From Desulfonatronum lacustre DSM 10312 (GTDB taxonomy: Bacteria > Desulfobacterota > Desulfovibrionia > Desulfovibrionales > Desulfonatronaceae), in NCBI RefSeq assembly GCF_000519265.1, contig NZ_KI912608.1, positions 571,665-635,664 on the forward strand: a DNA stretch of 64,000 bases. The letters run 5' to 3'. A program made the translations under genes and the position numbers. Below are positions 1 to 64,000 of the stretch, one piece after another; positions within the stretch are counted from its first letter, which is position 1, and the number at the start of each line of letters is the position of its first letter. Below the pieces are notes generated by a model that did no database searches, was not told the DNA's origin, and was given only the letters and a program-made list of their open reading frames with translations.

Positions 1-225
1 GTGGCCCCGGGCTTGTCCGAAGCGCTGGTGGCCACGGCCATCGGCTTGGCTGTGGCCATCCCCGCGTCCGTGGCCTACAATTACTTTCGGGGAATGCTGG
101 GCAGCATCGAGGTGGAGCTGATCAATTTCGCCGGGGCGTTCTTGAACCGGGTTCAACGTGAGCTGCCCTGGGTTTCCGGGCAGTTGGAGCCCGAGGAGAA
201 CGGGCTGGCGGAACACGAAATCTAG
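1..225 (+). CDS. tolQ: TolQ, C-terminal part (cut by window edge)
   Basis: C-terminal 74 residues of the inner-membrane proton-channel subunit of the Tol-Pal system. The stretch GLSEALVATAIGLAVAIP followed by a short basic/aromatic tail is the last transmembrane helix of the TolQ/ExbB family. The frame is open from base 1, so the true start lies upstream. TolR follows after 24 bases, and the order tolQ-tolR-tolA-tolB-pal identifies it as TolQ rather than ExbB or MotA. Confidence 0.9.
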   Translation: MAPGLSEALVATAIGLAVAIPASVAYNYFRGMLGSIEVELINFAGAFLNRVQRELPWVSGQLEPEENGLAEHEI

Positions 226-249
226 GCGCTCCCGGGCAAGGAGAAAGTT

Positions 250-660
250 ATGGAAGGCCATACCGGTCAAGGATATATGGACCAGATGAACGTGGTCCCG
301 TTCGTCGACGTCATGCTCGTATTGCTGGTGATCTTCATGGCCACGGCGCCCTTTATGACCGAGGGGCTGGAGGTGGATCTACCCCAGACCCGGACCGTGC
401 AGACCCTGCCGCAGGACGAAGACACCTTGGTCTTGACCATCCGAAGCGACGGCTCCATTTTTCTGGATCAATACGAGGTGGCCTTGGGCGGGCTGGGTGA
501 GCATGTCCAGCGCTTGATCCAGACCCGTGACAGAATTCTCTATCTGCGCGCGGACAAGGACGTGCCTTACGGGCTGGTGGTCCAGGTGATGGCCGAAGCC
601 CGCGAGGCCGGCGTTGAGCGGCTGGGCATCGTAGCCGAGTCCGAGCCTCGGGAACCATAA
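250..660 (+). CDS. tolR: TolR, ExbD/TolR family energy-coupling protein
   Basis: A 136-residue protein with one N-terminal transmembrane helix (about residues 16-35). The helix carries the conserved aspartate of the family in NVVPFVDVMLVLLVIFM, the residue that carries protons in TolR/ExbD. The rest is a periplasmic domain (about 40-135). A GGAGAAAG ribosome-binding site precedes the ATG. With TolQ it would form the proton-driven motor that energises TolA during outer-membrane constriction. Length is usual for the family. Confidence 0.95.
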   Translation: MEGHTGQGYMDQMNVVPFVDVMLVLLVIFMATAPFMTEGLEVDLPQTRTVQTLPQDEDTLVLTIRSDGSIFLDQYEVALGGLGEHVQRLIQTRDRILYLRADKDVPYGLVVQVMAEAREAGVERLGIVAESEPREP

Positions 661-690
661 GCCGGTTACCAATACGGGGCGATTTTCGAG

Positions 691-1617
691 GTGAGGGTGG
701 GCATTCCTACACATATTCTGGTTTTTGGGTTGTCCCTGCTTCTGCATGTCGGCGTGCTGGGGCTTGGATTGTTCCAGCTGTCTTCCAGCAAGCAGATCCG
801 GGTCGATCTGAGCAAGCCCGTTGTCTATCAGGTGGATTTGGTCCGCCTTGATCCGCCCGCTCCCGGGCGTCCCGCTCCCTTGGCCCCTTCCGCCCCGGCT
901 CCCGCGCCGCCGGTCCCGGCGGCCCAGGAACAACCCAAACCCGCGCCCAAGCCGGCGGTGACGCCTCCCGCGCCGCCGCCACCGCAGCCCAAGGCTGAGG
1001 TCCCCATCCCGGAGCCGCCCAAACCGACCCCCGAACCCAAACCGGCGCCGAAGCCGGAACCCAAGCCGGAACCCAAACCCGAACCACCGAAACCCAAGCC
1101 GGAACCCAAACCCGAACCACCGAAACCCGCTCCGAGTCCTCCCAAACCAGAGCCACCGCGACAACCCGCTCGGACCGAACCGACCCGGGAGCAGGTCATG
1201 GCCGAGGCCCTTGGGGCCGTGCAGCGGGATGTGGCACAACGGGCCCAGCCGGATGCAAGAGATCAGGCCCTGGCCGGCCTGCGCCAAAGCGGGGCCACCG
1301 GTTCCGGCGGTGCGGACGGACAGGCCGGGAGTGGTTACGGGGGGCTGTTGGAAGTTTACGCGCAGATGGTGGAGAATCGGGTCAAGGCCCAGTGGCGGTT
1401 CCCCAAGGGCGCTTCGCGACAGGATCTCAGCGCGGTGCTGGATATCTCCCTGGACCGGGACGGTCGTGTCCTGGGCAGCCGCGTGGTGCGTTCCTCCGGG
1501 CATTCCGGTTTCGACGCCTCCGCGGAACGAGCAGTGGAGGAGACCGGGCAACTGCCGCCTCCGCCTCGTCCCGACTTGCGTACCGTCCGCATCACGTTCA
1601 ATCTTCAGGAGTTGTAA
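691..1617 (+). CDS. tolA: TolA-like protein with TonB-type C-terminal domain
   Basis: A 308-residue periplasm-spanning protein. It has one N-terminal membrane anchor (about residues 7-27), a long Pro/Lys/Glu-rich linker (about 50-165) and a C-terminal TonB/TolA domain (about 215-308, with VENRVKAQWRFPKG and LDISLDRDGRV). The linker contains a 33-bp unit repeated twice in tandem (about 1062-1127), giving KPEPKPEP runs. The GTG at 691 is taken as start because it sits just before the anchor. Position between tolR and tolB favours TolA over TonB. The Pro-rich linker is more TonB-like than the helical linker of E. coli TolA. Confidence 0.85.
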   Translation: MRVGIPTHILVFGLSLLLHVGVLGLGLFQLSSSKQIRVDLSKPVVYQVDLVRLDPPAPGRPAPLAPSAPAPAPPVPAAQEQPKPAPKPAVTPPAPPPPQPKAEVPIPEPPKPTPEPKPAPKPEPKPEPKPEPPKPKPEPKPEPPKPAPSPPKPEPPRQPARTEPTREQVMAEALGAVQRDVAQRAQPDARDQALAGLRQSGATGSGGADGQAGSGYGGLLEVYAQMVENRVKAQWRFPKGASRQDLSAVLDISLDRDGRVLGSRVVRSSGHSGFDASAERAVEETGQLPPPPRPDLRTVRITFNLQEL

Positions 1618-1623
1618 CCAAAT

Positions 1624-2955
1624 ATGCACTTGTTTCATGTATCTGACCCGCGACGCTTGGCGCTGCTTTTGTTGATCCTGTCGTGCGTGGTCTTCTCGGT
1701 CCGAGACGTCGGCGCGCAACAAACCTTGAGCATCGATATCTTCGGCCCGGGGCAGTCCCAACTGAACATGGTCATGGCCAAGCCCCTGGGACTGGCCGCG
1801 GGACAGCAGCCTCCGGCCGAGGCCGATACTCTTGCCGGATATCTGGAGGATTATCTCGGATTCATGCCGTTTTTGCGGCTGATTCCGGGGAGCCGTATCT
1901 TGGGAGGTGACGTGCTGCCCGGAGTCACGGCCCAGGACATGGATTTCCGTCGGTTTCGGCTGGAACGGGTCGATCTCGTGCTTACCGCCGGATGGGGCGG
2001 TCCGAGCGGTCCGGTGGAGCTACGGGTCTTCGAGACCTTTGAACAGCGGCTGATTCTGGGCAAGGCCTACACTGGGGCGACCCCGGCGGATCTGCCCGAG
2101 ATCGCGGCCAGGTTTTGCGCGGACCTCATGGCGGAACTGACCGGGCAGGGGGATTTTTTTCGTTCCACCTTGGCGGTGGTCCGGACCCACGGAGAGAACA
2201 AGGAAATCTGGGCCTCCTCTCCCCTGGGCCAGGGGATGCGTCAGGTGACCAGCCTGGGGGGCATCAGCATGAGCCCGGCCTGGTCCAGGGACGGACGACG
2301 ACTGGTGTTCACCCTGATCAAAGACGGCCGGCATTATCTGGGGATTCTGGACAAGGAAAGCGGTGACGTTCGACGCGTTCAACTGCCTGGGAACAGTGTG
2401 ATTTCTCCGGTATTCGACCACAGAGGCAATATTTTCGTCAGCTTGAATCCGGAAGGCAGTCCGAACATTTACCAGCTTTCCGAGGATCTGCGCATGGGCC
2501 CAAGAGTGGTTCAGAGCTGGGCCATCGATATTTCGCCGAGTTTCGACGCTACGGGCTCGAAAATGGCTTATGTTTCCAGCAGGCTCGGAAATCCTCATAT
2601 TTTTGTTGTGGACATTGCCTCCGGGGAGTCCCGCCGGGTTACGTACGAGGGGACCTACAATACCAATCCCAGCCTGAGCCCGGACGGGCGACTGGTGGTT
2701 TTTTCTCGCCAAACCAGCGAAGGGCATAGAATTTTTATGCACGACCTGCTTACGGGGAGGGAACGGCAGTTGACTTTTGGGCCAAGAAATGATGTCAGTC
2801 CGGCTTGGGCACCGGATAGTTATTTTATTGCATTCAGTTCCAATCGGAGTGGGGAGTACAAGATTTATCTGACCACCCGGAACGGCGACGAGGCCCGGCT
2901 GGTGCCCCTGGGCGAGGGAGAGTTCGCGTCGCCGGCCTGGACGCGGCAACCGTGA
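1624..2955 (+). CDS. tolB: TolB, periplasmic beta-propeller protein
   Basis: 443 residues: a signal peptide ending near VGAQQ (about residue 32), an N-terminal alpha/beta domain (about 33-165), and a beta-propeller (about 190-440) with repeated motifs such as MSPAWSRDGRRLVFT, ISPSFDATGSKMAYVS and LSPDGRLVVFSR. TolB binds Pal and links it to the TolQRA motor. The gene starts 6 bases after the tolA stop, so the two are probably co-translated. Length matches the family. Confidence 0.95.
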   Translation: MHLFHVSDPRRLALLLLILSCVVFSVRDVGAQQTLSIDIFGPGQSQLNMVMAKPLGLAAGQQPPAEADTLAGYLEDYLGFMPFLRLIPGSRILGGDVLPGVTAQDMDFRRFRLERVDLVLTAGWGGPSGPVELRVFETFEQRLILGKAYTGATPADLPEIAARFCADLMAELTGQGDFFRSTLAVVRTHGENKEIWASSPLGQGMRQVTSLGGISMSPAWSRDGRRLVFTLIKDGRHYLGILDKESGDVRRVQLPGNSVISPVFDHRGNIFVSLNPEGSPNIYQLSEDLRMGPRVVQSWAIDISPSFDATGSKMAYVSSRLGNPHIFVVDIASGESRRVTYEGTYNTNPSLSPDGRLVVFSRQTSEGHRIFMHDLLTGRERQLTFGPRNDVSPAWAPDSYFIAFSSNRSGEYKIYLTTRNGDEARLVPLGEGEFASPAWTRQP

Positions 2956-2994
2956 TGCGTTTTTTTCATCAACAGTTTTTTAAGGAGAAAAGGT

Positions 2995-3570
2995 ATGAGG
3001 GGGAATTGGGTTGTTGGATTGGGGCTGATCCTGGCCATGATGCTGGCCTTCGGGTCTGGCTGCGCCAAGAAGCAGGTTGATTCGAGCCCGGTGGGCGTCA
3101 GTGCCGAACAGGCCGCTGAAGAGGCGAGACTGCGGGAAGAGGCCAGACTGCGGGAGCAGCAACTGGCTGAAGAGCGTTTGGCCAGGGAGCGTTCCGAATC
3201 GGAACGGGCCCGGTTGGGCCAGGTGGCTGAAATGATCACCGCGAACATGATTCATTTTGACTTTGACAGATACGACCTGCGTTCGGACGCTCGGGAAGTC
3301 TTGCAGACCAAGGCCGAGTTGCTGAAGCAAAACCCGGATGTCCGCCTGCTGATTGAAGGTCATACCGACGAACGAGGCACCTCCGAGTACAACCTGGCCT
3401 TGGGTGAGCGCCGTGCCCGGGCCGCGTATGAGTTCCTGGTCCTTTTGGGCATCAGCCCCAATCGACTGCAGATCGTCAGCTACGGCAAGGAACGCCCCTT
3501 GAATCCGGCCAGCAACGAGACCGCCTGGGCCCAGAACCGTCGCGCGCAGTTCCGGATACTTGATATGTAG
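2995..3570 (+). CDS. pal: Pal, peptidoglycan-associated OmpA-family lipoprotein
   Basis: 191 residues with a type II signal peptide and a lipobox ending GSGC at residue 23. A charged coiled-coil segment (about 36-80, repeats of EEARLREEARLREQ) follows, then an OmpA-like peptidoglycan-binding domain (about 84-190) with IHFDFDRYDLRSDA and EGHTDERGTSEYNLALGERRA. AAGGAGAAAAGGT precedes the ATG. It anchors the outer membrane to peptidoglycan and is the last gene of the tol operon, followed by a strong terminator. Confidence 0.95.
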   Translation: MRGNWVVGLGLILAMMLAFGSGCAKKQVDSSPVGVSAEQAAEEARLREEARLREQQLAEERLARERSESERARLGQVAEMITANMIHFDFDRYDLRSDAREVLQTKAELLKQNPDVRLLIEGHTDERGTSEYNLALGERRARAAYEFLVLLGISPNRLQIVSYGKERPLNPASNETAWAQNRRAQFRILDM

Positions 3571-3602
3571 GAATGTGAAAGGTTCTTGAACCGACCACGA
3601 AT

Positions 3603-3639
3603 AAAAAACGCCGCCGGGGTTGCCCGGCGGCGTTTTTTA
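3603..3639. terminator. Bidirectional intrinsic terminator between pal and pgpA
   Basis: A GC-rich stem (CGCCGCCGGG / CCCGGCGGCG) with a short loop, flanked by an A-run on the left and a T-run on the right. It lies between convergent pal and pgpA and can serve both. Confidence 0.9.
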
Positions 3640-3682
3640 TTCGGCGTGGGGGCTATGCGTGCCAGTCCTGTCTGTATTGCGA

Positions 3683-4150
3683 CTATGTCAGCAAAACCAC
3701 GAGCCAGAGCAGGGTCGCCGCCGGTAGCGCGGCCACCGCGTCGTCGAGCATCACCCCCAGCCCTCCGGGAACCCGCCGTTCCACCGTGCGAACCGGCCAG
3801 GGTTTGAGAATATCGGCAACTCGGAAGAACACGAAGCCCGCGGCCAGTTGCAGGGGGGTCAGCGCGGCAAAGGGCAGCAGAGTCAACCACTGACCCAACA
3901 ACTCGTCCACCACCACGCATCCGGGATCCTTGCGTCCGAATAACCGCTCGGCCCTGGCCGCGGCCCAGGTCCCGACCACCAGCACACCCGCAAGTACCAG
4001 CACGCGCAGGGAAAAAGACAGCGGCATGAACAGCCATGGAGCGGCGACCACCGCGGCCAGGGAGCCCCATGTCCCCGGAGCCTTGGGCAGAAGGCCGAAC
4101 GGTCCGAGGGTGGCGATGGTCGAAGCGACGCGGTCGAGAAAAGCGGGCAT
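3683..4150 (-). CDS. pgpA: Phosphatidylglycerophosphatase A
   Basis: A 155-residue membrane enzyme that dephosphorylates phosphatidylglycerophosphate to phosphatidylglycerol. It shows the PgpA motifs GLLPKAPGTWGSLAAV near the N-terminus and GRKDPGCVVVDELLGQW in the middle, the latter with acidic residues expected to bind metal, then FFRVADILKPWP and hydrophobic helices. Length is normal. It stands alone, convergent with pal. Confidence 0.93.
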   Translation of the reverse strand: MPAFLDRVASTIATLGPFGLLPKAPGTWGSLAAVVAAPWLFMPLSFSLRVLVLAGVLVVGTWAAARAERLFGRKDPGCVVVDELLGQWLTLLPFAALTPLQLAAGFVFFRVADILKPWPVRTVERRVPGGLGVMLDDAVAALPAATLLWLVVLLT

Positions 4151-4235
4151 GGGGTTATCTTTCGTGTGGGCCCGACCGGTTGTTCAGAAGCGCGGTAAAT
4201 ACGCTTCCGTCATAAGTGCCGAGCCCGGAACGGCA

Positions 4236-4832
4236 TCAGAACGGGTTGATGTGCTCCTGTCTCGTGTAGTGCAGGTAGCCCACGCTGGCACCCAGGCGCA
4301 GGCCGACACCGGTGCGGATGGGCGCGAGGACGATCTCATTGCTCTTTTGGTAGTTCATGCTGAACCCGCCGAGGACGTAGACACTGCCGTCCACCCCTGG
4401 GAAACGCTGGAAAATCAGGTTGGGGTCGGTCAGGTTGTAGACCAGGGTGAAGACCTTCGCGGCATGCAGCCCAACGTCGAAGCCCATGGACGGCCCCTGC
4501 CAGTACACGTCAACAGGGGATTGCCCCTTTAGCTGCAACTGCCCCTTGCCGTAACGCAGCCCGACCACCAAGGCCCCGCCGGCCTCGTCGCCCTTGATGA
4601 ATCCGGTTGGACGGCCTTGGTCGGCGAATACTCTGTTCAGGATGTCGGCCAACCCTTCGGTGGTCCCTTCGAAAAAGCCCTCCACCTGATTACGGATTTC
4701 TTCCTCGCTGTAGGTTTGGGATTCGCTTTCCATTTCAGGGGGGGCTTGGGCCATGACCTGGGTCAGGGCCAGGAAGGAGCAGAGCCAAGCCGTCAGCCCC
4801 ATGACGATGATCGTACGTCGAAAAGTGTTCAT
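4236..4832 (-). CDS. DUF1134 (EipA-like) periplasmic protein
   Basis: 198 residues with a cleavable signal peptide (about 1-28, ending VMAQA). The rest fits the DUF1134 family: FIKGDEAGGALVVGLRYGKG and VYWQGPSMGFDVG are its hallmark segments. Members such as EipA of Brucella act in envelope integrity; the biochemical role is unknown. It is a single gene, transcribed away from the 1054-residue protein at 5068. Confidence 0.8.
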   Translation of the reverse strand: MNTFRRTIIVMGLTAWLCSFLALTQVMAQAPPEMESESQTYSEEEIRNQVEGFFEGTTEGLADILNRVFADQGRPTGFIKGDEAGGALVVGLRYGKGQLQLKGQSPVDVYWQGPSMGFDVGLHAAKVFTLVYNLTDPNLIFQRFPGVDGSVYVLGGFSMNYQKSNEIVLAPIRTGVGLRLGASVGYLHYTRQEHINPF

Positions 4833-5067
4833 GATTTTCTCCGGGTTGTCTCGGTTTGTGAGTCAGGATGACGTTTCCTGTCGGACCGTTATTTCAAGCG
4901 ATGATCCACATGCGACACTACTTTGAACGGCGGGCATGATCAAGATGGAAAGGCTTGAAGATACAGGGCGGCGGAATTGTGCATTGTTCCGGATATTGTT
5001 ACATTGAGGTTACGAAAGTGCGTCGTTTTTCGATTTTGCCAATTTTTCAACATTTCATGGATATTTC

Positions 5068-8000
5068 GTGAAGCTGTCGACCTTTGTGGACCGTCTTTAT
5101 TTCGACCGGAAGGACTTCGAGCTGTTGGCCATCGTCAACGATGTTCTGCAGGGCGAAGACGAGCCGAACTTGAAGAGCTTGCTCACGCCGTACCTGCATC
5201 CTCACGGTATCAAGGAGATGGCCGCCAGCACCGGGTTGCGGGTGGCCTACGCCGTGGTTCGGCTGTTTCGTTCCCTGGAGCGCAGCGACGTTGAGGAGCG
5301 ATTGCGCACCCTGCAGGCGTTGCGGGAGGAAATTTTCTCCATGTCCGGTGTGGCGCTGCGCAACAATACGGCTCGGGTGCTGCTGCAGATCATGAAGGAG
5401 CTGGTTCGGGCCGAGGACGAGAGCGCCAAACTCCAACTCGCACGGGATTTCCGGGACGCGGCCACTGGACGCCCTCGGGCCATTGCCCGTCAGTTGCGCA
5501 AGTACCATTTGGTGGAAATGCCGGAGGCCTGGAACCAGATCGCCTTTGACGATCATGTCCACGACGCCAACACCAAGGGCCGTAAATCCGCCACCCACCT
5601 GATCATGGACGCCTGGATCAAGGGCATCCGACGGCTGCGGGTGATCTATTACAACTCCCTGACTCCGGAGGTGGCCGAGGAACTGATGCGTGCGGCTGAA
5701 ATCATGGAGGTGGACGTTCGGGTCGGGCTGGAATTTTCGCCGCGGTTTCGCGGAAGGTATCTTCGCTTGATCTGGACGCCGCGAGGCTTCACGGACACCC
5801 GTGATTTTCTGGGGTTCATCCGCCAACCGGATGTCCAGGAGTTCATGGACGAGGGCCGCCGTGCTTCCGATTTCAAACAGGCCTATGTCTTCGCGGTCCT
5901 GGACGCCTTCAACGAGACCCACCGCCTGGAGATCACCCGTCGTTTCGGCGTGCTGATGCCCGAGCTGTCCAGGGACGACCTGCTGCATCTCGTCGGCACC
6001 GGACAACCTTCCTTGCACCACCTGGGCAAGTTGATCCACGATTCCCTGTTGTCGCTCTTTCGGGAGCGACTGGACGATTTGCACGAATGCTGCGCTTTTG
6101 GCGGGGACGACCAACGCCGGGCCGCCATGGAGCTGGCCGAGGATATGAATCGGTTCGACGCCGAGGCCGTGATTGAGGGCTATCTGCGCCCTGCTCGAAA
6201 TCCCAAGCTTTTCAACCCGTTCGTGCCGGCGGATGACGACCAGGCCCCGTCATTGTTGCGGGCGTCCCTGCCGGAACTGCTGGCCCGTTTGGAGCGCCTG
6301 CACGCCCGATTCCGGATCACGCTGGGGCTCAGCGGACTGTGGGCCGAAGATGTCCTGGAACTGTTGGATCAAGCCCGGGGCCGGATTACTCGTTTGGAAT
6401 CCTTCAATTTCAAGGATGCCGTGTATGGGCGATGTCCGGATCACGTCCGCATCCTGGAACTGCAAGCCGCCCTCAATTCCGGCAATGCCGTGCGCCTGAA
6501 GCGTCTGGTCATGGACATCGTGCACCGGGTGGAGGGCGACCCGGAACGCGATTCGGGCCAAAAGGCTGCGCTACGAAAAATTCTTGAGGAGTTGGAGCAT
6601 TTTCGGGGGTATTACCGGAACACGATGCTCAAGTCGCGCATCGGTACGGACTCCACCGGCGGATCAGCCAAGATTCCGGGGATGGGGCTGGTCGTGGTGG
6701 ACACGCTGCCCAAGAAGAGCCGACGGCAGGTGGAACACCTCCGCGGCGAGCCCGAGAACAGGCTTGGATCCGCCCATGGAAGCACTCCCTTGAACGCTCT
6801 CGGAACGGTCCAGGAATCTTCGCGAGCCTGCGTTTCCGGAAACGGCAGGCGGTGCATTCCCATTCGGATCGATGTGGCTCTGCGCCGGACGTACAGCCTT
6901 GGTCGCCGCAACCAGGGGCAAAGCCGGTGCCTGGGTCTGGGTTTTGGCCTGGGAGAGCAGGTTACGCGAAGCTTATCGCGTCGTCTGCTTCGCCCGGTAA
7001 GCGAGGAGTGGCTGGTGGAAGGATATCGTTGCGTTCCGCCTGACCAAAGCAATATTCGCCTGCTGGGCGGGTACGCCAGCGAGGAGGAAAAGAAGCTGCG
7101 CCTGGACTGCACCGCCACGTCCAAGGCCAAGGAGCGCCCGCATTCGCGCTACCTGAACACGCATCTTAAGAATTTGCTGAAAATTCTGTGCGGCTTTGTT
7201 CCGGCCTTCGCCACCTTTGCTCTGACCAAGGACTGGTGGGTGCTGGCGTACTTCGGGGCGTTGATCTGGTTCGGGATCACCGGGGTGCGCAACATTATCC
7301 AGGCCGTGCTCGGGGCCGGGGGATTACGGCGGACTCCGTTTTTGCACTGGAGCGAATACGTCAAATGGAATCGGATCTCAGATTCGTTGATGTACACCGG
7401 GTTTTCGGTGCCGCTGTTGGATTTGCTGGTCAAGACCATGCTTCTGGATCGGGGGATGGGGATCACTGCCGAGTCCGGGCCGATGGCGCTGTATGCCGTG
7501 ATGGCGGTGGTCAACGGGCTGTACCTGGCCGGGCACAATTTGTTTCGCGGACTGCCCAAGGCCGCGGCCGTGGGCAACCTGTTCCGGACGATACTCTCCA
7601 TTCCATTGGCCTTGATTCTGAATTTTCTGCTCGGCTTTGCCTTGGGGGCGGCCGGCGTGCCGGCGGTGGGGGTGGTGCTTCAGAACTGGGCCGCGGTCAT
7701 TTCCAAGCTGGCCTCGGACATCGTGGCCGGGTTCATTGAGGGGCTGGCCGACCGAGCCGTGAACTTTCGGGAGCGGAGCTTGGACTACGCGGCCAAACTG
7801 CGCCGGATGTTCGACGTGTACGCCGGCCTGGAGCTGCGGCATCCGGATACCGAAGTGCTCAGCGTCCTGGAAAAACCGGAGCGTTTCGTCTGCGCGGCGA
7901 CAAGGGAGGAAGAGAGTCTGAACCTGGCTGTTATTGTTAATGCCCTGGATTTGATGTACTTCTGGATGTATCAGCCCCGGGCGCGGCATGTACTGGAACG

Positions 8001-8232
8001 GCTGATGCGCCAGATGAGCCAGGAGGAGCGACGGGTTTTTCTGCTCTCCCAATATGTGCTCCAGCGCGAACGGGATATCTCCCAGCTCTTTCTGGACGGC
8101 CTGGTGGGCAAGAACTTTTCTCGCGCCCTGGCCTTTTATCTCCACGGTTGGCGGGGCTATCTGGAGGACATCCAGCGTCTCGCCGTGCATCTGCCGTCCG
8201 CGGAAAGGGGGGGCCGTCCGGCCTCTTGCTGA
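5068..8232 (+). CDS. Large hypothetical protein: PHP-like N-terminal part and multi-helix membrane C-terminal part
   Basis: 1054 residues; no family recognised with certainty. Residues about 165-255 resemble the start of a PHP-type metal-dependent domain: FDDHVHDANTKGRKSATHLI, then AWIKGIRRLRVIYYN and VGLEFSPRF. A helical middle follows, then a basic, proline-poor stretch (about 550-650). At least four hydrophobic helices lie between about 700 and 890 (for example VPAFATFALTKDWWVLAYFGAL and LILNFLLGFALGAAGVPAVG), and the tail is again soluble. GTG at 5068 is the first start in frame and has only a weak ribosome-binding site. Codon use stays GC-rich at third positions throughout, so it reads as one gene. 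Confidence 0.6.
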   Translation: MKLSTFVDRLYFDRKDFELLAIVNDVLQGEDEPNLKSLLTPYLHPHGIKEMAASTGLRVAYAVVRLFRSLERSDVEERLRTLQALREEIFSMSGVALRNNTARVLLQIMKELVRAEDESAKLQLARDFRDAATGRPRAIARQLRKYHLVEMPEAWNQIAFDDHVHDANTKGRKSATHLIMDAWIKGIRRLRVIYYNSLTPEVAEELMRAAEIMEVDVRVGLEFSPRFRGRYLRLIWTPRGFTDTRDFLGFIRQPDVQEFMDEGRRASDFKQAYVFAVLDAFNETHRLEITRRFGVLMPELSRDDLLHLVGTGQPSLHHLGKLIHDSLLSLFRERLDDLHECCAFGGDDQRRAAMELAEDMNRFDAEAVIEGYLRPARNPKLFNPFVPADDDQAPSLLRASLPELLARLERLHARFRITLGLSGLWAEDVLELLDQARGRITRLESFNFKDAVYGRCPDHVRILELQAALNSGNAVRLKRLVMDIVHRVEGDPERDSGQKAALRKILEELEHFRGYYRNTMLKSRIGTDSTGGSAKIPGMGLVVVDTLPKKSRRQVEHLRGEPENRLGSAHGSTPLNALGTVQESSRACVSGNGRRCIPIRIDVALRRTYSLGRRNQGQSRCLGLGFGLGEQVTRSLSRRLLRPVSEEWLVEGYRCVPPDQSNIRLLGGYASEEEKKLRLDCTATSKAKERPHSRYLNTHLKNLLKILCGFVPAFATFALTKDWWVLAYFGALIWFGITGVRNIIQAVLGAGGLRRTPFLHWSEYVKWNRISDSLMYTGFSVPLLDLLVKTMLLDRGMGITAESGPMALYAVMAVVNGLYLAGHNLFRGLPKAAAVGNLFRTILSIPLALILNFLLGFALGAAGVPAVGVVLQNWAAVISKLASDIVAGFIEGLADRAVNFRERSLDYAAKLRRMFDVYAGLELRHPDTEVLSVLEKPERFVCAATREEESLNLAVIVNALDLMYFWMYQPRARHVLERLMRQMSQEERRVFLLSQYVLQRERDISQLFLDGLVGKNFSRALAFYLHGWRGYLEDIQRLAVHLPSAERGGRPASC

Positions 8233-8264
8233 CCCCCGGCAAGGAAGATGGGCGAGTATCCTGA

Positions 8265-10097
8265 TCAACTCGCCCCGGATTTCCTGCCTTGCTGCGCGGC
8301 CTTAAGGGTGAACAGAAAGGTCGCGCCTTCGCCCGGGATGCTTTCCACCCATATTCGGCCGCCGTGGTGGCGGACGATGTGCTTGCAGATGGCCAGCCCC
8401 AGGCCCGTTCCGCCGTTGCCCTCGCTACGGGCCGCGTCCTGGCGGTAGAACCGTTCAAAGAGGCGTTCCTGGTGTTCGCGGGGAATCCCGGCGCCGTGGT
8501 CCCGGATGGCGAAGACCATGTATTCGCCATCCGGACGGCAGGAAATGGTCACCTTGCCTTTTTCGGGGCTGAATCGGATGGCGTTTTCCAGAATGTTCTG
8601 AAAAACCTGGACGAGCCGGGACTTGTCGCCAAGCACCCATGCACCTTCCGGGGCACCTCCTGGAGCGCCTCTTTGGCTCCTGCCCGACTCCAGATTGTTT
8701 TCGAACCGGATTTGCTTGCCCTGGGCCAAGGGGGCGCACATCTCCATGGCCGAGCGCAAGGACTCGGCGGCGTCCATGATCTCCAGGGTGTTGCTGGGAG
8801 CCTCGGCCTCCAGGCGGGCCAGTTTGAGCAGATCCGTGACGATGTTCGCCATGTGTTCGGCATTGCGCTGGATGATCCGTAAAAAGGAGCGGGCGGTTTC
8901 CGGGTCCGGCGGCGGGTCGCCCAGCAGGGTTTCGGTGTAGCCTTTGATGGATGTCAGCGGGGTGCGCATTTCGTGGGAGACGTTGGCCACGAAGTCCCTG
9001 CGAATTTTCTCCATCCGCCTGGGCAGGCTGACGTCCTGGACCACCAGCACGGCTCGTTGACCGCCGGAGGGGTCCTGATAAGTGTTGATTCTGGCTTCAA
9101 GTTCGTTCCCGCCGGGGCGATGGAGCAACAGGCGTTCTTCCTGGTCCGACATGCCGTGCAGGACGCGCTCCATGGCTGAGGCCAGTTCCGGCTCCAGAGT
9201 GGCCTCCAGGATGGTTTTGCCTTCCAGTTTCTGTAATTTCGGGAAGAATTTGCGAAAAGCCGGGTTGGCGGAAACGATTCGTCCATTCTGCCCCAGGGTG
9301 AGCACGGCCTCGCTCAAGCCGTTGAACAGGGCTTCGAGCTGAGCCTTTTGTTCCTCCATGTGGTTCACGTGCCGGGAAATTTCTTCGGCCATGGTATTCA
9401 CGGCCTCGGCCAAGGGAGAGAATTCGCTGCCCCGGTCGACGTGCAAGCGGCGGTCATAGGCTCCTTTGCCCACATCGGAAACCAGATTGATCAGCCGCCT
9501 GATGGAGGAGAAAATCGTCTGGGTGAACCAGAAGCTCAGCAGCAGTGAGACGATCAGGCAAATTCCGAGAATGATGAAGAAGCGCTTCTTGAGAATGTCC
9601 ACTTGGTCGTACAGGTTGGACAGGGGCAGGGCGATGCGCAGCACTCCGGCGGTTTCGTCGCCCATGGGACAGCGCTGGGCGACATAGATCAAGTCCCTGC
9701 CGATGGTGCCGCTCAGCCGGATGTCCGTGCCGACGCGGCCTTCCCGGGCGACCATGATTTCCGGGCGCGTTCCGTGGTCTTCCACCTCCGCCAGGCGGTC
9801 GGCCCGGACATGGCTGTCCGCCGCGACCCGGCCATTGACGGTATAGGTCAACCGGACGTCCATCCGTCCCCCAATCTCGGTGGCCCAGGCCTGCATCGCG
9901 GCTTCATCGCCGTGAAATCCCGCGGAGAGGAACTGCCAGCAGGTGGCGTTGAGCAATTTTTGGGCCCGGTCCTGGCCGTGGTCGATCAGGTCTGAGCGGA
10001 CGGTTTGGGCCAGGAAGACGTACATGGGGATGAACACGGCCAGTAACAACCCCCAGAACAGGGCCAGAATTCGAAAACGCAGGGATGATTTCGCCAT
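8265..10097 (-). CDS. PhoR-like membrane sensor histidine kinase (HAMP-PAS-HisKA-HATPase)
   Basis: 610 residues. Two transmembrane helices (about 9-30 and 170-195) flank a periplasmic sensor, followed by HAMP, a PAS domain (about 262-360), HisKA with the phospho-acceptor in [19 protein letters not shown] (His near 374), and a HATPase domain with [11 protein letters not shown] and [17 protein letters not shown] at 10097 is chosen because GAGG lies upstream; an in-frame TTG lies 12 bases earlier. The domain order is that of PhoR, and the phosphate transporter pit is divergent from it, but no phoB-like regulator is adjacent. The signal it senses is therefore not proven. Confidence 0.85.
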
Positions 10098-10109
10098 GGC
10101 GGGCCTCAA

Positions 10110-10470
10110 GGAGTTCGGGCGAGACGTCGTATCTGCGCCCGATACGTTGATAATTGATGGTTAAAGCAAAAAACAGGTCGGGAGATGCCGTGACAACTTG
10201 GGACGACCTGGGAACGACCTGGAAGGTTTGTTGAGAGCCAAGCCAGGTCCGCGGAAGGAACCGATCTTCTGCTACAGGACCTTTGTTACAAGATGTTGAC
10301 GATATTTTGACAAACAGGTGAAGATTCTATACTTGGCGGTTTCTCCATGGCCGTTCTTGAAGCTTTTTTCCACATCTTACGGCGGATACCCTTGAGCCGC
10401 AACGAGCTGGAGTCGGAGCGCCGATCATAAAGCTCGAAACATTTCCGGAACATAACCTACCCCATACATA
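10110..10470 (+). promoter_or_regulatory. Non-coding divergent region with candidate pit promoter
   Basis: 361 bases without a gene between the kinase and pit. A TTGACA (10307-10312) and TATACT (10328-10333) pair with a 15-base spacer could be a sigma-70 promoter for pit. Just upstream are three TTGTTAC/TGTTGAC/TTTGACA steps about 10-11 bases apart (10282-10312), loosely like a Pho-box array. Both are pattern matches only. Confidence 0.35.
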
Positions 10471-11706
10471 ATGGACCTCGTCACCATCGTCCTGATTCTG
10501 GCTGTTGTCGGAGGCCTGCTGATGGCCTTCAGCATCGGCGCCAACGACGCCGCCAACGCCATGGCCTCCTCCGTGGGTTCACGGGCCATCACCGTCAAAC
10601 AGGCGGTGCTGATTGCTTCCACTCTGGCTTTCGCGGGCGCCGTGTTTCTCGGCGCCAACGTAGCCGCGACCATCTCCAGGGGGATTATCAATCCGGAGAT
10701 GATTCCGGATCAAAATATCCTGATGTTGGGGATGTTGGCGGCGTTGCTTTCTGCCGGGTTGTGGGTACTTCTGGCCACGCTGTTCGGCTTTCCGGTTTCC
10801 ACCACCCATTCCATCGTCGGGAGCATTCTCGGTTTCGGGTTCGTGGCGGGCGGGCCGGAGGTAGTCCGGTGGGGCACAATGGTCGGCATTGTGCTGTCCT
10901 GGATCATTTCACCGTTTTTTGGAGCTTTGCTGGCCTACCTGGTCTTTTCGCACATTCGCAAAAAAGTCTTGAGTGCTCGGGACTTTGTCCGCAACGCCAA
11001 GCTATGGGCCCCTTTTTGGCTGGCCATGACCGTGGTTTTGGTGATGACGTCCTTTTTGCTGAAGATGCCCATGGGCAAGGCCCTTGGAATCAGCGTCTAC
11101 GCCATTTTCGGCTTTGCTTGCGTCGTGGCTGCGGTGGTCTGGGGCGTCGGCTACCTGGTGGTGGGCCGACTTCTGCACGGCGTGGAGCAGGGGCCGGAAT
11201 CCATGGAGGAACTGTTTCGGCGGATGCAGATCGGCATGGCCTGCTACATGGCCCTGTCCCTGGGGGCGAATGACGTGGCCAACGCCATCGGGCCCGTGGC
11301 GGCTATTTGGGTTATCGCCCGAACCGGAGGTTTGGCGGCCACGGCCGAGGTGCCTCTCTGGCTTTTGCTGTTTGGAGGAATGGGCATTGCCGTGGGGGTT
11401 ATGGTGCTCGGGAAGCGGGTCATGTCTACTGTGGGGGAACGGATCACTCTGCTGACCAACACCCGCGGTTTTTCCGTGGGCTTCGGTGCGGCCACCACGG
11501 TTCTGATGGCCTCGAATCTGGGGATGCCGGTTTCCACCACCCATGCTACGGTGGGCGGTGTGGTTGGAGTCGGCCTGGCAAGAGGTTTTGCCGCGGTGGA
11601 TTTTCGGGTTTTGGGGAAAATTGTGATGTACTGGTTGCTGACCGTTCCAATCGCCGCCTTTACGTCCATTGTTATTTTTCAACTATTACGATGGTCCGTG
11701 TATTAA
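10471..11706 (+). CDS. pit: Low-affinity inorganic phosphate transporter, Pit family
   Basis: 411 residues with about ten hydrophobic helices. The two halves carry the family's duplicated signature: SIGANDAANAMASSVGSRAI near residue 23 and LGANDVANAIGPVAAIW near 268, each followed by a later FPVSTTHSIVGS or MPVSTTHATVGG motif. These identify a PiT-type cation-coupled phosphate permease. It starts at an ATG close to the candidate promoter and is followed after 29 bases by a DUF47 gene, its usual partner. Confidence 0.93.
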   Translation: MDLVTIVLILAVVGGLLMAFSIGANDAANAMASSVGSRAITVKQAVLIASTLAFAGAVFLGANVAATISRGIINPEMIPDQNILMLGMLAALLSAGLWVLLATLFGFPVSTTHSIVGSILGFGFVAGGPEVVRWGTMVGIVLSWIISPFFGALLAYLVFSHIRKKVLSARDFVRNAKLWAPFWLAMTVVLVMTSFLLKMPMGKALGISVYAIFGFACVVAAVVWGVGYLVVGRLLHGVEQGPESMEELFRRMQIGMACYMALSLGANDVANAIGPVAAIWVIARTGGLAATAEVPLWLLLFGGMGIAVGVMVLGKRVMSTVGERITLLTNTRGFSVGFGAATTVLMASNLGMPVSTTHATVGGVVGVGLARGFAAVDFRVLGKIVMYWLLTVPIAAFTSIVIFQLLRWSVY

Positions 11707-11735
11707 GAGCGGGCCGCACGCCCACGAGGTGACGT

Positions 11736-12413
11736 ATGCGGGTTCGAATTCCTTTTTTGAGCATGATTGGCGGGCGTTCGCCCATGGACGGTCTGCTGGA
11801 GCACTACAGTCAGGTGGAAGCCGCCATGACGATCATCAACGAGTCGTTGTTGTGCTATATTGGTGGCGGCAGTGCGTGCAAGGAGTTCCAGCTTTTGAAG
11901 CAGGAACTGGATCAGCTTGAGGAAAAGGCGGACAAGATCAAGCGCAACACCCGCAACCATTTGCCCCGCGGTCTGTTCATGGCCGTGGATAAGACCTTGT
12001 TTCTGAACTACACCCGGGCCCAGGACAACATCCTGGACTCGGCCCAGGACGCTCTGGACTGGCTGAACATCCATACGGTGAAGATCCCCGGAACCTTGCG
12101 CACCGGCGGCTTGACCATGGTCGAGGGCGCGATTCGGACCGTGGAACTGCTCAAGCCGGCTCTGGAAGGGACCATCCGGCTACTGCACACGGACTTCGCG
12201 GACCGCCAAGCGGTCAAGGACGGCTACCGGGCCGTGCGCAGCCAGCACAACGACGTGCGCAAGATGAAGTCCTTGCTGTTTCGCGAACTGTTCAGCGCGG
12301 ATATGGAATTCAAGGACGTCTTCCAACTTCTGCATTTTTTCGAATACATGCACGAGATGAGTCACAACGCCGAAGGCTGCGCGGACATCCTGCGGGCGAT
12401 GATCGCGAGATAA
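11736..12413 (+). CDS. DUF47 (PhoU-like) phosphate transport regulator
   Basis: 225 residues, all-helical and PhoU-related, of the DUF47/TIGR00153 family, typically encoded beside Pit. Recognisable parts are the N-terminal IPFLSMIGGRSPMDGLLEHY and the regularly spaced acidic helices (KQELDQLEEKADKIKRNTRN). The family is thought to modulate Pit activity. Short spacing (29 bases) indicates a pit-DUF47 operon ending at the terminator near 12550. Confidence 0.88.
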   Translation: MRVRIPFLSMIGGRSPMDGLLEHYSQVEAAMTIINESLLCYIGGGSACKEFQLLKQELDQLEEKADKIKRNTRNHLPRGLFMAVDKTLFLNYTRAQDNILDSAQDALDWLNIHTVKIPGTLRTGGLTMVEGAIRTVELLKPALEGTIRLLHTDFADRQAVKDGYRAVRSQHNDVRKMKSLLFRELFSADMEFKDVFQLLHFFEYMHEMSHNAEGCADILRAMIAR

Positions 12414-12423
12414 AGGGAAGAAG

Positions 12424-12672
12424 TCAGAATTCAGGAGCCAGGAGCCAGAATTCAGGAGGTGGAGTGCCCGGAGGTTTGCCCTTCATTCCGTTTTGATTTG
12501 CGAAAAAATGAACAAGCTTTCATGTGGCTGACGGCCTCATGAAACACTTAAAAAAGGTAGCTCGCAAGAGCTGCCTTTTGTTTTTTCCGCCTGTAGGGGC
12601 GCGGCACGCCGTGCCCCTACAGGCTCCTGCATTCTGAGTTCTGACTCCTGAATTCTGACTCCTGAATTCTCA
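12424..12672. repeat. Small intergenic repeats and palindrome
   Basis: Copies of a short unit (GAATTCAGGAGYCAG) lie at 12428-12456 and, in the opposite orientation, at 12636-12670. They bracket the terminator and a near-perfect palindrome at 12590-12623 (CCTGTAGGGGC ... GCCCCTACAGG). Such GAATTC/AGGAGTCAG strings and GTAGGGGC palindromes are typical of dispersed intergenic repeats. No gene is present in 12414-12685. Confidence 0.6.
12548..12582 (+). terminator. Intrinsic terminator after the pit operon
   Basis: Stem GGTAGCTC / GAGCTGCC with loop GCAA, preceded by A-rich and followed by T-rich sequence (CTTTTGTTTTTT). Confidence 0.85.
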
Positions 12673-12685
12673 ATTCCCCCTCATC

Positions 12686-15343
12686 TCAATACTTCACCGT
12701 ATTCGGGTGGTGGAAGTCGTAGTACATTTCCTCGATGTGGCAGACCGCGCAGTTGTCACGGCTGCCGATCACGCCCTTGTTGCCCTGGTATTGCAGGGGC
12801 TGGACGGCGTCCAGGTCCGGGTGGAACGCGTTTACTGCCGGGTATTCGGCGTGGGTGGGGCCGTGGCAGGCCTGGCACATCAGGCCGGATTCGTCGGTGC
12901 GCAGGCGGTACAGTCCCGAAGGGCCGCGGACCCAGTCGTTGAAGGCGGAAACGTCGCGACTTACGGGGCGTTCATAGTCCACGTGGCAGGACAGGCAGTC
13001 CGGCTGGTCGTTCCACGGCGTGCGCGGGTTGATGTCGTCCACCGTGCTGACCACCCGGGGCCGCAGGTCGCGCATCAGCCGCTGGGCCTGGGGCTTGCCG
13101 GCCTCTTGTTCGCCCTTGAGCAGGGTCAGGGCGTGGTCTTCCAGGGTGCCGTGGCAATGGGTGCAGGTCAGTCCGACCTCACTGGCGTGGACCCCTCGGG
13201 CGCAGTACGTGAAGCTGTCCGGCCCGGTGGGGTGGCAGGCGTGGCAGGGTTCCGGGCCGGGGCGGTCCAGCAGGTAGTGGACGTGGAAGCCGTGGATGGC
13301 CGCGGGCAGATTCAGCCGCTGGGGGTCGCCCTCGGCGTTCAGCAGCGGATCCGGGTGGCAGCTTTGGCAGAGTACCGGATTGCCCTGTTCGGCCTGGGCC
13401 AGCAAGGTGGTTCCGTGGCGACGGTCATGCACGGCCAGGACGTCCGAGGCCGTGTCCGCGGCAATGCCCATGGCCCCGTCCCGACGCCAGGTTCCGCCGT
13501 GACAGTTGTGACAGCCCACCTCGGTGGAGACCGGGGCGACGGCCTGGGTCATGGCCAGCAACTCGCCGGTTTCGGCGTTCCGGGCCTCAATGGTGAAGAT
13601 CGGATAGGGATTCAGGGAGCCGTCGTCCGCATAGGGCAGGACCGGAATTCCGCTGGCCATGAAGGTCCGGAAGGTCGGGTTGAGGGTCATTTCCCCGGTC
13701 AGTCCCATTCCGGTGGGCCCCACGTTGCGCGGCAGTTCCTTGCCGATCAGGGAGTCCGCGTAGTCCCAGAACTCCACCTGGGAGGCCGGGTCCCTGGAGC
13801 CCGGAGGCGCGGTGTAGGTGATGACCACGTTCTCGGTGACGATTTCCGGCTGGAAATCCCGGCGGACCAACTGGGCGTAAAGCGTACTGCCCGGGGGCAG
13901 CAGGGACCAGTGGGCGTCGCAGTCCGTGATGCACTTTTCGCCCAGGTTGCACCAGGCCAGCAGCACATACTCGTCCTGGTCCGGATCAAAGGGCGGGATG
14001 GTCACCTCGGCTGTTTGTTCCGGTCGTTGAGGCAGCCCTTGATCCGGAAGGGGCGCTTCCCGCTTGTGGACCGCGTGAACCAGAAAGTTGGCCAGGGCGT
14101 CGCGTTCCTGGGGCGTGCCCGCGAAGCGGGGCATGTATTCGTAGACCCGGCCGATGCCGGAGATCATCGCGTCCATGCCGAAGACCCCGAACTTGGCGGT
14201 CAGCGGACGGATGTCGTTGAGCGGACCATCGATGGAATGGCAGGACGAACACTGCCCTCGGAACAGCTCCCGTCCGGCGGCCTGCTTGTTGGCCTCGGTG
14301 ATTTCCCGGTGTTGGGTCCACTTGGCGGACTGGAGGTATCCGGCCTGGGTGATGGCGTCCTCGGTGCCCTTGATGATGGCGTTGGAGTACATGTGGCCGT
14401 AGATCACGTAGGGTCGGCGCCCGGCCTCGCGGATCATCTCGAAGCTGCCCATGTAGAACAGGCCGATGGCCAGCAGGACCAAGGCCATGGGCCGTTTGAT
14501 CCCCGCGGGCATGCGCACGGCCATGATCAGGCCGCCGATGAACAGCAGGGCCGATATCCACAAAAAGCCCTGGAAGTAGGGCACGATTTCCGGGTTGCGG
14601 CCCAGGATCATGGCCGTGGGACCTTCGGGCAGGATGGACACGTACCACCAGCCGGAGAGCAGCAGAAAGCCGAAGGGAACCAGCAGCCACTTGGCGCAGT
14701 GCCGGACCAGGGTTTCGCGCAGTTCCGGGTCCTTTTCCCAGGTGGCGGTGACAAAGCCGTAGAGTCCGGCCAGGATTAGGGCGATGAAGGTCCGGAAGGC
14801 CAGGGCCGGCCAAAAGGACGGATTAAAGAAGCCGTCCCAGAAGTCCCGGGTGGTCAGCCAGTCTCCGGGGGTGAGCATGAAGCCGATGATCCCGTTGATC
14901 ATGAACAGGGACATCCAGGCAAAGAAGAAATACAGCCAGCCGATGAGCATGTGCCGACGGGGCTCCATTTTACCGAAGGTGTAGAAGTAGACGAAGATGG
15001 CCACGATCTCGGCCAGAAAAAAGACCCACTCGATGGCCCAGGCAAAGACGAAGGTGTGGATCAGCTGGGAGGTGGCCGCCGGGGCGACCAGGGAAATGGT
15101 GAACCAGATGCCCACCCCGGTCAGGGCCCCGAAAACCAGGGTCACGATCAGGAAGAACTTGGCGTGGCGGTGGGTGTAGTCCAGGATGCCTCGGTTGTTT
15201 TCCCGTAAGCCCTTGCGCTCGGTGAGCACCAGAAACAGCCCCCCGCCGATGGCGAAGTGGGCGATGAAGACATGGATGATGGCGATGACCGCGATGAGCA
15301 GGCCGCCGCCGGCCCAATACAGTTCCCAGACAGGATAACTCAT
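12686..15343 (-). CDS. CydA-like quinol module fused to octaheme cytochrome c
   Basis: 885 residues. The first about 340 form a membrane module like subunit I of cytochrome bd: IIHVFIAHFAIGGG near residue 24, FGALTGVGIWFTIS, an AIEWVFFLAE helix, MINGIIGFMLTPGDW, and AGRRPYVIYG in place of the CydA GRQPW motif. The remainder is periplasmic and holds eight CXXCH heme sites: CSSCH, CHNCH, CQSCH, CHACH, CTHCH, CLSCH, CQACH, CAVCH. The long quinol-loop insertion is absent. It probably passes electrons from menaquinol to a periplasmic heme chain rather than to oxygen; that is inference. Its ATG overlaps the stop of the upstream gene by four bases (ATGA). Confidence 0.82.
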   Translation of the reverse strand: MSYPVWELYWAGGGLLIAVIAIIHVFIAHFAIGGGLFLVLTERKGLRENNRGILDYTHRHAKFFLIVTLVFGALTGVGIWFTISLVAPAATSQLIHTFVFAWAIEWVFFLAEIVAIFVYFYTFGKMEPRRHMLIGWLYFFFAWMSLFMINGIIGFMLTPGDWLTTRDFWDGFFNPSFWPALAFRTFIALILAGLYGFVTATWEKDPELRETLVRHCAKWLLVPFGFLLLSGWWYVSILPEGPTAMILGRNPEIVPYFQGFLWISALLFIGGLIMAVRMPAGIKRPMALVLLAIGLFYMGSFEMIREAGRRPYVIYGHMYSNAIIKGTEDAITQAGYLQSAKWTQHREITEANKQAAGRELFRGQCSSCHSIDGPLNDIRPLTAKFGVFGMDAMISGIGRVYEYMPRFAGTPQERDALANFLVHAVHKREAPLPDQGLPQRPEQTAEVTIPPFDPDQDEYVLLAWCNLGEKCITDCDAHWSLLPPGSTLYAQLVRRDFQPEIVTENVVITYTAPPGSRDPASQVEFWDYADSLIGKELPRNVGPTGMGLTGEMTLNPTFRTFMASGIPVLPYADDGSLNPYPIFTIEARNAETGELLAMTQAVAPVSTEVGCHNCHGGTWRRDGAMGIAADTASDVLAVHDRRHGTTLLAQAEQGNPVLCQSCHPDPLLNAEGDPQRLNLPAAIHGFHVHYLLDRPGPEPCHACHPTGPDSFTYCARGVHASEVGLTCTHCHGTLEDHALTLLKGEQEAGKPQAQRLMRDLRPRVVSTVDDINPRTPWNDQPDCLSCHVDYERPVSRDVSAFNDWVRGPSGLYRLRTDESGLMCQACHGPTHAEYPAVNAFHPDLDAVQPLQYQGNKGVIGSRDNCAVCHIEEMYYDFHHPNTVKY

Positions 15344-16413
15344 GAGCGCACCTCCTTCCCGGCCATCGCGCCTTGTTTGAGCATCCAGGCAATGGCCCCC
15401 AGCCCCAGGACCAGGGTGATGATGAACAGGATCAGGGGCAGCTGTTCATTGGTCACGACCCGGTCGCTGACCTGAAAATACGGGCTGAGATAGGCGTCCC
15501 GAAGCAGGTCGCGCTGGTAGACCATCACGGAAACCGTGGCTACCAGCAGGCCCGTGGTCAGGTAGACCTTTTGGCGCATGGCCGTGATCACGCTAAGCAC
15601 GGCCAGGGAAACGCCGACCAGCAGGACGGCCGTATGCAGGTTCGATCCGCCCATGAACAGCAGGAGAATGGGTTGGGGCAAGGCCACCAGAAACCAGATG
15701 CCCACGGCGACCTGGACCATGGTGGCGTAGGCGAACCAGGCCATGCCGTGGGTCACCCAGCGCCGGGCGTCGGGTTCGCCCCGGGCGGCCTTGTGCTGCC
15801 AGAGCAGGGCCAGAAACAGCCCGGCCACGGCCAGGGAGGCGACCACGAAATGCAGGTAGCGGGGGATCAGGGTGGGATCGCCCAGGTTGAGCAAGGTCCC
15901 GTCCGGTCGATCAAAATAGCCCGGCCAGACATCGGGCCTGAGCATCAGGGTCATGTTGTTGGTGTAAATGAAGGCCGTGGCCAGCAGACAGACCGCGGTC
16001 ACGGCGATGAACACCGTGCGCAGCGCCCCCAGGGAGACGTATTTGAAATCGTAGATGTAGGCGCTGACATAGGCCAGCATGACCAAGCCGACCACGGCCA
16101 GCCAATACACGGCCATGAGCACGCTGCTGGTGTACAGGAACTGACCGTAGAGCACCTGCAGGAACAACAGCGGAGCCACACCGAAGTTTACGGTGAAGGC
16201 CACGATGAACGGCAGCTTCCGGGAAATATCCACGGTCAACGGCTCGGTCTCGGCCTTGCCCCGCAGGTGGTGGACCAGGGCGATGACCGACGAGCCGAGC
16301 ATGACGTTCATGAACAGCAGGTGGATGATGAAGGTGAGCAGCAAAAAGCCGTAGAACCAACCCCATGCAACGGGAATGGGCAGGGCCTCGGGGATCAGTG
16401 CGGCGGGGTCCAT
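15340..16413 (-). CDS. Second CydA-like membrane subunit
   Basis: A 357-residue integral membrane protein with about nine hydrophobic helices and no CXXCH. Segments align by eye with CydA: FIIHLLFMNVMLGSS near the N-terminus, VNFGVAPLLFLQVLYGQF, and PRYLHFVVASLAVAG, which keeps a histidine where CydA has its heme b ligand before TVAAG. The partner encoded downstream has Arg at that point. The two genes overlap (ATGA) and form an operon, so the products are likely one heterodimeric membrane complex. Not CydB: it shows no resemblance to that subunit's pattern. Confidence 0.7.
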   Translation of the reverse strand: MDPAALIPEALPIPVAWGWFYGFLLLTFIIHLLFMNVMLGSSVIALVHHLRGKAETEPLTVDISRKLPFIVAFTVNFGVAPLLFLQVLYGQFLYTSSVLMAVYWLAVVGLVMLAYVSAYIYDFKYVSLGALRTVFIAVTAVCLLATAFIYTNNMTLMLRPDVWPGYFDRPDGTLLNLGDPTLIPRYLHFVVASLAVAGLFLALLWQHKAARGEPDARRWVTHGMAWFAYATMVQVAVGIWFLVALPQPILLLFMGGSNLHTAVLLVGVSLAVLSVITAMRQKVYLTTGLLVATVSVMVYQRDLLRDAYLSPYFQVSDRVVTNEQLPLILFIITLVLGLGAIAWMLKQGAMAGKEVRS

Positions 16414-16433
16414 AATGCGTCTCCAGGTTTAGC

Positions 16434-16580
16434 AGTCCGTTGAAAAACTCCCAATTGCTGCGTCGCTGCAAAAAGTTCAAACTCTCACGTATGAATAAAT
16501 ACGCTTCGACCTTGAACTTTTTTTGCTCCTTGCACTTGGGGTTTTTGAACGGACTGCCGGATAAGGACTTTTTCAACACC
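16434..16580 (+). repeat. Dispersed repeat family A, copy 1
   Basis: Begins AGTCCGTTGAAAAACTCCC. An internal inverted end, GTTTTTGAACGGACT, lies at 16541-16555, and a second outer arm, GGACTTTTTCAAC, at 16565-16577. Near-identical sequence recurs at 29671-29807 and, on the other strand, at 49044-49345. No open frame of its own. Confidence 0.85.
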
Positions 16581-16948
16581 CAGTTAGTGTGCGGCAATAC
16601 CGCTACCTTCATCATGCCGGGGAATCAAGCATGGCTGATGAGGATCCATTTCCGGCTTCAGGAAGGGCCGAAACGCGGCGGCCTGTGGCAGATCAAGGAA
16701 CTCCGCGTCTCCAAAATCCTTGAAACAGTTCCTTGTTTTCATCACTTCATGTTTTATTCAATGAAGTGGAAAAAGAGCCTCAAAAGGGACATTGCAGGTT
16801 GTTTCGTGTTGAGTCGTTTTTTGCTAAAAATCTCACAAATCTTATTCAACAGAAGTCTCTCCAGGCACCCCGCGTCTTCGACTTCTCCCATTCTCCCTAC
16901 GGGCCGAAAATAAAAACTGATCATGTCAGAATCACAATGGAGCTGCCC
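16581..16948. other. Non-coding stretch before the multi-PAS kinase
   Basis: About 370 bases, more AT-rich than the neighbours. The kinase frame is open back to 16733, but the extension has no recognisable domain or ribosome-binding site. No promoter stands out. Confidence 0.4.
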
Positions 16949-19900
16949 ATGTACGCCACCCCACCTCTCAGGTGCAATAACGAACCTCCTGCCGGCCTAG
17001 ATTTTCGGAACATCTTCGACAACGCCCCCATCGGCATTTTCACGTCCACGCTAGATGGCCGCTTCACCTCGGCGAACCTCTTCCTGGCTCGAATGTTCGG
17101 CTATGAGTCGCCCGAGGTGTTGTTGGAGTCAGTTACGGATATTGCCTCTCAAATCTATGTTGACCCGGAAGATCGAAAGCAACTCTCGCGACTCCTGGAA
17201 GTTCACGATACAACGATTAAAAATGAATGCCGATTCCGTCATCGTGACGGGACGGTATTTTGGGGCAGCAGGAACGTACAAGCTGTCAGGGAGCAAGACG
17301 GAAGAGTCGTGTCTTATTTTGGTTTTATCACGGACATTGCCGGAATTTTTCAGGACGTTGCCGAGCAGAGGAAGATCGAGAACGATTTGCGGGTGAGCGA
17401 GGAACGGTTCAGATTAAGCATGGATGCCACCAGTGACGGGGTCTGGGACTGGGATATTCAGACGGACCAAGTCTATTACAGTCCGGGTTATGTCAGGATG
17501 CTCGGTTATGAGGCCAGCGATGTTCCCGGACATCTGAACTCATGGCTTGATCTTATCCACCCGGAGGACAAGCAAAAAGCCATTGAAGCGAACAGGGACT
17601 GCATTGAAAATAGAATTGAGTCCTTTGCTGTCGAATTTCGCATGCAAGCCAGGGATGGAGCCTGGAAATGGATTTTTGGACGTGGCCGTGCGGTGACAAG
17701 GGATGCATCAGGCCGGGCAATTCGCATGATAGGCACCCATCAAGATATTACCGAGCGCAAGCAAAATGAAGAAAAGTTGCTGGTGTACAAGGCGGCAGTG
17801 GAACAGTCCATCGATGGTATCGCCTTGGCTGACATGGATGGTGTTCTTCGGTTTGTGAACAAAGCATGGGCAGAGATGCACGGCTACTCTGCTGAAGAAC
17901 TCGTCGGCCAGCACCTGAGTGTCTCCCACACTCCGGAGCAGATGGAGCATGAAGTCGCTCCTCATTTCGAAACATTGATCACAACCGGCTCGTGGCAAGG
18001 CGAGTTGGGGCATGCCCGCAAGGATGGGTCAACGTTTCCGGCGTACATGACGACGACAGTCCTTAGAGGGGAGGATAAGCCGCTCAGTGTGGTTGCTACC
18101 GTCCGCGATATTACCAAAAAGGTCAAAATTCGTGAGCGACAGCGTTTCCACAATCACTTCCGCGCCCTGACGGCTGAAGCATCTTCGCGCTTTGTACTGA
18201 TTCATGATGGCGATACCTTCGATGATGCTGTTGGCTACGTGCTGGAATCACTGGGAAAACTGTTCGATGTGGACCGAAGCTATCTCTTGCGCTTTTCCGA
18301 AGACCTCTCCACGATGACCAATACGCACGAGTGGTGCGCTTCCGGTATCTCTCCACAAATTGACCGCATGCAGAACTATCCCACAGACCACTTTCCTTGG
18401 ATGATGCGTCGCATGAAAGGACTGCGACCGGTGCATATCCCTGATGTGAACGAATTGCCGGACGAGGCAGCCGCGGAAAGGACGGAGTTTCATTTCCAGG
18501 ACATCCAGTCCTTGCTCTGCCTGCCAATATATTGTGACCAGAAGAAGCTGATCGGTTTCATGGGCTTCGACGCCGTCCGCTCGCCTCATGTCTGGCATTT
18601 GGAGCAGATCGTCCTGCTCCAAATGCTTGCCGAGATTCTCGGAAGCGTGATCTCCCGCATGGAAGCCATGAACGCTTTGGCAGAGAGCGAAGCAAGGTTT
18701 CGCTTTCTGGCTGAAAACGCCGGAGACTTCATCTATAAAATGACTCTCCCGGATGGCGTATATGAATATGCCAGCCCCTCTGCCAAGGCAGTCACAGGAT
18801 ATGCCCAGGAAGAATTTTATGACAATCCGGGATTGATCCACACGATTATTCATCCTGAAAGCCGCGACTATTTGAACGAGCAGTGGAAATCCGTTCTCGA
18901 AGGCGATGAGTCTGGTTTTTTCGAATACCGGATTGTTGATCCTCATGGAGATGTCAGATGGCTTTCCCAGACCAACACCTATCTGAAAGACGATAGCGGG
19001 AGCATCATCAGCTTGGCTGGCATTGTCCGTGACGTCACCAAAAGTAAAAATGACGAAGAGGCGATACGCAAGCAAACAGCACTGCTTGAAGCCATTTTGG
19101 ACAATATTCCGGACATCATGAGCGTCAAGTGTCCGGATATGAGCATCATTCGTTACAACAAGGCCGGATATCGTTTTCTTGGCAAGACCAAGGAGCAGGT
19201 TTACGGCAGAAAATGTTACGAAGTCATTGGCAGTAAAATGATGTGTCAGCCATGTGCAAGCCGTGAAGCAATACTATCGAAAAAAATGGTGGTCTTGGAG
19301 CAATACTTGCCTGATCTGAATAGACATATGAACTGTCGGGCCAATCCGATTCTGAATGCGGACGGCGAGGTTGAATATACGGTGGAACTGATACAGGACA
19401 TCACGGATCGCAAGCAGGCGGAGGAGAAAATCAACCACATCAATCAACAGCTTCACCAAGCCAACGCGGAAAAGGACCAGCTTCTCGCCGTCATTGCCCA
19501 TGATCTCAAGTCCCCCATGTCCGGCATCGTGCTCTCGATGGAAATGCTGGCCACCCAACCTGGGGTAATGTCCGAAGTGGAGTTCCGGCTCCTTGCAACG
19601 GAACTGCATAAGACCGCCAGAAACACCTTCGAATTGATGGAAGACCTCCTGCAATGGGCGCGCTTGCAACAGGGAGGCATCAACTACTCGCCCACGCCGT
19701 GCAACCTCAAGGATATGGTCGACAGGACAATCTCCACGGCCCAAGGCGTAGCCAAGGGCAAGGACATCGGCATCCGCGTGGACATTGCGCAAAACCTGCG
19801 TGCCCTGATCGACCAGCCCATGATCAGGACCGTGATCCGCAATATCCTGTTGAACGCCCTCAAATTCACCCCGCGCGGCGGAGAAATCGTCATCAGGGCT

Positions 19901-20209
19901 CAGCAGACCGAACAACATGTGACCATGGCGATTCAGGACAACGGCATCGGTATGGACGAACGGGTTCTGTCCTCTGTCTTTGCCCTGGGAGAAGCCAAAA
20001 GGCGACTGGGCACTGAAGGCGAAAGTGGAACCGGCCTGGGGCTGATGCTGTGCAAGCAGTTCATCGAACGGCACGGTGGACTCATCTGGATTGAGAGTTC
20101 CCTGGGACAGGGCACCACTGTGTGTTTCACCATCGCGGCCGCGCCGGACCAGGCTGCGGCCATCATGGCTGTGGACTCTTGGCCGGCACGTCCGCCAACA
20201 GGCAGGTGA
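16949..20209 (+). CDS. Soluble hybrid-input sensor histidine kinase with five PAS domains and one GAF
   Basis: 1086 residues from the ATG at 16949, chosen for GGAG six bases upstream; ATG 16937 is the alternative. Order: PAS (about 12-130), PAS (about 150-265), PAS (about 275-390), GAF (about 400-570), PAS (about 575-700), PAS (about 705-820), then HisKA with VIAHDLKSPMSG and a HATPase with NILLNALKFTPRGG and GTGLGLMLCKQF. No clear membrane helix. The fifth PAS has cysteines (RKCYEVIG, MMCQPCASREA) that could bind a metal or sense redox state. No receiver domain or adjacent response regulator on this strand, so its partner is unknown. Confidence 0.85.
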   Translation: MYATPPLRCNNEPPAGLDFRNIFDNAPIGIFTSTLDGRFTSANLFLARMFGYESPEVLLESVTDIASQIYVDPEDRKQLSRLLEVHDTTIKNECRFRHRDGTVFWGSRNVQAVREQDGRVVSYFGFITDIAGIFQDVAEQRKIENDLRVSEERFRLSMDATSDGVWDWDIQTDQVYYSPGYVRMLGYEASDVPGHLNSWLDLIHPEDKQKAIEANRDCIENRIESFAVEFRMQARDGAWKWIFGRGRAVTRDASGRAIRMIGTHQDITERKQNEEKLLVYKAAVEQSIDGIALADMDGVLRFVNKAWAEMHGYSAEELVGQHLSVSHTPEQMEHEVAPHFETLITTGSWQGELGHARKDGSTFPAYMTTTVLRGEDKPLSVVATVRDITKKVKIRERQRFHNHFRALTAEASSRFVLIHDGDTFDDAVGYVLESLGKLFDVDRSYLLRFSEDLSTMTNTHEWCASGISPQIDRMQNYPTDHFPWMMRRMKGLRPVHIPDVNELPDEAAAERTEFHFQDIQSLLCLPIYCDQKKLIGFMGFDAVRSPHVWHLEQIVLLQMLAEILGSVISRMEAMNALAESEARFRFLAENAGDFIYKMTLPDGVYEYASPSAKAVTGYAQEEFYDNPGLIHTIIHPESRDYLNEQWKSVLEGDESGFFEYRIVDPHGDVRWLSQTNTYLKDDSGSIISLAGIVRDVTKSKNDEEAIRKQTALLEAILDNIPDIMSVKCPDMSIIRYNKAGYRFLGKTKEQVYGRKCYEVIGSKMMCQPCASREAILSKKMVVLEQYLPDLNRHMNCRANPILNADGEVEYTVELIQDITDRKQAEEKINHINQQLHQANAEKDQLLAVIAHDLKSPMSGIVLSMEMLATQPGVMSEVEFRLLATELHKTARNTFELMEDLLQWARLQQGGINYSPTPCNLKDMVDRTISTAQGVAKGKDIGIRVDIAQNLRALIDQPMIRTVIRNILLNALKFTPRGGEIVIRAQQTEQHVTMAIQDNGIGMDERVLSSVFALGEAKRRLGTEGESGTGLGLMLCKQFIERHGGLIWIESSLGQGTTVCFTIAAAPDQAAAIMAVDSWPARPPTGR

Positions 20210-20242
20210 TGCCGGCTGGATCAGCAGGGGCTTCTGTTCGTG

Positions 20243-21649
20243 TCAGTCCTGCTCGAGCTTCCGGTAGAGCGTGCGGCGGTGGATGTCGAGGATGGCGGCG
20301 GCGCGGCGTTTGTTGCCGTTCACTGCGTCCAGGACATGGCGAATGTAGTGTTGTTCAGCCTGGGCCAGGGTGGGCAGATGTTCTCCGCTCGCGGCCATGG
20401 CCGTCAAGAGCGGGGCTGATTGCAAGGTCGGCTGGCTGCCGCCGTCCCTGATCCGACTGGGAAGGTGGGCGGGTAGAATGGTGGTCCCGTCGCAAAAGGT
20501 TACGGCTCGTTCCATGGCGTTTCGCAGTTCGCGCACATTTCCCGGAAAAGAATAGTTTTTAAGAATATCCAGGGCTTTTTGATCAAATCCTTGGATGCTC
20601 TTGTCCACTTGGATGCTGAATCGACGCAGGAAGTGACCGGCCAACAGCTCCAGATCGTCACCGCGTTCCCGCAAAGGCGGGAGTCTGAGGGTGAATGTCT
20701 CCAGACGAAAAAAAAGGTCCTCGCGAAATTTTCCGGCCTCGACCTCCTGCTCCAGGTCCCGGTGGGTGGCGGCCACGGTGCGGACATCGACCTGTTCCTC
20801 CTTGTCCGCCCCCACTGGGCGCACTTTGCCGTCCTGGAGGATGCGCAGCAGCTTGGCTTGCAGGAAGAGAGGCATTTCGGAGATTTCGTCCAAAAACAGG
20901 GTCCCACTCTCGGCTTCGGCGAACAGCCCCCGCCGAGCCTTGCCCGCGCCGGTAAAGGCGCCGGCTTTGTGGCCGAAAAACTCGCTTTCCAGCAACTGTT
21001 CCGGGATGCCGGCACAGTTTACGGCCTGAAACGCCCCTTTTCGCGGGCTGGCCGCATGCACCGCCCTGGCCACCAATTCCTTGCCCGTTCCCGACTCACC
21101 CAGGATCAGCACCGGCCCATCGGCTCGGGACACGCGGCCGATCTGCTCGAAAAGGCCGCGCATGGCCGGGCTTTGGCCAATCATGCCGTGAAAGGCGTCC
21201 TGGCTCAGATAATCCCGGATGCGTTGAACTTCCTGGCGCAACGCCCTGTTTTTCAACACCCGAACCACCGTCAGGATGAAGTGGTCCAGATCCAGGGGTT
21301 TGGTCAGGAAGTCCTCGGCTCCGGCCTTGAGCGCCTCCACGGCCTTGGAAATACTTCCAAAAGCCGTGATCAGGAGAAAGTCCGGAGGGTTGTCCATCTC
21401 CTCGCTTCTGACCCGTTGCAACAGCTCCAGACCGTCAATTCCCGGCAATCGCAGATCGCTGACCACCAACTCCGGGTGCCATTCCTGGATTACGGCCAGG
21501 GCCTTTTCGGCATTGTCCACCCAGCGGGCGGTGAGGTCGTGGTCGTCCAGTTCCTGACTCAGGAGCTGTCCGAAAGACTGATCGTCCTCGACGACCAGCA
21601 CCTTGCTGCCGCCGACATGCTGCTCTGTTTGGCGCGGTGCCATGCTCAT
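20243..21649 (-). CDS. NtrC-family sigma-54 response regulator
   Basis: 468 residues: receiver domain (about 17-130, phospho-acceptor in VVSDLRLPGIDG), AAA+ sigma-54 activation domain (about 150-380, Walker A GESGTGKE, sigma-54 loop GAFTGA, SFPGNVREL) and a Fis-type helix-turn-helix at the C-terminus (RRAAAILDIHRRTLYRKL). Its start overlaps the kinase stop by four bases, so the two are translationally coupled. The likely target is the sigma-54-type promoter at 23339, divergent from the pair. Confidence 0.93.
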   Translation of the reverse strand: MSMAPRQTEQHVGGSKVLVVEDDQSFGQLLSQELDDHDLTARWVDNAEKALAVIQEWHPELVVSDLRLPGIDGLELLQRVRSEEMDNPPDFLLITAFGSISKAVEALKAGAEDFLTKPLDLDHFILTVVRVLKNRALRQEVQRIRDYLSQDAFHGMIGQSPAMRGLFEQIGRVSRADGPVLILGESGTGKELVARAVHAASPRKGAFQAVNCAGIPEQLLESEFFGHKAGAFTGAGKARRGLFAEAESGTLFLDEISEMPLFLQAKLLRILQDGKVRPVGADKEEQVDVRTVAATHRDLEQEVEAGKFREDLFFRLETFTLRLPPLRERGDDLELLAGHFLRRFSIQVDKSIQGFDQKALDILKNYSFPGNVRELRNAMERAVTFCDGTTILPAHLPSRIRDGGSQPTLQSAPLLTAMAASGEHLPTLAQAEQHYIRHVLDAVNGNKRRAAAILDIHRRTLYRKLEQD

Positions 21650-23151
21650 CTCTCCTCAACACGGATCGTGGGTTGGTGGTCAACGGGCAGCCAGATGCGA
21701 AAGAATGCTCCGCCCAGCCGACTCTTGCCGACATCGATGCCTCCGCCGTGGTCTCGAAGAATACCGTGAACCACTGCCAAACCCAGCCCGGTGCCATGGC
21801 CGACGCTTTTGGTCGTGAAGAACGGTTCAAACAACTTGGATTTTATTTCATCAGCAATGCCCGGACCGTCGTCATCCACCTGCATCCACGCCTGGTCGCC
21901 TTCCCTGCCCCAGGAAACGACGACCCGCCCACCGGAAGCGGACTGGACGGCGTTGCGGATCAGGTTGACCAGGGCCTGCTCCATGCGCACCGCATCCAGG
22001 TTGATCTGGAAGGTTTCATTTGTCTCGTTCAAGGGAAAGGCCGTTTCCAGATGAGTCCGGTGCTTGTCGGCTTCTTCGCTTGTCGCGGACAAGGCGGAGC
22101 GGATCAGTTGCACCAGGGAGGTCGGTTTTTTGCGTAATGCGTTGCCGCGACTGAAATCCAGAAGCTGGCGGATGATGTGTTCCATACGGTCTACTTCCCG
22201 GCGAATGTCGCGCAGCGTCTCCACGACCCCGGCGTCCAGGTCGGCCTTGCGCAAGGCGCGTTGCGCCTTGCCGCTGACGACGCTCAAGGGCGTACCCAGT
22301 TCATGGGCCACGCCGGCGGCCAGCTGCCCGATGGCGGCCAGTTTTTCGGCCTGACGCAATTGGGCCTGCAATTGGACCTGTCTGATGCGTCGCTCCCGGA
22401 GTTCGGCCTTGGCCTCTTCAATGGTATCCAGCATGCGGTTGAATTGCCGACCGATGGTCACGATTTCCCCTGGTCCGTGGGGCCAAAAACGATGGCCCCG
22501 GTCCCCCTGGGTCACCCTGGAGATGCTGGTTCCCAGGCTGGAGAGGTGGCGGCCCAGGGCGCGGTGGTGCCCGAAGAGCACGAGCCCGGACATGCCCAGC
22601 AACCCCAAGCCCAGACCCAGTGCGACGCGGACGCGAAGAGCCCGGACATCCTCCTGGATGTCGCTTTTTCGCCGGGTCAGTTGGAGCAGGCCGTTGACCT
22701 TGCCGCCGGAGTCGCTCAGCGGAACGAAGTACGAGAAAACCTCTCGCCCGGCCACATGTCCGTACTCCCCGCGCTGCTTGCCGTCCGCGGCCAGCTCGGT
22801 CAGCCGGTCCTGCTCCGGCGTTGGTTCGCTTCGCCCGGCCGAGGCGATCAGGCGCCCCTGCCGATCATACACATACGCACTGTAGACCCTGCCGATGGAA
22901 AAGGCGGACTCTACGGCCCTCAGGACGCTGCCTTTGCGGTCCAGTTCCATTGAGTGGCTGAGCGGCAATTGCAGCGCCCTGGCCACCAGCTCCAGATCCT
23001 TTTGCATCCGGTGCTCGATATTTCGCTCCACGAGCTGCAGGAGCAGGTAACCGGTCAGCCCCATGGCCAGGGCCAGGGGCAGGACGACGGAGATGACCAG
23101 GGCTGTACGCAGACTGAAGTAGTCGGACAACGCCGGAATACGAGGGAGCAT
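21646..23151 (-). CDS. Membrane sensor histidine kinase paired with the NtrC-type regulator
   Basis: 501 residues from the ATG at 23151, preceded directly by AGGAGGATC. Two transmembrane helices (about 14-38 and 180-203) flank a periplasmic sensor of about 140 residues, then HAMP, HisKA (GVAHELGTPLSVVSGKA, His near 282) and HATPase (NLIRNAVQSASGG, GHGTGLGLAVVHGI). The arrangement is that of ZraS/NtrB-type envelope-sensing kinases. A longer reading frame upstream adds 39 residues without a ribosome-binding site. Confidence 0.9.
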   Translation of the reverse strand: MLPRIPALSDYFSLRTALVISVVLPLALAMGLTGYLLLQLVERNIEHRMQKDLELVARALQLPLSHSMELDRKGSVLRAVESAFSIGRVYSAYVYDRQGRLIASAGRSEPTPEQDRLTELAADGKQRGEYGHVAGREVFSYFVPLSDSGGKVNGLLQLTRRKSDIQEDVRALRVRVALGLGLGLLGMSGLVLFGHHRALGRHLSSLGTSISRVTQGDRGHRFWPHGPGEIVTIGRQFNRMLDTIEEAKAELRERRIRQVQLQAQLRQAEKLAAIGQLAAGVAHELGTPLSVVSGKAQRALRKADLDAGVVETLRDIRREVDRMEHIIRQLLDFSRGNALRKKPTSLVQLIRSALSATSEEADKHRTHLETAFPLNETNETFQINLDAVRMEQALVNLIRNAVQSASGGRVVVSWGREGDQAWMQVDDDGPGIADEIKSKLFEPFFTTKSVGHGTGLGLAVVHGILRDHGGGIDVGKSRLGGAFFRIWLPVDHQPTIRVEER

Positions 23152-23338
23152 GATCCTCCTAAGCTTGGACTGGGATGAAGTTGCACATGTGGCTTTTTTA
23201 TACATATCAAATGAGCGCATTTCAAGGACGATCAGGGTGGACATTGTTTCCGCTTCGTTTGGCAACATGCGTCAATATCTTGTATTATATGTGTATTTTT
23301 AATTTTTCTTGTGGTTGCGAGGGAGACTGTTTCGGTTC

Positions 23339-23355
23339 TGGCACGGTGCATGCTT
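23339..23355 (+). promoter_or_regulatory. Sigma-54-type promoter for the DUF4168 gene
   Basis: TGGCACGGTGCATGCTTA has GG at 23340-23341 and GC at 23352-23353, the exact GG-N10-GC spacing of -24/-12 promoters. It is about 60 bases upstream of the ATG at 23416 and points toward it. A short dyad (AAATG-N4-CATTT, 23209-23222) lies about 120 bases upstream, in range for an activator site. Confidence 0.7.
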
Positions 23356-23415
23356 AAAAAGGGATGATGCCGCTTGATGACCTTGCGGCTCAAATTCTTT
23401 CGGAGGTTTTTGAAG

Positions 23416-23814
23416 ATGAAGAAGTTAATTTTGCTGCTGACCGGATCGACCCTCACCTGTTTGCTCGTTTTGGCCTTGAGCGTGGGCGTTCACGCCCAAA
23501 CTGGTCAAGCCGAAGGACAGCAGATGATGCAGCAACCTGGAACCACGGCTCAATTCAGTGATGCCGAGCTTCAAAAAGTAGCGACCGCATACCTGGAAAT
23601 TCATGAGATTCGCATGGAATTGCAGGAAACCCTGGCCGGGGTGACTGATCCGGAGTCCGCACAGCAAATGCAGGAGCAGGCGGGAGCCGCCATGGTCCAG
23701 GCCGTCCAGGACAGCGGGTTGGACGTGGACACGTATAATCAGGTCATGCAGGAAGTGCAGGTGAGCACCGAGTTGCAGGAAAAGATGGCGTCCAAGCTGG
23801 ACCAGATGCAGTAG
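23416..23814 (+). CDS. DUF4168 secreted protein
   Basis: 132 residues from the ATG at 23416 (CGGAGG ten bases upstream). Signal peptide about 1-28 (MKKLILLLTG ... VGVHAQ), then a Gln/Met-rich helical domain of the DUF4168 type (FSDAELQKVATAYLEIHEIR, VMQEVQVSTELQEKM). Function of the family is unknown. The small, helical, periplasmic character and the sigma-54-type promoter next to a kinase/regulator pair suggest an envelope-stress output similar in logic to ZraP. That comparison is inference, not homology. Confidence 0.75.
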   Translation: MKKLILLLTGSTLTCLLVLALSVGVHAQTGQAEGQQMMQQPGTTAQFSDAELQKVATAYLEIHEIRMELQETLAGVTDPESAQQMQEQAGAAMVQAVQDSGLDVDTYNQVMQEVQVSTELQEKMASKLDQMQ

Positions 23815-23844
23815 AACGGAGTGAACCTGAATGGAGGAACGCTG

Positions 23845-24120
23845 ATGTTCGGTAAAAAGACCGTTCCCTTGTTGATTCTGGCAATGGGGATGTTTTTGGG
23901 ATCTGCTTGCGGCCCGGACCCGGAGGAGTATGAAATACCGGCCAGGCCTGGAGAAAGCCCTCCGGGGTACGAACTGCCGCCTGGTCAGGAGCGACCCCAG
24001 GAGCGTTCATTGATGCAGCCTGAAGCCCCAATGGGAGAGTCGGAGCCAGGTCAGGGCTTGCAACCCAATGGACAAGGTCGGGAGCAAGGCGTGCCGTTTG
24101 ATGCACAGCCGAAGCAATAA
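23845..24120 (+). CDS. Small proline-rich lipoprotein
   Basis: 91 residues from the ATG at 23845 (GGAGG seven bases upstream). A type II signal peptide ends in a lipobox LGSAC. The mature part is low-complexity and rich in Pro, Glu, Gln and Gly (GESPPGYELPPGQERPQERS) with no known domain. It starts 30 bases after the DUF4168 stop and ends just before a terminator, so the two genes form an operon. Confidence 0.65.
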   Translation: MFGKKTVPLLILAMGMFLGSACGPDPEEYEIPARPGESPPGYELPPGQERPQERSLMQPEAPMGESEPGQGLQPNGQGREQGVPFDAQPKQ

Positions 24121-24132
24121 CGTTGAGTCACT

Positions 24133-24166
24133 AACCAACCACCAGCTTACAGCTGGTGGTTGGTTA
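24133..24166. terminator. Bidirectional terminator after the lipoprotein gene
   Basis: A 15-base stem AACCAACCACCAGCT / AGCTGGTGGTTGGTT with a TAC loop. Only a short T-rich tail (ATTTG) follows. Lies between convergent transcription units. Confidence 0.8.
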
Positions 24167-24223
24167 TTTGTGTTGCGTAGAGGTCGACATTGACTGGGTG
24201 TCGGTGACCTCTCGTTTCAACAC

Positions 24224-24568
24224 TCACCCCAGCTTGGCCCCGTTGGGGACGGGCTTATCCGGGACGGCCAGAATCACCCCTCCGTCCGGGCGGTAGAAGC
24301 CGGTCAGCAGGAATTCGGACCGGATCGGGCCGATCCGCTTGACCGGGAAGTTGGTTACCCCGACCACCTGCCGACCGATGAGTTCCTCCGGTGCGTAATG
24401 GTCCGTGACCTGGGCACTGGTCCGTTTGCGGCCGACTTCCGGGCCGAAATCCACCTCCACGATGTAGGCCGGTTTGCGGGCCTCGGGAAAAGGCCGTGCG
24501 TCCACCACCGTGCCCACGCGTATCTCCACCCGTTCGAAATCTTGCCAGGAAATGGTCTCCTCGGCCAT
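24224..24568 (-). CDS. csaA: CsaA-type tRNA-binding domain protein
   Basis: 114 residues comprising a single OB-fold tRNA-binding domain of the CsaA/MetG-C type: [34 protein letters not shown] and [20 protein letters not shown]. CsaA dimers are described as tRNA-binding or chaperone-like proteins. It lies one base downstream of the tautomerase gene, indicating co-transcription. Confidence 0.88.
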
Positions 24569-24569
24569 T

Positions 24570-24779
24570 TCACCCCTCCTTCCGCTTGCGGCGCAGGGCG
24601 GTGACCGGTACCCCGCCGATGCCCCAGTTGTCCGTCTCCACCTCGTCGATGACCACCACCGTGGTCTCCGGGTTCTTGCCCAACACGTCGGCCAGCAGTC
24701 GGGTGACGCCCCGGATCAGCAGGTCCTTCTGTTCCGCTGTGGCTCCCTCCCTGGTGATCTTGATGTTCACGTACGGCAT
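24570..24779 (-). CDS. 4-oxalocrotonate tautomerase family protein
   Basis: 69 residues, beginning Met-Pro, so removal of Met exposes the catalytic N-terminal proline. [20 protein letters not shown] and [17 protein letters not shown] are family features, and an Arg-rich C-terminus is present. Length is usual for this small hexameric enzyme family. The substrate cannot be told from sequence; many such proteins have no known physiological reaction. Confidence 0.88.
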
Positions 24780-24805
24780 GGATTTCTCCTGATTCGAATG
24801 AGTTT

Positions 24806-24987
24806 GTAACTACTCAGCACAGAGAGTAATTCTGTTGCCGGGGTCGGAATCGGGATCGGAATCGGGATCGAAAACGCTGGGATGCGTTCTAAATTCTTCA
24901 TGTTTCGATTCCGACTCCGATAGCGAAGCGCCGACCCCGATACCGATTGCCGGAGAAGAGCGGACACAAAATGTACTGAGTAGTTAC
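24806..24987 (-). repeat. Hexamer-arm element family B, copy 1 (inverted orientation)
   Basis: 182 bases. Ends GTAACTACTCAGCACA and TGTACTGAGTAGTTAC form terminal inverted repeats. Inside are GGRATC-type hexamers on the left, a small hairpin AACGCTGGGATGCGTT, and the complementary GATNCC-type hexamers on the right. Oriented opposite to the copies at 31784, 35711 and 49083. Flanking bases show no obvious target duplication. Confidence 0.85.
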
Positions 24988-24998
24988 GGCTATGAAAG

Positions 24999-25038
24999 AC
25001 CGGGCTTCTCGGCATGCTCTCTGCAGAGAAGCCCGGGT
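24999..25038. other. Strong hairpin upstream of the GGDEF-EAL gene
   Basis: An 11-base perfect stem CCGGGCTTCTC / GAGAAGCCCGG with a 15-base loop, in the 182 bases between element B1 and the start at 25170. No T-run follows on the + strand, so it is not a typical terminator for that strand. Role unknown. Confidence 0.5.
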
Positions 25039-25169
25039 GTCGCCCTTGGATCGACCGCGCTTCCGGCGCACGGGACCGCGGGGATCATGGTCAGGCCACG
25101 GCTTTTGCGATTTAAGCGGCGATCGGTTTTGGTCGCCCTGTTTATTCACCAATCAAACAAAATTGTAAC

Positions 25170-27788
25170 ATGATGTTCATGAATCTTACAAATCCAATCA
25201 CTCATTCCGTATCCAGCGCCGAGGGCGTTCGGGTTTCCGAAAGCGTCGTCGGGAGTGTTTTCGGCGATGCCTTGGCTCCGTTTCCCGTTACCGCGTCCGT
25301 TCTTTTCGGTCCAGAGGCGATGGAAGCCAACCTTCCGGAAGGCGCCGAGGCCTTTATGCAGCTTTTCGCCGGATCACCCAATGCCGTGGTTCTGCGCGAC
25401 CAGGAGGGCCGGATGGTCGTCCACAACGCCGTTTTCGAGCGGATGTTCGGGCCGCTGGGCGCACGTGCCGCCGGGGAGGCGAAACCGCGGTTGCGGGATA
25501 TATTGCAGCCATGCACGGGGTTTGATGTCCAGGCTGAGCGGGTCTGGAGCGGTGATGCGGACTTTCAGGGCGTTGATGTCTGCTGGCGGGCAATTGGGGG
25601 CCGGACCGTGGAAACCTGCGCCTCCCAGTTTTCCATTGCCATGGCCGATGGCCGCCGGTTTTCCTGGTGCATCTTCGTGGACATCTCCGACCGCAAGCAG
25701 GCGGAACGAATGCTTCAGGACGCGGAAACCAAGTACCGTTCCATTTTCGTCAATGCCGTGGAGGGCATTTTTCAGACCACCCCGGACGGGCGCTATCTGG
25801 ACGTCAATCCATCCCTGGCCCGGATTTACGGCTATGCCTCGCCCCAGGAGATGATCCGGGCCTTCCGGGACATCAAGACGCAGCTCTACGTCGATCCTCT
25901 GCGCCGGGACGAGTTCGTGCGGGTCATGGACCAGAATCACGAGGTCTGGGACTTTGTCTCCGAGATTTACAAAAAAGACGGAAGCCGGATCTGGATTTCG
26001 GAAAATGCCCGGGCCGTGTACGATGATCGCGGAAATATCGCCTACTTCGAGGGGACCGTGGTGGACATCACCCGGCGCAAGCTGGCGGAAGAGGCCCTGG
26101 AAACCCAGCGGGAACTGTTCACTCAGTTGTTCGCCAATTCGCCCCAGGCCATCGTGCTCACGGACATGGACCGCAACGTGATCAACGCCAACCAGGCCTT
26201 TGAACGGCTTTTCGGGTTCCGGGCCGAAGACATTCGCGGATTTTCCATCCGCGGTTTCATCGTGCCCGAGGAATTGATGGCCGACATGGAAACCTTCCGC
26301 GCCGCCGTGCTCTCGGGCAACTCCATGCAGGCCGAGACCCAGCGCCGCCACAAGGACGGTCGGCTGATTCCGGTGTCCATGATCGGTTTCCCGTTGATGG
26401 TCCGCGGGGTCATTCAGGGCGTGGTTTTCATTTATCAGGACATTTCCGAGCGTAAGGCCTTTGAGGAGCAGATCACCCATCAGGCCTTTCACGATGGCCT
26501 GACCGGCCTGCCCAATCGCAGCCTGTTCGCCGAGCGGCTGGCCCGGGCCGTGGAGCGGGGCAAACGACGCACGGACTACCATTATGCGGTGATCATGGTG
26601 GACCTGGACAAGTTCAAGGCGGTCAACGACACCCTGGGCCACCAGGCCGGCGATGACCTGTTGATCGAAGTGGGCCGTCGGCTGTCCGGATGCGTCCGGT
26701 CCATGGACACCGTGGCCCGGCTGGGCGGAGACGAGTTCGCGCTGATTCTGGAGGAATTGGCCTCGGAGGAGGAAGCCCTGACCATTGTCCGGCGGATTGA
26801 GGAAACCCTGCGCCGGTCCCTGGTGCTGGTTTCCGGTGAAGTCCGGCCCGAGGCCAGCATCGGGGTGGTCATGCACTCCGGGGAGTACGCCCGGGCCGAG
26901 GATATCCTGCGCGACGCGGACATCGCCATGTACCGGGCCAAGGAACTGCGCTGCGGCAATCTGCTCTTCGACCGCTCCATGCGCCTGGAACTGCAGGAAT
27001 CCATGAACATGGAAAACGAGCTGCGTCTGGCAGTAGGCGACGAAGCCTTGGCCGTGCACTACCAGCCCATCATTCGCGTGGACGACGGCGGGCTGGAGGG
27101 CTTCGAGGCTCTGTTGCGCTGGAATCACCCGACCATGGGCCAGGTGCCGCCTTCCCGGTTCATTCCTCTGGCCGAAGAAACCGGGCTGATCCTGCCTCTG
27201 GGCCGGTTCGTAATGCGGGAAGCTTGCCGTCAGTTGGCTTTATGGCGTGAAGAACTGCCCGGTGGCACCGATCTGTCCATGAGCGTGAACGTCTCCTGCC
27301 TGCAATTCTTGCGGGATAATATCGTGGATTACGTGGCCGAGGTGCTCCGAGATCTGGACCTGAAGCCGGAAGCCCTGAAGCTGGAAATCACCGAAACCGT
27401 GCTGATGCACGATCCGGCCCACACGGCCCGGGAGCTGCAACGGCTCAAGGACCTGGGCGTGCGGATCGCCATCGACGACTTCGGTACCGGCTATTCCTCC
27501 TTGAGCTATCTCCAGCAGCTGCCCATCGATCACCTGAAAATCGACCGCTCCTTCATCAGCGGCACCGAGCAGTCCGAAGGCAACCCGCACATCGTCAACT
27601 CGATCATCTCCCTGGCCAGGGCTCTGGGGCTCTCGGTCATCGCCGAAGGCGTGGAGCGGGAGGAACAGCTGTCCTGCCTGCGCGATCTGCGCTGCGACAA
27701 CGCCCAAGGCTTCATGTTTTCCTGTCCGTTGGACGCAAAAGGGGCAGCGGGGTATATTGCGCGCTGTTTTGAGGAGCGGGAGAAATAG
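25170..27788 (+). CDS. PAS-GGDEF-EAL cyclic-di-GMP signalling protein
   Basis: 872 residues, apparently soluble: PAS-type domains (about 60-170, 185-300 and 310-430), a diguanylate cyclase domain (about 440-605) with an intact RLGGDEF active site near residue 518, and a phosphodiesterase domain (about 615-865) with EGFEALLRW near 643 and LKLEITETVLM, IDDFGTGYSSL, LKIDRSFI. Both catalytic signatures are intact, so it could make or degrade c-di-GMP. ATG 25170 and 25173 are adjacent candidates; neither has a good ribosome-binding site. The hairpin at 24999 lies in the leader. Confidence 0.9.
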   Translation: MMFMNLTNPITHSVSSAEGVRVSESVVGSVFGDALAPFPVTASVLFGPEAMEANLPEGAEAFMQLFAGSPNAVVLRDQEGRMVVHNAVFERMFGPLGARAAGEAKPRLRDILQPCTGFDVQAERVWSGDADFQGVDVCWRAIGGRTVETCASQFSIAMADGRRFSWCIFVDISDRKQAERMLQDAETKYRSIFVNAVEGIFQTTPDGRYLDVNPSLARIYGYASPQEMIRAFRDIKTQLYVDPLRRDEFVRVMDQNHEVWDFVSEIYKKDGSRIWISENARAVYDDRGNIAYFEGTVVDITRRKLAEEALETQRELFTQLFANSPQAIVLTDMDRNVINANQAFERLFGFRAEDIRGFSIRGFIVPEELMADMETFRAAVLSGNSMQAETQRRHKDGRLIPVSMIGFPLMVRGVIQGVVFIYQDISERKAFEEQITHQAFHDGLTGLPNRSLFAERLARAVERGKRRTDYHYAVIMVDLDKFKAVNDTLGHQAGDDLLIEVGRRLSGCVRSMDTVARLGGDEFALILEELASEEEALTIVRRIEETLRRSLVLVSGEVRPEASIGVVMHSGEYARAEDILRDADIAMYRAKELRCGNLLFDRSMRLELQESMNMENELRLAVGDEALAVHYQPIIRVDDGGLEGFEALLRWNHPTMGQVPPSRFIPLAEETGLILPLGRFVMREACRQLALWREELPGGTDLSMSVNVSCLQFLRDNIVDYVAEVLRDLDLKPEALKLEITETVLMHDPAHTARELQRLKDLGVRIAIDDFGTGYSSLSYLQQLPIDHLKIDRSFISGTEQSEGNPHIVNSIISLARALGLSVIAEGVEREEQLSCLRDLRCDNAQGFMFSCPLDAKGAAGYIARCFEEREK

Positions 27789-27834
27789 CCGATAAACGAT
27801 CCGTTCGCGAAGGTGCTTCTTCAAGGAGTCAAGG

Positions 27835-27916
27835 TCGAAATCGCAATCGAAATCGGTATCCCCGTCATTCTTTGACCAGCTGATTTCCTCGATTTCGATC
27901 GCGATTTCGATTTCGA
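27835..27916. repeat. Hexamer-arm hairpin E
   Basis: Left arm TCGAAATCGCAATCGAAATC (27835-27854) and right arm CGATTTCGATCGCGATTTCG (27891-27910) are complementary and built of 6-base units of the GAAATC type. They lie between the convergent GGDEF-EAL and ferredoxin genes. No terminal repeats like those of family B were found. Confidence 0.7.
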
Positions 27917-27952
27917 GTATTGCCTCGGAGACAGGGCATCAGCCAAGATCGG

Positions 27953-28537
27953 TCAACCGTTCTGTTCTTCCTCCTTTTTCGTCGTGCCTGCCGCATAACC
28001 TTCCACGCTCACGGATTTTTTCATGGCCCGCAGTCCGACCTGGGTGCCGAACCGTTCCGGGTGCATGTGGGACTGGACGATGCCCTCGGCCACCCGCTGG
28101 CGCAGTTCGGCCTCGATTTTTTCCGGGGAGCCGAACAAGATCGCCCCGCAGGGACAGATTTCCACGCAGGCCGGCGTCATCCCTTTGGCCCGGCGTTCGG
28201 CGCAGAGATCGCATTTGGCCACGGGATTTGGGCCGGTTCGGGAATGGGAGATGGCGGCAAAGGGGCAGACCGAGAGGCAGACCATGCAGCCCACGCAGGC
28301 CTTGGGCTGGAGGATGACCGCGCCTTCGTCGTCCTGGTAAAAGGCGTTGACGTTGCAGGCCTTGAGGCAGGCCGGGTTGGTGCAGTGGTGGCAGCTGATG
28401 GGCACGGTGATTCCGTCGCTGGTCCGGGTCATGTGGATCCGGGGCTGGCCGTACAGGTACCCGCAGACCGCCTCGCAGCTTTCGCAGCCGATGCACAGGT
28501 TGTAGTCGATGTACAGGGTTTTCTTGGACTTAGACAT
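27953..28537 (-). CDS. Ferredoxin-type electron-transfer subunit with four 4Fe-4S sites
   Basis: 194 residues from the ATG at 28537 (AAGGAGG upstream). Cysteine groups in order: CIGCESCEAVCG, CHHCTNPACLKACN, CVGCMVCLSVCP, and CDLC with CVEICP. This is the four-cluster pattern of HycB/DmsB-like subunits. It overlaps the 3' end of the flavoprotein gene by eight bases, so the two are co-translated and likely form one NAD(P)H- or ferredoxin-linked complex. No catalytic molybdenum or tungsten subunit is next to it. Confidence 0.85.
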   Translation of the reverse strand: MSKSKKTLYIDYNLCIGCESCEAVCGYLYGQPRIHMTRTSDGITVPISCHHCTNPACLKACNVNAFYQDDEGAVILQPKACVGCMVCLSVCPFAAISHSRTGPNPVAKCDLCAERRAKGMTPACVEICPCGAILFGSPEKIEAELRQRVAEGIVQSHMHPERFGTQVGLRAMKKSVSVEGYAAGTTKKEEEQNG

Positions 28538-29645
28538 CGGCCACCTCCTTCCGGGACGCCTTGTTCTTCGTGTCCCCGGTCGTTTCCCCCGCCATTTCCC
28601 CTCTGGGGGGGGCCGCATCCAGCGGATGGGCCTTGATCCAGCCGTCCAGGGACTCAGCGGCCTTCAGGCCGCTGAGAATGGCCCGGCCGATCTTGGACGG
28701 CCCGGTGAGCACGTCCCCGGCCACGAAGACACCTTCGAACTTGGTCATCTGCAGCCAGCCATGGCCGTCCTTGGAAATGTCCTCCAGGCGCAGCTCCCTG
28801 GGAAAGGGGTTGGTGGGCACCTCGCCGATGGCCGCCACCACCAAGTCCACGTCCAGCTCCTGTTCCCGTGTTTCCTCGCCTTGGGTGAAAACCAGTCGCC
28901 GGGCTTTACCATCCCCGACGATTCGCTTCGGGGAGGTTCGTTCCACCCAACGCACCCCGCGCTGACGCAGGAGCTTGATCTCCATCCGTCCGGCCGGGGC
29001 CTCGTCCACCGTCTTGCGGTAGAGCAGGGTGATTTCCTCGGCTCCCAGGCGCAAGCAGCTTTGAACCACGTCCACCGCGGACAATCCCGCGCCGATCACC
29101 GCCACCCGTTGTCCTTCGACTTTTGGAGGGGCGACCAGGGGCGTCTGGGTCGGGGATTGAGTCATCTTGCAGGCCCGCAAGGGAAAGAGAAACTCCAGTG
29201 ACGTATAGACTCCGGACAGGTCTTCGCCGGGGATGTTCAGTCGTCGCGGTCGCCAACTGCCGGTGCAGATCAGCACGGCAGCGCATTCATGCAGCAGTTC
29301 GGACAGACTGACCATTTCGTCCACGAATTCATCCCCGGACTCGCAGACCTTGTCCTGGGTGCAGATCTTCGTACAGAAATGGAACCGCACGCCGTACTCC
29401 TCGGCAAGCTTTTCAGCGGCGTCCTCGATGCGCCGGGCCGGAATCCGGAAGCCGGGAATGCCGAAGACAAGCAGTCCACCGGCCTTGGGCAATTTGTCGT
29501 AGACATGCACCTCATACCCGGCGCAAGCCAGCCAGCCGGCCGCGGACAACCCGGCCGGCCCGGACCCGACCACCGCCGCCTTCAACCCGTTGGGCGGAGG
29601 CGGCGCGGAACAGAGAAACGCGTAGTTCATGGTGTTCATTGGCAT
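28530..29645 (-). CDS. GltD-like FAD/NAD(P) oxidoreductase
   Basis: 371 residues of the glutamate-synthase small-subunit type: N-terminal FAD site AVVGSGPAGLSAAGWLA, PKAGGLLVFGIPGFRIP, a second dinucleotide site VAVIGAGLSAVDVV, and the final flavin motif GVFVAGDVLTGPSKIG. The usual N-terminal Fe-S domain of GltD is missing; the adjacent four-cluster ferredoxin may supply that function. ATG 29645 or 29639 may be used. No glutamate synthase large subunit is nearby, so a role in NAD(P)H-ferredoxin electron exchange is more likely. Confidence 0.85.
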   Translation of the reverse strand: MPMNTMNYAFLCSAPPPPNGLKAAVVGSGPAGLSAAGWLACAGYEVHVYDKLPKAGGLLVFGIPGFRIPARRIEDAAEKLAEEYGVRFHFCTKICTQDKVCESGDEFVDEMVSLSELLHECAAVLICTGSWRPRRLNIPGEDLSGVYTSLEFLFPLRACKMTQSPTQTPLVAPPKVEGQRVAVIGAGLSAVDVVQSCLRLGAEEITLLYRKTVDEAPAGRMEIKLLRQRGVRWVERTSPKRIVGDGKARRLVFTQGEETREQELDVDLVVAAIGEVPTNPFPRELRLEDISKDGHGWLQMTKFEGVFVAGDVLTGPSKIGRAILSGLKAAESLDGWIKAHPLDAAPPRGEMAGETTGDTKNKASRKEVADV

Positions 29646-29670
29646 TGATCCTCTTGAGAAAACGGCTATC

Positions 29671-29807
29671 AGTCCGTTGAAAAACTCCCAATTGCTTCGT
29701 CACCGCAAAAAATCCAAACTCTCCCGTATCACAACTACGACCTTGAACTTTTTTTGCTCCTTGCTCTTGGGGTTTTTGAACGAACTGCCGAGAAGGACTT
29801 TTCAACA
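29671..29807 (+). repeat. Dispersed repeat family A, copy 2
   Basis: Begins AGTCCGTTGAAAAACTCCC and follows copy 1 closely through CCTTGAACTTTTTTTGCTCC and GGGGTTTTTGAACGAACTG to GGACTTTTCAAC. It sits upstream of the GltD-like gene start, between divergent genes. Confidence 0.85.
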
Positions 29808-29986
29808 TTCAGCTATCGTTCGATAATGAGACGAAATAGAGGCTGCTGGATAACCTACTCCTTCTTTGCTAGATTGCAAGGCTGTTGGCGCTATTGCGCG
29901 GTGAGCGGCCTGAGTGGAAGGATATGCGTCCTCTACGGAGCGGGCCGCCCGTAATCCCTGATCATAACCTCAAGAAGGAGATGCAA
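29808..29986 (+). other. Leader of the CMD-family gene with a possible stem
   Basis: Non-coding. GCGGCC (29905-29910) and GGCCGC (29943-29948) could pair around an inner AGGA/TCCT stem. AAGGAG lies six bases before the ATG at 29987. No known riboswitch was recognised. Confidence 0.25.
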
Positions 29987-30304
29987 ATGTCCAAGGACAA
30001 ATTGCCGAAGAATTTTCAGAAGTTGCAGCAGAATCATCCCGACTTCATGGCCGCCGTGGGCAATCTGGGCAAGGCCGTGCGCGAGGCCGGTCCGCTGGAT
30101 GAGAAGACCATCAACCTGCTCCAGATGGCCGCAGCCGCGGCTCTGCGCATGGAAGGGGCGGTGCACAGCCATGCCCGCCGGGCCATGACCGCCGGGGCCA
30201 CGGAAGTGGAAGTGCGCCACGCCCTGATCGTGCTCACCTCGACCATTGGCTTTCCGGCCGTGGCCACGGCCACGAGTTGGGTCAACGACGTGAGCGAAGA
30301 TTAA
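29987..30304 (+). CDS. Carboxymuconolactone decarboxylase family protein
   Basis: 105 residues from the ATG at 29987. Helical CMD/AhpD-like domain: LDEKTINLLQMAAAAALRME, AVHSHARRAMTAGATEVEVRHAL. The redox CXXC of AhpD is absent; only the histidines of the motif remain, so peroxidase-type chemistry is unlikely. The flavin oxidoreductase gene follows after 29 bases and probably shares the transcript. Confidence 0.82.
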   Translation: MSKDKLPKNFQKLQQNHPDFMAAVGNLGKAVREAGPLDEKTINLLQMAAAAALRMEGAVHSHARRAMTAGATEVEVRHALIVLTSTIGFPAVATATSWVNDVSED

Positions 30305-30333
30305 AAAAAACGAAAACGGAACCTGGAGGCGAA

Positions 30334-31686
30334 ATGCAACGGCACGACGTGATCGTCATCGGATCCGGAACGGCCGGGTATACAGCGGCCCATGCCTGTC
30401 GCAAGGCCGGAAAGAGCGTCCTGGTGGTGGACAAGCGGCCCTTTGGCGGAACCTGCGCCATGCGCGGCTGCCAGCCCAAGAAGATTCTGGTGGCCGCGGT
30501 TCAGGCCGTGCATGGGGCCAATGCCCTGCACGGGCAGGGCGTGACCGGAGAAAGCCGCTTGGATTGGCCTTCCTTGATGCGCTTCAAACGCGACTTCACC
30601 GATGCCGTGCCCCAGGGTACGGAGCAGGGCTTCCTGGACGCCGGGATGCGCACGGCCCACGGTCTGGCCACGTTCGTTGGCCCTCGCCGATTGCGGATCG
30701 GAGAAGAGGAGCATGAAGCCGGGCATATCGTCATCGCCGCCGGGGCCGTACCCAGAAAACTGAAGATTCCCGGCGACGAGGTGCTGCTGGACAGCGACGT
30801 TTTCCTGGAACTGGACGCGCTTCCGGAAAGCATCGCCTTCGTGGGCGGCGGATTCGTCTGCTTTGAATTCGCCTTTATCTGCGCCCTGGCCGGGGTGCGC
30901 ACCACGGTCATCCATCGCGGCGACCGCTTTCTGCGCAACTTTGACCCGGACCTGGTGGCCTTGCTTATGGAGGCCGGCAAGGCTCGGGGGATCGAGTTTC
31001 TGCCCGAAACCAACGTTGTCGCGGTGCGCAGGGATGGACGCGATATCGTGCTTGACCTGGACGGGTCAGGGCCGACGTCCCTGCGTGTTCAATCGGCCGT
31101 GGCCGCCGTCGGGCGGGTGCCGGACCTGGACGGGCTGGGGCTGGACGTTGCCGGAGTCAGCGAAACCCCGAGAGGGATCAGCGTGAACGCCTTCATGCAA
31201 AGCGTCTCCAACCCGGCTGTGTATGCCGTGGGCGACGCTGCGGATGCGCCGTTCGCCCTGGCCACCACCGCGGACATGGAGGCCGAGACCGCGGCGACCA
31301 ACATTCTTCAGGGCAACACCACCGAGGCGGACCACGTAGCCGTTCCCAGCGTCGTGTTTTCTGTTCCGTCCCTGGCCACCGTGGGCATGAGCGAGAAGCA
31401 GGCCCGCCAGGCCTCAGTGGAGCAAGGCTTCAAGCTCACCGTGAATACCGCCGACGCCACGGGCTGGATGACCTCCCGGCGTATCGGCCAGAAGCACGCG
31501 GCCTACAAGGTCATCCTGAACAAGGACGCCGGAACGATCCTGGGAGCGCACCTGCTGGGCCACAACGCCGGGGAGATGATCAATATTCTGGCCCTGGCCA
31601 TCAAGTTCGGCCTGACCAGAACGCAGCTCAAAAGCCTGCTCTGGGCCTACCCGACCCATGTTTCGGACATCAAGTACATGATTTGA
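30334..31686 (+). CDS. Class I pyridine nucleotide-disulfide oxidoreductase with altered C-terminal site
   Basis: 450 residues from the ATG at 30334 (GGAGGCGAA upstream). FAD site IVIGSGTAGYTAAHA, redox disulfide GGTCAMRGCQPKK, NAD(P) site SIAFVGGGFVCFEFA, second flavin motif AVYAVGDAAD, then the dimerisation domain. Family members normally end with an HPT...E pair that acts as base; here the site reads WAYPTHVSD, so His is Tyr and Glu is Asp. Likely a reductase of the broad glutathione/mercuric/dihydrolipoamide reductase type with unknown substrate. Confidence 0.85.
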   Translation: MQRHDVIVIGSGTAGYTAAHACRKAGKSVLVVDKRPFGGTCAMRGCQPKKILVAAVQAVHGANALHGQGVTGESRLDWPSLMRFKRDFTDAVPQGTEQGFLDAGMRTAHGLATFVGPRRLRIGEEEHEAGHIVIAAGAVPRKLKIPGDEVLLDSDVFLELDALPESIAFVGGGFVCFEFAFICALAGVRTTVIHRGDRFLRNFDPDLVALLMEAGKARGIEFLPETNVVAVRRDGRDIVLDLDGSGPTSLRVQSAVAAVGRVPDLDGLGLDVAGVSETPRGISVNAFMQSVSNPAVYAVGDAADAPFALATTADMEAETAATNILQGNTTEADHVAVPSVVFSVPSLATVGMSEKQARQASVEQGFKLTVNTADATGWMTSRRIGQKHAAYKVILNKDAGTILGAHLLGHNAGEMINILALAIKFGLTRTQLKSLLWAYPTHVSDIKYMI

Positions 31687-31750
31687 TCGGGATGGTTCAA
31701 AACCTGTTGACATTGGAAGAATTAAACCGCCCGCTTCGCTCAGGACACGG

Positions 31751-32032
31751 AGGACGCCAAGAAGAGATTTTGCCTTCCGCTGGGTAACTACTTAGTACAT
31801 TTTGTGTCCGATCTTGCTCCGGCAATCGGTGTCGGGGTCGGCGCTTCGCTATCGGAGTCGGAATCGAAACAGGAGGAATTTAGAACGCATCCCAGCGTTT
31901 TCGATCCCGATCCCGATTCCGACCCCGGCAACAGAATTACTCTGTGCTGAGTAGTTACTCCGCTGGAGAGATGCGGAAGGCAAAAGGCTCGCCGCCTATC
32001 GGCGATCTTTTCCTTTGCGTCCCTGGCGTCCT
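31751..32032. repeat. Older palindromic repeat C, split by element B2
   Basis: Left arm AGGACGCCAAGAAGAGATTT then TTGCCTTCCGC (31751-31780). The right arm (31973-32032) is its imperfect complement, reading GCGGAAGGCAAAAGG then TGGCGTCCT. With B2 and one target copy removed, TTGCCTTCCGC-TGGAGAGAT-GCGGAAGGCAA closes into a hairpin. Confidence 0.7.
31784..31958 (+). repeat. Hexamer-arm element family B, copy 2, with 8-bp target duplication
   Basis: 175 bases, terminal inverted repeats GTAACTACTTAGTACA and TGTGCTGAGTAGTTAC, hexamer arms and the inner ACGCATCCCAGCGT hairpin. TCCGCTGG occurs directly before (31776-31783) and directly after (31959-31966), a perfect 8-base target-site duplication. 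Confidence 0.88.
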
Positions 32033-32077
32033 GAGCGACCATCGGGAGCGGGCGGTTCGTCTGAATGCCTGTAACGA

Positions 32078-32602
32078 TCAGACCCGGCCCAAAGCCCCAA
32101 CCACCGCGCGCATGAAGGCCGGCAGATCGTCCGGGGTGCGGCTGGTGATCAGGCCTCCGTCCTCCACGACCTCCTGGTCCACCCAGTTTGCTCCGGCATG
32201 GATCAGGTCGTCCTTGATGGCGAAATACGAGGTCACTGTGCGGCCCTGAAGGATCTTGGCCGAGGCCAGCATCCAGCCGGCGTGGCAGATGGCGGCCACG
32301 ACCTTGCCCTGGTTGGTCAGTTCCCGGACCAGCGAAACCATGGCCGGGTCGCGGCGCATGAAGTCCGGGGCGTACCCCCCGGGAATGACCAGCCCGGCGA
32401 ACTCCGCCGGGTTCAGATCCTTGGCCGCGGCCGTGCTTTTGGCTGTGGTTCCGACCTTGCTGGAATAGACCACCCCGGCCTTGGCGCCGACCACCTCCAC
32501 ATGAGCCCCGGTTTCCAGGAGCCGGTAGTAGGGGTAGATGAACTCGTAATCATTGAACAGTTCCGCGACCATGATCATGACCTTCTTGCCGGACAGTTCC
32601 AT
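32078..32602 (-). CDS. DJ-1/PfpI family protein
   Basis: 174 residues from the ATG at 32602 (GGAGGAGAAT upstream). Class I glutamine amidotransferase-like fold with nucleophile elbow AAICHAGW (Cys), VIPGGYAPDFMRRD and an upstream acidic residue (AELFNDYEF). Family members act as glyoxalase/deglycase-type or protease-like stress proteins; sequence alone does not decide. Single gene. Confidence 0.88.
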   Translation of the reverse strand: MELSGKKVMIMVAELFNDYEFIYPYYRLLETGAHVEVVGAKAGVVYSSKVGTTAKSTAAAKDLNPAEFAGLVIPGGYAPDFMRRDPAMVSLVRELTNQGKVVAAICHAGWMLASAKILQGRTVTSYFAIKDDLIHAGANWVDQEVVEDGGLITSRTPDDLPAFMRAVVGALGRV

Positions 32603-32726
32603 ATTCTCCTCCAGTGTCACCGCGCGAACGCGGGTTGTGGTTGCGTGACGCTTTTTCCAAAACACCGCCACGGTATCCCAAAACAGATCGAGTCGCAAAA
32701 TGCGTGTTTTTTCTTCACGAATTTTG

Positions 32727-32758
32727 TTGACAGCTGATGTGAAAGCCTTGGTTATATT
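32727..32758 (+). promoter_or_regulatory. Candidate sigma-70 promoter for the ABC-F gene
   Basis: TTGACA at 32727-32732 and TATATT at 32753-32758 point toward the ABC-F gene, but the 20-base spacer is long. Transcripts from here would carry the 7-base repeat array in the 5' leader. Confidence 0.3.
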
Positions 32759-32809
32759 AACCTTTCACAGCTCTGCCTATTGACAAATACTCTATTTTTT
32801 GATCAATCC

Positions 32810-32897
32810 TGACCCCTGACCCCTGACCCCTGACCCCTGACCCCTGACCCCTGACCCCTGACCCCTGACCCCTGACCCCTGACCCCTGACCCCTGAC
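32810..32897 (+). repeat. Tandem 7-base array (TGACCCC)12.6
   Basis: Twelve perfect copies of TGACCCC plus TGAC, without interruptions, ending 14 bases before the ATG of the ABC-F gene and so touching its ribosome-binding region. Perfect short tandem arrays tend to change length by slippage. Confidence 0.95.
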
Positions 32898-32911
32898 TTT
32901 CCAATAGAATT

Positions 32912-34876
32912 ATGTCCAAACTCACCATTCATGCCCTGACCAAGTCTTACGGCGGTCGGGATATTTTCAAGGATTTCAATCTGGAAATCGTCGGCGGAAC
33001 CCGCCTGGCGGTGGTCGGCGCCAACGGCGCGGGCAAATCCACCTTGCTGCGCATTCTGGCCGGAGAATCCCACCCCGACAGCGGACGGGTGATTTTTTCC
33101 ACCGGGGCGCGTCTGGGGTACGTGGCCCAGGAACTGGACGCGGGCGACCTGGAGCGCGGGCTGTTGCCCTGGGTCATGGACGCCCTGCCGTCCTGGGCCG
33201 GGTTTTGGCATCGCTGGGAAGAGGCTGTTCAGCGCCGGGATGAAGCGGCCTTGAAGAATCTGGCCGAGGAGCAGACCGTGCTGGAGCACCAGCTCGGCTA
33301 CAGCCCGGAACACCGGGCCAAGACCATCCTCTGCGGCCTGGGCTTTGCCGATGCCGATCTGGGCAAGCCGCTGCAAGCCCTGAGCGGGGGCTGGCGGGAG
33401 CGGGCCAAGCTGGCCCGGGTGCTCACCGCCGGGGCGGACGTGCTGCTTCTGGACGAGCCCACCAACCACCTGGACCTGGAGGCCGTGACCTGGCTGGAGG
33501 AATATCTGCTCGGGTTTGACGGCGTCCTGATTTTTGTGGCCCATGACCGGGTCTTTCTGGACAAGGTGGCCACCCAGACCCTGTATTTAGGCGAAGCCAA
33601 GCCTATTCTCCGGCCCGGCACGTTTTCCGAATTCCTGGCCTGGCGGGAAGAGATGGAGCAGCAGTGGGAGCGCCAGGCCGCGGCCATTGACGATAAGATT
33701 CGTCATCAGGCCGTGTTTATCGACCGTTTCCGGTTCAAGGCCAGCAAGGCCCGGCAAGCCCAGAGCAAGTTGAAGAGCACGGACAAGCTGCAGAAGGAAC
33801 TGGAAGAACTGCGCGGCCAGCGCCCGGAAATCCGGGCCAAGACCCTGTCCTTCTCCCTGCCGGAACCCAGCCGGGGGGATCAGACGGTTTTGGCCGCCGC
33901 GGATCTCGGTTTCGCCTTTGACGACGGTCGACCGCTCTGGCCGCCGCTGACCTTTCAGCTTTACCGGGGGCAGAAGGTGGCCCTGGCCGGACCCAACGGC
34001 GCGGGCAAGACCACGCTGCTCAAGCTGATCAGCGGGGATCTGGCGCCGAATACCGGGCGGATCAAGGTCGGCCCGAATACGGTCATGGGCTATTTCAGCC
34101 AGCACCAGACTGAAATTCTGAATCCGAAAACCTCGGTCCTGTCTGAAATGCGTCGCCTGGCCGGACCCAAGGCCAGCCATTACGAGGTCTGCTCCATTCT
34201 CGGGCTGTTTTTGCTGGGCGAGGAGTACTGGGAACGTCCGGTGGCCGGCCTCAGCGGCGGGGAGAAAAGCCGCCTGCTGCTGGCCTCCCTGTTTGCGGCC
34301 CGGGCCAATTTTTTGGTCCTGGACGAACCGACCAACCACCTGGACTTGGAAAGCCGGGAAGCCTTGATTCGCGCCCTGGAGGAATACACCGGGACTCTGA
34401 TCTTCGTGGCCCACGACCGCCGCCTGCTGGCCGAGGCGGCCCAGGAAGTCTGGGCCGTGGGGCCGGAAGGACTGCACGTGTTCTCTCGCGGGTACGATGA
34501 GTATGAGGAGCATCGCCGCGCGACCCTCTCCGAGTGCGTCGTGGAAAAGCCTTCCCAGGTCGGCAAGGTTTCACGCCAGGAGGACAAGGAACGCCGCCGG
34601 GCCGAGGCTGAGCGCCGCAACGCGCTTTCCCGCAAGCTCAAGCCGTTGAAAGCCGAATACGTCCAGGCCGAGTCCGAACTGGAAACGGTCTTGACGCGCC
34701 AGAGCGAACTGGAACAAATCCTGGCCGATCCGGAAACCTATGCCCGGAGCGAGGAATTTACCCGTCTGAGCAAGGAATATCATGACGTTGAGCAACAGGC
34801 TGAGCGTCTGATGCTTCGGTTGGAAGAGTTGGAAGGCCGGATCGGGGAAGGAGAGAGGGCCGTGGCGGACGCGTGA
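32912..34876 (+). CDS. ABC-F family ATPase, Uup/EttA-like
   Basis: 654 residues with two ABC domains and no membrane segment. First: Walker A GANGAGKST, signature LSGGWRERAKLAR, Walker B LLLDEPTNHLD. Second: GPNGAGKTT, LSGGEKSRLLLA, LVLDEPTNHLD. An inter-domain linker rich in Lys/Arg (about 245-315) and a C-terminal coiled coil (about 545-650) are as in Uup. ABC-F proteins act on ribosomes or, for Uup, in DNA/ribosome maintenance. The start at 32912 has no good ribosome-binding site and is preceded by the 7-base array. Confidence 0.9.
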   Translation: MSKLTIHALTKSYGGRDIFKDFNLEIVGGTRLAVVGANGAGKSTLLRILAGESHPDSGRVIFSTGARLGYVAQELDAGDLERGLLPWVMDALPSWAGFWHRWEEAVQRRDEAALKNLAEEQTVLEHQLGYSPEHRAKTILCGLGFADADLGKPLQALSGGWRERAKLARVLTAGADVLLLDEPTNHLDLEAVTWLEEYLLGFDGVLIFVAHDRVFLDKVATQTLYLGEAKPILRPGTFSEFLAWREEMEQQWERQAAAIDDKIRHQAVFIDRFRFKASKARQAQSKLKSTDKLQKELEELRGQRPEIRAKTLSFSLPEPSRGDQTVLAAADLGFAFDDGRPLWPPLTFQLYRGQKVALAGPNGAGKTTLLKLISGDLAPNTGRIKVGPNTVMGYFSQHQTEILNPKTSVLSEMRRLAGPKASHYEVCSILGLFLLGEEYWERPVAGLSGGEKSRLLLASLFAARANFLVLDEPTNHLDLESREALIRALEEYTGTLIFVAHDRRLLAEAAQEVWAVGPEGLHVFSRGYDEYEEHRRATLSECVVEKPSQVGKVSRQEDKERRRAEAERRNALSRKLKPLKAEYVQAESELETVLTRQSELEQILADPETYARSEEFTRLSKEYHDVEQQAERLMLRLEELEGRIGEGERAVADA

Positions 34877-34938
34877 ACAAGGACAGGGCGCTACTCGTTA
34901 CAATTTAGGAACGTTGAGGCTGCCCTGGTCTGTTTGGT

Positions 34939-34970
34939 GAATGGCCGCCTGAAGTGGCTCTTGGCCATTC
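34939..34970. terminator. Hairpin between ABC-F and PIN genes
   Basis: GAATGGCC / GGCCATTC, 8-base perfect stem with a 16-base loop, between convergent genes. The tail CTTTCG is a weak T-run, so termination is only possible. Confidence 0.4.
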
Positions 34971-34979
34971 CTTTCGCGA

Positions 34980-35399
34980 TCAATCCGTCGTGATCAGCGG
35001 ATTGATGGCCACGACTCCGCGATATGTCTGGCCGGGGCTGAGATCTTCGGAATAGAGATATTCGCAGTTGGCTTTTTCAGCGGCGGCAATGATCAGTGAA
35101 TCCCAGAAGGAAAGCCGCGACAGCATGCTGATGTCAATGGCCTGTTCGATCAACTCCAAGTCATTGTTGACGATTTCCATGTTGCGAAAGGTATGGATGA
35201 TGTTTTTAACGATGAATGGGTCGGCCTTCAGCTTGGTTGTGGCCACGACATAGAATTCGTTGATCACCTGCGTGGAGATGACCGGCTGGTGAGTATCGGT
35301 GAGGGTTTTCAGGATTGTGCGAGCCTTGTCTCGTTTCAGAGGCTCCTTTTGGTCGAGGGCATAGACAAAAAGATTTGTATCGATGAAAATTTTAGACAC
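34980..35399 (-). CDS. PIN-domain toxin (VapC-like)
   Basis: 139 residues from the GTG at 35399. PIN ribonuclease fold with the acidic residues in FIDTNLFVYALD, INEFYVV, FWDSLIIAAAE and YSEDL, expected to bind Mg2+ at the active site. The start overlaps the antitoxin stop by eight bases, the usual coupling of such modules. A longer frame upstream lacks a start suited to the overlap. Confidence 0.82.
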   Translation of the reverse strand: MSKIFIDTNLFVYALDQKEPLKRDKARTILKTLTDTHQPVISTQVINEFYVVATTKLKADPFIVKNIIHTFRNMEIVNNDLELIEQAIDISMLSRLSFWDSLIIAAAEKANCEYLYSEDLSPGQTYRGVVAINPLITTD

Positions 35400-35616
35400 G
35401 ATACAAATCCTCTCGTGACCAAGTCTGTTCACCGGAAGCCACATCCGCTTCATCCATCAGGGCAAACGTGTTTTCGAGCCAATTGCTTTGCTTCTGGGCC
35501 ACGGCTTGCTGGACCAACTTCCGGACGAAAAGATTGAAAGATATATTGTGCGACCGTGCGTACTCCCTTCCGGCCCGCAGCAACTCTTCGTCCATCGAGA
35601 GGGTGATGTTCTTCAT
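35392..35616 (-). CDS. Antitoxin of the PIN module
   Basis: 74 residues: N-terminal ribbon-helix-helix-like part (KNITLSMDEELLRAGREYAR, FNLFVRKLVQQAV) and an acidic C-terminal tail (LMDEADVASGEQTWSREDLY) of the kind that wraps a toxin. It precedes and overlaps the PIN gene and would autoregulate the pair. Confidence 0.78.
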   Translation of the reverse strand: MKNITLSMDEELLRAGREYARSHNISFNLFVRKLVQQAVAQKQSNWLENTFALMDEADVASGEQTWSREDLYRV

Positions 35617-35710
35617 GGCGCACTCCTTTTTTACACAGGCTATGTGCGCACAGAAGGCTTGTCAAGGAAAGCGCTTCGATCGCTTCGGGCTATATTTATC
35701 TCAAAATGTC

Positions 35711-35945
<235 letters not shown>

Positions 35946-35949
<4 letters not shown>

Positions 35950-37085
35950 AAAAAGCCTTTATTTTCAGGGTCATCTCGACTCGTCACCTCATCAGAGCCA
36001 ACATCCGCCTCAAACCCGAGAACATCCCGATGTTTCCGGTACAGGCCGCGGAACTGGTTGTAGCGCAGGCCGAGGAGTTCCGCGGCTTGGCGCTGGTTGA
36101 ACCTGGCTTGGAGCAAGGTTCGGCGGAGATAGCGGCGTTCCAGTTTGGCTACGGCTTCCGGCAGGCTGAGTTGCTCGGGCAAGAATGGTTCTTCATGCGC
36201 CATGTTTTGTCCAGCCGGGGAACTTGAGCCCGGATGTCGCACTTCTTGTCCGGCCTGGGGTGATCGTTCCGGAGCTGCGGCCTTTGTCGCGGATGGTGAT
36301 GCGGCAAAGGGATCAAGGACCACATCATTGATCACCGTCGCGTCACCGGCCCGGAACACGGCCCTCTCCACGACGTTTTTCAACTCCCGCACATTGCCCG
36401 GCCAGGAATACGTTTCCAGGGTCTTAACCACGGGTGCCGACAGGCGCGGCGGTTCGGCACGGCCCAGTTCCACGGCCATTCGGGCCGCGAAATGTTCGGC
36501 CAACAGGACCGCGTCACCGGACCGCTCACGCAGCGGTGGAACGCGCAGAACCTCGAAGGCCAGACGGTCCAGCAGGTCGGGCTTGAACCGCCCCTGGACC
36601 GCCAGGGCGACGAGATCGGCGTTGGTGGCCGCGATAATTCGTACGTCCACCTCCAGAGGCGTGGCTCCGCCAAGGCGCTCCACGACTTGGTATTCGGCCA
36701 CGCGCAGGATCTTTTCCTGCATGCCCAGGGGCATGGTTCCGATTTCGTCCAGAAAGAGGGTGCCCTTGTGCGCCGCTTCAAACCGGCCGCGCCGCAACCG
36801 GACCGCTCCGGTAAACGCTCCTGGCTCATGGCCGAAGAGTTCGGACTCCAGAAGCGATTCGGACAAAGCCGAGCAGTTCACGGCCACCAGGGGACCCTGC
36901 CAGCGATGGGAATGGTAGTGCAGCCGAATTGCGGCCAATTCCTTGCCCGTTCCCCGCTCACCGACGATGATCACGGGCCGGTTCACCTTGGCCACGGCAA
37001 CCAGGCGCTCCTGAAAGGCCAGGAAGGCGTCCGAGCGTCCCAGGGCCTCAAGCGTCGCGGAAATGTTTGTGGTCAAATTTGTCAT
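35946..37085 (-). CDS. pspF: PspF-like sigma-54 activator of the phage-shock genes
   Basis: 379 residues without a receiver domain: AAA+ domain (about 10-240) with Walker A GERGTGKE, sigma-54 loop GAFTGA and YSWPGNVREL, then a linker and a Fis-type helix-turn-helix (RQAAELLGLRYNQFRGLYR, about 340-360). Divergent from pspA, with a sigma-54-type promoter between them. The stop TAA lies in the terminal repeat of element B3, so the last residues may differ from the ancestral end. Confidence 0.9.
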
Positions 37086-37177
37086 AACTTGTTCTTTAAT
37101 GCCGAATATTGCCTGATTTCGTCAAGCAGTATTGTTCCTGTTTTTCGCAACACACCGAAATATCAACTAATATCCGT

Positions 37178-37194
37178 TGGCACGCCATATGCTT
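37178..37194 (+). promoter_or_regulatory. Sigma-54-type promoter of pspA
   Basis: TTGGCACGCCATATGCTTTT has GG at 37179-37180 and GC at 37191-37192, exact GG-N10-GC spacing, about 50 bases before the pspA ATG. The 90 bases upstream to pspF are AT-rich and could hold PspF binding sites. Confidence 0.8.
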
Positions 37195-37240
37195 TTCCGG
37201 AGCTGATTATATCGCCCCAAACCGCAAGGAGGACCAAGTC

Positions 37241-37996
37241 ATGGGTATTTTCACCCGATTTCGCGACATCATCAGTTCCAATATCAACGCCATGCTGGAA
37301 AAGGCCGAAGATCCGGAAAAGCTGCTGCGCCTGATGATCCAGGAGATGGAGGAAACCCTGGTGGAACTCAAGGCCTCCTGCGCCGGGGCCATGGCCGCCG
37401 CGGTCAGGATTCGCAGGGAATGGGAGCAGGTGGACGCCAAGATCCTGGGCTGGGGAGACAAAGCCGCCATGGCCGTGGACAAGGGCTACGAAGACCTGGC
37501 CAGGGAAGCCCTGCTGGAGAAACGGGAGCTGGAGGCCAAGGCCGATCGGTTGGCCGAGGAGTTGGCGGAAAGCGAGGGCATTATCGAAGGCTACAAGGAC
37601 GATATCGCCACGCTGGAGGAAAAGCTGCTTTCGGCCAAGGACAAGCAGCGCCTTCTGGTCCAGCGCCACATGCGCGCCAAGGGCCGCAAGCGAGCCGGCC
37701 TGGATCTGCGCCGGGCCGACTCCCATGCGGCCATGCTGCGCTTCGATGAGTTCGAACAGCGCATCGACCGGATGGAGGCCGAAGCGGAGTTGGCCGGTCC
37801 CTGGGCAACTCCCTCCGCTGGTCGTCAACGACGGGGTAAAGGCGAGGAGCCCTTTACGCTGGAGGAAAAATTCGCCAAATTGGCCGCGGACGAAGATATC
37901 GAACGTGAGCTGGCCGAGCTGCGCTCCAGAAAAACGGCTCCGGCAGGCCCAACAGGCTCTGGCCAGACCAGCCGGACCGACCAGAACGGGCTGTAA
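37241..37996 (+). CDS. pspA: PspA, phage shock protein A
   Basis: 251 residues from the ATG at 37241 (AAGGAGG upstream). Starts GIFTRFRDIISSNINAMLEK, then EDPEKLLRLMIQEMEETLVE, the N-terminal amphipathic helix and coiled coil typical of PspA, followed by a long coiled coil to about residue 190. A membrane-repair and PspF-inhibiting protein of the ESCRT-III-like family. First gene of pspABC. Confidence 0.95.
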   Translation: MGIFTRFRDIISSNINAMLEKAEDPEKLLRLMIQEMEETLVELKASCAGAMAAAVRIRREWEQVDAKILGWGDKAAMAVDKGYEDLAREALLEKRELEAKADRLAEELAESEGIIEGYKDDIATLEEKLLSAKDKQRLLVQRHMRAKGRKRAGLDLRRADSHAAMLRFDEFEQRIDRMEAEAELAGPWATPSAGRQRRGKGEEPFTLEEKFAKLAADEDIERELAELRSRKTAPAGPTGSGQTSRTDQNGL

Positions 37997-38045
37997 TCAG
38001 TTTCGGCCTGTCGCCAACTTCCCAACACTTTCAAGGAACACCGCC

Positions 38046-38294
38046 ATGATGGGTTTTCTGACCACTCTGGTTCTCGCCGGAACGGCGTTGATCATCGTTT
38101 TCTTCCTGGGCGTAATCGTGCTCACCGGCATTCGCCACTTCCGTTCCGGACCGGACGGTCGGATTTCCTCGGATGAAACCGACGAAGCCCGCATGATCCA
38201 GGAGATCTATCGCGGCCTGGAAAAACTGGACGCCCGGGTGGACAACCTGGAATCCATCCTGATGCGCAAAAACGAAGAAGGTGGTCCACAATGA
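38046..38294 (+). CDS. pspB: PspB-like envelope stress protein
   Basis: 82 residues: one N-terminal membrane helix (about 4-27) then a coiled-coil segment (MIQEIYRGLEKLDARVDNLE), the PspB layout. ATG 38046 or 38049 can serve. It overlaps pspC by four bases (ATGA). Confidence 0.88.
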   Translation: MMGFLTTLVLAGTALIIVFFLGVIVLTGIRHFRSGPDGRISSDETDEARMIQEIYRGLEKLDARVDNLESILMRKNEEGGPQ

Positions 38295-38668
38295 TCGACC
38301 ATGCGGGCCGGGATCGGCTCTACCGCTCCAGGAGCGGCATGATTCTCGGGGTGTGCAAGGGCTTGGCCCGATATTTCGACGTGTCCCTGTTCTGGACACG
38401 GGTCATCGCCGTGCTGTTGATGTTCTTCACCGGTTTCTGGCCCCTGGTGGGCATCTATCTGCTGGCCGGATTCCTGCTCAAACCCGAACCCGTGCTGCCC
38501 TTGAACAACGACGAGGAAAGCGATTTTTACCAAGCCTACGCCCGTTCCAGAAACGAGGGGCTTTCCAGGATCAAAAGCAAGTTCGACCGCCTGGACAAAC
38601 GCATCCGCCGCCTGGAAAACGTCGTCACCTCCAAGGAATTCGACTGGGATCGCCGGTTTAAGCGTTAA
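38291..38668 (+). CDS. pspC: PspC domain membrane protein
   Basis: 125 residues. PspC domain at the N-terminus: LYRSRSGMILGVCKGLARYF, then a hydrophobic hairpin (about 32-62), then a charged helical tail (SRIKSKFDRLDKRIRRLE). With PspB it senses inner-membrane stress and binds PspA. Last gene of the operon; no clear terminator follows. Confidence 0.9.
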   Translation: MIDHAGRDRLYRSRSGMILGVCKGLARYFDVSLFWTRVIAVLLMFFTGFWPLVGIYLLAGFLLKPEPVLPLNNDEESDFYQAYARSRNEGLSRIKSKFDRLDKRIRRLENVVTSKEFDWDRRFKR

Positions 38669-38682
38669 CGTGAAAAGGAAAA

Positions 38683-38961
38683 TCAGCCTCTACCGACTGC
38701 AACGTGATACACAATTTTTCGATGACAGATACAGTAGATCAAGATCAGGTCATCTTTAACCTTGTATATCACTCGGTAGTCACCGATTCTCATCTTCCAG
38801 TAGCCTTTCAATGTCTTTCGCAGAGGTAATCCGTAGGCATTGGGAGCAATCAGCAACCGAGATTCAATGGCCTTTTTTATACGCTCTCGCATCTCGGAAC
38901 TGATATTTTGCAGGTCTTTCGTCTTAACATCATGGTGATAAACCAACCGATAAGAATTCAA
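38683..38961 (-). CDS. RelE/ParE-family toxin
   Basis: 92 residues. RelE-type fold: LRKTLKGYWKMRIGDYRVIY and CICHRKIVYHVAVGR, with a basic C-terminal half. TTG at 38961 is preferred: it overlaps the antitoxin TGA as TTGA and has AGAGG seven bases upstream. An upstream TTG at 38967 is too close to that site. Confidence 0.85.
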   Translation of the reverse strand: MNSYRLVYHHDVKTKDLQNISSEMRERIKKAIESRLLIAPNAYGLPLRKTLKGYWKMRIGDYRVIYKVKDDLILIYCICHRKIVYHVAVGRG

Positions 38962-39194
38962 GACCAAACCTCTTCGTGGGACAGGGCCTTGTCGTGATCA
39001 AATGAGCATGCTCGTTGGTCCGCTATATTCGCCATGGTGACATCTTCCCTGATCTCCATCGCTTCCTTGACCAAATCGCGCATGATTATGGACATCGAAA
39101 CGCCATGCCCCTGGGCGAGCTCACTTACAGCTCCGTAAAGTTCTCCACCCAACTCCACATCCACTCTTGTTTTTTCTGTCGGCATATCATTCAC
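38958..39194 (-). CDS. Antitoxin of the RelE-type module
   Basis: 78 residues: N-terminal ribbon-helix-helix-like DNA-binding part (TRVDVELGGELYGAVSELAQ, IIMRDLVKEAMEI) and an acidic tail (FDHDKALSHEEVWS). ATG 39194 and 39185 are both possible. Overlaps the toxin gene. Confidence 0.78.
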   Translation of the reverse strand: MNDMPTEKTRVDVELGGELYGAVSELAQGHGVSMSIIMRDLVKEAMEIREDVTMANIADQRACSFDHDKALSHEEVWS

Positions 39195-39219
39195 CTCTGA
39201 TTGTCTTCTGGTGAGAAAG

Positions 39220-40689
39220 TCAAATGTTATAGGTCGACGACGCCGTCTCTCCTCCCGTTCCCGTCCAATTGGTGTGGAAGAATTCCCCTCTGGGCTTGTC
39301 GATGCGCTCGTAGGTGTGTGCGCCGAAGTAGTCGCGCTGGGCCTGGAGCAGGTTGGCCGGGAGGCGTTCGCAGCGGTAGCCGTCGTAGTAGCACAGGGAC
39401 GCGGCCACCACCGGGGCCGGGACGCCCAGATCCACCGCCGTTTTCAGGACCGTGCGCCACGCGGCCTGGGCCCCGGCCAGGACTTCGCGAAAATACGGAG
39501 CCAGCAGGAGGTTGGCCAGTTCCGGATCGGCATCGTAGGCTTCCTTGATCGTGCCCAGAAAACGGGCCCGGATGATGCACCCTTCCCGCCAGAGCAGGGC
39601 GATTTCCCCGAGGTTCAGGTTCCATCCATATTCCAGGGAGGCCGCGCGCAACAGTTGAAATCCCTGGGCGTAAGAACAAATCTTGGCCGCGTAGACGGCT
39701 TTCTCCAACTGATCCACGAACGCGGCCGCGTCGCCGTCAACGCCTTGCGAGGAGTCCTTGCCTGGGCCGGAAAGGTACGGTCCGGCAGCGACCCGCTCCT
39801 CCTTGATCGCGGAAAGGAACCGGGCAAAGACTGCCTCGGCGATCTGGGGGATGGCCACGCCTAGGTCCAGGCCGACCTGGGAGGTCCACTTGCCCGTGCC
39901 TTTCTGGCCGGCCGTGTCCAGGATCAGGTCAACGGTGGGCCTCCCGCTTTCCGGATCCACATGCCCGAGAATGTCCGCGGTGATCTCAATCAGATAGGAG
40001 TCCAGTTCCCTGGTGTTCCAGGCCGCGAATATGGGTTGGATCTGTTCCGCGCCCAGGCCCAGGCCCTGGGACAGCAGGTGGTAGGCCTCGCAGATCAGCT
40101 GCATGTCGCCGTACTCGATCCCGTTGTGGACCATTTTCACGAAATGCCCGGACCCGTCGGGTCCAACCCAGTCGCAACACGGGGTGCCGTCCGCCACCTT
40201 GGCCGCGATGGCCTGGAAGATCGGCTTCAGCGCCGGCCAGGCCAGGGCGTTGCCGCCGGGCATGATGGACGGCCCGAGCAGGGCCCCTTCCTCTCCTCCG
40301 GAAACCCCGGCCCCGACGTACAGCAAGCCTTTCGCGGCCAGATCCGTGCAGCGCCGGGTCGTGTCCAGGTAGGAACTGTTGCCGCCGTCCACGAGGATGT
40401 CTCCCGGCTCCAGCAGCGGTTCCAGAGCGTCGATGAGCTGATCCACGGCCGCGCCGGCCCGGATCATGAGCATGATCCGGCGAGGTCGTTCCAGGCTGGC
40501 GACCAGCTCCTCCAAAGTCCGGCATCCGACCAGATTCTTGCCCCGGCCCCGGCCGGCCAGAAAGGCGCCCACCTTGTCCACGGTCCGGTTGTGGCAGGCC
40601 ACCCTGAACCCCTTGCTTTCCATGTTCAGGATCAGATTTTCGCCCATCACCGCCAAACCGATCACCCCGATATCCGCGAGCTTGTTCAT
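39220..40689 (-). CDS. gnd: 6-phosphogluconate dehydrogenase, decarboxylating
   Basis: 489 residues from the ATG at 40689 (GAGG upstream). NADP site IGVIGLAVMGENLILN, catalytic regions GVSGGEEGALLGPSIMPGGN and KMVHNGIEYGDMQLICEAYH, and IQAQRDYFGAHTYER-like C-terminus. Oxidises 6-phosphogluconate to ribulose 5-phosphate and CO2. Length fits the long, dimeric bacterial form. Monocistronic here; zwf is not in the window. Confidence 0.95.
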   Translation of the reverse strand: MNKLADIGVIGLAVMGENLILNMESKGFRVACHNRTVDKVGAFLAGRGRGKNLVGCRTLEELVASLERPRRIMLMIRAGAAVDQLIDALEPLLEPGDILVDGGNSSYLDTTRRCTDLAAKGLLYVGAGVSGGEEGALLGPSIMPGGNALAWPALKPIFQAIAAKVADGTPCCDWVGPDGSGHFVKMVHNGIEYGDMQLICEAYHLLSQGLGLGAEQIQPIFAAWNTRELDSYLIEITADILGHVDPESGRPTVDLILDTAGQKGTGKWTSQVGLDLGVAIPQIAEAVFARFLSAIKEERVAAGPYLSGPGKDSSQGVDGDAAAFVDQLEKAVYAAKICSYAQGFQLLRAASLEYGWNLNLGEIALLWREGCIIRARFLGTIKEAYDADPELANLLLAPYFREVLAGAQAAWRTVLKTAVDLGVPAPVVAASLCYYDGYRCERLPANLLQAQRDYFGAHTYERIDKPRGEFFHTNWTGTGGETASSTYNI

Positions 40690-40721
40690 CCGTTTTTCCT
40701 CTTTCGTGGTTGCTGGTTGCG

Positions 40722-41111
40722 TCACACAAAGTTTCCGTTCTCACTGGCCTCGCGGGGCCGTCGCCAGGGTAGATGGCCGTTCAGCTCGATTTCCAGGGAA
40801 AAGCTGAGAAAGGTCCGGATCAATACCAAAAGCCCCAACAGAGCGACATGCTGTAAGTTGAAATTGTGGGTGGCGGTCAAGATGATGTCCCCGGCCACCA
40901 GCAGTTCCAAACCCAGCAAAATGGCCTTGCCCATGCCGCGACGATAGTCGTGATAGAAGCGATCCGTATTGCGATGCACCCAGGAACGGTACAAAAAGAG
41001 TCCGGTGGTGGCCACCACGCCGACGCAGATTATCGCCACGCCCAGAGCCTCCATGCTCAAGGCGGCGTAATACATGAAACGAACGAACAAACCAATGGGC
41101 TCTCCAACCAT
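40722..41111 (-). CDS. DUF1622 membrane protein
   Basis: 129 residues from the ATG at 41111 (GGAG six bases upstream; an in-frame TTG lies 12 bases earlier). Three hydrophobic helices with GKAILLGLELLVAGDIILT and a final VALLGLLVLIRTFLSFSLEIE, the DUF1622 pattern. Function unknown. It lies 32 bases upstream of gnd on the same strand. Confidence 0.8.
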   Translation of the reverse strand: MVGEPIGLFVRFMYYAALSMEALGVAIICVGVVATTGLFLYRSWVHRNTDRFYHDYRRGMGKAILLGLELLVAGDIILTATHNFNLQHVALLGLLVLIRTFLSFSLEIELNGHLPWRRPREASENGNFV

Positions 41112-41187
41112 GTCGCGCTCCAATGCTCAAATGTGTCAAGAAAAACGAGCCTTGATTCCTGCCCAAAGAGGCCCTACAGAGACTCCC

Positions 41188-41667
41188 ATGCCTACCTCGT
41201 CTCCAAAGCCCTCAATGTGGTACCTGATCCCCGCGGCGCTTCTGGCTCTGCTGGTCGCGGTGCTGATTTTTCACTACGCGACCCAGTCCTCATCAACAAC
41301 CGCTTCGGGAGAAAACCTTACGGCCAAAGCCGCCTGGGAGCTGGTTCAGGAAGGAGAGCTGAGCATCGTGGACATCCGGCGTCCGGAAGAGTGGCGGCAA
41401 ACCGGAACGCCTCAAGGCGCGATCCGGCTGTCCTTCGAAACCCACCCCGAAGGGCCGGAAGGCTTCCTCCGGGACCTGGAAGCGGCCCTGGAATCCGACA
41501 AGACCCGACCCTTCGCCATCATCTGCCGCACCGGCAACCGCACCGGCCTCTTGCTTCCCTTCCTGCACGCCAACGGATTCACCGCGACCAGGGCCATCCC
41601 CGAAGGCATGGCCGGCAGCAGCCATGGCCGAGGCTGGCTGCGCCACGGCCTGCCCCTGGATCGCTGA
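41188..41667 (+). CDS. Membrane-anchored rhodanese-like protein
   Basis: 159 residues from the ATG at 41188. One N-terminal anchor (MWYLIPAALLALLVAVLIF) and a rhodanese domain (about 45-155) with IVDIRRPEEWRQTG and active-site loop AIICRTGNRTG, the Cys intact. Likely faces the periplasm and handles sulfane sulfur. The start is uncertain because no strong ribosome-binding site is present. Its upstream region overlaps that of the divergent DUF1622 gene. Confidence 0.8.
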   Translation: MPTSSPKPSMWYLIPAALLALLVAVLIFHYATQSSSTTASGENLTAKAAWELVQEGELSIVDIRRPEEWRQTGTPQGAIRLSFETHPEGPEGFLRDLEAALESDKTRPFAIICRTGNRTGLLLPFLHANGFTATRAIPEGMAGSSHGRGWLRHGLPLDR

Positions 41668-41689
41668 ATGGACCGCTGAACCCGGCCCC

Positions 41690-42541
41690 TCACCCCGTCT
41701 CGTCCACAATTCGCCCGGAGTTGCGAAACAGCAAATCCAGCAGGATTTGTTCCAGCGACTTCGTGGGCACATGCCGCCGAGCCTCCACGGCCTGATCCAG
41801 CAGATCAGCCTGGGATTCCAGTGAGGCGGCCTGATATTCCAGGCCGTCCTGGCGGCGGGTGTAAATGTCTTCGATGAGGGTCATGTCGCCGATATAGCCG
41901 GACAGGGTCTGCAATTGGTTGTCCAGATCACCGCCCGCACTATCGTCAAGATTCGCGCCAGTAAGGTTACCCCACGCAAAATCGGAATTCGCTGCATCCA
42001 GCGCCCGGAAAGTGAGATCAAACCCGCCATCCGGAAAACCCTGGATATGCACCTCCCCATCCGCTGAAATCTGCTCGGTGTCCCATTGACTTTTGTCCAG
42101 GAGGGCGATGTTGTTGTACCGTGTGGCCCCAATGGTGCTTGTGATGCGTTCGCGCAAGGCATCGTAGTCGTCCTTATCCTCTTGAGAGATTGTCCCGCCC
42201 TCGTCGATTTTTGTCTGAACGGATTTCGCCAACGCCTCCATCTCTTCCAGCAGCCCCTTGATGGTGCTCACAGCCTCCTTGGCGATGCCCATCATCGCTC
42301 CTCCTTCCTTCACGTTCCGGGCATTCTGCCGGATCGTCCGGCTGTCCGCGCGGAGCTTTCCGGTAATGGCCTCGTCGAAGGGATTGGTCAGGGGCTGGAC
42401 CGGCTGGCGGCCCAGGATCATGGACCGCAGGTTGGCGCCCACGCTGGAGCCGTGAAAATAGGCGTTCATCAGCATGTCCTGCTGCCAGAGCTGATTGGCC
42501 GTATCGTAAAGCACGAGCCGTTGCAGGTCACTTAAAGCCAT
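41690..42541 (-). CDS. Flagellin-like protein
   Basis: 283 residues. Residues about 60-140 resemble the flagellin N-terminal helical domain (LRADSRTIRQNARNVKEGGA, TIKGLLEEMEALAKS, YDALRERITSTIGATRYNNI), and the C-terminal part (LIEDIYTRRQDGLEYQAASL, ESQADLLDQAVEARR) the terminal D0/D1 helices. The first about 50 residues are not flagellin-like. No other flagellar gene is in the window. Could be a minor flagellin, a hook-associated variant or a secreted relative. Confidence 0.6.
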   Translation of the reverse strand: MALSDLQRLVLYDTANQLWQQDMLMNAYFHGSSVGANLRSMILGRQPVQPLTNPFDEAITGKLRADSRTIRQNARNVKEGGAMMGIAKEAVSTIKGLLEEMEALAKSVQTKIDEGGTISQEDKDDYDALRERITSTIGATRYNNIALLDKSQWDTEQISADGEVHIQGFPDGGFDLTFRALDAANSDFAWGNLTGANLDDSAGGDLDNQLQTLSGYIGDMTLIEDIYTRRQDGLEYQAASLESQADLLDQAVEARRHVPTKSLEQILLDLLFRNSGRIVDETG

Positions 42542-42795
42542 GATGGTCCCCCTGTTGATGGGTGGAAGATCAGATTGGTTGTGGACCCGGACCCCAGCCG
42601 TATCAGAAACTTGACCATGGCACGCATCATGTTCCGTTCCCCTTTAGGCCAAAAGATCGTCGCGGCTTGGATAGAAAGACATTAGTCTTTAGCTATCCTC
42701 AGCGGGTTGGAATTTCAATCCATTGATCATGATTTTCCCGGCGAGAGTGACGGGGGGCGACATGAATTGGTAAATGTAGGGTGGGCTTTACTGTT
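42542..42795. other. Spacer with small hairpin
   Basis: Non-coding. GATAG-AAAGAC-ATTA-GTCTTT ... CTATC (42670-42697) can fold into a hairpin after rsmB on the minus strand, but has no T-run. Confidence 0.3.
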
Positions 42796-44121
42796 TCATT
42801 TTCTCTCCAGCACTGCTCCCCAGAAGAACTCTCCGGCTGGCGAATCCGGCGGGGTGGCGTATTGGGTGGTGATGGTGAAGGCGGGATGATTGTTCAGGAA
42901 GTGAGTCATTCTGGATTGGTTTTCGTCGGGATTGAGCGTGCAGGTGATGTAGACGATGCGTCCGCCCGGGGCCAGGCTCGCTGCAGCTTGTTGGAGGATG
43001 CGGTTTTGGAGGGCGATCAGGGGGGGGATGTCCTTGGGGGTGCGTTTCCACTTGCTGTCCGGGCGACGGGCCAGGACGCCGAGGCCGGAGCAGGGTACGT
43101 CCAGCAGGATGGTTCGGGGCTGCTCCTTCCAGGGCGGCGGTGCGTCGGCCCGGGCCAGGACCACTGGGATGGGGGGCAGGCCCAGGCGGCGGAGTTCCTG
43201 GACGAGGCCACGCAGCCGGACCGGATTGGGATCGCTGGCAAGCACTCGCTTTTGGCCTCGCTCCAGTAGGTAAGCGGTTTTTCCGCCCCTTCCGGCGCAG
43301 GCGTCCCAGATCGGCTCCGGCCAGGAGCCCGCCCCCAGGGCTCGCAAGACACGTTGGGCTTCCAGGCTTTGCCGGGAGACGGCTCCGTTTCGGATGTCCT
43401 CGGTCAGGTCCGGAAACGCCCGGCGGGCCGTTTCTCGGGAACAGGCGATGCTTAGGGAATCGAGGATTTCCAGTTCCGGGGCAAAGGCTTCCACCTGACG
43501 GGTCAGGGCGTCCCGCCGAGGATGCAGCGGGTTGATCCGCAGCCCCAACGGAGCAGGCGAGGACTGGGCCTCGGCCAGCCTGGAAGCCGTGTCCAGGCCG
43601 TATCCGTTGATCCACAGATCAACGATCCACAGCGGCAGGGAATGGTAGCGGGAGAGAAAGGTCCGCTCGTCAGTTCGCTCATTTGGCGCGTCCCGGCGAT
43701 AGAAATCCGGGTCAAGCAGGGTCTGGGACTGTTCGTAAACCCAGGTCATCCAGGCCGAAGCCACCTTGGCCAGTCCGCCTCCCCACTTCTTGCGCACCCG
43801 GTTGGTCAGCCAGGACCGGGTAGCGAATTCCGGAATCCGCTCCAGAAAAAGCGCCTCGTATCCGGCTAGTTCCAGGGCTGTCCGGCACTGGGGCGGCAGA
43901 TTGCCGGGCTTGCGCAGGAAGCGGTCCAGACAAAAGGCCAGCCTGCCCTTGTGGCGCAGATACCCGTAACACAACTCCGCCGCCAGGTTGGCGTCCCGGA
44001 CGTCGAGCTTGCGCTCGCGAATCTGGCCGTCCAAGGCAAACTGCGCGTCATCGCCCCGTATGATCCGGCCCAGGGCGGCCAGGGCCGCGAGGCGGGCCGG
44101 GGGGATTGTCGGTTGGGGCAT
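42796..44121 (-). CDS. rsmB: 16S rRNA m5C methyltransferase, RsmB/Sun family
   Basis: 441 residues: N-terminal NusB-like helical domain (about 1-140) and a SAM-dependent RNA m5C methyltransferase domain with SAM site DACAGRGGKTAYLL and the two cysteines of the mechanism in LDVPCSGLG and VYITCTLNPDEN. Methylates C967 of 16S rRNA in E. coli. In the same direction as the hisS-aspS-def-fmt run, separated from it by the DUF4160/DUF2442 pair. Confidence 0.9.
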   Translation of the reverse strand: MPQPTIPPARLAALAALGRIIRGDDAQFALDGQIRERKLDVRDANLAAELCYGYLRHKGRLAFCLDRFLRKPGNLPPQCRTALELAGYEALFLERIPEFATRSWLTNRVRKKWGGGLAKVASAWMTWVYEQSQTLLDPDFYRRDAPNERTDERTFLSRYHSLPLWIVDLWINGYGLDTASRLAEAQSSPAPLGLRINPLHPRRDALTRQVEAFAPELEILDSLSIACSRETARRAFPDLTEDIRNGAVSRQSLEAQRVLRALGAGSWPEPIWDACAGRGGKTAYLLERGQKRVLASDPNPVRLRGLVQELRRLGLPPIPVVLARADAPPPWKEQPRTILLDVPCSGLGVLARRPDSKWKRTPKDIPPLIALQNRILQQAAASLAPGGRIVYITCTLNPDENQSRMTHFLNNHPAFTITTQYATPPDSPAGEFFWGAVLERK

Positions 44122-44175
44122 GACGATTACGTTCTCGTTGCGTCCACGAGAGGCATGCTGGAGGTTTACTGTTGC

Positions 44176-44424
44176 TCAAACAGAAGATGGTGTCGCGGGC
44201 AATCCGTCATGATAGATGGTTTCCGGCGCGATATCGATGTCCCCGGGCCATGTCACCGTACCGTAGTCCACCCTGGCCAGGGAGAAAAAGCCGGGATTCT
44301 CCAGGCGCTGGTAGATAGGATAGTGAAGGTAAGGGCGCATGTCGAAGCGTCGTACTTCACCCGTGTTGAAAGTGACGACGAGATGATAATCCTGGATCGA
44401 TTTTACGGCGGTTACTTCAATCAT
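44176..44424 (-). CDS. DUF2442 protein
   Basis: 82 residues from the ATG at 44424 (GAGAGGAC upstream). MIEVTAVKSIQDYHLVVTF, GEVRRFDMRPYL and FFSLARVDYGTVTWPGDIDI are typical of DUF2442. It starts 10 bases after the DUF4160 gene. Such pairs are common in bacteria and behave like toxin-antitoxin-type cassettes in distribution; a proven role is lacking. Confidence 0.85.
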   Translation of the reverse strand: MIEVTAVKSIQDYHLVVTFNTGEVRRFDMRPYLHYPIYQRLENPGFFSLARVDYGTVTWPGDIDIAPETIYHDGLPATPSSV

Positions 44425-44434
44425 GTCCGTCCTC

Positions 44435-44704
44435 TCAACGTAATGGTTCAATGGGAAACACCGACTCGCCGTTCACGGCCAACGTCCAGTTGGCCATGAG
44501 TTCTTCATCATGAATCGCAATCCAGGCTTGCACAAGTCGAAGTTTTTTCGAAGGAATTTCGCCTTCAAGCAATTCACCGCTAGGAATGGCGACAACAGCT
44601 TTCATCCCCTGGTATTCGACATGCAGGTGCGGCAGTTTGTGTTGTTTGTTGTCCATGTACAACAAACGAACAATGATTCCGTAAAACATGCTGATGGTCG
44701 GCAT
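44435..44704 (-). CDS. DUF4160 protein
   Basis: 89 residues from the ATG at 44704 (AAGGAG seven bases upstream). Begins MPTISMFYGIIVRLLYMDNK, then LPHLHVEYQGMKAVVAIPSG, the conserved DUF4160 segment with its His pair, and LVQAWIAIHDEELMANW. First of a two-gene unit with the DUF2442 protein. Confidence 0.85.
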   Translation of the reverse strand: MPTISMFYGIIVRLLYMDNKQHKLPHLHVEYQGMKAVVAIPSGELLEGEIPSKKLRLVQAWIAIHDEELMANWTLAVNGESVFPIEPLR

Positions 44705-44772
44705 GGCGCTGCTCCTTGTGAAAATGGAGATCGAAGGGTGTCGCTGACTTACAAAGGTCCTCCCTGCCTTCG

Positions 44773-45612
44773 TCAGCTTCGAGCGGGTACGGCCAAAAAG
44801 CGTTGCAGGGCGGCTTCGATGTTGGGCAGGTCCACCAGGGTGTCCAGGCAGGGGCCGAAGGGGCGTTGGTTGAGGACGCCGTAGACCGGGATGGGGTAGG
44901 TGTCCTGGATGCCGCTGGACAGGTCCCGGGCGCAGGCCACGGCGATGATCAGCTTGGGTTTGTTCTGGACCACGATCCGCCGGGCGATGGTTCCGCCCGT
45001 GGCGATGGCGATGCGGATGCCGTAGGTTTCCGCCAGGCCGATCAGTCCGTCCAGGGGGCATTCGCCGCAGCGCTTGCAGTGGTTGATGTCGTAGGTCAGG
45101 CGCCTTGGGCAGCGGGAATTTTGCAGGCAGTGGGGCAGCAGAAGCAGTATTTCGTGGGGTTGGAACCGGCCTCGTTCCGAGGTGACCAGCTCGTTGTTCA
45201 CCTTGATGAAGGACAGTCGGATGTCGTCCCTGGGAATGTTGAACAGCCGCCCCAGAAGGGTCATCAGGGGCAGAAAGAGCTTGATGGTGATCCCCCGAAA
45301 CCGCGAACTGAGGGGAAAGCTGCGGCTCAGGAGAATGTTCAGGACCAGGCCGATGGAGGACCAGAGGATCATGCTCCCCAGGGCCAGCAGGGCGACGGCC
45401 AGCAGACCCGAGGCCAGGGGATGAATATTTTGCAGGCCGATGAAGGGGATGACCCATAAGACGACCAGAACCAGACACAGCAGCAGCGAGGTGCCCAGGA
45501 TCAGGCCGATGAACAGCCGCTTTCCGGGATTGGAGACCGTTTCCAGGAATTCCGGGTCCAGGTCCTGCTTCCGATCCTGCTTTTGGGGCGGCTCAAGCGG
45601 CTTCAGGGACAT
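44773..45612 (-). CDS. DUF116 membrane protein
   Basis: 279 residues from the ATG at 45612. Two hydrophobic helices (about 33-58 and 65-90) and a soluble domain with NIPRDDIRLSFIKVNNELV, LLPHCLQNSRCP and the cysteine cluster DINHCKRCGECPLDGL, then VACARDLSSGI. DUF116 proteins are often next to fmt in anaerobes; the cysteines could hold metal or Fe-S. Start overlaps the fmt stop (TGATG). Confidence 0.85.
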   Translation of the reverse strand: MSLKPLEPPQKQDRKQDLDPEFLETVSNPGKRLFIGLILGTSLLLCLVLVVLWVIPFIGLQNIHPLASGLLAVALLALGSMILWSSIGLVLNILLSRSFPLSSRFRGITIKLFLPLMTLLGRLFNIPRDDIRLSFIKVNNELVTSERGRFQPHEILLLLPHCLQNSRCPRRLTYDINHCKRCGECPLDGLIGLAETYGIRIAIATGGTIARRIVVQNKPKLIIAVACARDLSSGIQDTYPIPVYGVLNQRPFGPCLDTLVDLPNIEAALQRFLAVPARS

Positions 45613-46706
45613 CAGGACTCCTCGGGCGGGGGACAGACCGGCTCGTCCGGCCCCAGGCAAAGGTTGTCGCCGGGACGGAATTGGCGCAGGTAGCCGCAGC
45701 AGAAGGCCTGGGCGTCCATGCGCTTGGCGTCGGAAGGGTGGACGTGGCGGACCAGATAGGCCTTGTCCCGGCAGGCGACGGCCAGCATGTCGCCCTGCAT
45801 GCCGATGAACGAGCCGGGGGCGGGCTTGTCGCCCTCAAGAAGTTCGCCGACGTGGCCGGGATGCACGGCGATCTTTCGCCTGGTCTGGTTGTCTTCGGGC
45901 AGAAAGAAATAGGCTCCGGGCCAGGGATGCATGGCTCGGACGTGGTCATGAACGACCCGGGCCGGCTGGTTCCAGTCGATCAGCCCCATGTCCTTGGTCA
46001 GCCGGGGGGCGTAGGAGGCCAGGGAGTGATCCTGTTCCACGGCGACCAGCGTACCGGCCCGGTGCCGGGCCAGGGTTTCCAGCAACAGTCTGCCGCCCTG
46101 GGCGGCCAGGTTGTCGTGCAGGGTCTGGGCCGTGTCGTTGATGTCGATGCCCATGGCCCGCTGCAGGAGGATCGGCCCGGTATCCATGCCCTTGGCCATG
46201 CGCATGATGGTGATTCCGGTGACCGGGTCCCCGGCCAGGAGCGCGGCCTGGATGGGCGAAGCGCCTCGGTAGCGCGGCAGCAGGGAGGCATGGACGTTCA
46301 GGCAGCCGTGTCTGGGCAGGTTCAGTACTGTTTCTGGAAAGATCAGGCCATAGGCCGCGACGATGAAGAAGTCCGCCTGAAAGGCTTCCAGCTCCGCGAC
46401 CATGGCCGGATCCTTGAGGGTTTCCGGCTGCAGGACCGGATAGCCCTTGGTCAGGGCCAGTTCCTTGACCGCGGACGGTTTGCAGGCCCGGCCCCGGCCG
46501 CAGGGGCGGTCCGGCTGGGTGACCACGGCCAGAATACGGACGTGTTGATCCGTACTCAGGTCGTCCAGTATCCGGGCGGCAAAGGGCGGGGTGCCGAAAT
46601 ACACCACTCGCAACGGGTCGCCGGAATCGGACGGCGTCCCGGGGGGAGGAACGGGCGCGGGAATGGGCCCGGGAATGATCGGGCGCGTCAATGTTTCTTG
46701 AGCCAT
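45612..46706 (-). CDS. fmt: Methionyl-tRNA formyltransferase
   Basis: 364 residues. Formyltransferase core with VVYFGTPPFAARILDDL, SLLPRYRGASPIQAALLAGD (the SLLP catalytic loop) and GITIMRMAKGMDTGPIL, then the C-terminal tRNA-binding domain. The first about 30 residues are a Pro-rich extension not usual in the family. The start overlaps def by 19 bases; a start further in is possible. Formylates initiator Met-tRNA. Confidence 0.95.
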   Translation of the reverse strand: MAQETLTRPIIPGPIPAPVPPPGTPSDSGDPLRVVYFGTPPFAARILDDLSTDQHVRILAVVTQPDRPCGRGRACKPSAVKELALTKGYPVLQPETLKDPAMVAELEAFQADFFIVAAYGLIFPETVLNLPRHGCLNVHASLLPRYRGASPIQAALLAGDPVTGITIMRMAKGMDTGPILLQRAMGIDINDTAQTLHDNLAAQGGRLLLETLARHRAGTLVAVEQDHSLASYAPRLTKDMGLIDWNQPARVVHDHVRAMHPWPGAYFFLPEDNQTRRKIAVHPGHVGELLEGDKPAPGSFIGMQGDMLAVACRDKAYLVRHVHPSDAKRMDAQAFCCGYLRQFRPGDNLCLGPDEPVCPPPEES

Positions 46707-47191
46707 TTTTTCAACTTCTGCTCGTAGAGTGAACGTTTGAGACGGCTGATCTTATCGATGAAGAGCACGCCGTCCAGGTGGTCCAGTTCGTGTTGGAGGC
46801 AGATGGCCAGCATGCCGTCCACTTCCAGGTCCACGGGTTGGCCGTCCAGGTTCAGGGCCTGCAACCGGATGCGCTCGGCCCGCTGGACCTTGCTCCGGTA
46901 GTTCATCACGCTCAGGCATCCTTCGCTGGATTCCACCTGGCCCTGGGCCTCGACGATCCGGGGGTTGACGAAAACCAGCGGCTCCTCGCGCTTGTCCGGA
47001 CCGCTCGCGTCCACCACGATCAACCGGCACGACTCGCCCACCTGGGGTGCGGCCAAGCCGAGGCCCTCCTTGTTGTACATGGTTTCCAGCATGTCCTCGG
47101 CCAGTTGGCAAATCTCCGGGGTGACGGTCTCGATTTCAGCCGCGGTCTTGGCCAGAATCGGGTCCGGGTAGGTCAGTACGGGGCGAATCAT
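46688..47191 (-). CDS. def: Peptide deformylase
   Basis: 167 residues with all three signature motifs: GLGLAAPQVG, EGCLSV (metal-binding Cys) and QHELDHLDG (metal-binding His pair and catalytic Glu). Removes the formyl group from new proteins. Ten bases downstream of aspS and overlapping fmt. Confidence 0.97.
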   Translation of the reverse strand: MIRPVLTYPDPILAKTAAEIETVTPEICQLAEDMLETMYNKEGLGLAAPQVGESCRLIVVDASGPDKREEPLVFVNPRIVEAQGQVESSEGCLSVMNYRSKVQRAERIRLQALNLDGQPVDLEVDGMLAICLQHELDHLDGVLFIDKISRLKRSLYEQKLKKWLKKH

Positions 47192-47200
47192 CAGCCGAAC

Positions 47201-49000
<1,800 letters not shown>

Positions 49001-49043
49001 GGGGTGAAAATCCTTGCAGAAGAATGTGACAAGTAAAAGGTGC

Positions 49044-49345
49044 AGTCCGATCAAAAAAACACGTGTAAGGAGCAAGAAATGTGTAATTACTCAGCACATT
49101 ATGTGTCCGCTCCTGTTCCGGCAATCGGTGTCGGGGTCGCTATCGGTATCGGAATCGAAACAGAAAAATATTGAGCGCATCCCCGCATTATCGATCCCGA
49201 TCCCGATCCCGATTCCGACCCCGGCAACAGAATTACTCTGTGCTGAATAGGTACAAAATGTTTAAGATCGAAACGTATGTTATTGATACGTGAGAGTTTG
49301 AACGATTTGCAGCGACGCAGCAATTGGGAGTATTTCAACGGACTG
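49044..49345 (-). repeat. Dispersed repeat family A, copy 3, split by element B4
   Basis: Outer part 49044-49082 (AGTCCGATCAAAAAAACACG ...) and inner part 49262-49345 (TTAAGATCGAAACGTATG ... TTTCAACGGACT) together match the reverse complement of copy 1 in order, once B4 is removed. It begins directly after the hisS stop codon. Confidence 0.85.
49083..49254 (+). repeat. Hexamer-arm element family B, copy 4, inserted in repeat A3
   Basis: 172 bases; ends GTAATTACTCAGCACA and TGTGCTGAATAGGTAC, hexamer arms and an inner imperfect hairpin. Flanked by GAAATGT (49076-49082) and AAAATGT (49255-49261), a 7-base duplication with one mismatch. Confidence 0.85.
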
Positions 49346-50608
49346 CTACGCGCCGCCCGCCATCCGGTTCAGCAGATTCCCCGGCAGATCCGCTTCGGAC
49401 ACGACATATTGTTCGCCGTCGCGCATGTCCTTGACCGCCACGGTGCACTGAGCCGCCCCGTCCTCGTCCAGCATCAGGGCGAAGCGGGCTCCGGCCTTGT
49501 TCGCGGAGCGCATCTGGCTTTTCAGGCTGCGGAAGGCGTAGGGGAACTCCACGGAAAAACGTTGACCGCGCAGAACCTGGGCGATTTCCAGGGCTTTTTC
49601 CAGAAGGGTTTCGGCATGCACGGCAATGTACACGTCCACTCCCGGATCCGGCTGCTCCGGGGCCAGCATGGCCAGACGCTCCAGGCCGCAGGCAAAGCCG
49701 ATGCCCGATACGTCCGGGCCGCCGAGCTGTTTGACCAGACCGTCGTAGCGCCCGCCCCCGGCCACCGAGGACTGGGCGCCGATGTCCGTGGAAACCACTT
49801 CAAAGGTCGTGCGCTGGTAGTAGTCCAGGCCGCGGACCAGCAGGGGATTGAGCGTGACCTGGAGCCGGGAGCGGCCCAGCAGGTCCAGCACGGCGTCGAA
49901 ATGCACCCGGCAGGCGTCGCAGTTATGGTCCGTGATTACCGGCGCGCCCGTGGTCAAGGCCTTGCATCCGGGAACCTTGCAGTCCAGGACGCGCAATGGA
50001 TTGGTGGTTATCCGACGCTGGCAGTCCTCGCACAGGCCCGATTGGTCCACGTCCCGGAGGTAGTCATCCAGGGCGGCCCGAAACGTCGGTCGGCAGGCGG
50101 CGCAGCCCAGGCTGTTGAGCTGGTATTCCAGGCCGGTCAGGCCGATTTCCGAGAGAAAACGGTGGAGCATGAACAGCATGTCCACGTCCACGAGGTGGGA
50201 GGCTGATCCCAGAATTTCGACGTTGATCTGATGAAACTGGCGCTGGCGGCCCATTTGCGGACGCTCGTAGCGGAACATGGGGCCCAGGGTGAAGAACTTG
50301 AGCACCTCGTCCTGGCGCAACAGCTTGTGCTGGATGCAGGCCCGCAGTACCCCGGCGGTGGCCTCGGGCCGCAGGGTCATGGAGCGGCCTTTGCGGTCCG
50401 GAAAGGAGTACATCTCCTTCTGAACCACGTCGGTCTCGTCGCCGATGCCCCGCACGAAGAGTTCCGTGTACTCGATGATCGGCGTGCGCAATTCCCGACA
50501 GCCGTATCCGGCAAAGACATCCCGGGCCGTGGCTTCGATGGAGGTGAACAGGTCGCTTTTCGGCGAAAAAAGGTCCACGAATCCTTTGCCGCTTTGTATC
50601 ATGGTCAT
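49346..50608 (-). CDS. hisS: Histidyl-tRNA synthetase
   Basis: 420 residues from the ATG at 50608 (AAGGA upstream; a second ATG lies six bases in). Class II core with TLRPEATAGVLRACI (motif 2 region), GPMFRYERPQMGRQRQFHQ, histidine motifs LVRGLDYYQRTTFEV and AGGGRYDGLV, and the C-terminal anticodon domain. An internal cysteine group (GLCEDCQRR, CKVPGCKAL, HNCDACRVHF) is present in the insertion domain. Upstream of aspS in the same direction. Confidence 0.96.
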   Translation of the reverse strand: MTMIQSGKGFVDLFSPKSDLFTSIEATARDVFAGYGCRELRTPIIEYTELFVRGIGDETDVVQKEMYSFPDRKGRSMTLRPEATAGVLRACIQHKLLRQDEVLKFFTLGPMFRYERPQMGRQRQFHQINVEILGSASHLVDVDMLFMLHRFLSEIGLTGLEYQLNSLGCAACRPTFRAALDDYLRDVDQSGLCEDCQRRITTNPLRVLDCKVPGCKALTTGAPVITDHNCDACRVHFDAVLDLLGRSRLQVTLNPLLVRGLDYYQRTTFEVVSTDIGAQSSVAGGGRYDGLVKQLGGPDVSGIGFACGLERLAMLAPEQPDPGVDVYIAVHAETLLEKALEIAQVLRGQRFSVEFPYAFRSLKSQMRSANKAGARFALMLDEDGAAQCTVAVKDMRDGEQYVVSEADLPGNLLNRMAGGA

Positions 50609-50849
50609 CGTTTTTCCTTGAGGGGTGGGAACAACAAAAGCAGGCTGCAATGGGCCTGGAGTGATGGGCGGACCTTGGTCGAACCCGTCACCAGCGTCTC
50701 AAAAAGCGAAACTGAATTTTTTAGCGCAATCAAGGTAGCCTGTCAAAACAGCCCCATGGGCTTGTTTGCCCGAGAAATCGTTTCTGCTATCCTCGACGAA
50801 TCAAGCGAGCCAAGGATTAATAGAAGGCATAAACCAAGGAGACGCCAAC
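50609..50849 (+). promoter_or_regulatory. Divergent spacer with candidate mobB promoter
   Basis: TTGCCC (50766-50771) and TATCCT (50788-50793), 16-base spacer, point toward mobB. A short hairpin CTGTcaaaACAG lies just upstream (about 50741-50752). No molybdenum-cofactor riboswitch was recognised. Confidence 0.3.
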
Positions 50850-51587
50850 ATGACCACGCGAGCCATGGGCTTCGTCGGTTTTCATAAATCCGGTAAAACA
50901 ACCTTGGTGACCCAGGTGGCGCAGCATTTGCGCGACCAGGGGCACCGGGTGGGGATCATCAAAAGCAGTCATCATCCCTTTGATCTGGGAGCGACGGACA
51001 CGGGCAAGCTGGCCGGGACCGGATGCCCCGTGGCCGGGATCAATCCGGACCAGACCATGCTCGTGCTGCCCAATTCCATGCCGATCATGTCCGCCTGGTC
51101 CCTGCTGGACGCGGACATTCTTCTGGTGGAAGGCGGAAAAAAGCTGACCTTCCTGCCCCGGATCATTTTGCCGCGAACCGAGCCGGGTTCAACGGATGAC
51201 CCCGCGGGCCTGGCCGACGGCCTGGCCCTGGCCGCCTGGGAGCAGGAAGAAGCCACGGGCCTGCCCGTCTGCTCAACTGTTGACGAGGTCGCGGATTTGG
51301 TGCTCCAGCGCGGGTTCCTGCTTCCGGCTCTGGACTGCGGTGCCTGCGGACGGGAAGACTGCGCGGAGCTGGCCCGGGACGTGGTGGCCGGAAGGGCCTC
51401 TCCCGATGATTGCAAGGCCGTTGAGGACGCCTTTTCCGTGCGCGTGAACGGCGTGCCTCTGGGCATGAATCCTTTCGTGGCCAGGATCATGGCCTCGACC
51501 CTCCGGGGTATGCTGTGTCAGCTCAAGGGCTACGCGCCCGGGACCATTGATATTCATCTCGGCCCGGCTTCCGGAGGAACGTCATGA
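50850..51587 (+). CDS. mobB: MobB-like GTP-binding protein with C-terminal cysteine domain
   Basis: 245 residues from the ATG at 50850 (AAGGAG upstream). P-loop GFHKSGKTTLVTQVAQHL near the N-terminus, KSSHHPFDLGATDT and ILLVEGGKK as in MobB. After about residue 165 comes an extra domain with DCGACGREDCAELARDV and a further Cys in ASPDDC, spacing like a 4Fe-4S site. It overlaps moeA (ATGA), placing it in molybdenum or tungsten cofactor maturation. Confidence 0.82.
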   Translation: MTTRAMGFVGFHKSGKTTLVTQVAQHLRDQGHRVGIIKSSHHPFDLGATDTGKLAGTGCPVAGINPDQTMLVLPNSMPIMSAWSLLDADILLVEGGKKLTFLPRIILPRTEPGSTDDPAGLADGLALAAWEQEEATGLPVCSTVDEVADLVLQRGFLLPALDCGACGREDCAELARDVVAGRASPDDCKAVEDAFSVRVNGVPLGMNPFVARIMASTLRGMLCQLKGYAPGTIDIHLGPASGGTS

Positions 51588-52891
51588 AGGAGTCGTTTTT
51601 TCAGGTCGTTTCCATTGCCCGGTTTGTCGAGACCCTGAAGACCTTTTCCCGTACCGCGACCCTGGAGCGGGAAATCGCCGGAGCTTTCGGCATGGTCCTG
51701 GCCGAACCCGTGGTTGCGGCGGAGGATCTGCCCTTGATGCACCGCTCCTGCATGGACGGTTACGCGGTGCGGGCCGCGGACACCTTCGGAGCCTCGGAGT
51801 CCAACCCCACCTACCTGGATCTGGCCTTTGCCGTGGCCATCGAAACCCCGTCCGATGCGGCCCTGGAGCCGGGAACCTGCGCCCGGATCACCACCGGCGG
51901 GAGTCTGCCCCAGGGCGCGGACGCCGTGGTCATGGTCGAACAGACCCTGGAAATGGGCGGACAGGGAACGCCAGAGGCTGTTGGCGGGGAGGCCGCGGGC
52001 GGGCTGGGCGGCACGACCATCGAGATTCATAAATCCCTGTCTCCCTGGGACAACGTGATGCTCCGCGGGGAGGACGTTCAGGCCGGGGAGACGCTGCTTC
52101 AGCCCGGCACGCGCCTGGACGGGGCCCGGATCGGCCTGCTGGCGGCCCTGGGGTATTCGCGGGTTCGGGTACATGCCCCGGTCACCGTGGGCATCCTTTC
52201 CACCGGCGACGAAGTGGTGGCCGTGGACCAGCCGGTACGACCCGGGCTGGTCCGGGACGTCAATTCCCACACCCTCGCGGCCCTGGCCGAAGCCGCCGGA
52301 GCCAGAGCCGTTCGCCTCGGGCTGGTCCGGGACGATCTGCAAGCCTTGGCCTCGGCCCTGGAAAAGGGGCTGGAGGAGTGCGACGTGGTTCTGGTGTCCG
52401 GCGGCAGTTCCGTGGGTACCCGTGATCATTCCCTGGAAGCCCTGGAACGGCTGCCCGGCGGGGAAATCCTGGCCCACGGCGTGGCCATGAGCCCCGGCAA
52501 GCCGACAATTCTGGCCCGGGCGGAGACGGATACCGGCCTCAAGGCCGTTCTCGGTCTGCCCGGGCAGGTGGCCAGCGCCCAGGTGGTGATGCAGGTTCTG
52601 GTTCTGCCTTTCCTGGCACATCTCCAGGGCCTGAATCACGCCTTCGACCCCGGCCCCCTGGAGACAGTCCCGGCCCGCTTGTCCCGCAACGTGGCCTCCC
52701 GGCAGGGCCGTACGGACTTTGTCCGGGTCGCCCTGAGCCGGGACACGGACGGCGGCCTCGTGGCCACTCCGGTCTTGGGCAAATCCGGTCTGCTGAAGAC
52801 CCTGCTCCAGGCCCAGGGGCTGATGGAAATTCCGGAAAACCGGGAAGGGTTCACCGCCGGGACCGAGGTCATGGTGCGTCCGCTGGTTTAA
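51584..52891 (+). CDS. moeA: Molybdopterin molybdenumtransferase MoeA
   Basis: 435 residues. MoeA domains: PLMHRSCMDGYAVRA and ARITTGGSLPQGADAVVMVE in the N-terminal part, molybdopterin-binding domain with VGILSTGDEVVAVD and VVLVSGGSSVGTRDHSLE, and a C-terminal barrel. Inserts molybdate (or tungstate) into adenylylated molybdopterin. The stop codon coincides with the left end of element D. Confidence 0.93.
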   Translation: MKESFFQVVSIARFVETLKTFSRTATLEREIAGAFGMVLAEPVVAAEDLPLMHRSCMDGYAVRAADTFGASESNPTYLDLAFAVAIETPSDAALEPGTCARITTGGSLPQGADAVVMVEQTLEMGGQGTPEAVGGEAAGGLGGTTIEIHKSLSPWDNVMLRGEDVQAGETLLQPGTRLDGARIGLLAALGYSRVRVHAPVTVGILSTGDEVVAVDQPVRPGLVRDVNSHTLAALAEAAGARAVRLGLVRDDLQALASALEKGLEECDVVLVSGGSSVGTRDHSLEALERLPGGEILAHGVAMSPGKPTILARAETDTGLKAVLGLPGQVASAQVVMQVLVLPFLAHLQGLNHAFDPGPLETVPARLSRNVASRQGRTDFVRVALSRDTDGGLVATPVLGKSGLLKTLLQAQGLMEIPENREGFTAGTEVMVRPLV

Positions 52892-53086
52892 TACCATTTC
52901 TAATTCAAAGCTTCTCTTTCGGTATCGGTATCGGTATCGGGATCGGTATCGGGGTCGAGGTCGAATTAGGATTATTGGCGAACAACAGTATCTATCCCGA
53001 TCCCGATCCCGATACCGATACCGACGCCGACCCCGATAACTGCATTTTCTCAAGCGAAAAACGCATTGCCGAAGTAGGATTGGTAT
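52891..53086. repeat. Hexamer-arm element D
   Basis: Ends ATACCATTTCTAATTC and, at the right, the complement of ATACCAATCCTACTTC (13 of 16 identical). Left arm 52919-52963 is GGTATC-type hexamers; right arm 52996-53038 is CCGATA/CCGATC-type hexamers. The design matches family B but the ends differ. Confidence 0.8.
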
Positions 53087-53146
53087 AAGGTGTGAGCCTC
53101 TGTTTGCAATCCTTCATCCTGTTCAAGAATTGAGAGAATTTGAACC

Positions 53147-54115
53147 ATGTCGAAATCCAATCCGGTGGTCATTGCCGTGGGCGGCAATTCGCTGATCAGC
53201 GAAAAAGAAAAAGTCACGGTGGAGGATCAGTACGAGGCCATCCGGGGGACCGTGCGCCATGTCGCCGACGTCATTGAAGCCGGCCGCCAGGTCTGCGTCA
53301 CCCACGGCAACGGGCCCCAGGTGGGCTTTATCCTGCGGCGCTCGGAGATCGCCCGAAAGGTGGCCGGGATGCATCCCGTGCCGCTGGCTTCCTGCGTGGC
53401 GGACACCCAGGGCGCCATCGGCTGGCAGATCCAGCAGGCCTTGTCCAACGAGCTGCGCCGTCGCGGCCTGGGAGCGACCCATCGCGGCATGGCCGTGAGC
53501 GTGGTCACCCAGGTTCTGGTGGATGTGGACGATCCGGGTTTCGTTGATCCGGACAAGTTCGTGGGTGAAGTTTACCAGGAGGCGGACCTGCCTGTTTTGC
53601 GCGAGGAGTATCCGCACTGGGTGCTCAAGCCGGACCGGGGCCGGGGATGGCGGCGGGTCGTGCCCAGTCCCAAGCCGCTGGAGATCGTTGAACTGCCCGT
53701 GATCCGTTCCCTGCTGGAACAGGGCTTCAACGTGGTGGCCGTGGGAGGCGGAGGCGTGCCGGTGGTTCGCGGCGACGACGGAGAGCTGCGCGGAGTGGCC
53801 GCGGTCATCGACAAGGATTTGGCCACCGGCCTGCTGGCCACGACCCTGGGCGCGGACTTACTGGTGGTTTCCACGTCCGTGCCCAAGGTCAGCCTCAACT
53901 ACGGCACTCCGGATCAAACGGACCTGGCCGACGTGACAGCCCAGGAGATGCGCACCTACCTGGCCCAGGGGCACTTTCCTCCCGGAAGCATGGGGCCGAA
54001 GATCGCGGCGGCCATCGACTTTCTCGCCAAGGGGGGCAAGGAGGTGATCATCACCTGTCCGGACAATCTGAAGAACGCTCTGGAGTCCGGGGGCGGGACG
54101 CGCATCACCCCCTAA
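53147..54115 (+). CDS. arcC: Carbamate kinase
   Basis: 322 residues of the amino-acid kinase fold: VVIAVGGNSLIS at the start, VCVTHGNGPQVGFILRRSE, VVAVGGGGVPVVRGDDGELR, AVIDKDLATGLLATTLGADL, PGSMGPKIAAAIDFL. Makes ATP from carbamoyl phosphate, or the reverse. No arginine deiminase or ornithine transcarbamylase gene is adjacent, so its pathway here is open. Confidence 0.92.
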   Translation: MSKSNPVVIAVGGNSLISEKEKVTVEDQYEAIRGTVRHVADVIEAGRQVCVTHGNGPQVGFILRRSEIARKVAGMHPVPLASCVADTQGAIGWQIQQALSNELRRRGLGATHRGMAVSVVTQVLVDVDDPGFVDPDKFVGEVYQEADLPVLREEYPHWVLKPDRGRGWRRVVPSPKPLEIVELPVIRSLLEQGFNVVAVGGGGVPVVRGDDGELRGVAAVIDKDLATGLLATTLGADLLVVSTSVPKVSLNYGTPDQTDLADVTAQEMRTYLAQGHFPPGSMGPKIAAAIDFLAKGGKEVIITCPDNLKNALESGGGTRITP

Positions 54116-54153
54116 CGGCCTCTCGGGACGCTCTTTTCAAGATGCGCCGAAAG

Positions 54154-54191
54154 AAAAAGCCCGCGCCGGAACTCCCGGCACGGGCTTTTTT
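54154..54191. terminator. Bidirectional terminator between arcC and hsp20
   Basis: AAAAAGCCCGCGCCGG / CCGGCACGGGCTTTTTT, one mismatch in the stem, A-run left and T-run right, between convergent genes. Confidence 0.92.
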
Positions 54192-54220
54192 GATTGATTG
54201 AAAGGGGCCGGAAAGCGGGC

Positions 54221-54673
54221 TCAGCTTTCGATGGAAATGCGTTTGGTCTGGGCCTTTTCGCTTTTGGGCAGGGTGACCTTCAACACGCCGTTCTTGAACT
54301 TGGCCGTGACCTTGTCGGACTGGATTTCCGCAGGCAACGGGATGGAGCGGCTGAAGCTGCCGTAGGAGCATTCCCGGTGTACGGCGTTTTTCTTCTTCTC
54401 CTCTCGTTCTTCTTTCTTCACGCCGCGCAGAACCAGATAGTTGTTTTCAACGTGCAGTTCCACGTCCTCAGCCTCCAAGCCTGGTAGTTCGGCATTGACC
54501 AGCACGGCCTGTTCGGTTTCGGAGACGTCCACGGCGGGCATCATTTTTTCAAACGATTCCCTGGCCGGAAACGGAGACGAAAAATATGGCTCCATCATGC
54601 TGAACAAATCCGGTTGTCGCGCACTCTCGACGTTGCCTTTGGGCCGCAACACGGGAAAGAAACGATTCAACAT
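54221..54673 (-). CDS. Hsp20 family small heat-shock protein (third of three)
   Basis: 150 residues from the ATG at 54673 (AGGAGG eight bases upstream; a GTG nine bases earlier overlaps that site). Alpha-crystallin domain (about 45-145): PAVDVSETEQAVLVNAELPG, ECSYGSFSRSIPLP, FKNGVLKVTLPKS. Holds unfolding proteins in an ATP-independent way. Lies 51 bases after the second hsp20. Confidence 0.93.
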   Translation of the reverse strand: MLNRFFPVLRPKGNVESARQPDLFSMMEPYFSSPFPARESFEKMMPAVDVSETEQAVLVNAELPGLEAEDVELHVENNYLVLRGVKKEEREEKKKNAVHRECSYGSFSRSIPLPAEIQSDKVTAKFKNGVLKVTLPKSEKAQTKRISIES

Positions 54674-54724
54674 GGAAAACACCTCCTCATGTGATCATCT
54701 CTGAAGTATTGCCGTTGTTCGAAG

Positions 54725-55093
54725 TTATTCCAACTCAACCTGGATCTTTCGGGGCAGGGCTTGTTCCGCCTTGGGCAGGTGCAGTTCCAGGACCCCGTTT
54801 TTCAAGGTGGCCTTGATCTTTTCCCGGTCCACGATGTGCGACAGGGTGAAGGCCCGGGTGTATTCCACATTGCCGAATTCCACGTGAATCCGGTTCTCGT
54901 TGGTCACCCCCTGGTAGGCGGACTTGCCGCCGATACGCAGTTCGTCGTCCGAGAGGTCGATGACCAGGTCCTCCTTGCGCACCCCGGGCATATCCACATA
55001 GATGAAGAATCCGTCGCCGGTCTCCAGAATGTCGGTGGCCGGCTTCATCCTCGGCAATCCCTTGGCTTCGGTTTGGGCGATATTTTTGTTCAT
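54725..55093 (-). CDS. Hsp20 family small heat-shock protein (second of three)
   Basis: 122 residues, short form: alpha-crystallin domain with PATDILETGDGFFIYVDMPG, VEYTRAFTLSHIVD, LKNGVLELHLPKAEQ. GGAGGAGAATC precedes the ATG. Only 18 bases after the first hsp20. Confidence 0.93.
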   Translation of the reverse strand: MNKNIAQTEAKGLPRMKPATDILETGDGFFIYVDMPGVRKEDLVIDLSDDELRIGGKSAYQGVTNENRIHVEFGNVEYTRAFTLSHIVDREKIKATLKNGVLELHLPKAEQALPRKIQVELE

Positions 55094-55111
55094 GATTCTC
55101 CTCCTGTGATG

Positions 55112-55525
55112 CTAATTCATGTCGATGGAAATTTTGCGGGGCTTAGTGTCCTCGGATTTAGGCAGCCGAATTTCCAGGAGACCGTTCTTGGCCACGGCCT
55201 TGACCTTATCCACGTCCACCGGGGCGTTGATGTTCACCACCCGCTGAAAATTCCCCGTGGGGCGCTCCTGGCGGAAGTACTTGCCCTTTTCGATCTTTCG
55301 TTCGCCCTTGATCACCAGGGTCGAATCCGTAAAGGTCAGGTCGATGTCCTCCACGCTGACTCCGGGAATTTCGCAACGCACGTACAGAGCTTCCGCGTCC
55401 TCGCTGATGTTCAGCGGAGGGTAGGCGACCCTGCGCTGGCTGATGTTCAACGGGCCCCACAGCTCGTTGAAGACCCTGTCGAAATTGTCCATGCCGCCGT
55501 AGAAGGGACTCATGTCGATAACCAT
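55112..55525 (-). CDS. Hsp20 family small heat-shock protein (first of three)
   Basis: 137 residues from the ATG at 55525 (AAGGAGG upstream). Alpha-crystallin domain: PPLNISEDAEALYVRCEIPG, GNFQRVVNINAPVD, AKNGLLEIRLPKSED. The three proteins are clearly different from one another, so this is not a recent duplication. Hetero-oligomer formation is possible. Confidence 0.93.
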   Translation of the reverse strand: MVIDMSPFYGGMDNFDRVFNELWGPLNISQRRVAYPPLNISEDAEALYVRCEIPGVSVEDIDLTFTDSTLVIKGERKIEKGKYFRQERPTGNFQRVVNINAPVDVDKVKAVAKNGLLEIRLPKSEDTKPRKISIDMN

Positions 55526-55577
55526 ACTATCCTCCTTATACAAAATTGGTGTTGGTGTTGCCTTACGGTCCTTTAAC

Positions 55578-55603
55578 TAAACATGGGGAAGAGGCAGTCA
55601 AGA
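55578..55603 (-). promoter_or_regulatory. Possible heat-shock promoter of the hsp20 operon
   Basis: On the minus strand, CTTGACT is followed by CCCCATGT, both like sigma-32 elements, about 53 bases before the first start. The spacer of 7 bases is shorter than the usual 11-15, so the match is weak. The surrounding 55526-55759 is non-coding and very AT-rich at 55610-55650. Confidence 0.25.
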
Positions 55604-55759
55604 TAATGACGAAAAAAATATTTGGCCAAAAATAATAAATTATTTTTTGGTGTTGTAGGTGTTTGTGTGTCCTGCCCCGCTACGGATATGGAGTGCGTCC
55701 GGCACATCCCGCGGCTGAGCGCGGGGCAAGAAATCGTAGACTGAAGAAAAGGAGGCGCG

Positions 55760-56311
55760 ATGGGTCACGAAGGACGACAGAGCCAGGCATCCGAACTGCT
55801 TCAATCCTGGGCGCGGCTGCTTGACCCGAACCACATCCCCGGGCCGGTCCTGGACCTGGCCTGCGGCGACGGGCGCAACGGGATATATGCGGCCCGACAC
55901 GGCCTGGAGGTGATTTGCTGCGACCGGTCCCGACCTGCGTTGAGGCAGGCGCGGCGGGAGGCCAGGGCTCGGGGCGTCCGGATCAGGTTGTGGTGGACGG
56001 ACCTGGAGGCAGCGGACAGAACGGCGCTACCGAAAAACACGTTCGGCGCGGTGCTGGTCTTCCGCTACCTGCACAGGCCGCTGATCCCGGAAATCCGTCG
56101 GGCCGTGCGCCCCGGTGGATATGTGATCTACGAGACCTTCACCGCGGACCAGCCCAAATTCGGCCCCCCACGCAACCCGGACCACCTGCTCAAACCGGAA
56201 GAGTTGGAGGAGTGGTTCAGAGATTGGGAGGTGCTGCATCGGTTCGAGGGCGTCCTGACCGATCCGGATCGGGCCATGGCCCGGATCGTGGCCCGGAAGC
56301 CGAGCGCCTGA
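55760..56311 (+). CDS. Class I SAM-dependent methyltransferase
   Basis: 183 residues, AAGGAGG before the ATG. SAM-binding motif VLDLACGDGRNGIYAARHG, then LEVICCDRSRPAL and GGYVIYETFTADQPKFGPPR, a TehB/UbiE-like pattern. Substrate unknown. Convergent with tmk, 15 bases apart. Confidence 0.85.
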   Translation: MGHEGRQSQASELLQSWARLLDPNHIPGPVLDLACGDGRNGIYAARHGLEVICCDRSRPALRQARREARARGVRIRLWWTDLEAADRTALPKNTFGAVLVFRYLHRPLIPEIRRAVRPGGYVIYETFTADQPKFGPPRNPDHLLKPEELEEWFRDWEVLHRFEGVLTDPDRAMARIVARKPSA

Positions 56312-56326
56312 CGTCACTTCCGATGC

Positions 56327-56974
56327 TTACTGTTGCTCGATGATTTCCAGCCTGGAGCACACGGTCGGCCAAACCCGCCCAAATACTTCTTCCGGTGCTC
56401 CGTCCGCCGGAATCACGATGTAGCGGCTCGGGTTCTCCGCGGCCAGGGCCAGGTAGCCGTCCCGGATGCGTTGGTGAAAGGCCGCCTCTTCGGCCTCGAA
56501 TCGGCCTTCGGCCTCGGTTTGGCCTTGATCCGCATTGCGGGATCGGGCCCGGGCCAGTCCGGTTTCCACGGGCAGGTCCAGGATCAAGGTCAAATCAGGC
56601 CAGCAGCCGTCCACGGCCACGGTGTTTAGCTGGTGGATCAGGGATACGTCCAGGCCTCGCCCGTAACCCTGGTAGGCCACGGTGGAGTCCGTGAATCGGT
56701 CGCAGAGCACCACCGTGCCCGCGGCCAAAGCCGGGCGGATCACCTGGGCCACATGCTGGGCCCGGTCGGCGAGATACAGGAACAACTCACTCAGTGGCGT
56801 CAACCCTTCCCCCTCCCGCCCAAGCAACAAGCTTCGCAACCGGACCCCCAAATGACAGCCTCCCGGCTGTCGCGTCCAGAGCGTCGAAACGCCCCGTTGC
56901 TGGAGATGGTCGAGCACCATCCGACTCTGCGTACTCTTTCCGCAGCCTTCGATACCTTCGAACGTGATGAACAT
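56327..56974 (-). CDS. tmk: Thymidylate kinase
   Basis: 215 residues. P-loop TFEGIEGCGKSTQS, TRQPGGCHLGVRLR, VLCDRFTDSTVAYQGYGRG and ILDLPVETGLARARSR. Phosphorylates dTMP to dTDP. Family length is normal; start at the ATG at 56974. Confidence 0.93.
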   Translation of the reverse strand: MFITFEGIEGCGKSTQSRMVLDHLQQRGVSTLWTRQPGGCHLGVRLRSLLLGREGEGLTPLSELFLYLADRAQHVAQVIRPALAAGTVVLCDRFTDSTVAYQGYGRGLDVSLIHQLNTVAVDGCWPDLTLILDLPVETGLARARSRNADQGQTEAEGRFEAEEAAFHQRIRDGYLALAAENPSRYIVIPADGAPEEVFGRVWPTVCSRLEIIEQQ

Positions 56975-57569
56975 GATTTATCCGGAAGACGCTTGAAATG
57001 ATTGAAGGTGAAACAGCGAAGAAACGGTCAAAATCAAAAGATCAGCATGGAATATCCATGCTGAAATCATCGACGATCAGGCGAGTACTCCGCGAAGCTG
57101 GTCCATGACCGTTCCTGATATCTCTCCAGTTGCAATAGCGGAAATGAGCATGACCGGCTACTGCTTCCCGATGTGGGCATTCATTCGCCTTATCAGAGAA
57201 GTGGACTGATAATCCGGGATTGGGTAGCAGACAAACCTGAGGATGCGAGTTTGTGAGGAAATCCTACGCGAATTAGCCTTTGAGTCGAGGGTGGAATCTG
57301 GTCGCGTCAAGCTGCTTGTCCGCGGATCAGTACTGAAATGGGCAACTCTTGGGCGCGACCGCTCTTGATAACTTTTATGTGCTGCTTGCTGTTCTAGTTG
57401 AACTTAGCATCACAACATCGGAGATATGAAAATGCAAGTGTTTACGTACTAATGTCCCTTAAAAAATATTAGAAGCAGACATTAGAAATTTAATTATTAA
57501 AATTAGAGATTATACTTAGGAATGTCCATTCATTGAGTTCTTTCAGGGCCATCATGAAAAGGGTTAAAT
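56975..57569. other. Long non-coding stretch with a composition change
   Basis: 595 bases without a gene. CAGCATGGA-ATA-TCCATGCTG (57043-57063) is a perfect 9-base hairpin. From about 57400 the sequence turns sharply AT-rich and stays so to about 58970. No tRNA or integrase remnant was recognised. Confidence 0.5.
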
Positions 57570-58223
57570 ATGCTGAAGATTATTAAAATAGCGCTTTACG
57601 CATTCATTATCATATTTTGTTTAACAAACTTACTTGCACTAGCAGGGCTCGGATATCTTTGGTTTAGTCCAGGAGCAAGTGCGCTTACAGACTTGCCATA
57701 TCTCGATAAACTTGTAACTGCTGCAATACTTGAAATTATTGTTGTGGTAATAGTATTGGTTACCAAGGGGTTTAGGTATTTACCTGAAGTTGAAAATCAC
57801 AATACAGAAGATATGACTCTGTCATTTATGAAAAAATTTGTATCCAGCGGAAGTACAGTGCAGATTGTTAGTAGTCGATTGTCATGGATTCGAAATTCTA
57901 AGGATCTAATGGACACAATAAAGAAAAAAGCAAAAGATGGTGCTTGTGTTGAGGTAATCACTCCAAATCCTGTCGAAGATGAAATTCGAAATGATTTAGA
58001 GCAGGACGGAATTGTATTTTTCGTAACAAATGAATCTACTTCTCCTGAGGCACGGTTTACATTAGTCAATGGGAATCGAAGCGGTGCAGAGAGGCTTGCT
58101 ATTGCTAGGGGATCACATCCTGAACATGAGGTGACGATATTCGATAATCACTCTGGACCACAGATTGTTGGAATGGCGAAAGACATTATTCGGAAGTCAA
58201 AGGAAAAAGCTAATGCCAAATAG
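57570..58223 (+). CDS. Membrane protein with PLD-like region, AT-rich cassette gene 1
   Basis: 217 residues. Two N-terminal helices (about 6-32 and 45-66) and a soluble domain. TVQIVSSRLSWIRNSKDLMD, KDGACVEVITPNP and EVTIFDNHSGPQIVGMAKDI resemble the alternating strands of phospholipase-D-like proteins, but no HxK catalytic motif is present. Much lower GC than its neighbours, with AAA/ATT-rich codons. Overlaps the next gene by 11 bases. Confidence 0.6.
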   Translation: MLKIIKIALYAFIIIFCLTNLLALAGLGYLWFSPGASALTDLPYLDKLVTAAILEIIVVVIVLVTKGFRYLPEVENHNTEDMTLSFMKKFVSSGSTVQIVSSRLSWIRNSKDLMDTIKKKAKDGACVEVITPNPVEDEIRNDLEQDGIVFFVTNESTSPEARFTLVNGNRSGAERLAIARGSHPEHEVTIFDNHSGPQIVGMAKDIIRKSKEKANAK

Positions 58224-58965
58224 ATGGGATGGTTTTGCATCAATACGACAGAATCAGATTGAATCAGGGAAGGACCTGACATTTTCTAAAGTTTTTCTAC
58301 CTTACTACAATGATTTAGTGAAGGAGCTTTGTCCGGAGTCGCTGTTGGAAGTGGGATGTGGCACAGGTCATCTTTCAGTTAATATTTGCAGTAATATAAG
58401 TACTGCAGTTGCAATAGAGCCATCAGAAGGTATGTATGCGGTAGCAGAACAGGTGGTAAAAGAAAGTTGTGTTCAGCTTTTTTGTCTAAGAGTTGAAGAG
58501 TATCGATGTCCACACCCTTTTGATTTAATCATTTCCCATATGGTTTTGCAGCTCGTTGATAATTTGGATTTATTTATTGAAAGCGTAGCTAATTTTATGG
58601 AAAAAGAATCTCAATTTGTGTTTGCTATTCCTCATCCTTGTTTTTACAACAATTATAAATTATTTTTTGATTCATCTGAATATAAATATATGTGCGAAAT
58701 TAAAAAGACTATCTCTTTTTCCATAACAAACGATCCGAATAAAATAATTTCTGGCGTCCCTTACTGTCACAGACCACTTTCACAATACTTTTCTGTGCTC
58801 AAGAAGTTCGGATTTTATGTTGTTGACTTCAAAGAAATATTTCCAGATCAAGAAATACAATCACTTTATGGTGTGGACTGGAAGTTTCCTCGGTATTGCG
58901 TATTTCATGCTCAGAGAAAAAAAGGCAATCCGGTGCTCAAAAAAGCGAACAATAGCTCTTTCTGA
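58213..58965 (+). CDS. SAM-dependent methyltransferase, AT-rich cassette gene 2
   Basis: 250 residues from the ATG at 58213 (AGGAAAA upstream, inside the previous gene). SAM motif LLEVGCGTGHLSVNIC, then AIEPSEGMYAVAEQVV, FDLIISHMVLQLVDN and a long C-terminal part of unknown fold. Low GC, like gene 1; the two form a coupled unit that looks horizontally acquired. Substrate unknown. Confidence 0.75.
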   Translation: MPNRWDGFASIRQNQIESGKDLTFSKVFLPYYNDLVKELCPESLLEVGCGTGHLSVNICSNISTAVAIEPSEGMYAVAEQVVKESCVQLFCLRVEEYRCPHPFDLIISHMVLQLVDNLDLFIESVANFMEKESQFVFAIPHPCFYNNYKLFFDSSEYKYMCEIKKTISFSITNDPNKIISGVPYCHRPLSQYFSVLKKFGFYVVDFKEIFPDQEIQSLYGVDWKFPRYCVFHAQRKKGNPVLKKANNSSF

Positions 58966-59036
58966 CGCTCTTTCACATAAGTTGAGTGTACGTTTCAGCT
59001 TGCCCGTGGCCGTGTATCCAAAACACCGGCACCCTC

Positions 59037-60116
59037 TCATTCCCCGTTCTCAGACACATCCGCATACGTCGGCCGCAATTCATGCAGAAAGCTGCGAACG
59101 CCGGGACGTTCCGTCCGGGTTGCCGTTGCCGGGCGCTTGGCTTCCGGTTTGGGGGTGCGTTCCGGGCGGTGGAATTGGCGTTCCATGCTGCGTTGGTAGG
59201 GGGTCCAGGAGGTTTCCTCGGGGAGGGCGTCCACCAGAACGTTGGTCATGTTCACCTTGGCGTCCAGGTTGTCGGCGTAGTGCAGAATCAGGGCTTCGGA
59301 GGTCTTGGGGAGGCTGGGGGAGCCGTATTCGTAGGTTCCGTGGTGGCTGGCCAGCAGGTGTTTGAGGTGCAGCTTCAGGCCCGTGGTAAGGTCGTCGTTT
59401 TTGGCCAGGAACGGTTCGAGCACTTCCAGGCCCAGCAGGATATGGCCCAGCAGCCGTCCGGGATCGGTGTAGTCGCGCTGGACTCCGGCATCCAGCTCCC
59501 AGGCCTTGCCCAGGTCGTGGAACACCGCGCCCACCAGCAGGACTTGCCGATCCACCTCCGGATACTGGTCGCTGATGGCCAAGCTCAGGCGGCAGACCGA
59601 CAGGGTGTGTTCCAGCAGGCCGCCGATGTAGGCGTGGTGCATGGACTTGGCGCCCGGTGCGAGCAGGAGGCGGGAGCGGATTTCGGAGTTCTGGAGGACC
59701 TTGCGGCAGAATTTGCGCCACGGGGCGTGATGCAGTTCCCGCTTGCACAGCTCCTCCAGTTCCTGGAGCATTTCCTCGGGCTCCCGGACGCTGCGCGGCA
59801 GGAACAGCGACCAGTCGATCTGGTCCCGTGGGGCCGCGACGGTTTCCAGTTGCTCGATGCGGAACTGGAGCTGGTCCCGGAACAGGTCCGCGCTTCCGGC
59901 GACCCGAACCACTTCACCCACGGGCAGTTCCGGATAATTCTGACTGACCGGACTCCATATCTTTCCATCCACGGCCCCGCGGGCGTCCTGCAACCGCACC
60001 TGCCAGTACGGGCCGTTGCGGGCCTGGCCCTGCCTGGCCTCCACCAGGACGAACATCTCGTCGATCCGCGTTCCGGGCTGAATGTCCGGAATGAACATTT
60101 TTTTTTGCACGGCCAT
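59037..60116 (-). CDS. HD-domain 3'-5' exoribonuclease, YhaM family
   Basis: 359 residues from the ATG at 60116 (AGAGG upstream). N-terminal OB-fold (about 20-100: FVLVEARQGQARNGPYWQVR, DGKIWSP) and an HD domain (about 155-300) with SMHHAYIGGLLEHTLSVC, VFHDLGKAWELD and SHHGTYEYGSP, the YhaM/Cbf1 layout. A charged tail follows. Probably degrades single-stranded RNA or DNA from the 3' end. Confidence 0.87.
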   Translation of the reverse strand: MAVQKKMFIPDIQPGTRIDEMFVLVEARQGQARNGPYWQVRLQDARGAVDGKIWSPVSQNYPELPVGEVVRVAGSADLFRDQLQFRIEQLETVAAPRDQIDWSLFLPRSVREPEEMLQELEELCKRELHHAPWRKFCRKVLQNSEIRSRLLLAPGAKSMHHAYIGGLLEHTLSVCRLSLAISDQYPEVDRQVLLVGAVFHDLGKAWELDAGVQRDYTDPGRLLGHILLGLEVLEPFLAKNDDLTTGLKLHLKHLLASHHGTYEYGSPSLPKTSEALILHYADNLDAKVNMTNVLVDALPEETSWTPYQRSMERQFHRPERTPKPEAKRPATATRTERPGVRSFLHELRPTYADVSENGE

Positions 60117-60189
60117 GTTGAAATCCTCTGTCGGTTGCGCTAAGGCCAACCTTCCGTCTCTCGCGCAAAAGACGGATCGTGTTCGTGGA

Positions 60190-60208
60190 AGTGCGGCTCG
60201 CCCGCACT
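60190..60208. promoter_or_regulatory. Dyad in the divergent HD/kor region
   Basis: AGTGCGG-CTCGC-CCGCACT, 7-base perfect inverted repeat with a 5-base spacer, between the divergent starts at 60116 and 60266. Could be an operator. No matching regulator is nearby. Confidence 0.35.
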
Positions 60209-60265
60209 CATGTCGCCTTTCCGGTTGCGCACGGCGACGATCTTCCCAGCACATGTAGCGTGATT

Positions 60266-60514
60266 ATGGCCAAAAAGAAAGAACAAGCGGTGGTTTCCAT
60301 CTATCCTGACTGGTGCAAGGGGTGCGGCGTCTGCGTGGCCTTCTGTCCCGGTCATGTCTTGGAACTGGGACCGGACGGCAAAGCCAGGGTCATTGAGGGC
60401 GCATCTTGCCGGAACTGCGGGTTTTGCGAGTACCACTGTCCGGATTTCGCCATTGTGGTGAAGATGAAACGCAGCACAGCCAACAAAGAAGTCGACCATG
60501 CCCACGAAGGTTAA
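60266..60514 (+). CDS. korD: 2-oxoacid:ferredoxin oxidoreductase, ferredoxin-like subunit
   Basis: 82 residues from the ATG at 60266. Two 4Fe-4S motifs: CKGCGVCVAFCPG and CRNCGFCEYHCPD. First of a four-gene set in the order delta-alpha-beta-gamma. Overlaps the alpha gene by 17 bases. Electron exit of the complex. Confidence 0.9.
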   Translation: MAKKKEQAVVSIYPDWCKGCGVCVAFCPGHVLELGPDGKARVIEGASCRNCGFCEYHCPDFAIVVKMKRSTANKEVDHAHEG

Positions 60515-61661
60515 GAAAAATCAGCGCAAGGAAGAGCGGGCCATTTTCGCTCTGGGCAACGAGGCCGTGGTGGAGGGGGCCCTGCTGGCCGGGTGTTCCT
60601 TTTTTGCCGGATACCCCATTACGCCGTCCACGGAAATCGCCGAAATCATGGCCGAACGCCTGCCCGGAATCCCGGAAGGGGTGTTCATCCAGATGGAGGA
60701 TGAAATCGCCAGCCTGGGAGCGGTGATCGGCGCGTCCCTGGCCGGTCGCAAATCCATGACCGCCACGTCGGGGCCGGGATTTTCCCTGATGCAGGAACAC
60801 ATCGGCTACGCTTCCATGACCGAGACGCCGCTGGTGATCGTCAACGTGATGCGCGGCGGCCCGAGCACCGGGATGCCCACCAGTCCGGCCCAGGGCGACG
60901 TGCAGCAGGCCCGCTGGGGCACCCACGGCGACCACCCGATCATCGTCCTTTCAGCCAGCGACGTGCAGGAGTGTCTGGACATGACCGTGCGGGCCTTCAA
61001 CCTGTCCGAAAAGTACCGCTCGCCCGTCATTCTCCTGCTGGACGAGATCACGGCCCATACCCGTGAAAAAATTCATATCCCCGACCGGGAGACCTACGAA
61101 ATTTTTTCCCGGATCAAGCCGACCATGCCGCCGGAATGGTTCGTGCCCTACGAGGAATCCATGCGCGGGGTCCCGCCCATGCCGGCTTTGGGAGATGGCT
61201 ACCGGTTCCACGTCACCGGCCTGACCCACGACGTCAACGGGTATCCCACTTCCCGGCCCGACGAAGTGGAAAAGCTGATGCAGCGGTTGTTCCGTAAAAT
61301 CGATCAATTTTTCTACGACATCCAGATCGTCGAGGAGACGGCCTGCGAGGACGCCGAGGTAGCGGTGATCGCCTACGGCTGCGTCGCCCGATCCGCCCAT
61401 CTGGCCGTGTTGCAGGCCCGGGAAAAGGGCATCAAGGCCGGTCTGCTCAAGCTGAAGACCCTGTTCCCCTTCCCAAGGCCGGCCGTGGACCGGATAATCC
61501 GGCAATGCCGGACCGTCATCGTCCCGGAACTGAACATGGGCCAGATGTCCCGTGAGGTGAAGCGCGTGAACGACGGTCACAGCCGGATCCGCACCTTGAA
61601 CCGAATCGACGGGCAGATCATCACTCCGGCGGAGATTCTCAAACTGCTCCAAAAAGCGTAG
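60498..61661 (+). CDS. korA: 2-oxoacid:ferredoxin oxidoreductase, alpha subunit
   Basis: 387 residues. Pyrimidine-binding and transketolase C-terminal domains: GNEAVVEGALLAGCSFFAGY, ITPSTEIAEIM, SGPGFSLMQEHIGYASMTET, TSPAQGDVQQARWGTHGDHP. Most like KorA/VorA; the native substrate (2-oxoglutarate or branched-chain 2-oxoacids) cannot be settled by eye. Confidence 0.92.
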   Translation: MPTKVKKNQRKEERAIFALGNEAVVEGALLAGCSFFAGYPITPSTEIAEIMAERLPGIPEGVFIQMEDEIASLGAVIGASLAGRKSMTATSGPGFSLMQEHIGYASMTETPLVIVNVMRGGPSTGMPTSPAQGDVQQARWGTHGDHPIIVLSASDVQECLDMTVRAFNLSEKYRSPVILLLDEITAHTREKIHIPDRETYEIFSRIKPTMPPEWFVPYEESMRGVPPMPALGDGYRFHVTGLTHDVNGYPTSRPDEVEKLMQRLFRKIDQFFYDIQIVEETACEDAEVAVIAYGCVARSAHLAVLQAREKGIKAGLLKLKTLFPFPRPAVDRIIRQCRTVIVPELNMGQMSREVKRVNDGHSRIRTLNRIDGQIITPAEILKLLQKA

Positions 61662-61679
61662 CAGACAGGAAACAAAATC

Positions 61680-62516
61680 ATGGCAGAAGTTACCCAACTG
61701 ATTCATCACTATCTGCGGCACAACAAGCGTTTCCCGCATGTCTTGTGCCCCGGATGCGGTCACGGGATCGTGCTCGGCTCCCTGGTGCGCTGCGTGCATC
61801 AGCTCGGCCTGTCCAAGGACGAAGTGGTGCTGGTGGCCGGGATCGGCTGTTCCGGGCGGATCGCGGTCTATGTTGACTTCAACACCGTGCACACCACCCA
61901 CGGCCGGGCCCTGACCTTCGCCACCGGGATCAAAATGGCCAACCCGAAGCTGAAGGTCATCGCGGTGATGGGCGACGGAGATGCGCTGTCCATCGGCGGC
62001 AATCACTTCCTGCACGCGGCCCGGCGCAACATCGGCGTGACCGCCCTGATCCTGAACAACAACATCTACGGGATGACCGGCGGCCAGAGTTCCTCCACCA
62101 CGGCGGAGAACTGCTATTCCACCACCAGCCCCTACGGGCAGCAGGAGCAGTCCTTCGACATCGTCAATCTGGCCAAGGCCGCCGGGGCGCCCTACGTGGC
62201 CCGAAGCACCGTGCTGCACGTCAAACTGCTGGACCGGATTCTGACCACGGCCTTGGAACGGCCCGGGTTCAACCTGGTGGAGGTGCTCACCCCCTGCCAC
62301 ACCCAGTTCGGGCGCAAGAACAAGTTCAAGACCAACGTGGACATGTACCAGTGGTACAAGAAGAACGCCACGCCCATTGAAGCCTTGGACAAGCTGTCCG
62401 AGGCGGAGCGGGCCAAACGCACGCCCATCGGGATTTTCGTCGAAGAGAACCGGCCCTCCTTGGAGGAACGCCATGCCGCGATCAAGGCCCGCTTGACGGA
62501 CGGAGCGCCATCATGA
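61680..62516 (+). CDS. korB: 2-oxoacid:ferredoxin oxidoreductase, beta subunit
   Basis: 278 residues with the thiamine-diphosphate site: PHVLCPGCGHGIVLGS, AGIGCSGRIAVYVDFNTVHT, MGDGDALSIGGNHFLHAARR and LNNNIYGMTGGQSSSTT. Pairs with the alpha subunit to cleave 2-oxoacids to acyl-CoA and CO2. Overlaps the gamma gene (ATGA). Confidence 0.93.
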   Translation: MAEVTQLIHHYLRHNKRFPHVLCPGCGHGIVLGSLVRCVHQLGLSKDEVVLVAGIGCSGRIAVYVDFNTVHTTHGRALTFATGIKMANPKLKVIAVMGDGDALSIGGNHFLHAARRNIGVTALILNNNIYGMTGGQSSSTTAENCYSTTSPYGQQEQSFDIVNLAKAAGAPYVARSTVLHVKLLDRILTTALERPGFNLVEVLTPCHTQFGRKNKFKTNVDMYQWYKKNATPIEALDKLSEAERAKRTPIGIFVEENRPSLEERHAAIKARLTDGAPS

Positions 62517-63097
62517 AGAACCCTCAAGAAATCCAACGCTTTGAGTTGCGGCTTTCCGGCCTGGGCGGACAGGGGATTCTGACCCTGGGCAAGGTGCTGG
62601 GCGCCGGACTGGCCCTGGAAGAAGGCTACTTCGTGGCCCAGACCCAGAGTTATGGTCCCGAGGCCCGGGGCGGCGCCAGCCGCTCGGACCTGGTGATCAG
62701 CTCCCAGCCCATCAGCTACCCCAAGCCGGAACAGCTGGACCTGCTGGTGGCGCTCAGCCAGGAAGCCTGCAATCAGTATTACCGCCACCTCAAGCCGGGC
62801 GGCTATCTGCTTGTGGACGACTCCCTGGTCAAGCAGACCCCGACCAACATCTACTGGGGCCTGCCCTTCACCACCCTGGCCAAGGACAAGCTGGGCATGG
62901 TCCAGGCCGCGAACATGGTCCTGCTGGGGGCCCTGGCCCATCTGGTGCCCTTCATCCTGCCCAGGGCCATGAAAAAGGGGCTGGAAACCAGCTTGAACCC
63001 TCGATTCTTGGAATCCAATCTCAAGGCGTTTCAGCTCGGCTTGACCCAGGCCAAAAAGAAATATCCCGACGTGCAGTCCCAATGGACATCCTCCTAA
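62513..63097 (+). CDS. korC: 2-oxoacid:ferredoxin oxidoreductase, gamma subunit
   Basis: 194 residues with LSGLGGQGILTLGKVLGAG and TQSYGPEARGGASRSDLVIS, the hallmark segments of the gamma domain that binds CoA. Overlaps surE by 16 bases, so surE is read from the same message. Confidence 0.92.
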   Translation: MKNPQEIQRFELRLSGLGGQGILTLGKVLGAGLALEEGYFVAQTQSYGPEARGGASRSDLVISSQPISYPKPEQLDLLVALSQEACNQYYRHLKPGGYLLVDDSLVKQTPTNIYWGLPFTTLAKDKLGMVQAANMVLLGALAHLVPFILPRAMKKGLETSLNPRFLESNLKAFQLGLTQAKKKYPDVQSQWTSS

Positions 63098-63837
63098 CCA
63101 ACGACGACGGGATCTACGCCCTGGGGCTGCGGGCCATGTACCGGGCTCTGTGCCGGGCCGGGCATACCGTGCACGTGGTCGCCCCGCTGACCGAGCAATC
63201 CGCGGTGGGGCACGCCATCACCCTGAGCCTGCCCTTGAAGATCAAGCACCTCCGGGAGCCGGACTTTCAGGGCGTCGGGGTATCCGGAACACCGGTGGAC
63301 TGCGCCAAGCTGGCCCTGAGTTCGCTGCTGGACGCGCCGCCGGACGTCCTGATTTCCGGCATCAACAATGGGGCCAACGTGGGCGTGGACATCCTCTATT
63401 CCGGCACGGTCTCCGCGGCCACGGAAGGGGCCCTGGCCGGGATGCCTTCCCTGGCCGTATCCATGGACAACTTCCATCCCGCGAACCTGGACGACCAGGC
63501 GGATTACACGGTGCGCCTGGTTCAGGACATGGACTGGGCCGCGCTGCCCCCTCGCTGCCTGCTGAACCTGAACTTTCCGGACCGGGATTTGCGCGAGGTC
63601 CTGGGGCTGCGTTGCTGTCCCCAAACCCAGGCCGTGTACCACGACAAGCACGACCATCGGGTTGACCCGCGCGGCGTGGGCTACTACTGGCTGCACGGCG
63701 AAATCCCGCCCGACGAAGTCGGCCACGACACGGACCGCGGCCTGCTCAGCCAGGGCTATATCACTTTGACTCCCCTGCGTTTCGACTTCACGGACTACAA
63801 GACCATGGAGCGCTTGCAGCGTGATATTTTACGATAA
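63082..63837 (+). CDS. surE: 5'/3'-nucleotidase SurE
   Basis: 251 residues. Metal site MDILLTNDDGIYALGLRAM (Asp pair), PLTEQSAVGHAITL and SGINNGANVGVDILYSGTVS, as in SurE. Dephosphorylates nucleoside monophosphates. Overlaps korC; the pairing with a 2-oxoacid oxidoreductase is probably only transcriptional. Confidence 0.95.
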   Translation: MDILLTNDDGIYALGLRAMYRALCRAGHTVHVVAPLTEQSAVGHAITLSLPLKIKHLREPDFQGVGVSGTPVDCAKLALSSLLDAPPDVLISGINNGANVGVDILYSGTVSAATEGALAGMPSLAVSMDNFHPANLDDQADYTVRLVQDMDWAALPPRCLLNLNFPDRDLREVLGLRCCPQTQAVYHDKHDHRVDPRGVGYYWLHGEIPPDEVGHDTDRGLLSQGYITLTPLRFDFTDYKTMERLQRDILR

Positions 63838-63920
63838 GATTTTAACTGTTTGTTATGTTGTTACAACAATTTTTTTTCTGCTAATTATTTCTCTGTAAAC
63901 ATGAAAGGATCAGCGCCAGG
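63838..63920 (+). other. Spacer with a weak terminator-like hairpin
   Basis: GTTGTTACAACAA followed by TTTTTTTT (about 63859-63879) could end the kor-surE transcript; the stem is short. Confidence 0.35.
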
Positions 63921-64000
63921 ATGGCAAGGAAGCTACCTATCGTCAAGAATGATGATTCAATCGACCATTCGATATTGATTGATTTTACAGAGACTGCAGT
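63921..64000 (+). CDS. Start of an unidentified gene (cut by window edge)
   Basis: ATG at 63921 opens a frame that runs to the window end, reading MARKLPIVKNDDSIDHSILI and a few more residues. AAGGA lies about 12 bases upstream. Too short to name. Confidence 0.45.
   Translation, partial: MARKLPIVKNDDSIDHSILIDFTETA

What the first reader, a model, noticed from the sequence alone, without database searches (positions are those of the whole stretch)
49044..49345. Element B4 is nested inside repeat A3
The pieces 49044-49082 and 49262-49345 align in order to the reverse complement of repeat A1 when B4 is cut out. GAAATGT/AAAATGT flank B4 as an almost perfect 7-base duplication. This gives a relative age (A before B) and a second independent insertion event.
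Basis: seen in the sequence. Interest (0 to 1): 0.7.

Follow-up and report, generated by a model that had tools for sequence, protein, structure and literature searches.

The report
Old MITE inserted inside another MITE
Between two tRNA-synthetase genes of a Desulfonatronum bacterium, one small non-coding transposon (an IS66/ISBst12-type MITE) jumped into an older, unrelated small transposon; this really happened but is ordinary mobile-DNA history, and the same genome shows it twice more.

Summary
Window 49043-49345 is a decayed copy of repeat A (minus orientation). It is split by B4 (49083-49254), a full-length copy of repeat B. With B4 and one target duplicate removed, the flanks align as one continuous A copy: 87-89% identity over ~128 nt. 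All other genome hits with the joined flanks fell in the A family.

The flanking duplication is best read as the 8-bp B-family duplication AGAAATGT with one base lost on the right, not a 7-bp one. Of 76 paired B copies, 36 have perfect 8-bp duplications (chance 0.04%).

B is a non-autonomous MITE with ISBst12-group (IS66 family) ends; published ISDge4 ends match its TIR at 13 of 14 positions. A is a ~151-bp palindromic MITE with 4-bp NTAN duplications; its transposase was not found.

Two more B-in-A nestings exist in this genome, with both elements' duplications readable. The count fits random intergenic insertion.

"A before B" holds only for this pair. Both copies are old, and both families moved later: 16 A copies are 99-100% identical to consensus, and 39 of 74 B copies have a neighbour at >=97%. 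The five Desulfonatronum relatives read at this locus carry neither element. New member of a known kind; low interest.

The parts
49043..49082 (-). A3, 3' part (A's right-hand half on the minus strand), up to and including the 8-bp target sequence
   Evidence: score 38 vs A1, 0 of 2000 shuffles and 0 of 4935 window 39-mers reach it
49075..49082 (.). left copy of B4's 8-bp target duplication, AGAAATGT
   Evidence: sequence; 8-bp duplications typical of the family
49083..49254 (+). B4: full-length 172-bp MITE of ISBst12/IS66 type, TIRs GTAATTACTCAGCACA / TGTGCTGAATAGGTAC, long imperfect hairpin
   Evidence: fold z -4.9 / -5.8
49255..49261 (.). right copy of the duplication, AAAATGT (one base lost)
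   Evidence: sequence; removing it restores the A register
49262..49345 (-). A3, 5' part (A's left-hand half on the minus strand), ending at the terminal CAGTCCGTTG
   Evidence: 69 nt 94% complementary to A1; score 127, 0 of 2000 shuffles
49346..49349 (.). CTAC beside A3, contains the hisS stop codon (TAG on the minus strand); fits the NTAN target of family A, partner copy on the other side not recognisable
49346..50650 (-). hisS, upstream of aspS on the same strand
   Evidence: ORF, Pfam tRNA-synt_His
47201..49000 (-). aspS, downstream of hisS on the same strand
   Evidence: ORF, Pfam tRNA-synt_2 + GAD + OB fold
16433..16583 (+). A1, complete 151-bp A copy with duplication TTAG
29670..29812 (+). 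A2, complete 143-bp A copy with duplication CTAT

Best explanation
A3 is an old copy of a ~151-bp non-coding inverted-repeat element (MITE) that inserted, with a 4-bp NTAN target, at the hisS stop codon in the hisS-aspS spacer. Later B4, a 172-bp MITE with ISBst12-group (IS66 family) ends, was moved in trans by an ISBst12-type transposase into the right-hand half of A3, duplicating 8 bp (AGAAATGT). Both copies then decayed by about 11% from their family consensus, and the right duplicate lost one base. Shown: the nesting, full-length B4, and the duplication sizes of both families. Inferred: the transposase that moved B (from TIR identity, 8-bp duplications and a transposase remnant in a congener), and that neither element now has a function. 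Unknown: the transposase of A.
For: Joined flanks give one A copy, ungapped at the insertion point, and all other genome hits are A family. B duplications: 36 of 76 perfect, 11 with one mismatch, null 0.04% and 0.35%. A duplications: 20 of 36 perfect, null 4.4%, nearly all NTAN. Two further nested pairs show both elements' duplications: B 1192985-1193151 (B duplication GCTGTTCG; A duplication CTAA) and B 499422-499602 (CACC[C/T]AGA; A duplication ATAG). B TIR GTAACTACTCAGCA versus ISDge4 of the ISBst12 group, GTGACTACTCAGCA / GTAACTGCTCAGCA with 8-bp repeat, active transposition (PMC12898284). In congener G001 an IS66 transposase remnant (PF03050) ends beside AATGCTGAGTAGTTAC, whose first 13 nt read inward equal B's TIR. 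In G097 a PF03050 gene lies beside GTAACTACTCAG. A complete 2.6-kb IS66-family element with GTAACTTCTCAATAGT ends and 8-bp duplication is in G025.
Against: No IS66 transposase is detected in this genome, so the mobiliser is inferred from relatives. A3's own target duplication is not recognisable on its aspS side, and A3 lacks the last ~25 bp of the long A form. No sister genome keeps the intermediate state (A3 without B4).
Confidence: 0.95

Rival explanations
1. A3 is not an interrupted copy: two separate A fragments happen to flank B4, for example after recombination or two insertions.
For: The left piece is short (39 nt) and decayed; short A fragments exist elsewhere in the genome.
Against: The pieces are in the right order and orientation, meet in exact register once one duplicate is removed, and are bounded by a duplication of the size typical for B. 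Two more nested pairs have both duplications readable.
Confidence: 0.02
2. B recognises A as a preferred landing site (a MITE that homes to another MITE, or to hairpin DNA).
For: Three B copies lie in or at the edge of A copies, all in the right-hand half of A, and no A copy was found in B.
Against: 3 is not unusual for 80 B copies and ~66 A copies sharing the intergenic space: expected 1.1-2.1, P(>=3) 0.09-0.35 (intergenic fraction assumed 10-15%). The three B duplications AGAAATGT, GCTGTTCG and CACCYAGA share no motif.
Confidence: 0.05
3. The composite has been taken up as a regulatory or RNA element between hisS and aspS.
For: B4 folds well on both strands (z -4.9 and -5.8) and lies between co-oriented hisS and aspS.
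Against: No terminator- or promoter-like site, no Rfam family at its threshold, ~11% decay of both elements, absent from relatives. The fold follows from B being a near-palindrome.
Confidence: 0.04

Closest known systems
ISBst12 group of the IS66 family (e.g. ISDge4 of Deinococcus geothermalis, PMC12898284)
   Same: TIR GTAACTACTCAGCA matches the two ISDge4 ends at 13 of 14 positions each; 8-bp target duplication.
   Different: B is ~170 bp, non-coding, with inverted GATCCC/GATACC-type hexamer runs; no IS66 transposase in the genome.
Bacterial MITEs (review PMC10969869)
   Same: Short, non-coding, TIR-bounded, target-duplicating, high copy, intergenic.
   Different: None in kind; these two families were not found named in the papers searched.
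Insertion sequences with 4-bp TA-centred duplications (IS5 group, IS701; from memory)
   Same: Family A has 4-bp NTAN duplications.
   Different: No DDE_Tnp_1, DUF772 or DDE_5 transposase in this genome; A's parent is not identified.

Membership tests
MITE derived from the ISBst12 group of IS66 (element B) | TIR beginning GTAA and ending TTAC, of the ISBst12 GTRACTRCTCAGCA type | tested here: met
   107 + 109 TIR matches genome-wide vs 5 + 4 for the reversed control; ISDge4 ends
MITE derived from the ISBst12 group of IS66 (element B) | 8-bp target site duplication | tested here: met
   36 of 76 perfect, 11 with one mismatch; null 0.04% and 0.35%
MITE derived from the ISBst12 group of IS66 (element B) | short and without a transposase gene | tested here: met
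   B4 172 bp; no ORF spanning it
MITE derived from the ISBst12 group of IS66 (element B) | IS66-type transposase with the same ends in the same genome | tested here: not met
   PF03050 absent; a remnant with matching end in congener G001, related elements in the order. Usual but not required of MITEs
MITE derived from the ISBst12 group of IS66 (element B) | mobilised in trans by an ISBst12-type transposase | not testable with these tools
   needs a transposition assay
MITE (element A) | TIRs, fixed-size target duplication, high copy, non-coding | tested here: met
   TIR CAGTCCGTTGAAAAACTCC / CTGAGTGTTGAAAAAGTCC; 4-bp duplications perfect in 20 of 36; 66 merged A places in held sequence
IS5 / IS4 / IS701-type parent of element A | matching transposase gene in the genome | tested here: not met
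   PF01609, PF05598 and PF13546 have no match in the own genome

The most novel reading that the evidence does not exclude
Two high-copy MITE families stay mobile in a genome with no detectable partner transposase, served by ISBst12-type and other transposases that pass through on mobile DNA and are lost. The same B-type ends also enclose unrelated interiors (e.g. 1651335-1651487, duplication CAGCAAGA), so the ends alone may suffice for mobilisation.
Probability: 0.3. Interest if true: 0.35.

Novelty: new member of a known kind. Interest (0 to 1): 0.15.

Why it matters
It is a clean case of transposon-in-transposon nesting with both duplications interpretable in sister cases, and it assigns an abundant Desulfonatronum repeat (B) to a transposase group by its ends. 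The biology is otherwise ordinary. Its practical use is for annotation: nested copies order single insertions, not families.

Tried and rejected
Uninterrupted A3 in relatives: none found. G005, G001, G003 and G004 have short spacers; G007 has a different insertion.
IS66 transposase in the own genome: absent.
DDE_Tnp_1, DUF772 and DDE_5 as A's parent: absent in the own genome. Scanning all held loci for A-type ends 600-3000 bp apart with identical 4-bp duplications: none.
A 1.7-kb candidate for A's parent at 2525404 turned out to be a host-type DUF3089 gene between A-like pieces.
A and B in plasmid records: no A match; one 34-nt B match, taken as chance.
Rfam: only sub-threshold matches (mir-3718 27 bits against a gathering score of 78), explained by the hairpin.
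L005 as a further nested pair: its left flank is not A and it has no duplication.

Full report
WHAT WAS CHECKED. The window lies at 571665-635664 of a 3.76-Mb single-contig genome. A relative with 97% AspRS identity is Desulfonatronum sp. CSSed162cmB_308, on a contig of the same 3603-bp length as G007's, so the genome is most likely a Desulfonatronum. The finding sits in the spacer between hisS (49346-50650) and aspS (47201-49000), both on the minus strand, confirmed by Pfam.

THE NESTING IS REAL. The left flank of B4 (49043-49082) and the right flank (49262-49345) are both family A, inverted and in order. Against A1 the left piece scores 38 (best of 2000 shuffles 25; best of 4,935 window 39-mers 26), the right piece 127 (28) and the joined flanks 168 (34). 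The alignment passes the B4 insertion point without a gap. In the whole genome the joined sequence finds only the A family besides itself, best 89% over 128 nt.

THE DUPLICATION IS 8 BP. Family B copies carry 8-bp target duplications: of 76 copies with paired TIRs, 36 are perfect and 11 differ at one position, against 0.04% and 0.35% for mismatched pairs. For B4 this means AGAAATGT (49075-49082) on the left and AAAATGT (49255-49261), one base short, on the right.

TWO MORE NESTED PAIRS. At 1192985-1193151 a B copy with perfect duplication GCTGTTCG lies inside an A copy flanked by CTAA on both sides. At 499422-499602 a B copy with duplication CACCCAGA/CACCTAGA lies across the right end of an A copy whose own duplication ATAG is restored when B is taken out. 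Among 80 B and 66 A places in the held stretches these three are the only nested pairs, and no A-in-B was seen. With 10-15% intergenic DNA assumed, 1.1-2.1 B-in-A cases are expected by chance and P(>=3) is 0.09-0.35; zero A-in-B has P 0.09-0.20. No targeting is needed.

WHAT B IS. TIR GTAACTACTCAGCACA, about 216 TIR matches in the genome against 9 for a reversed control, near-palindromic with hexamer runs. The ends and the 8-bp duplication are those of the ISBst12 group of IS66: ISDge4, observed to transpose, has TIRs GTGACTACTCAGCA and GTAACTGCTCAGCA and an 8-bp repeat (PMC12898284). In congener G001 a PF03050 transposase remnant ends next to AATGCTGAGTAGTTAC, equal to B's TIR over 13 nt; in G097 a PF03050 gene lies next to GTAACTACTCAG. 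Intact relatives with GTAA-type ends and 8-bp duplications exist in the order. The own genome has no PF03050 match. So B works like, and by its ends belongs with, ISBst12-group MITEs; trans-mobilisation itself was not tested.

WHAT A IS. A ~151-bp element (longer 208-250-bp forms exist), TIRs CAGTCCGTTGAAAAACTCC and CTGAGTGTTGAAAAAGTCC, 4-bp duplications almost all NTAN (20 of 36 perfect, null 4.4%). Related sequences occur in several other genera of the order. Its transposase was not found. A3 abuts the hisS stop codon (CTA at 49346-49348), which fits an NTAN target, but its own second duplicate is not recognisable.

RELATIVE AGE. The order A3 then B4 holds for this pair. It does not order the families. 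A3 is 88.5% and B4 89.0% identical to their consensus, both among the more diverged copies, while 16 A copies are 99-100% identical to consensus and 39 of 74 B copies have a neighbour at >=97%. Relatives G005, G001, G003 and G004 have neither element here and G007 has another insertion, so A3 and B4 were probably gained in this lineage, or lost in G007.

FUNCTION. B4 folds strongly on both strands, as expected of a near-palindrome. No terminator- or promoter-like site and no Rfam family at threshold was found. I consider the composite neutral debris; an effect on hisS-aspS read-through is untested.

Noticed in passing
G000:C1:1192958-1193275 (L083, L029) and 499337-499620 (L093): Two further B-in-A nested pairs with both elements' target duplications readable.
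   Followed up: yes
L082 1179645 and 1180016, L084 1245823, L087 1651335-1651487, L085 3296523, L086 3666730 (genome coordinates of G000): The same GTAACTAYTCAGC ends enclose a different interior, a CGGGAATCCAG / TGGATACCCGC hairpin repeat; one copy has a perfect 8-bp duplication CAGCAAGA.
   Followed up: partly
L137 805-2483 (G000:C1:2525404-2527082): A-like pieces flank ~1.4 kb with a complete DUF3089 lipoprotein-like gene, a possible cargo or insertion within A.
   Followed up: partly
L132 4320-4425 (G000 near 3153330) and L084 near 1480-1590 (G000 near 1243500): Runs of N (100 N in L132) fall inside A copies; the single contig appears to be scaffolded across A repeats.
   Followed up: no
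G007 contig C87 (L062), hisS-aspS spacer: The sister species has a different inverted-repeat insertion here (GTAACAACTCAGC...CCCGCGAAGGCGGGAATCCAG), so this spacer took insertions at least twice.
   Followed up: partly
window 32794-32905: Tandem CCTGACC repeats in a spacer, seen in the repeat table.
   Followed up: no
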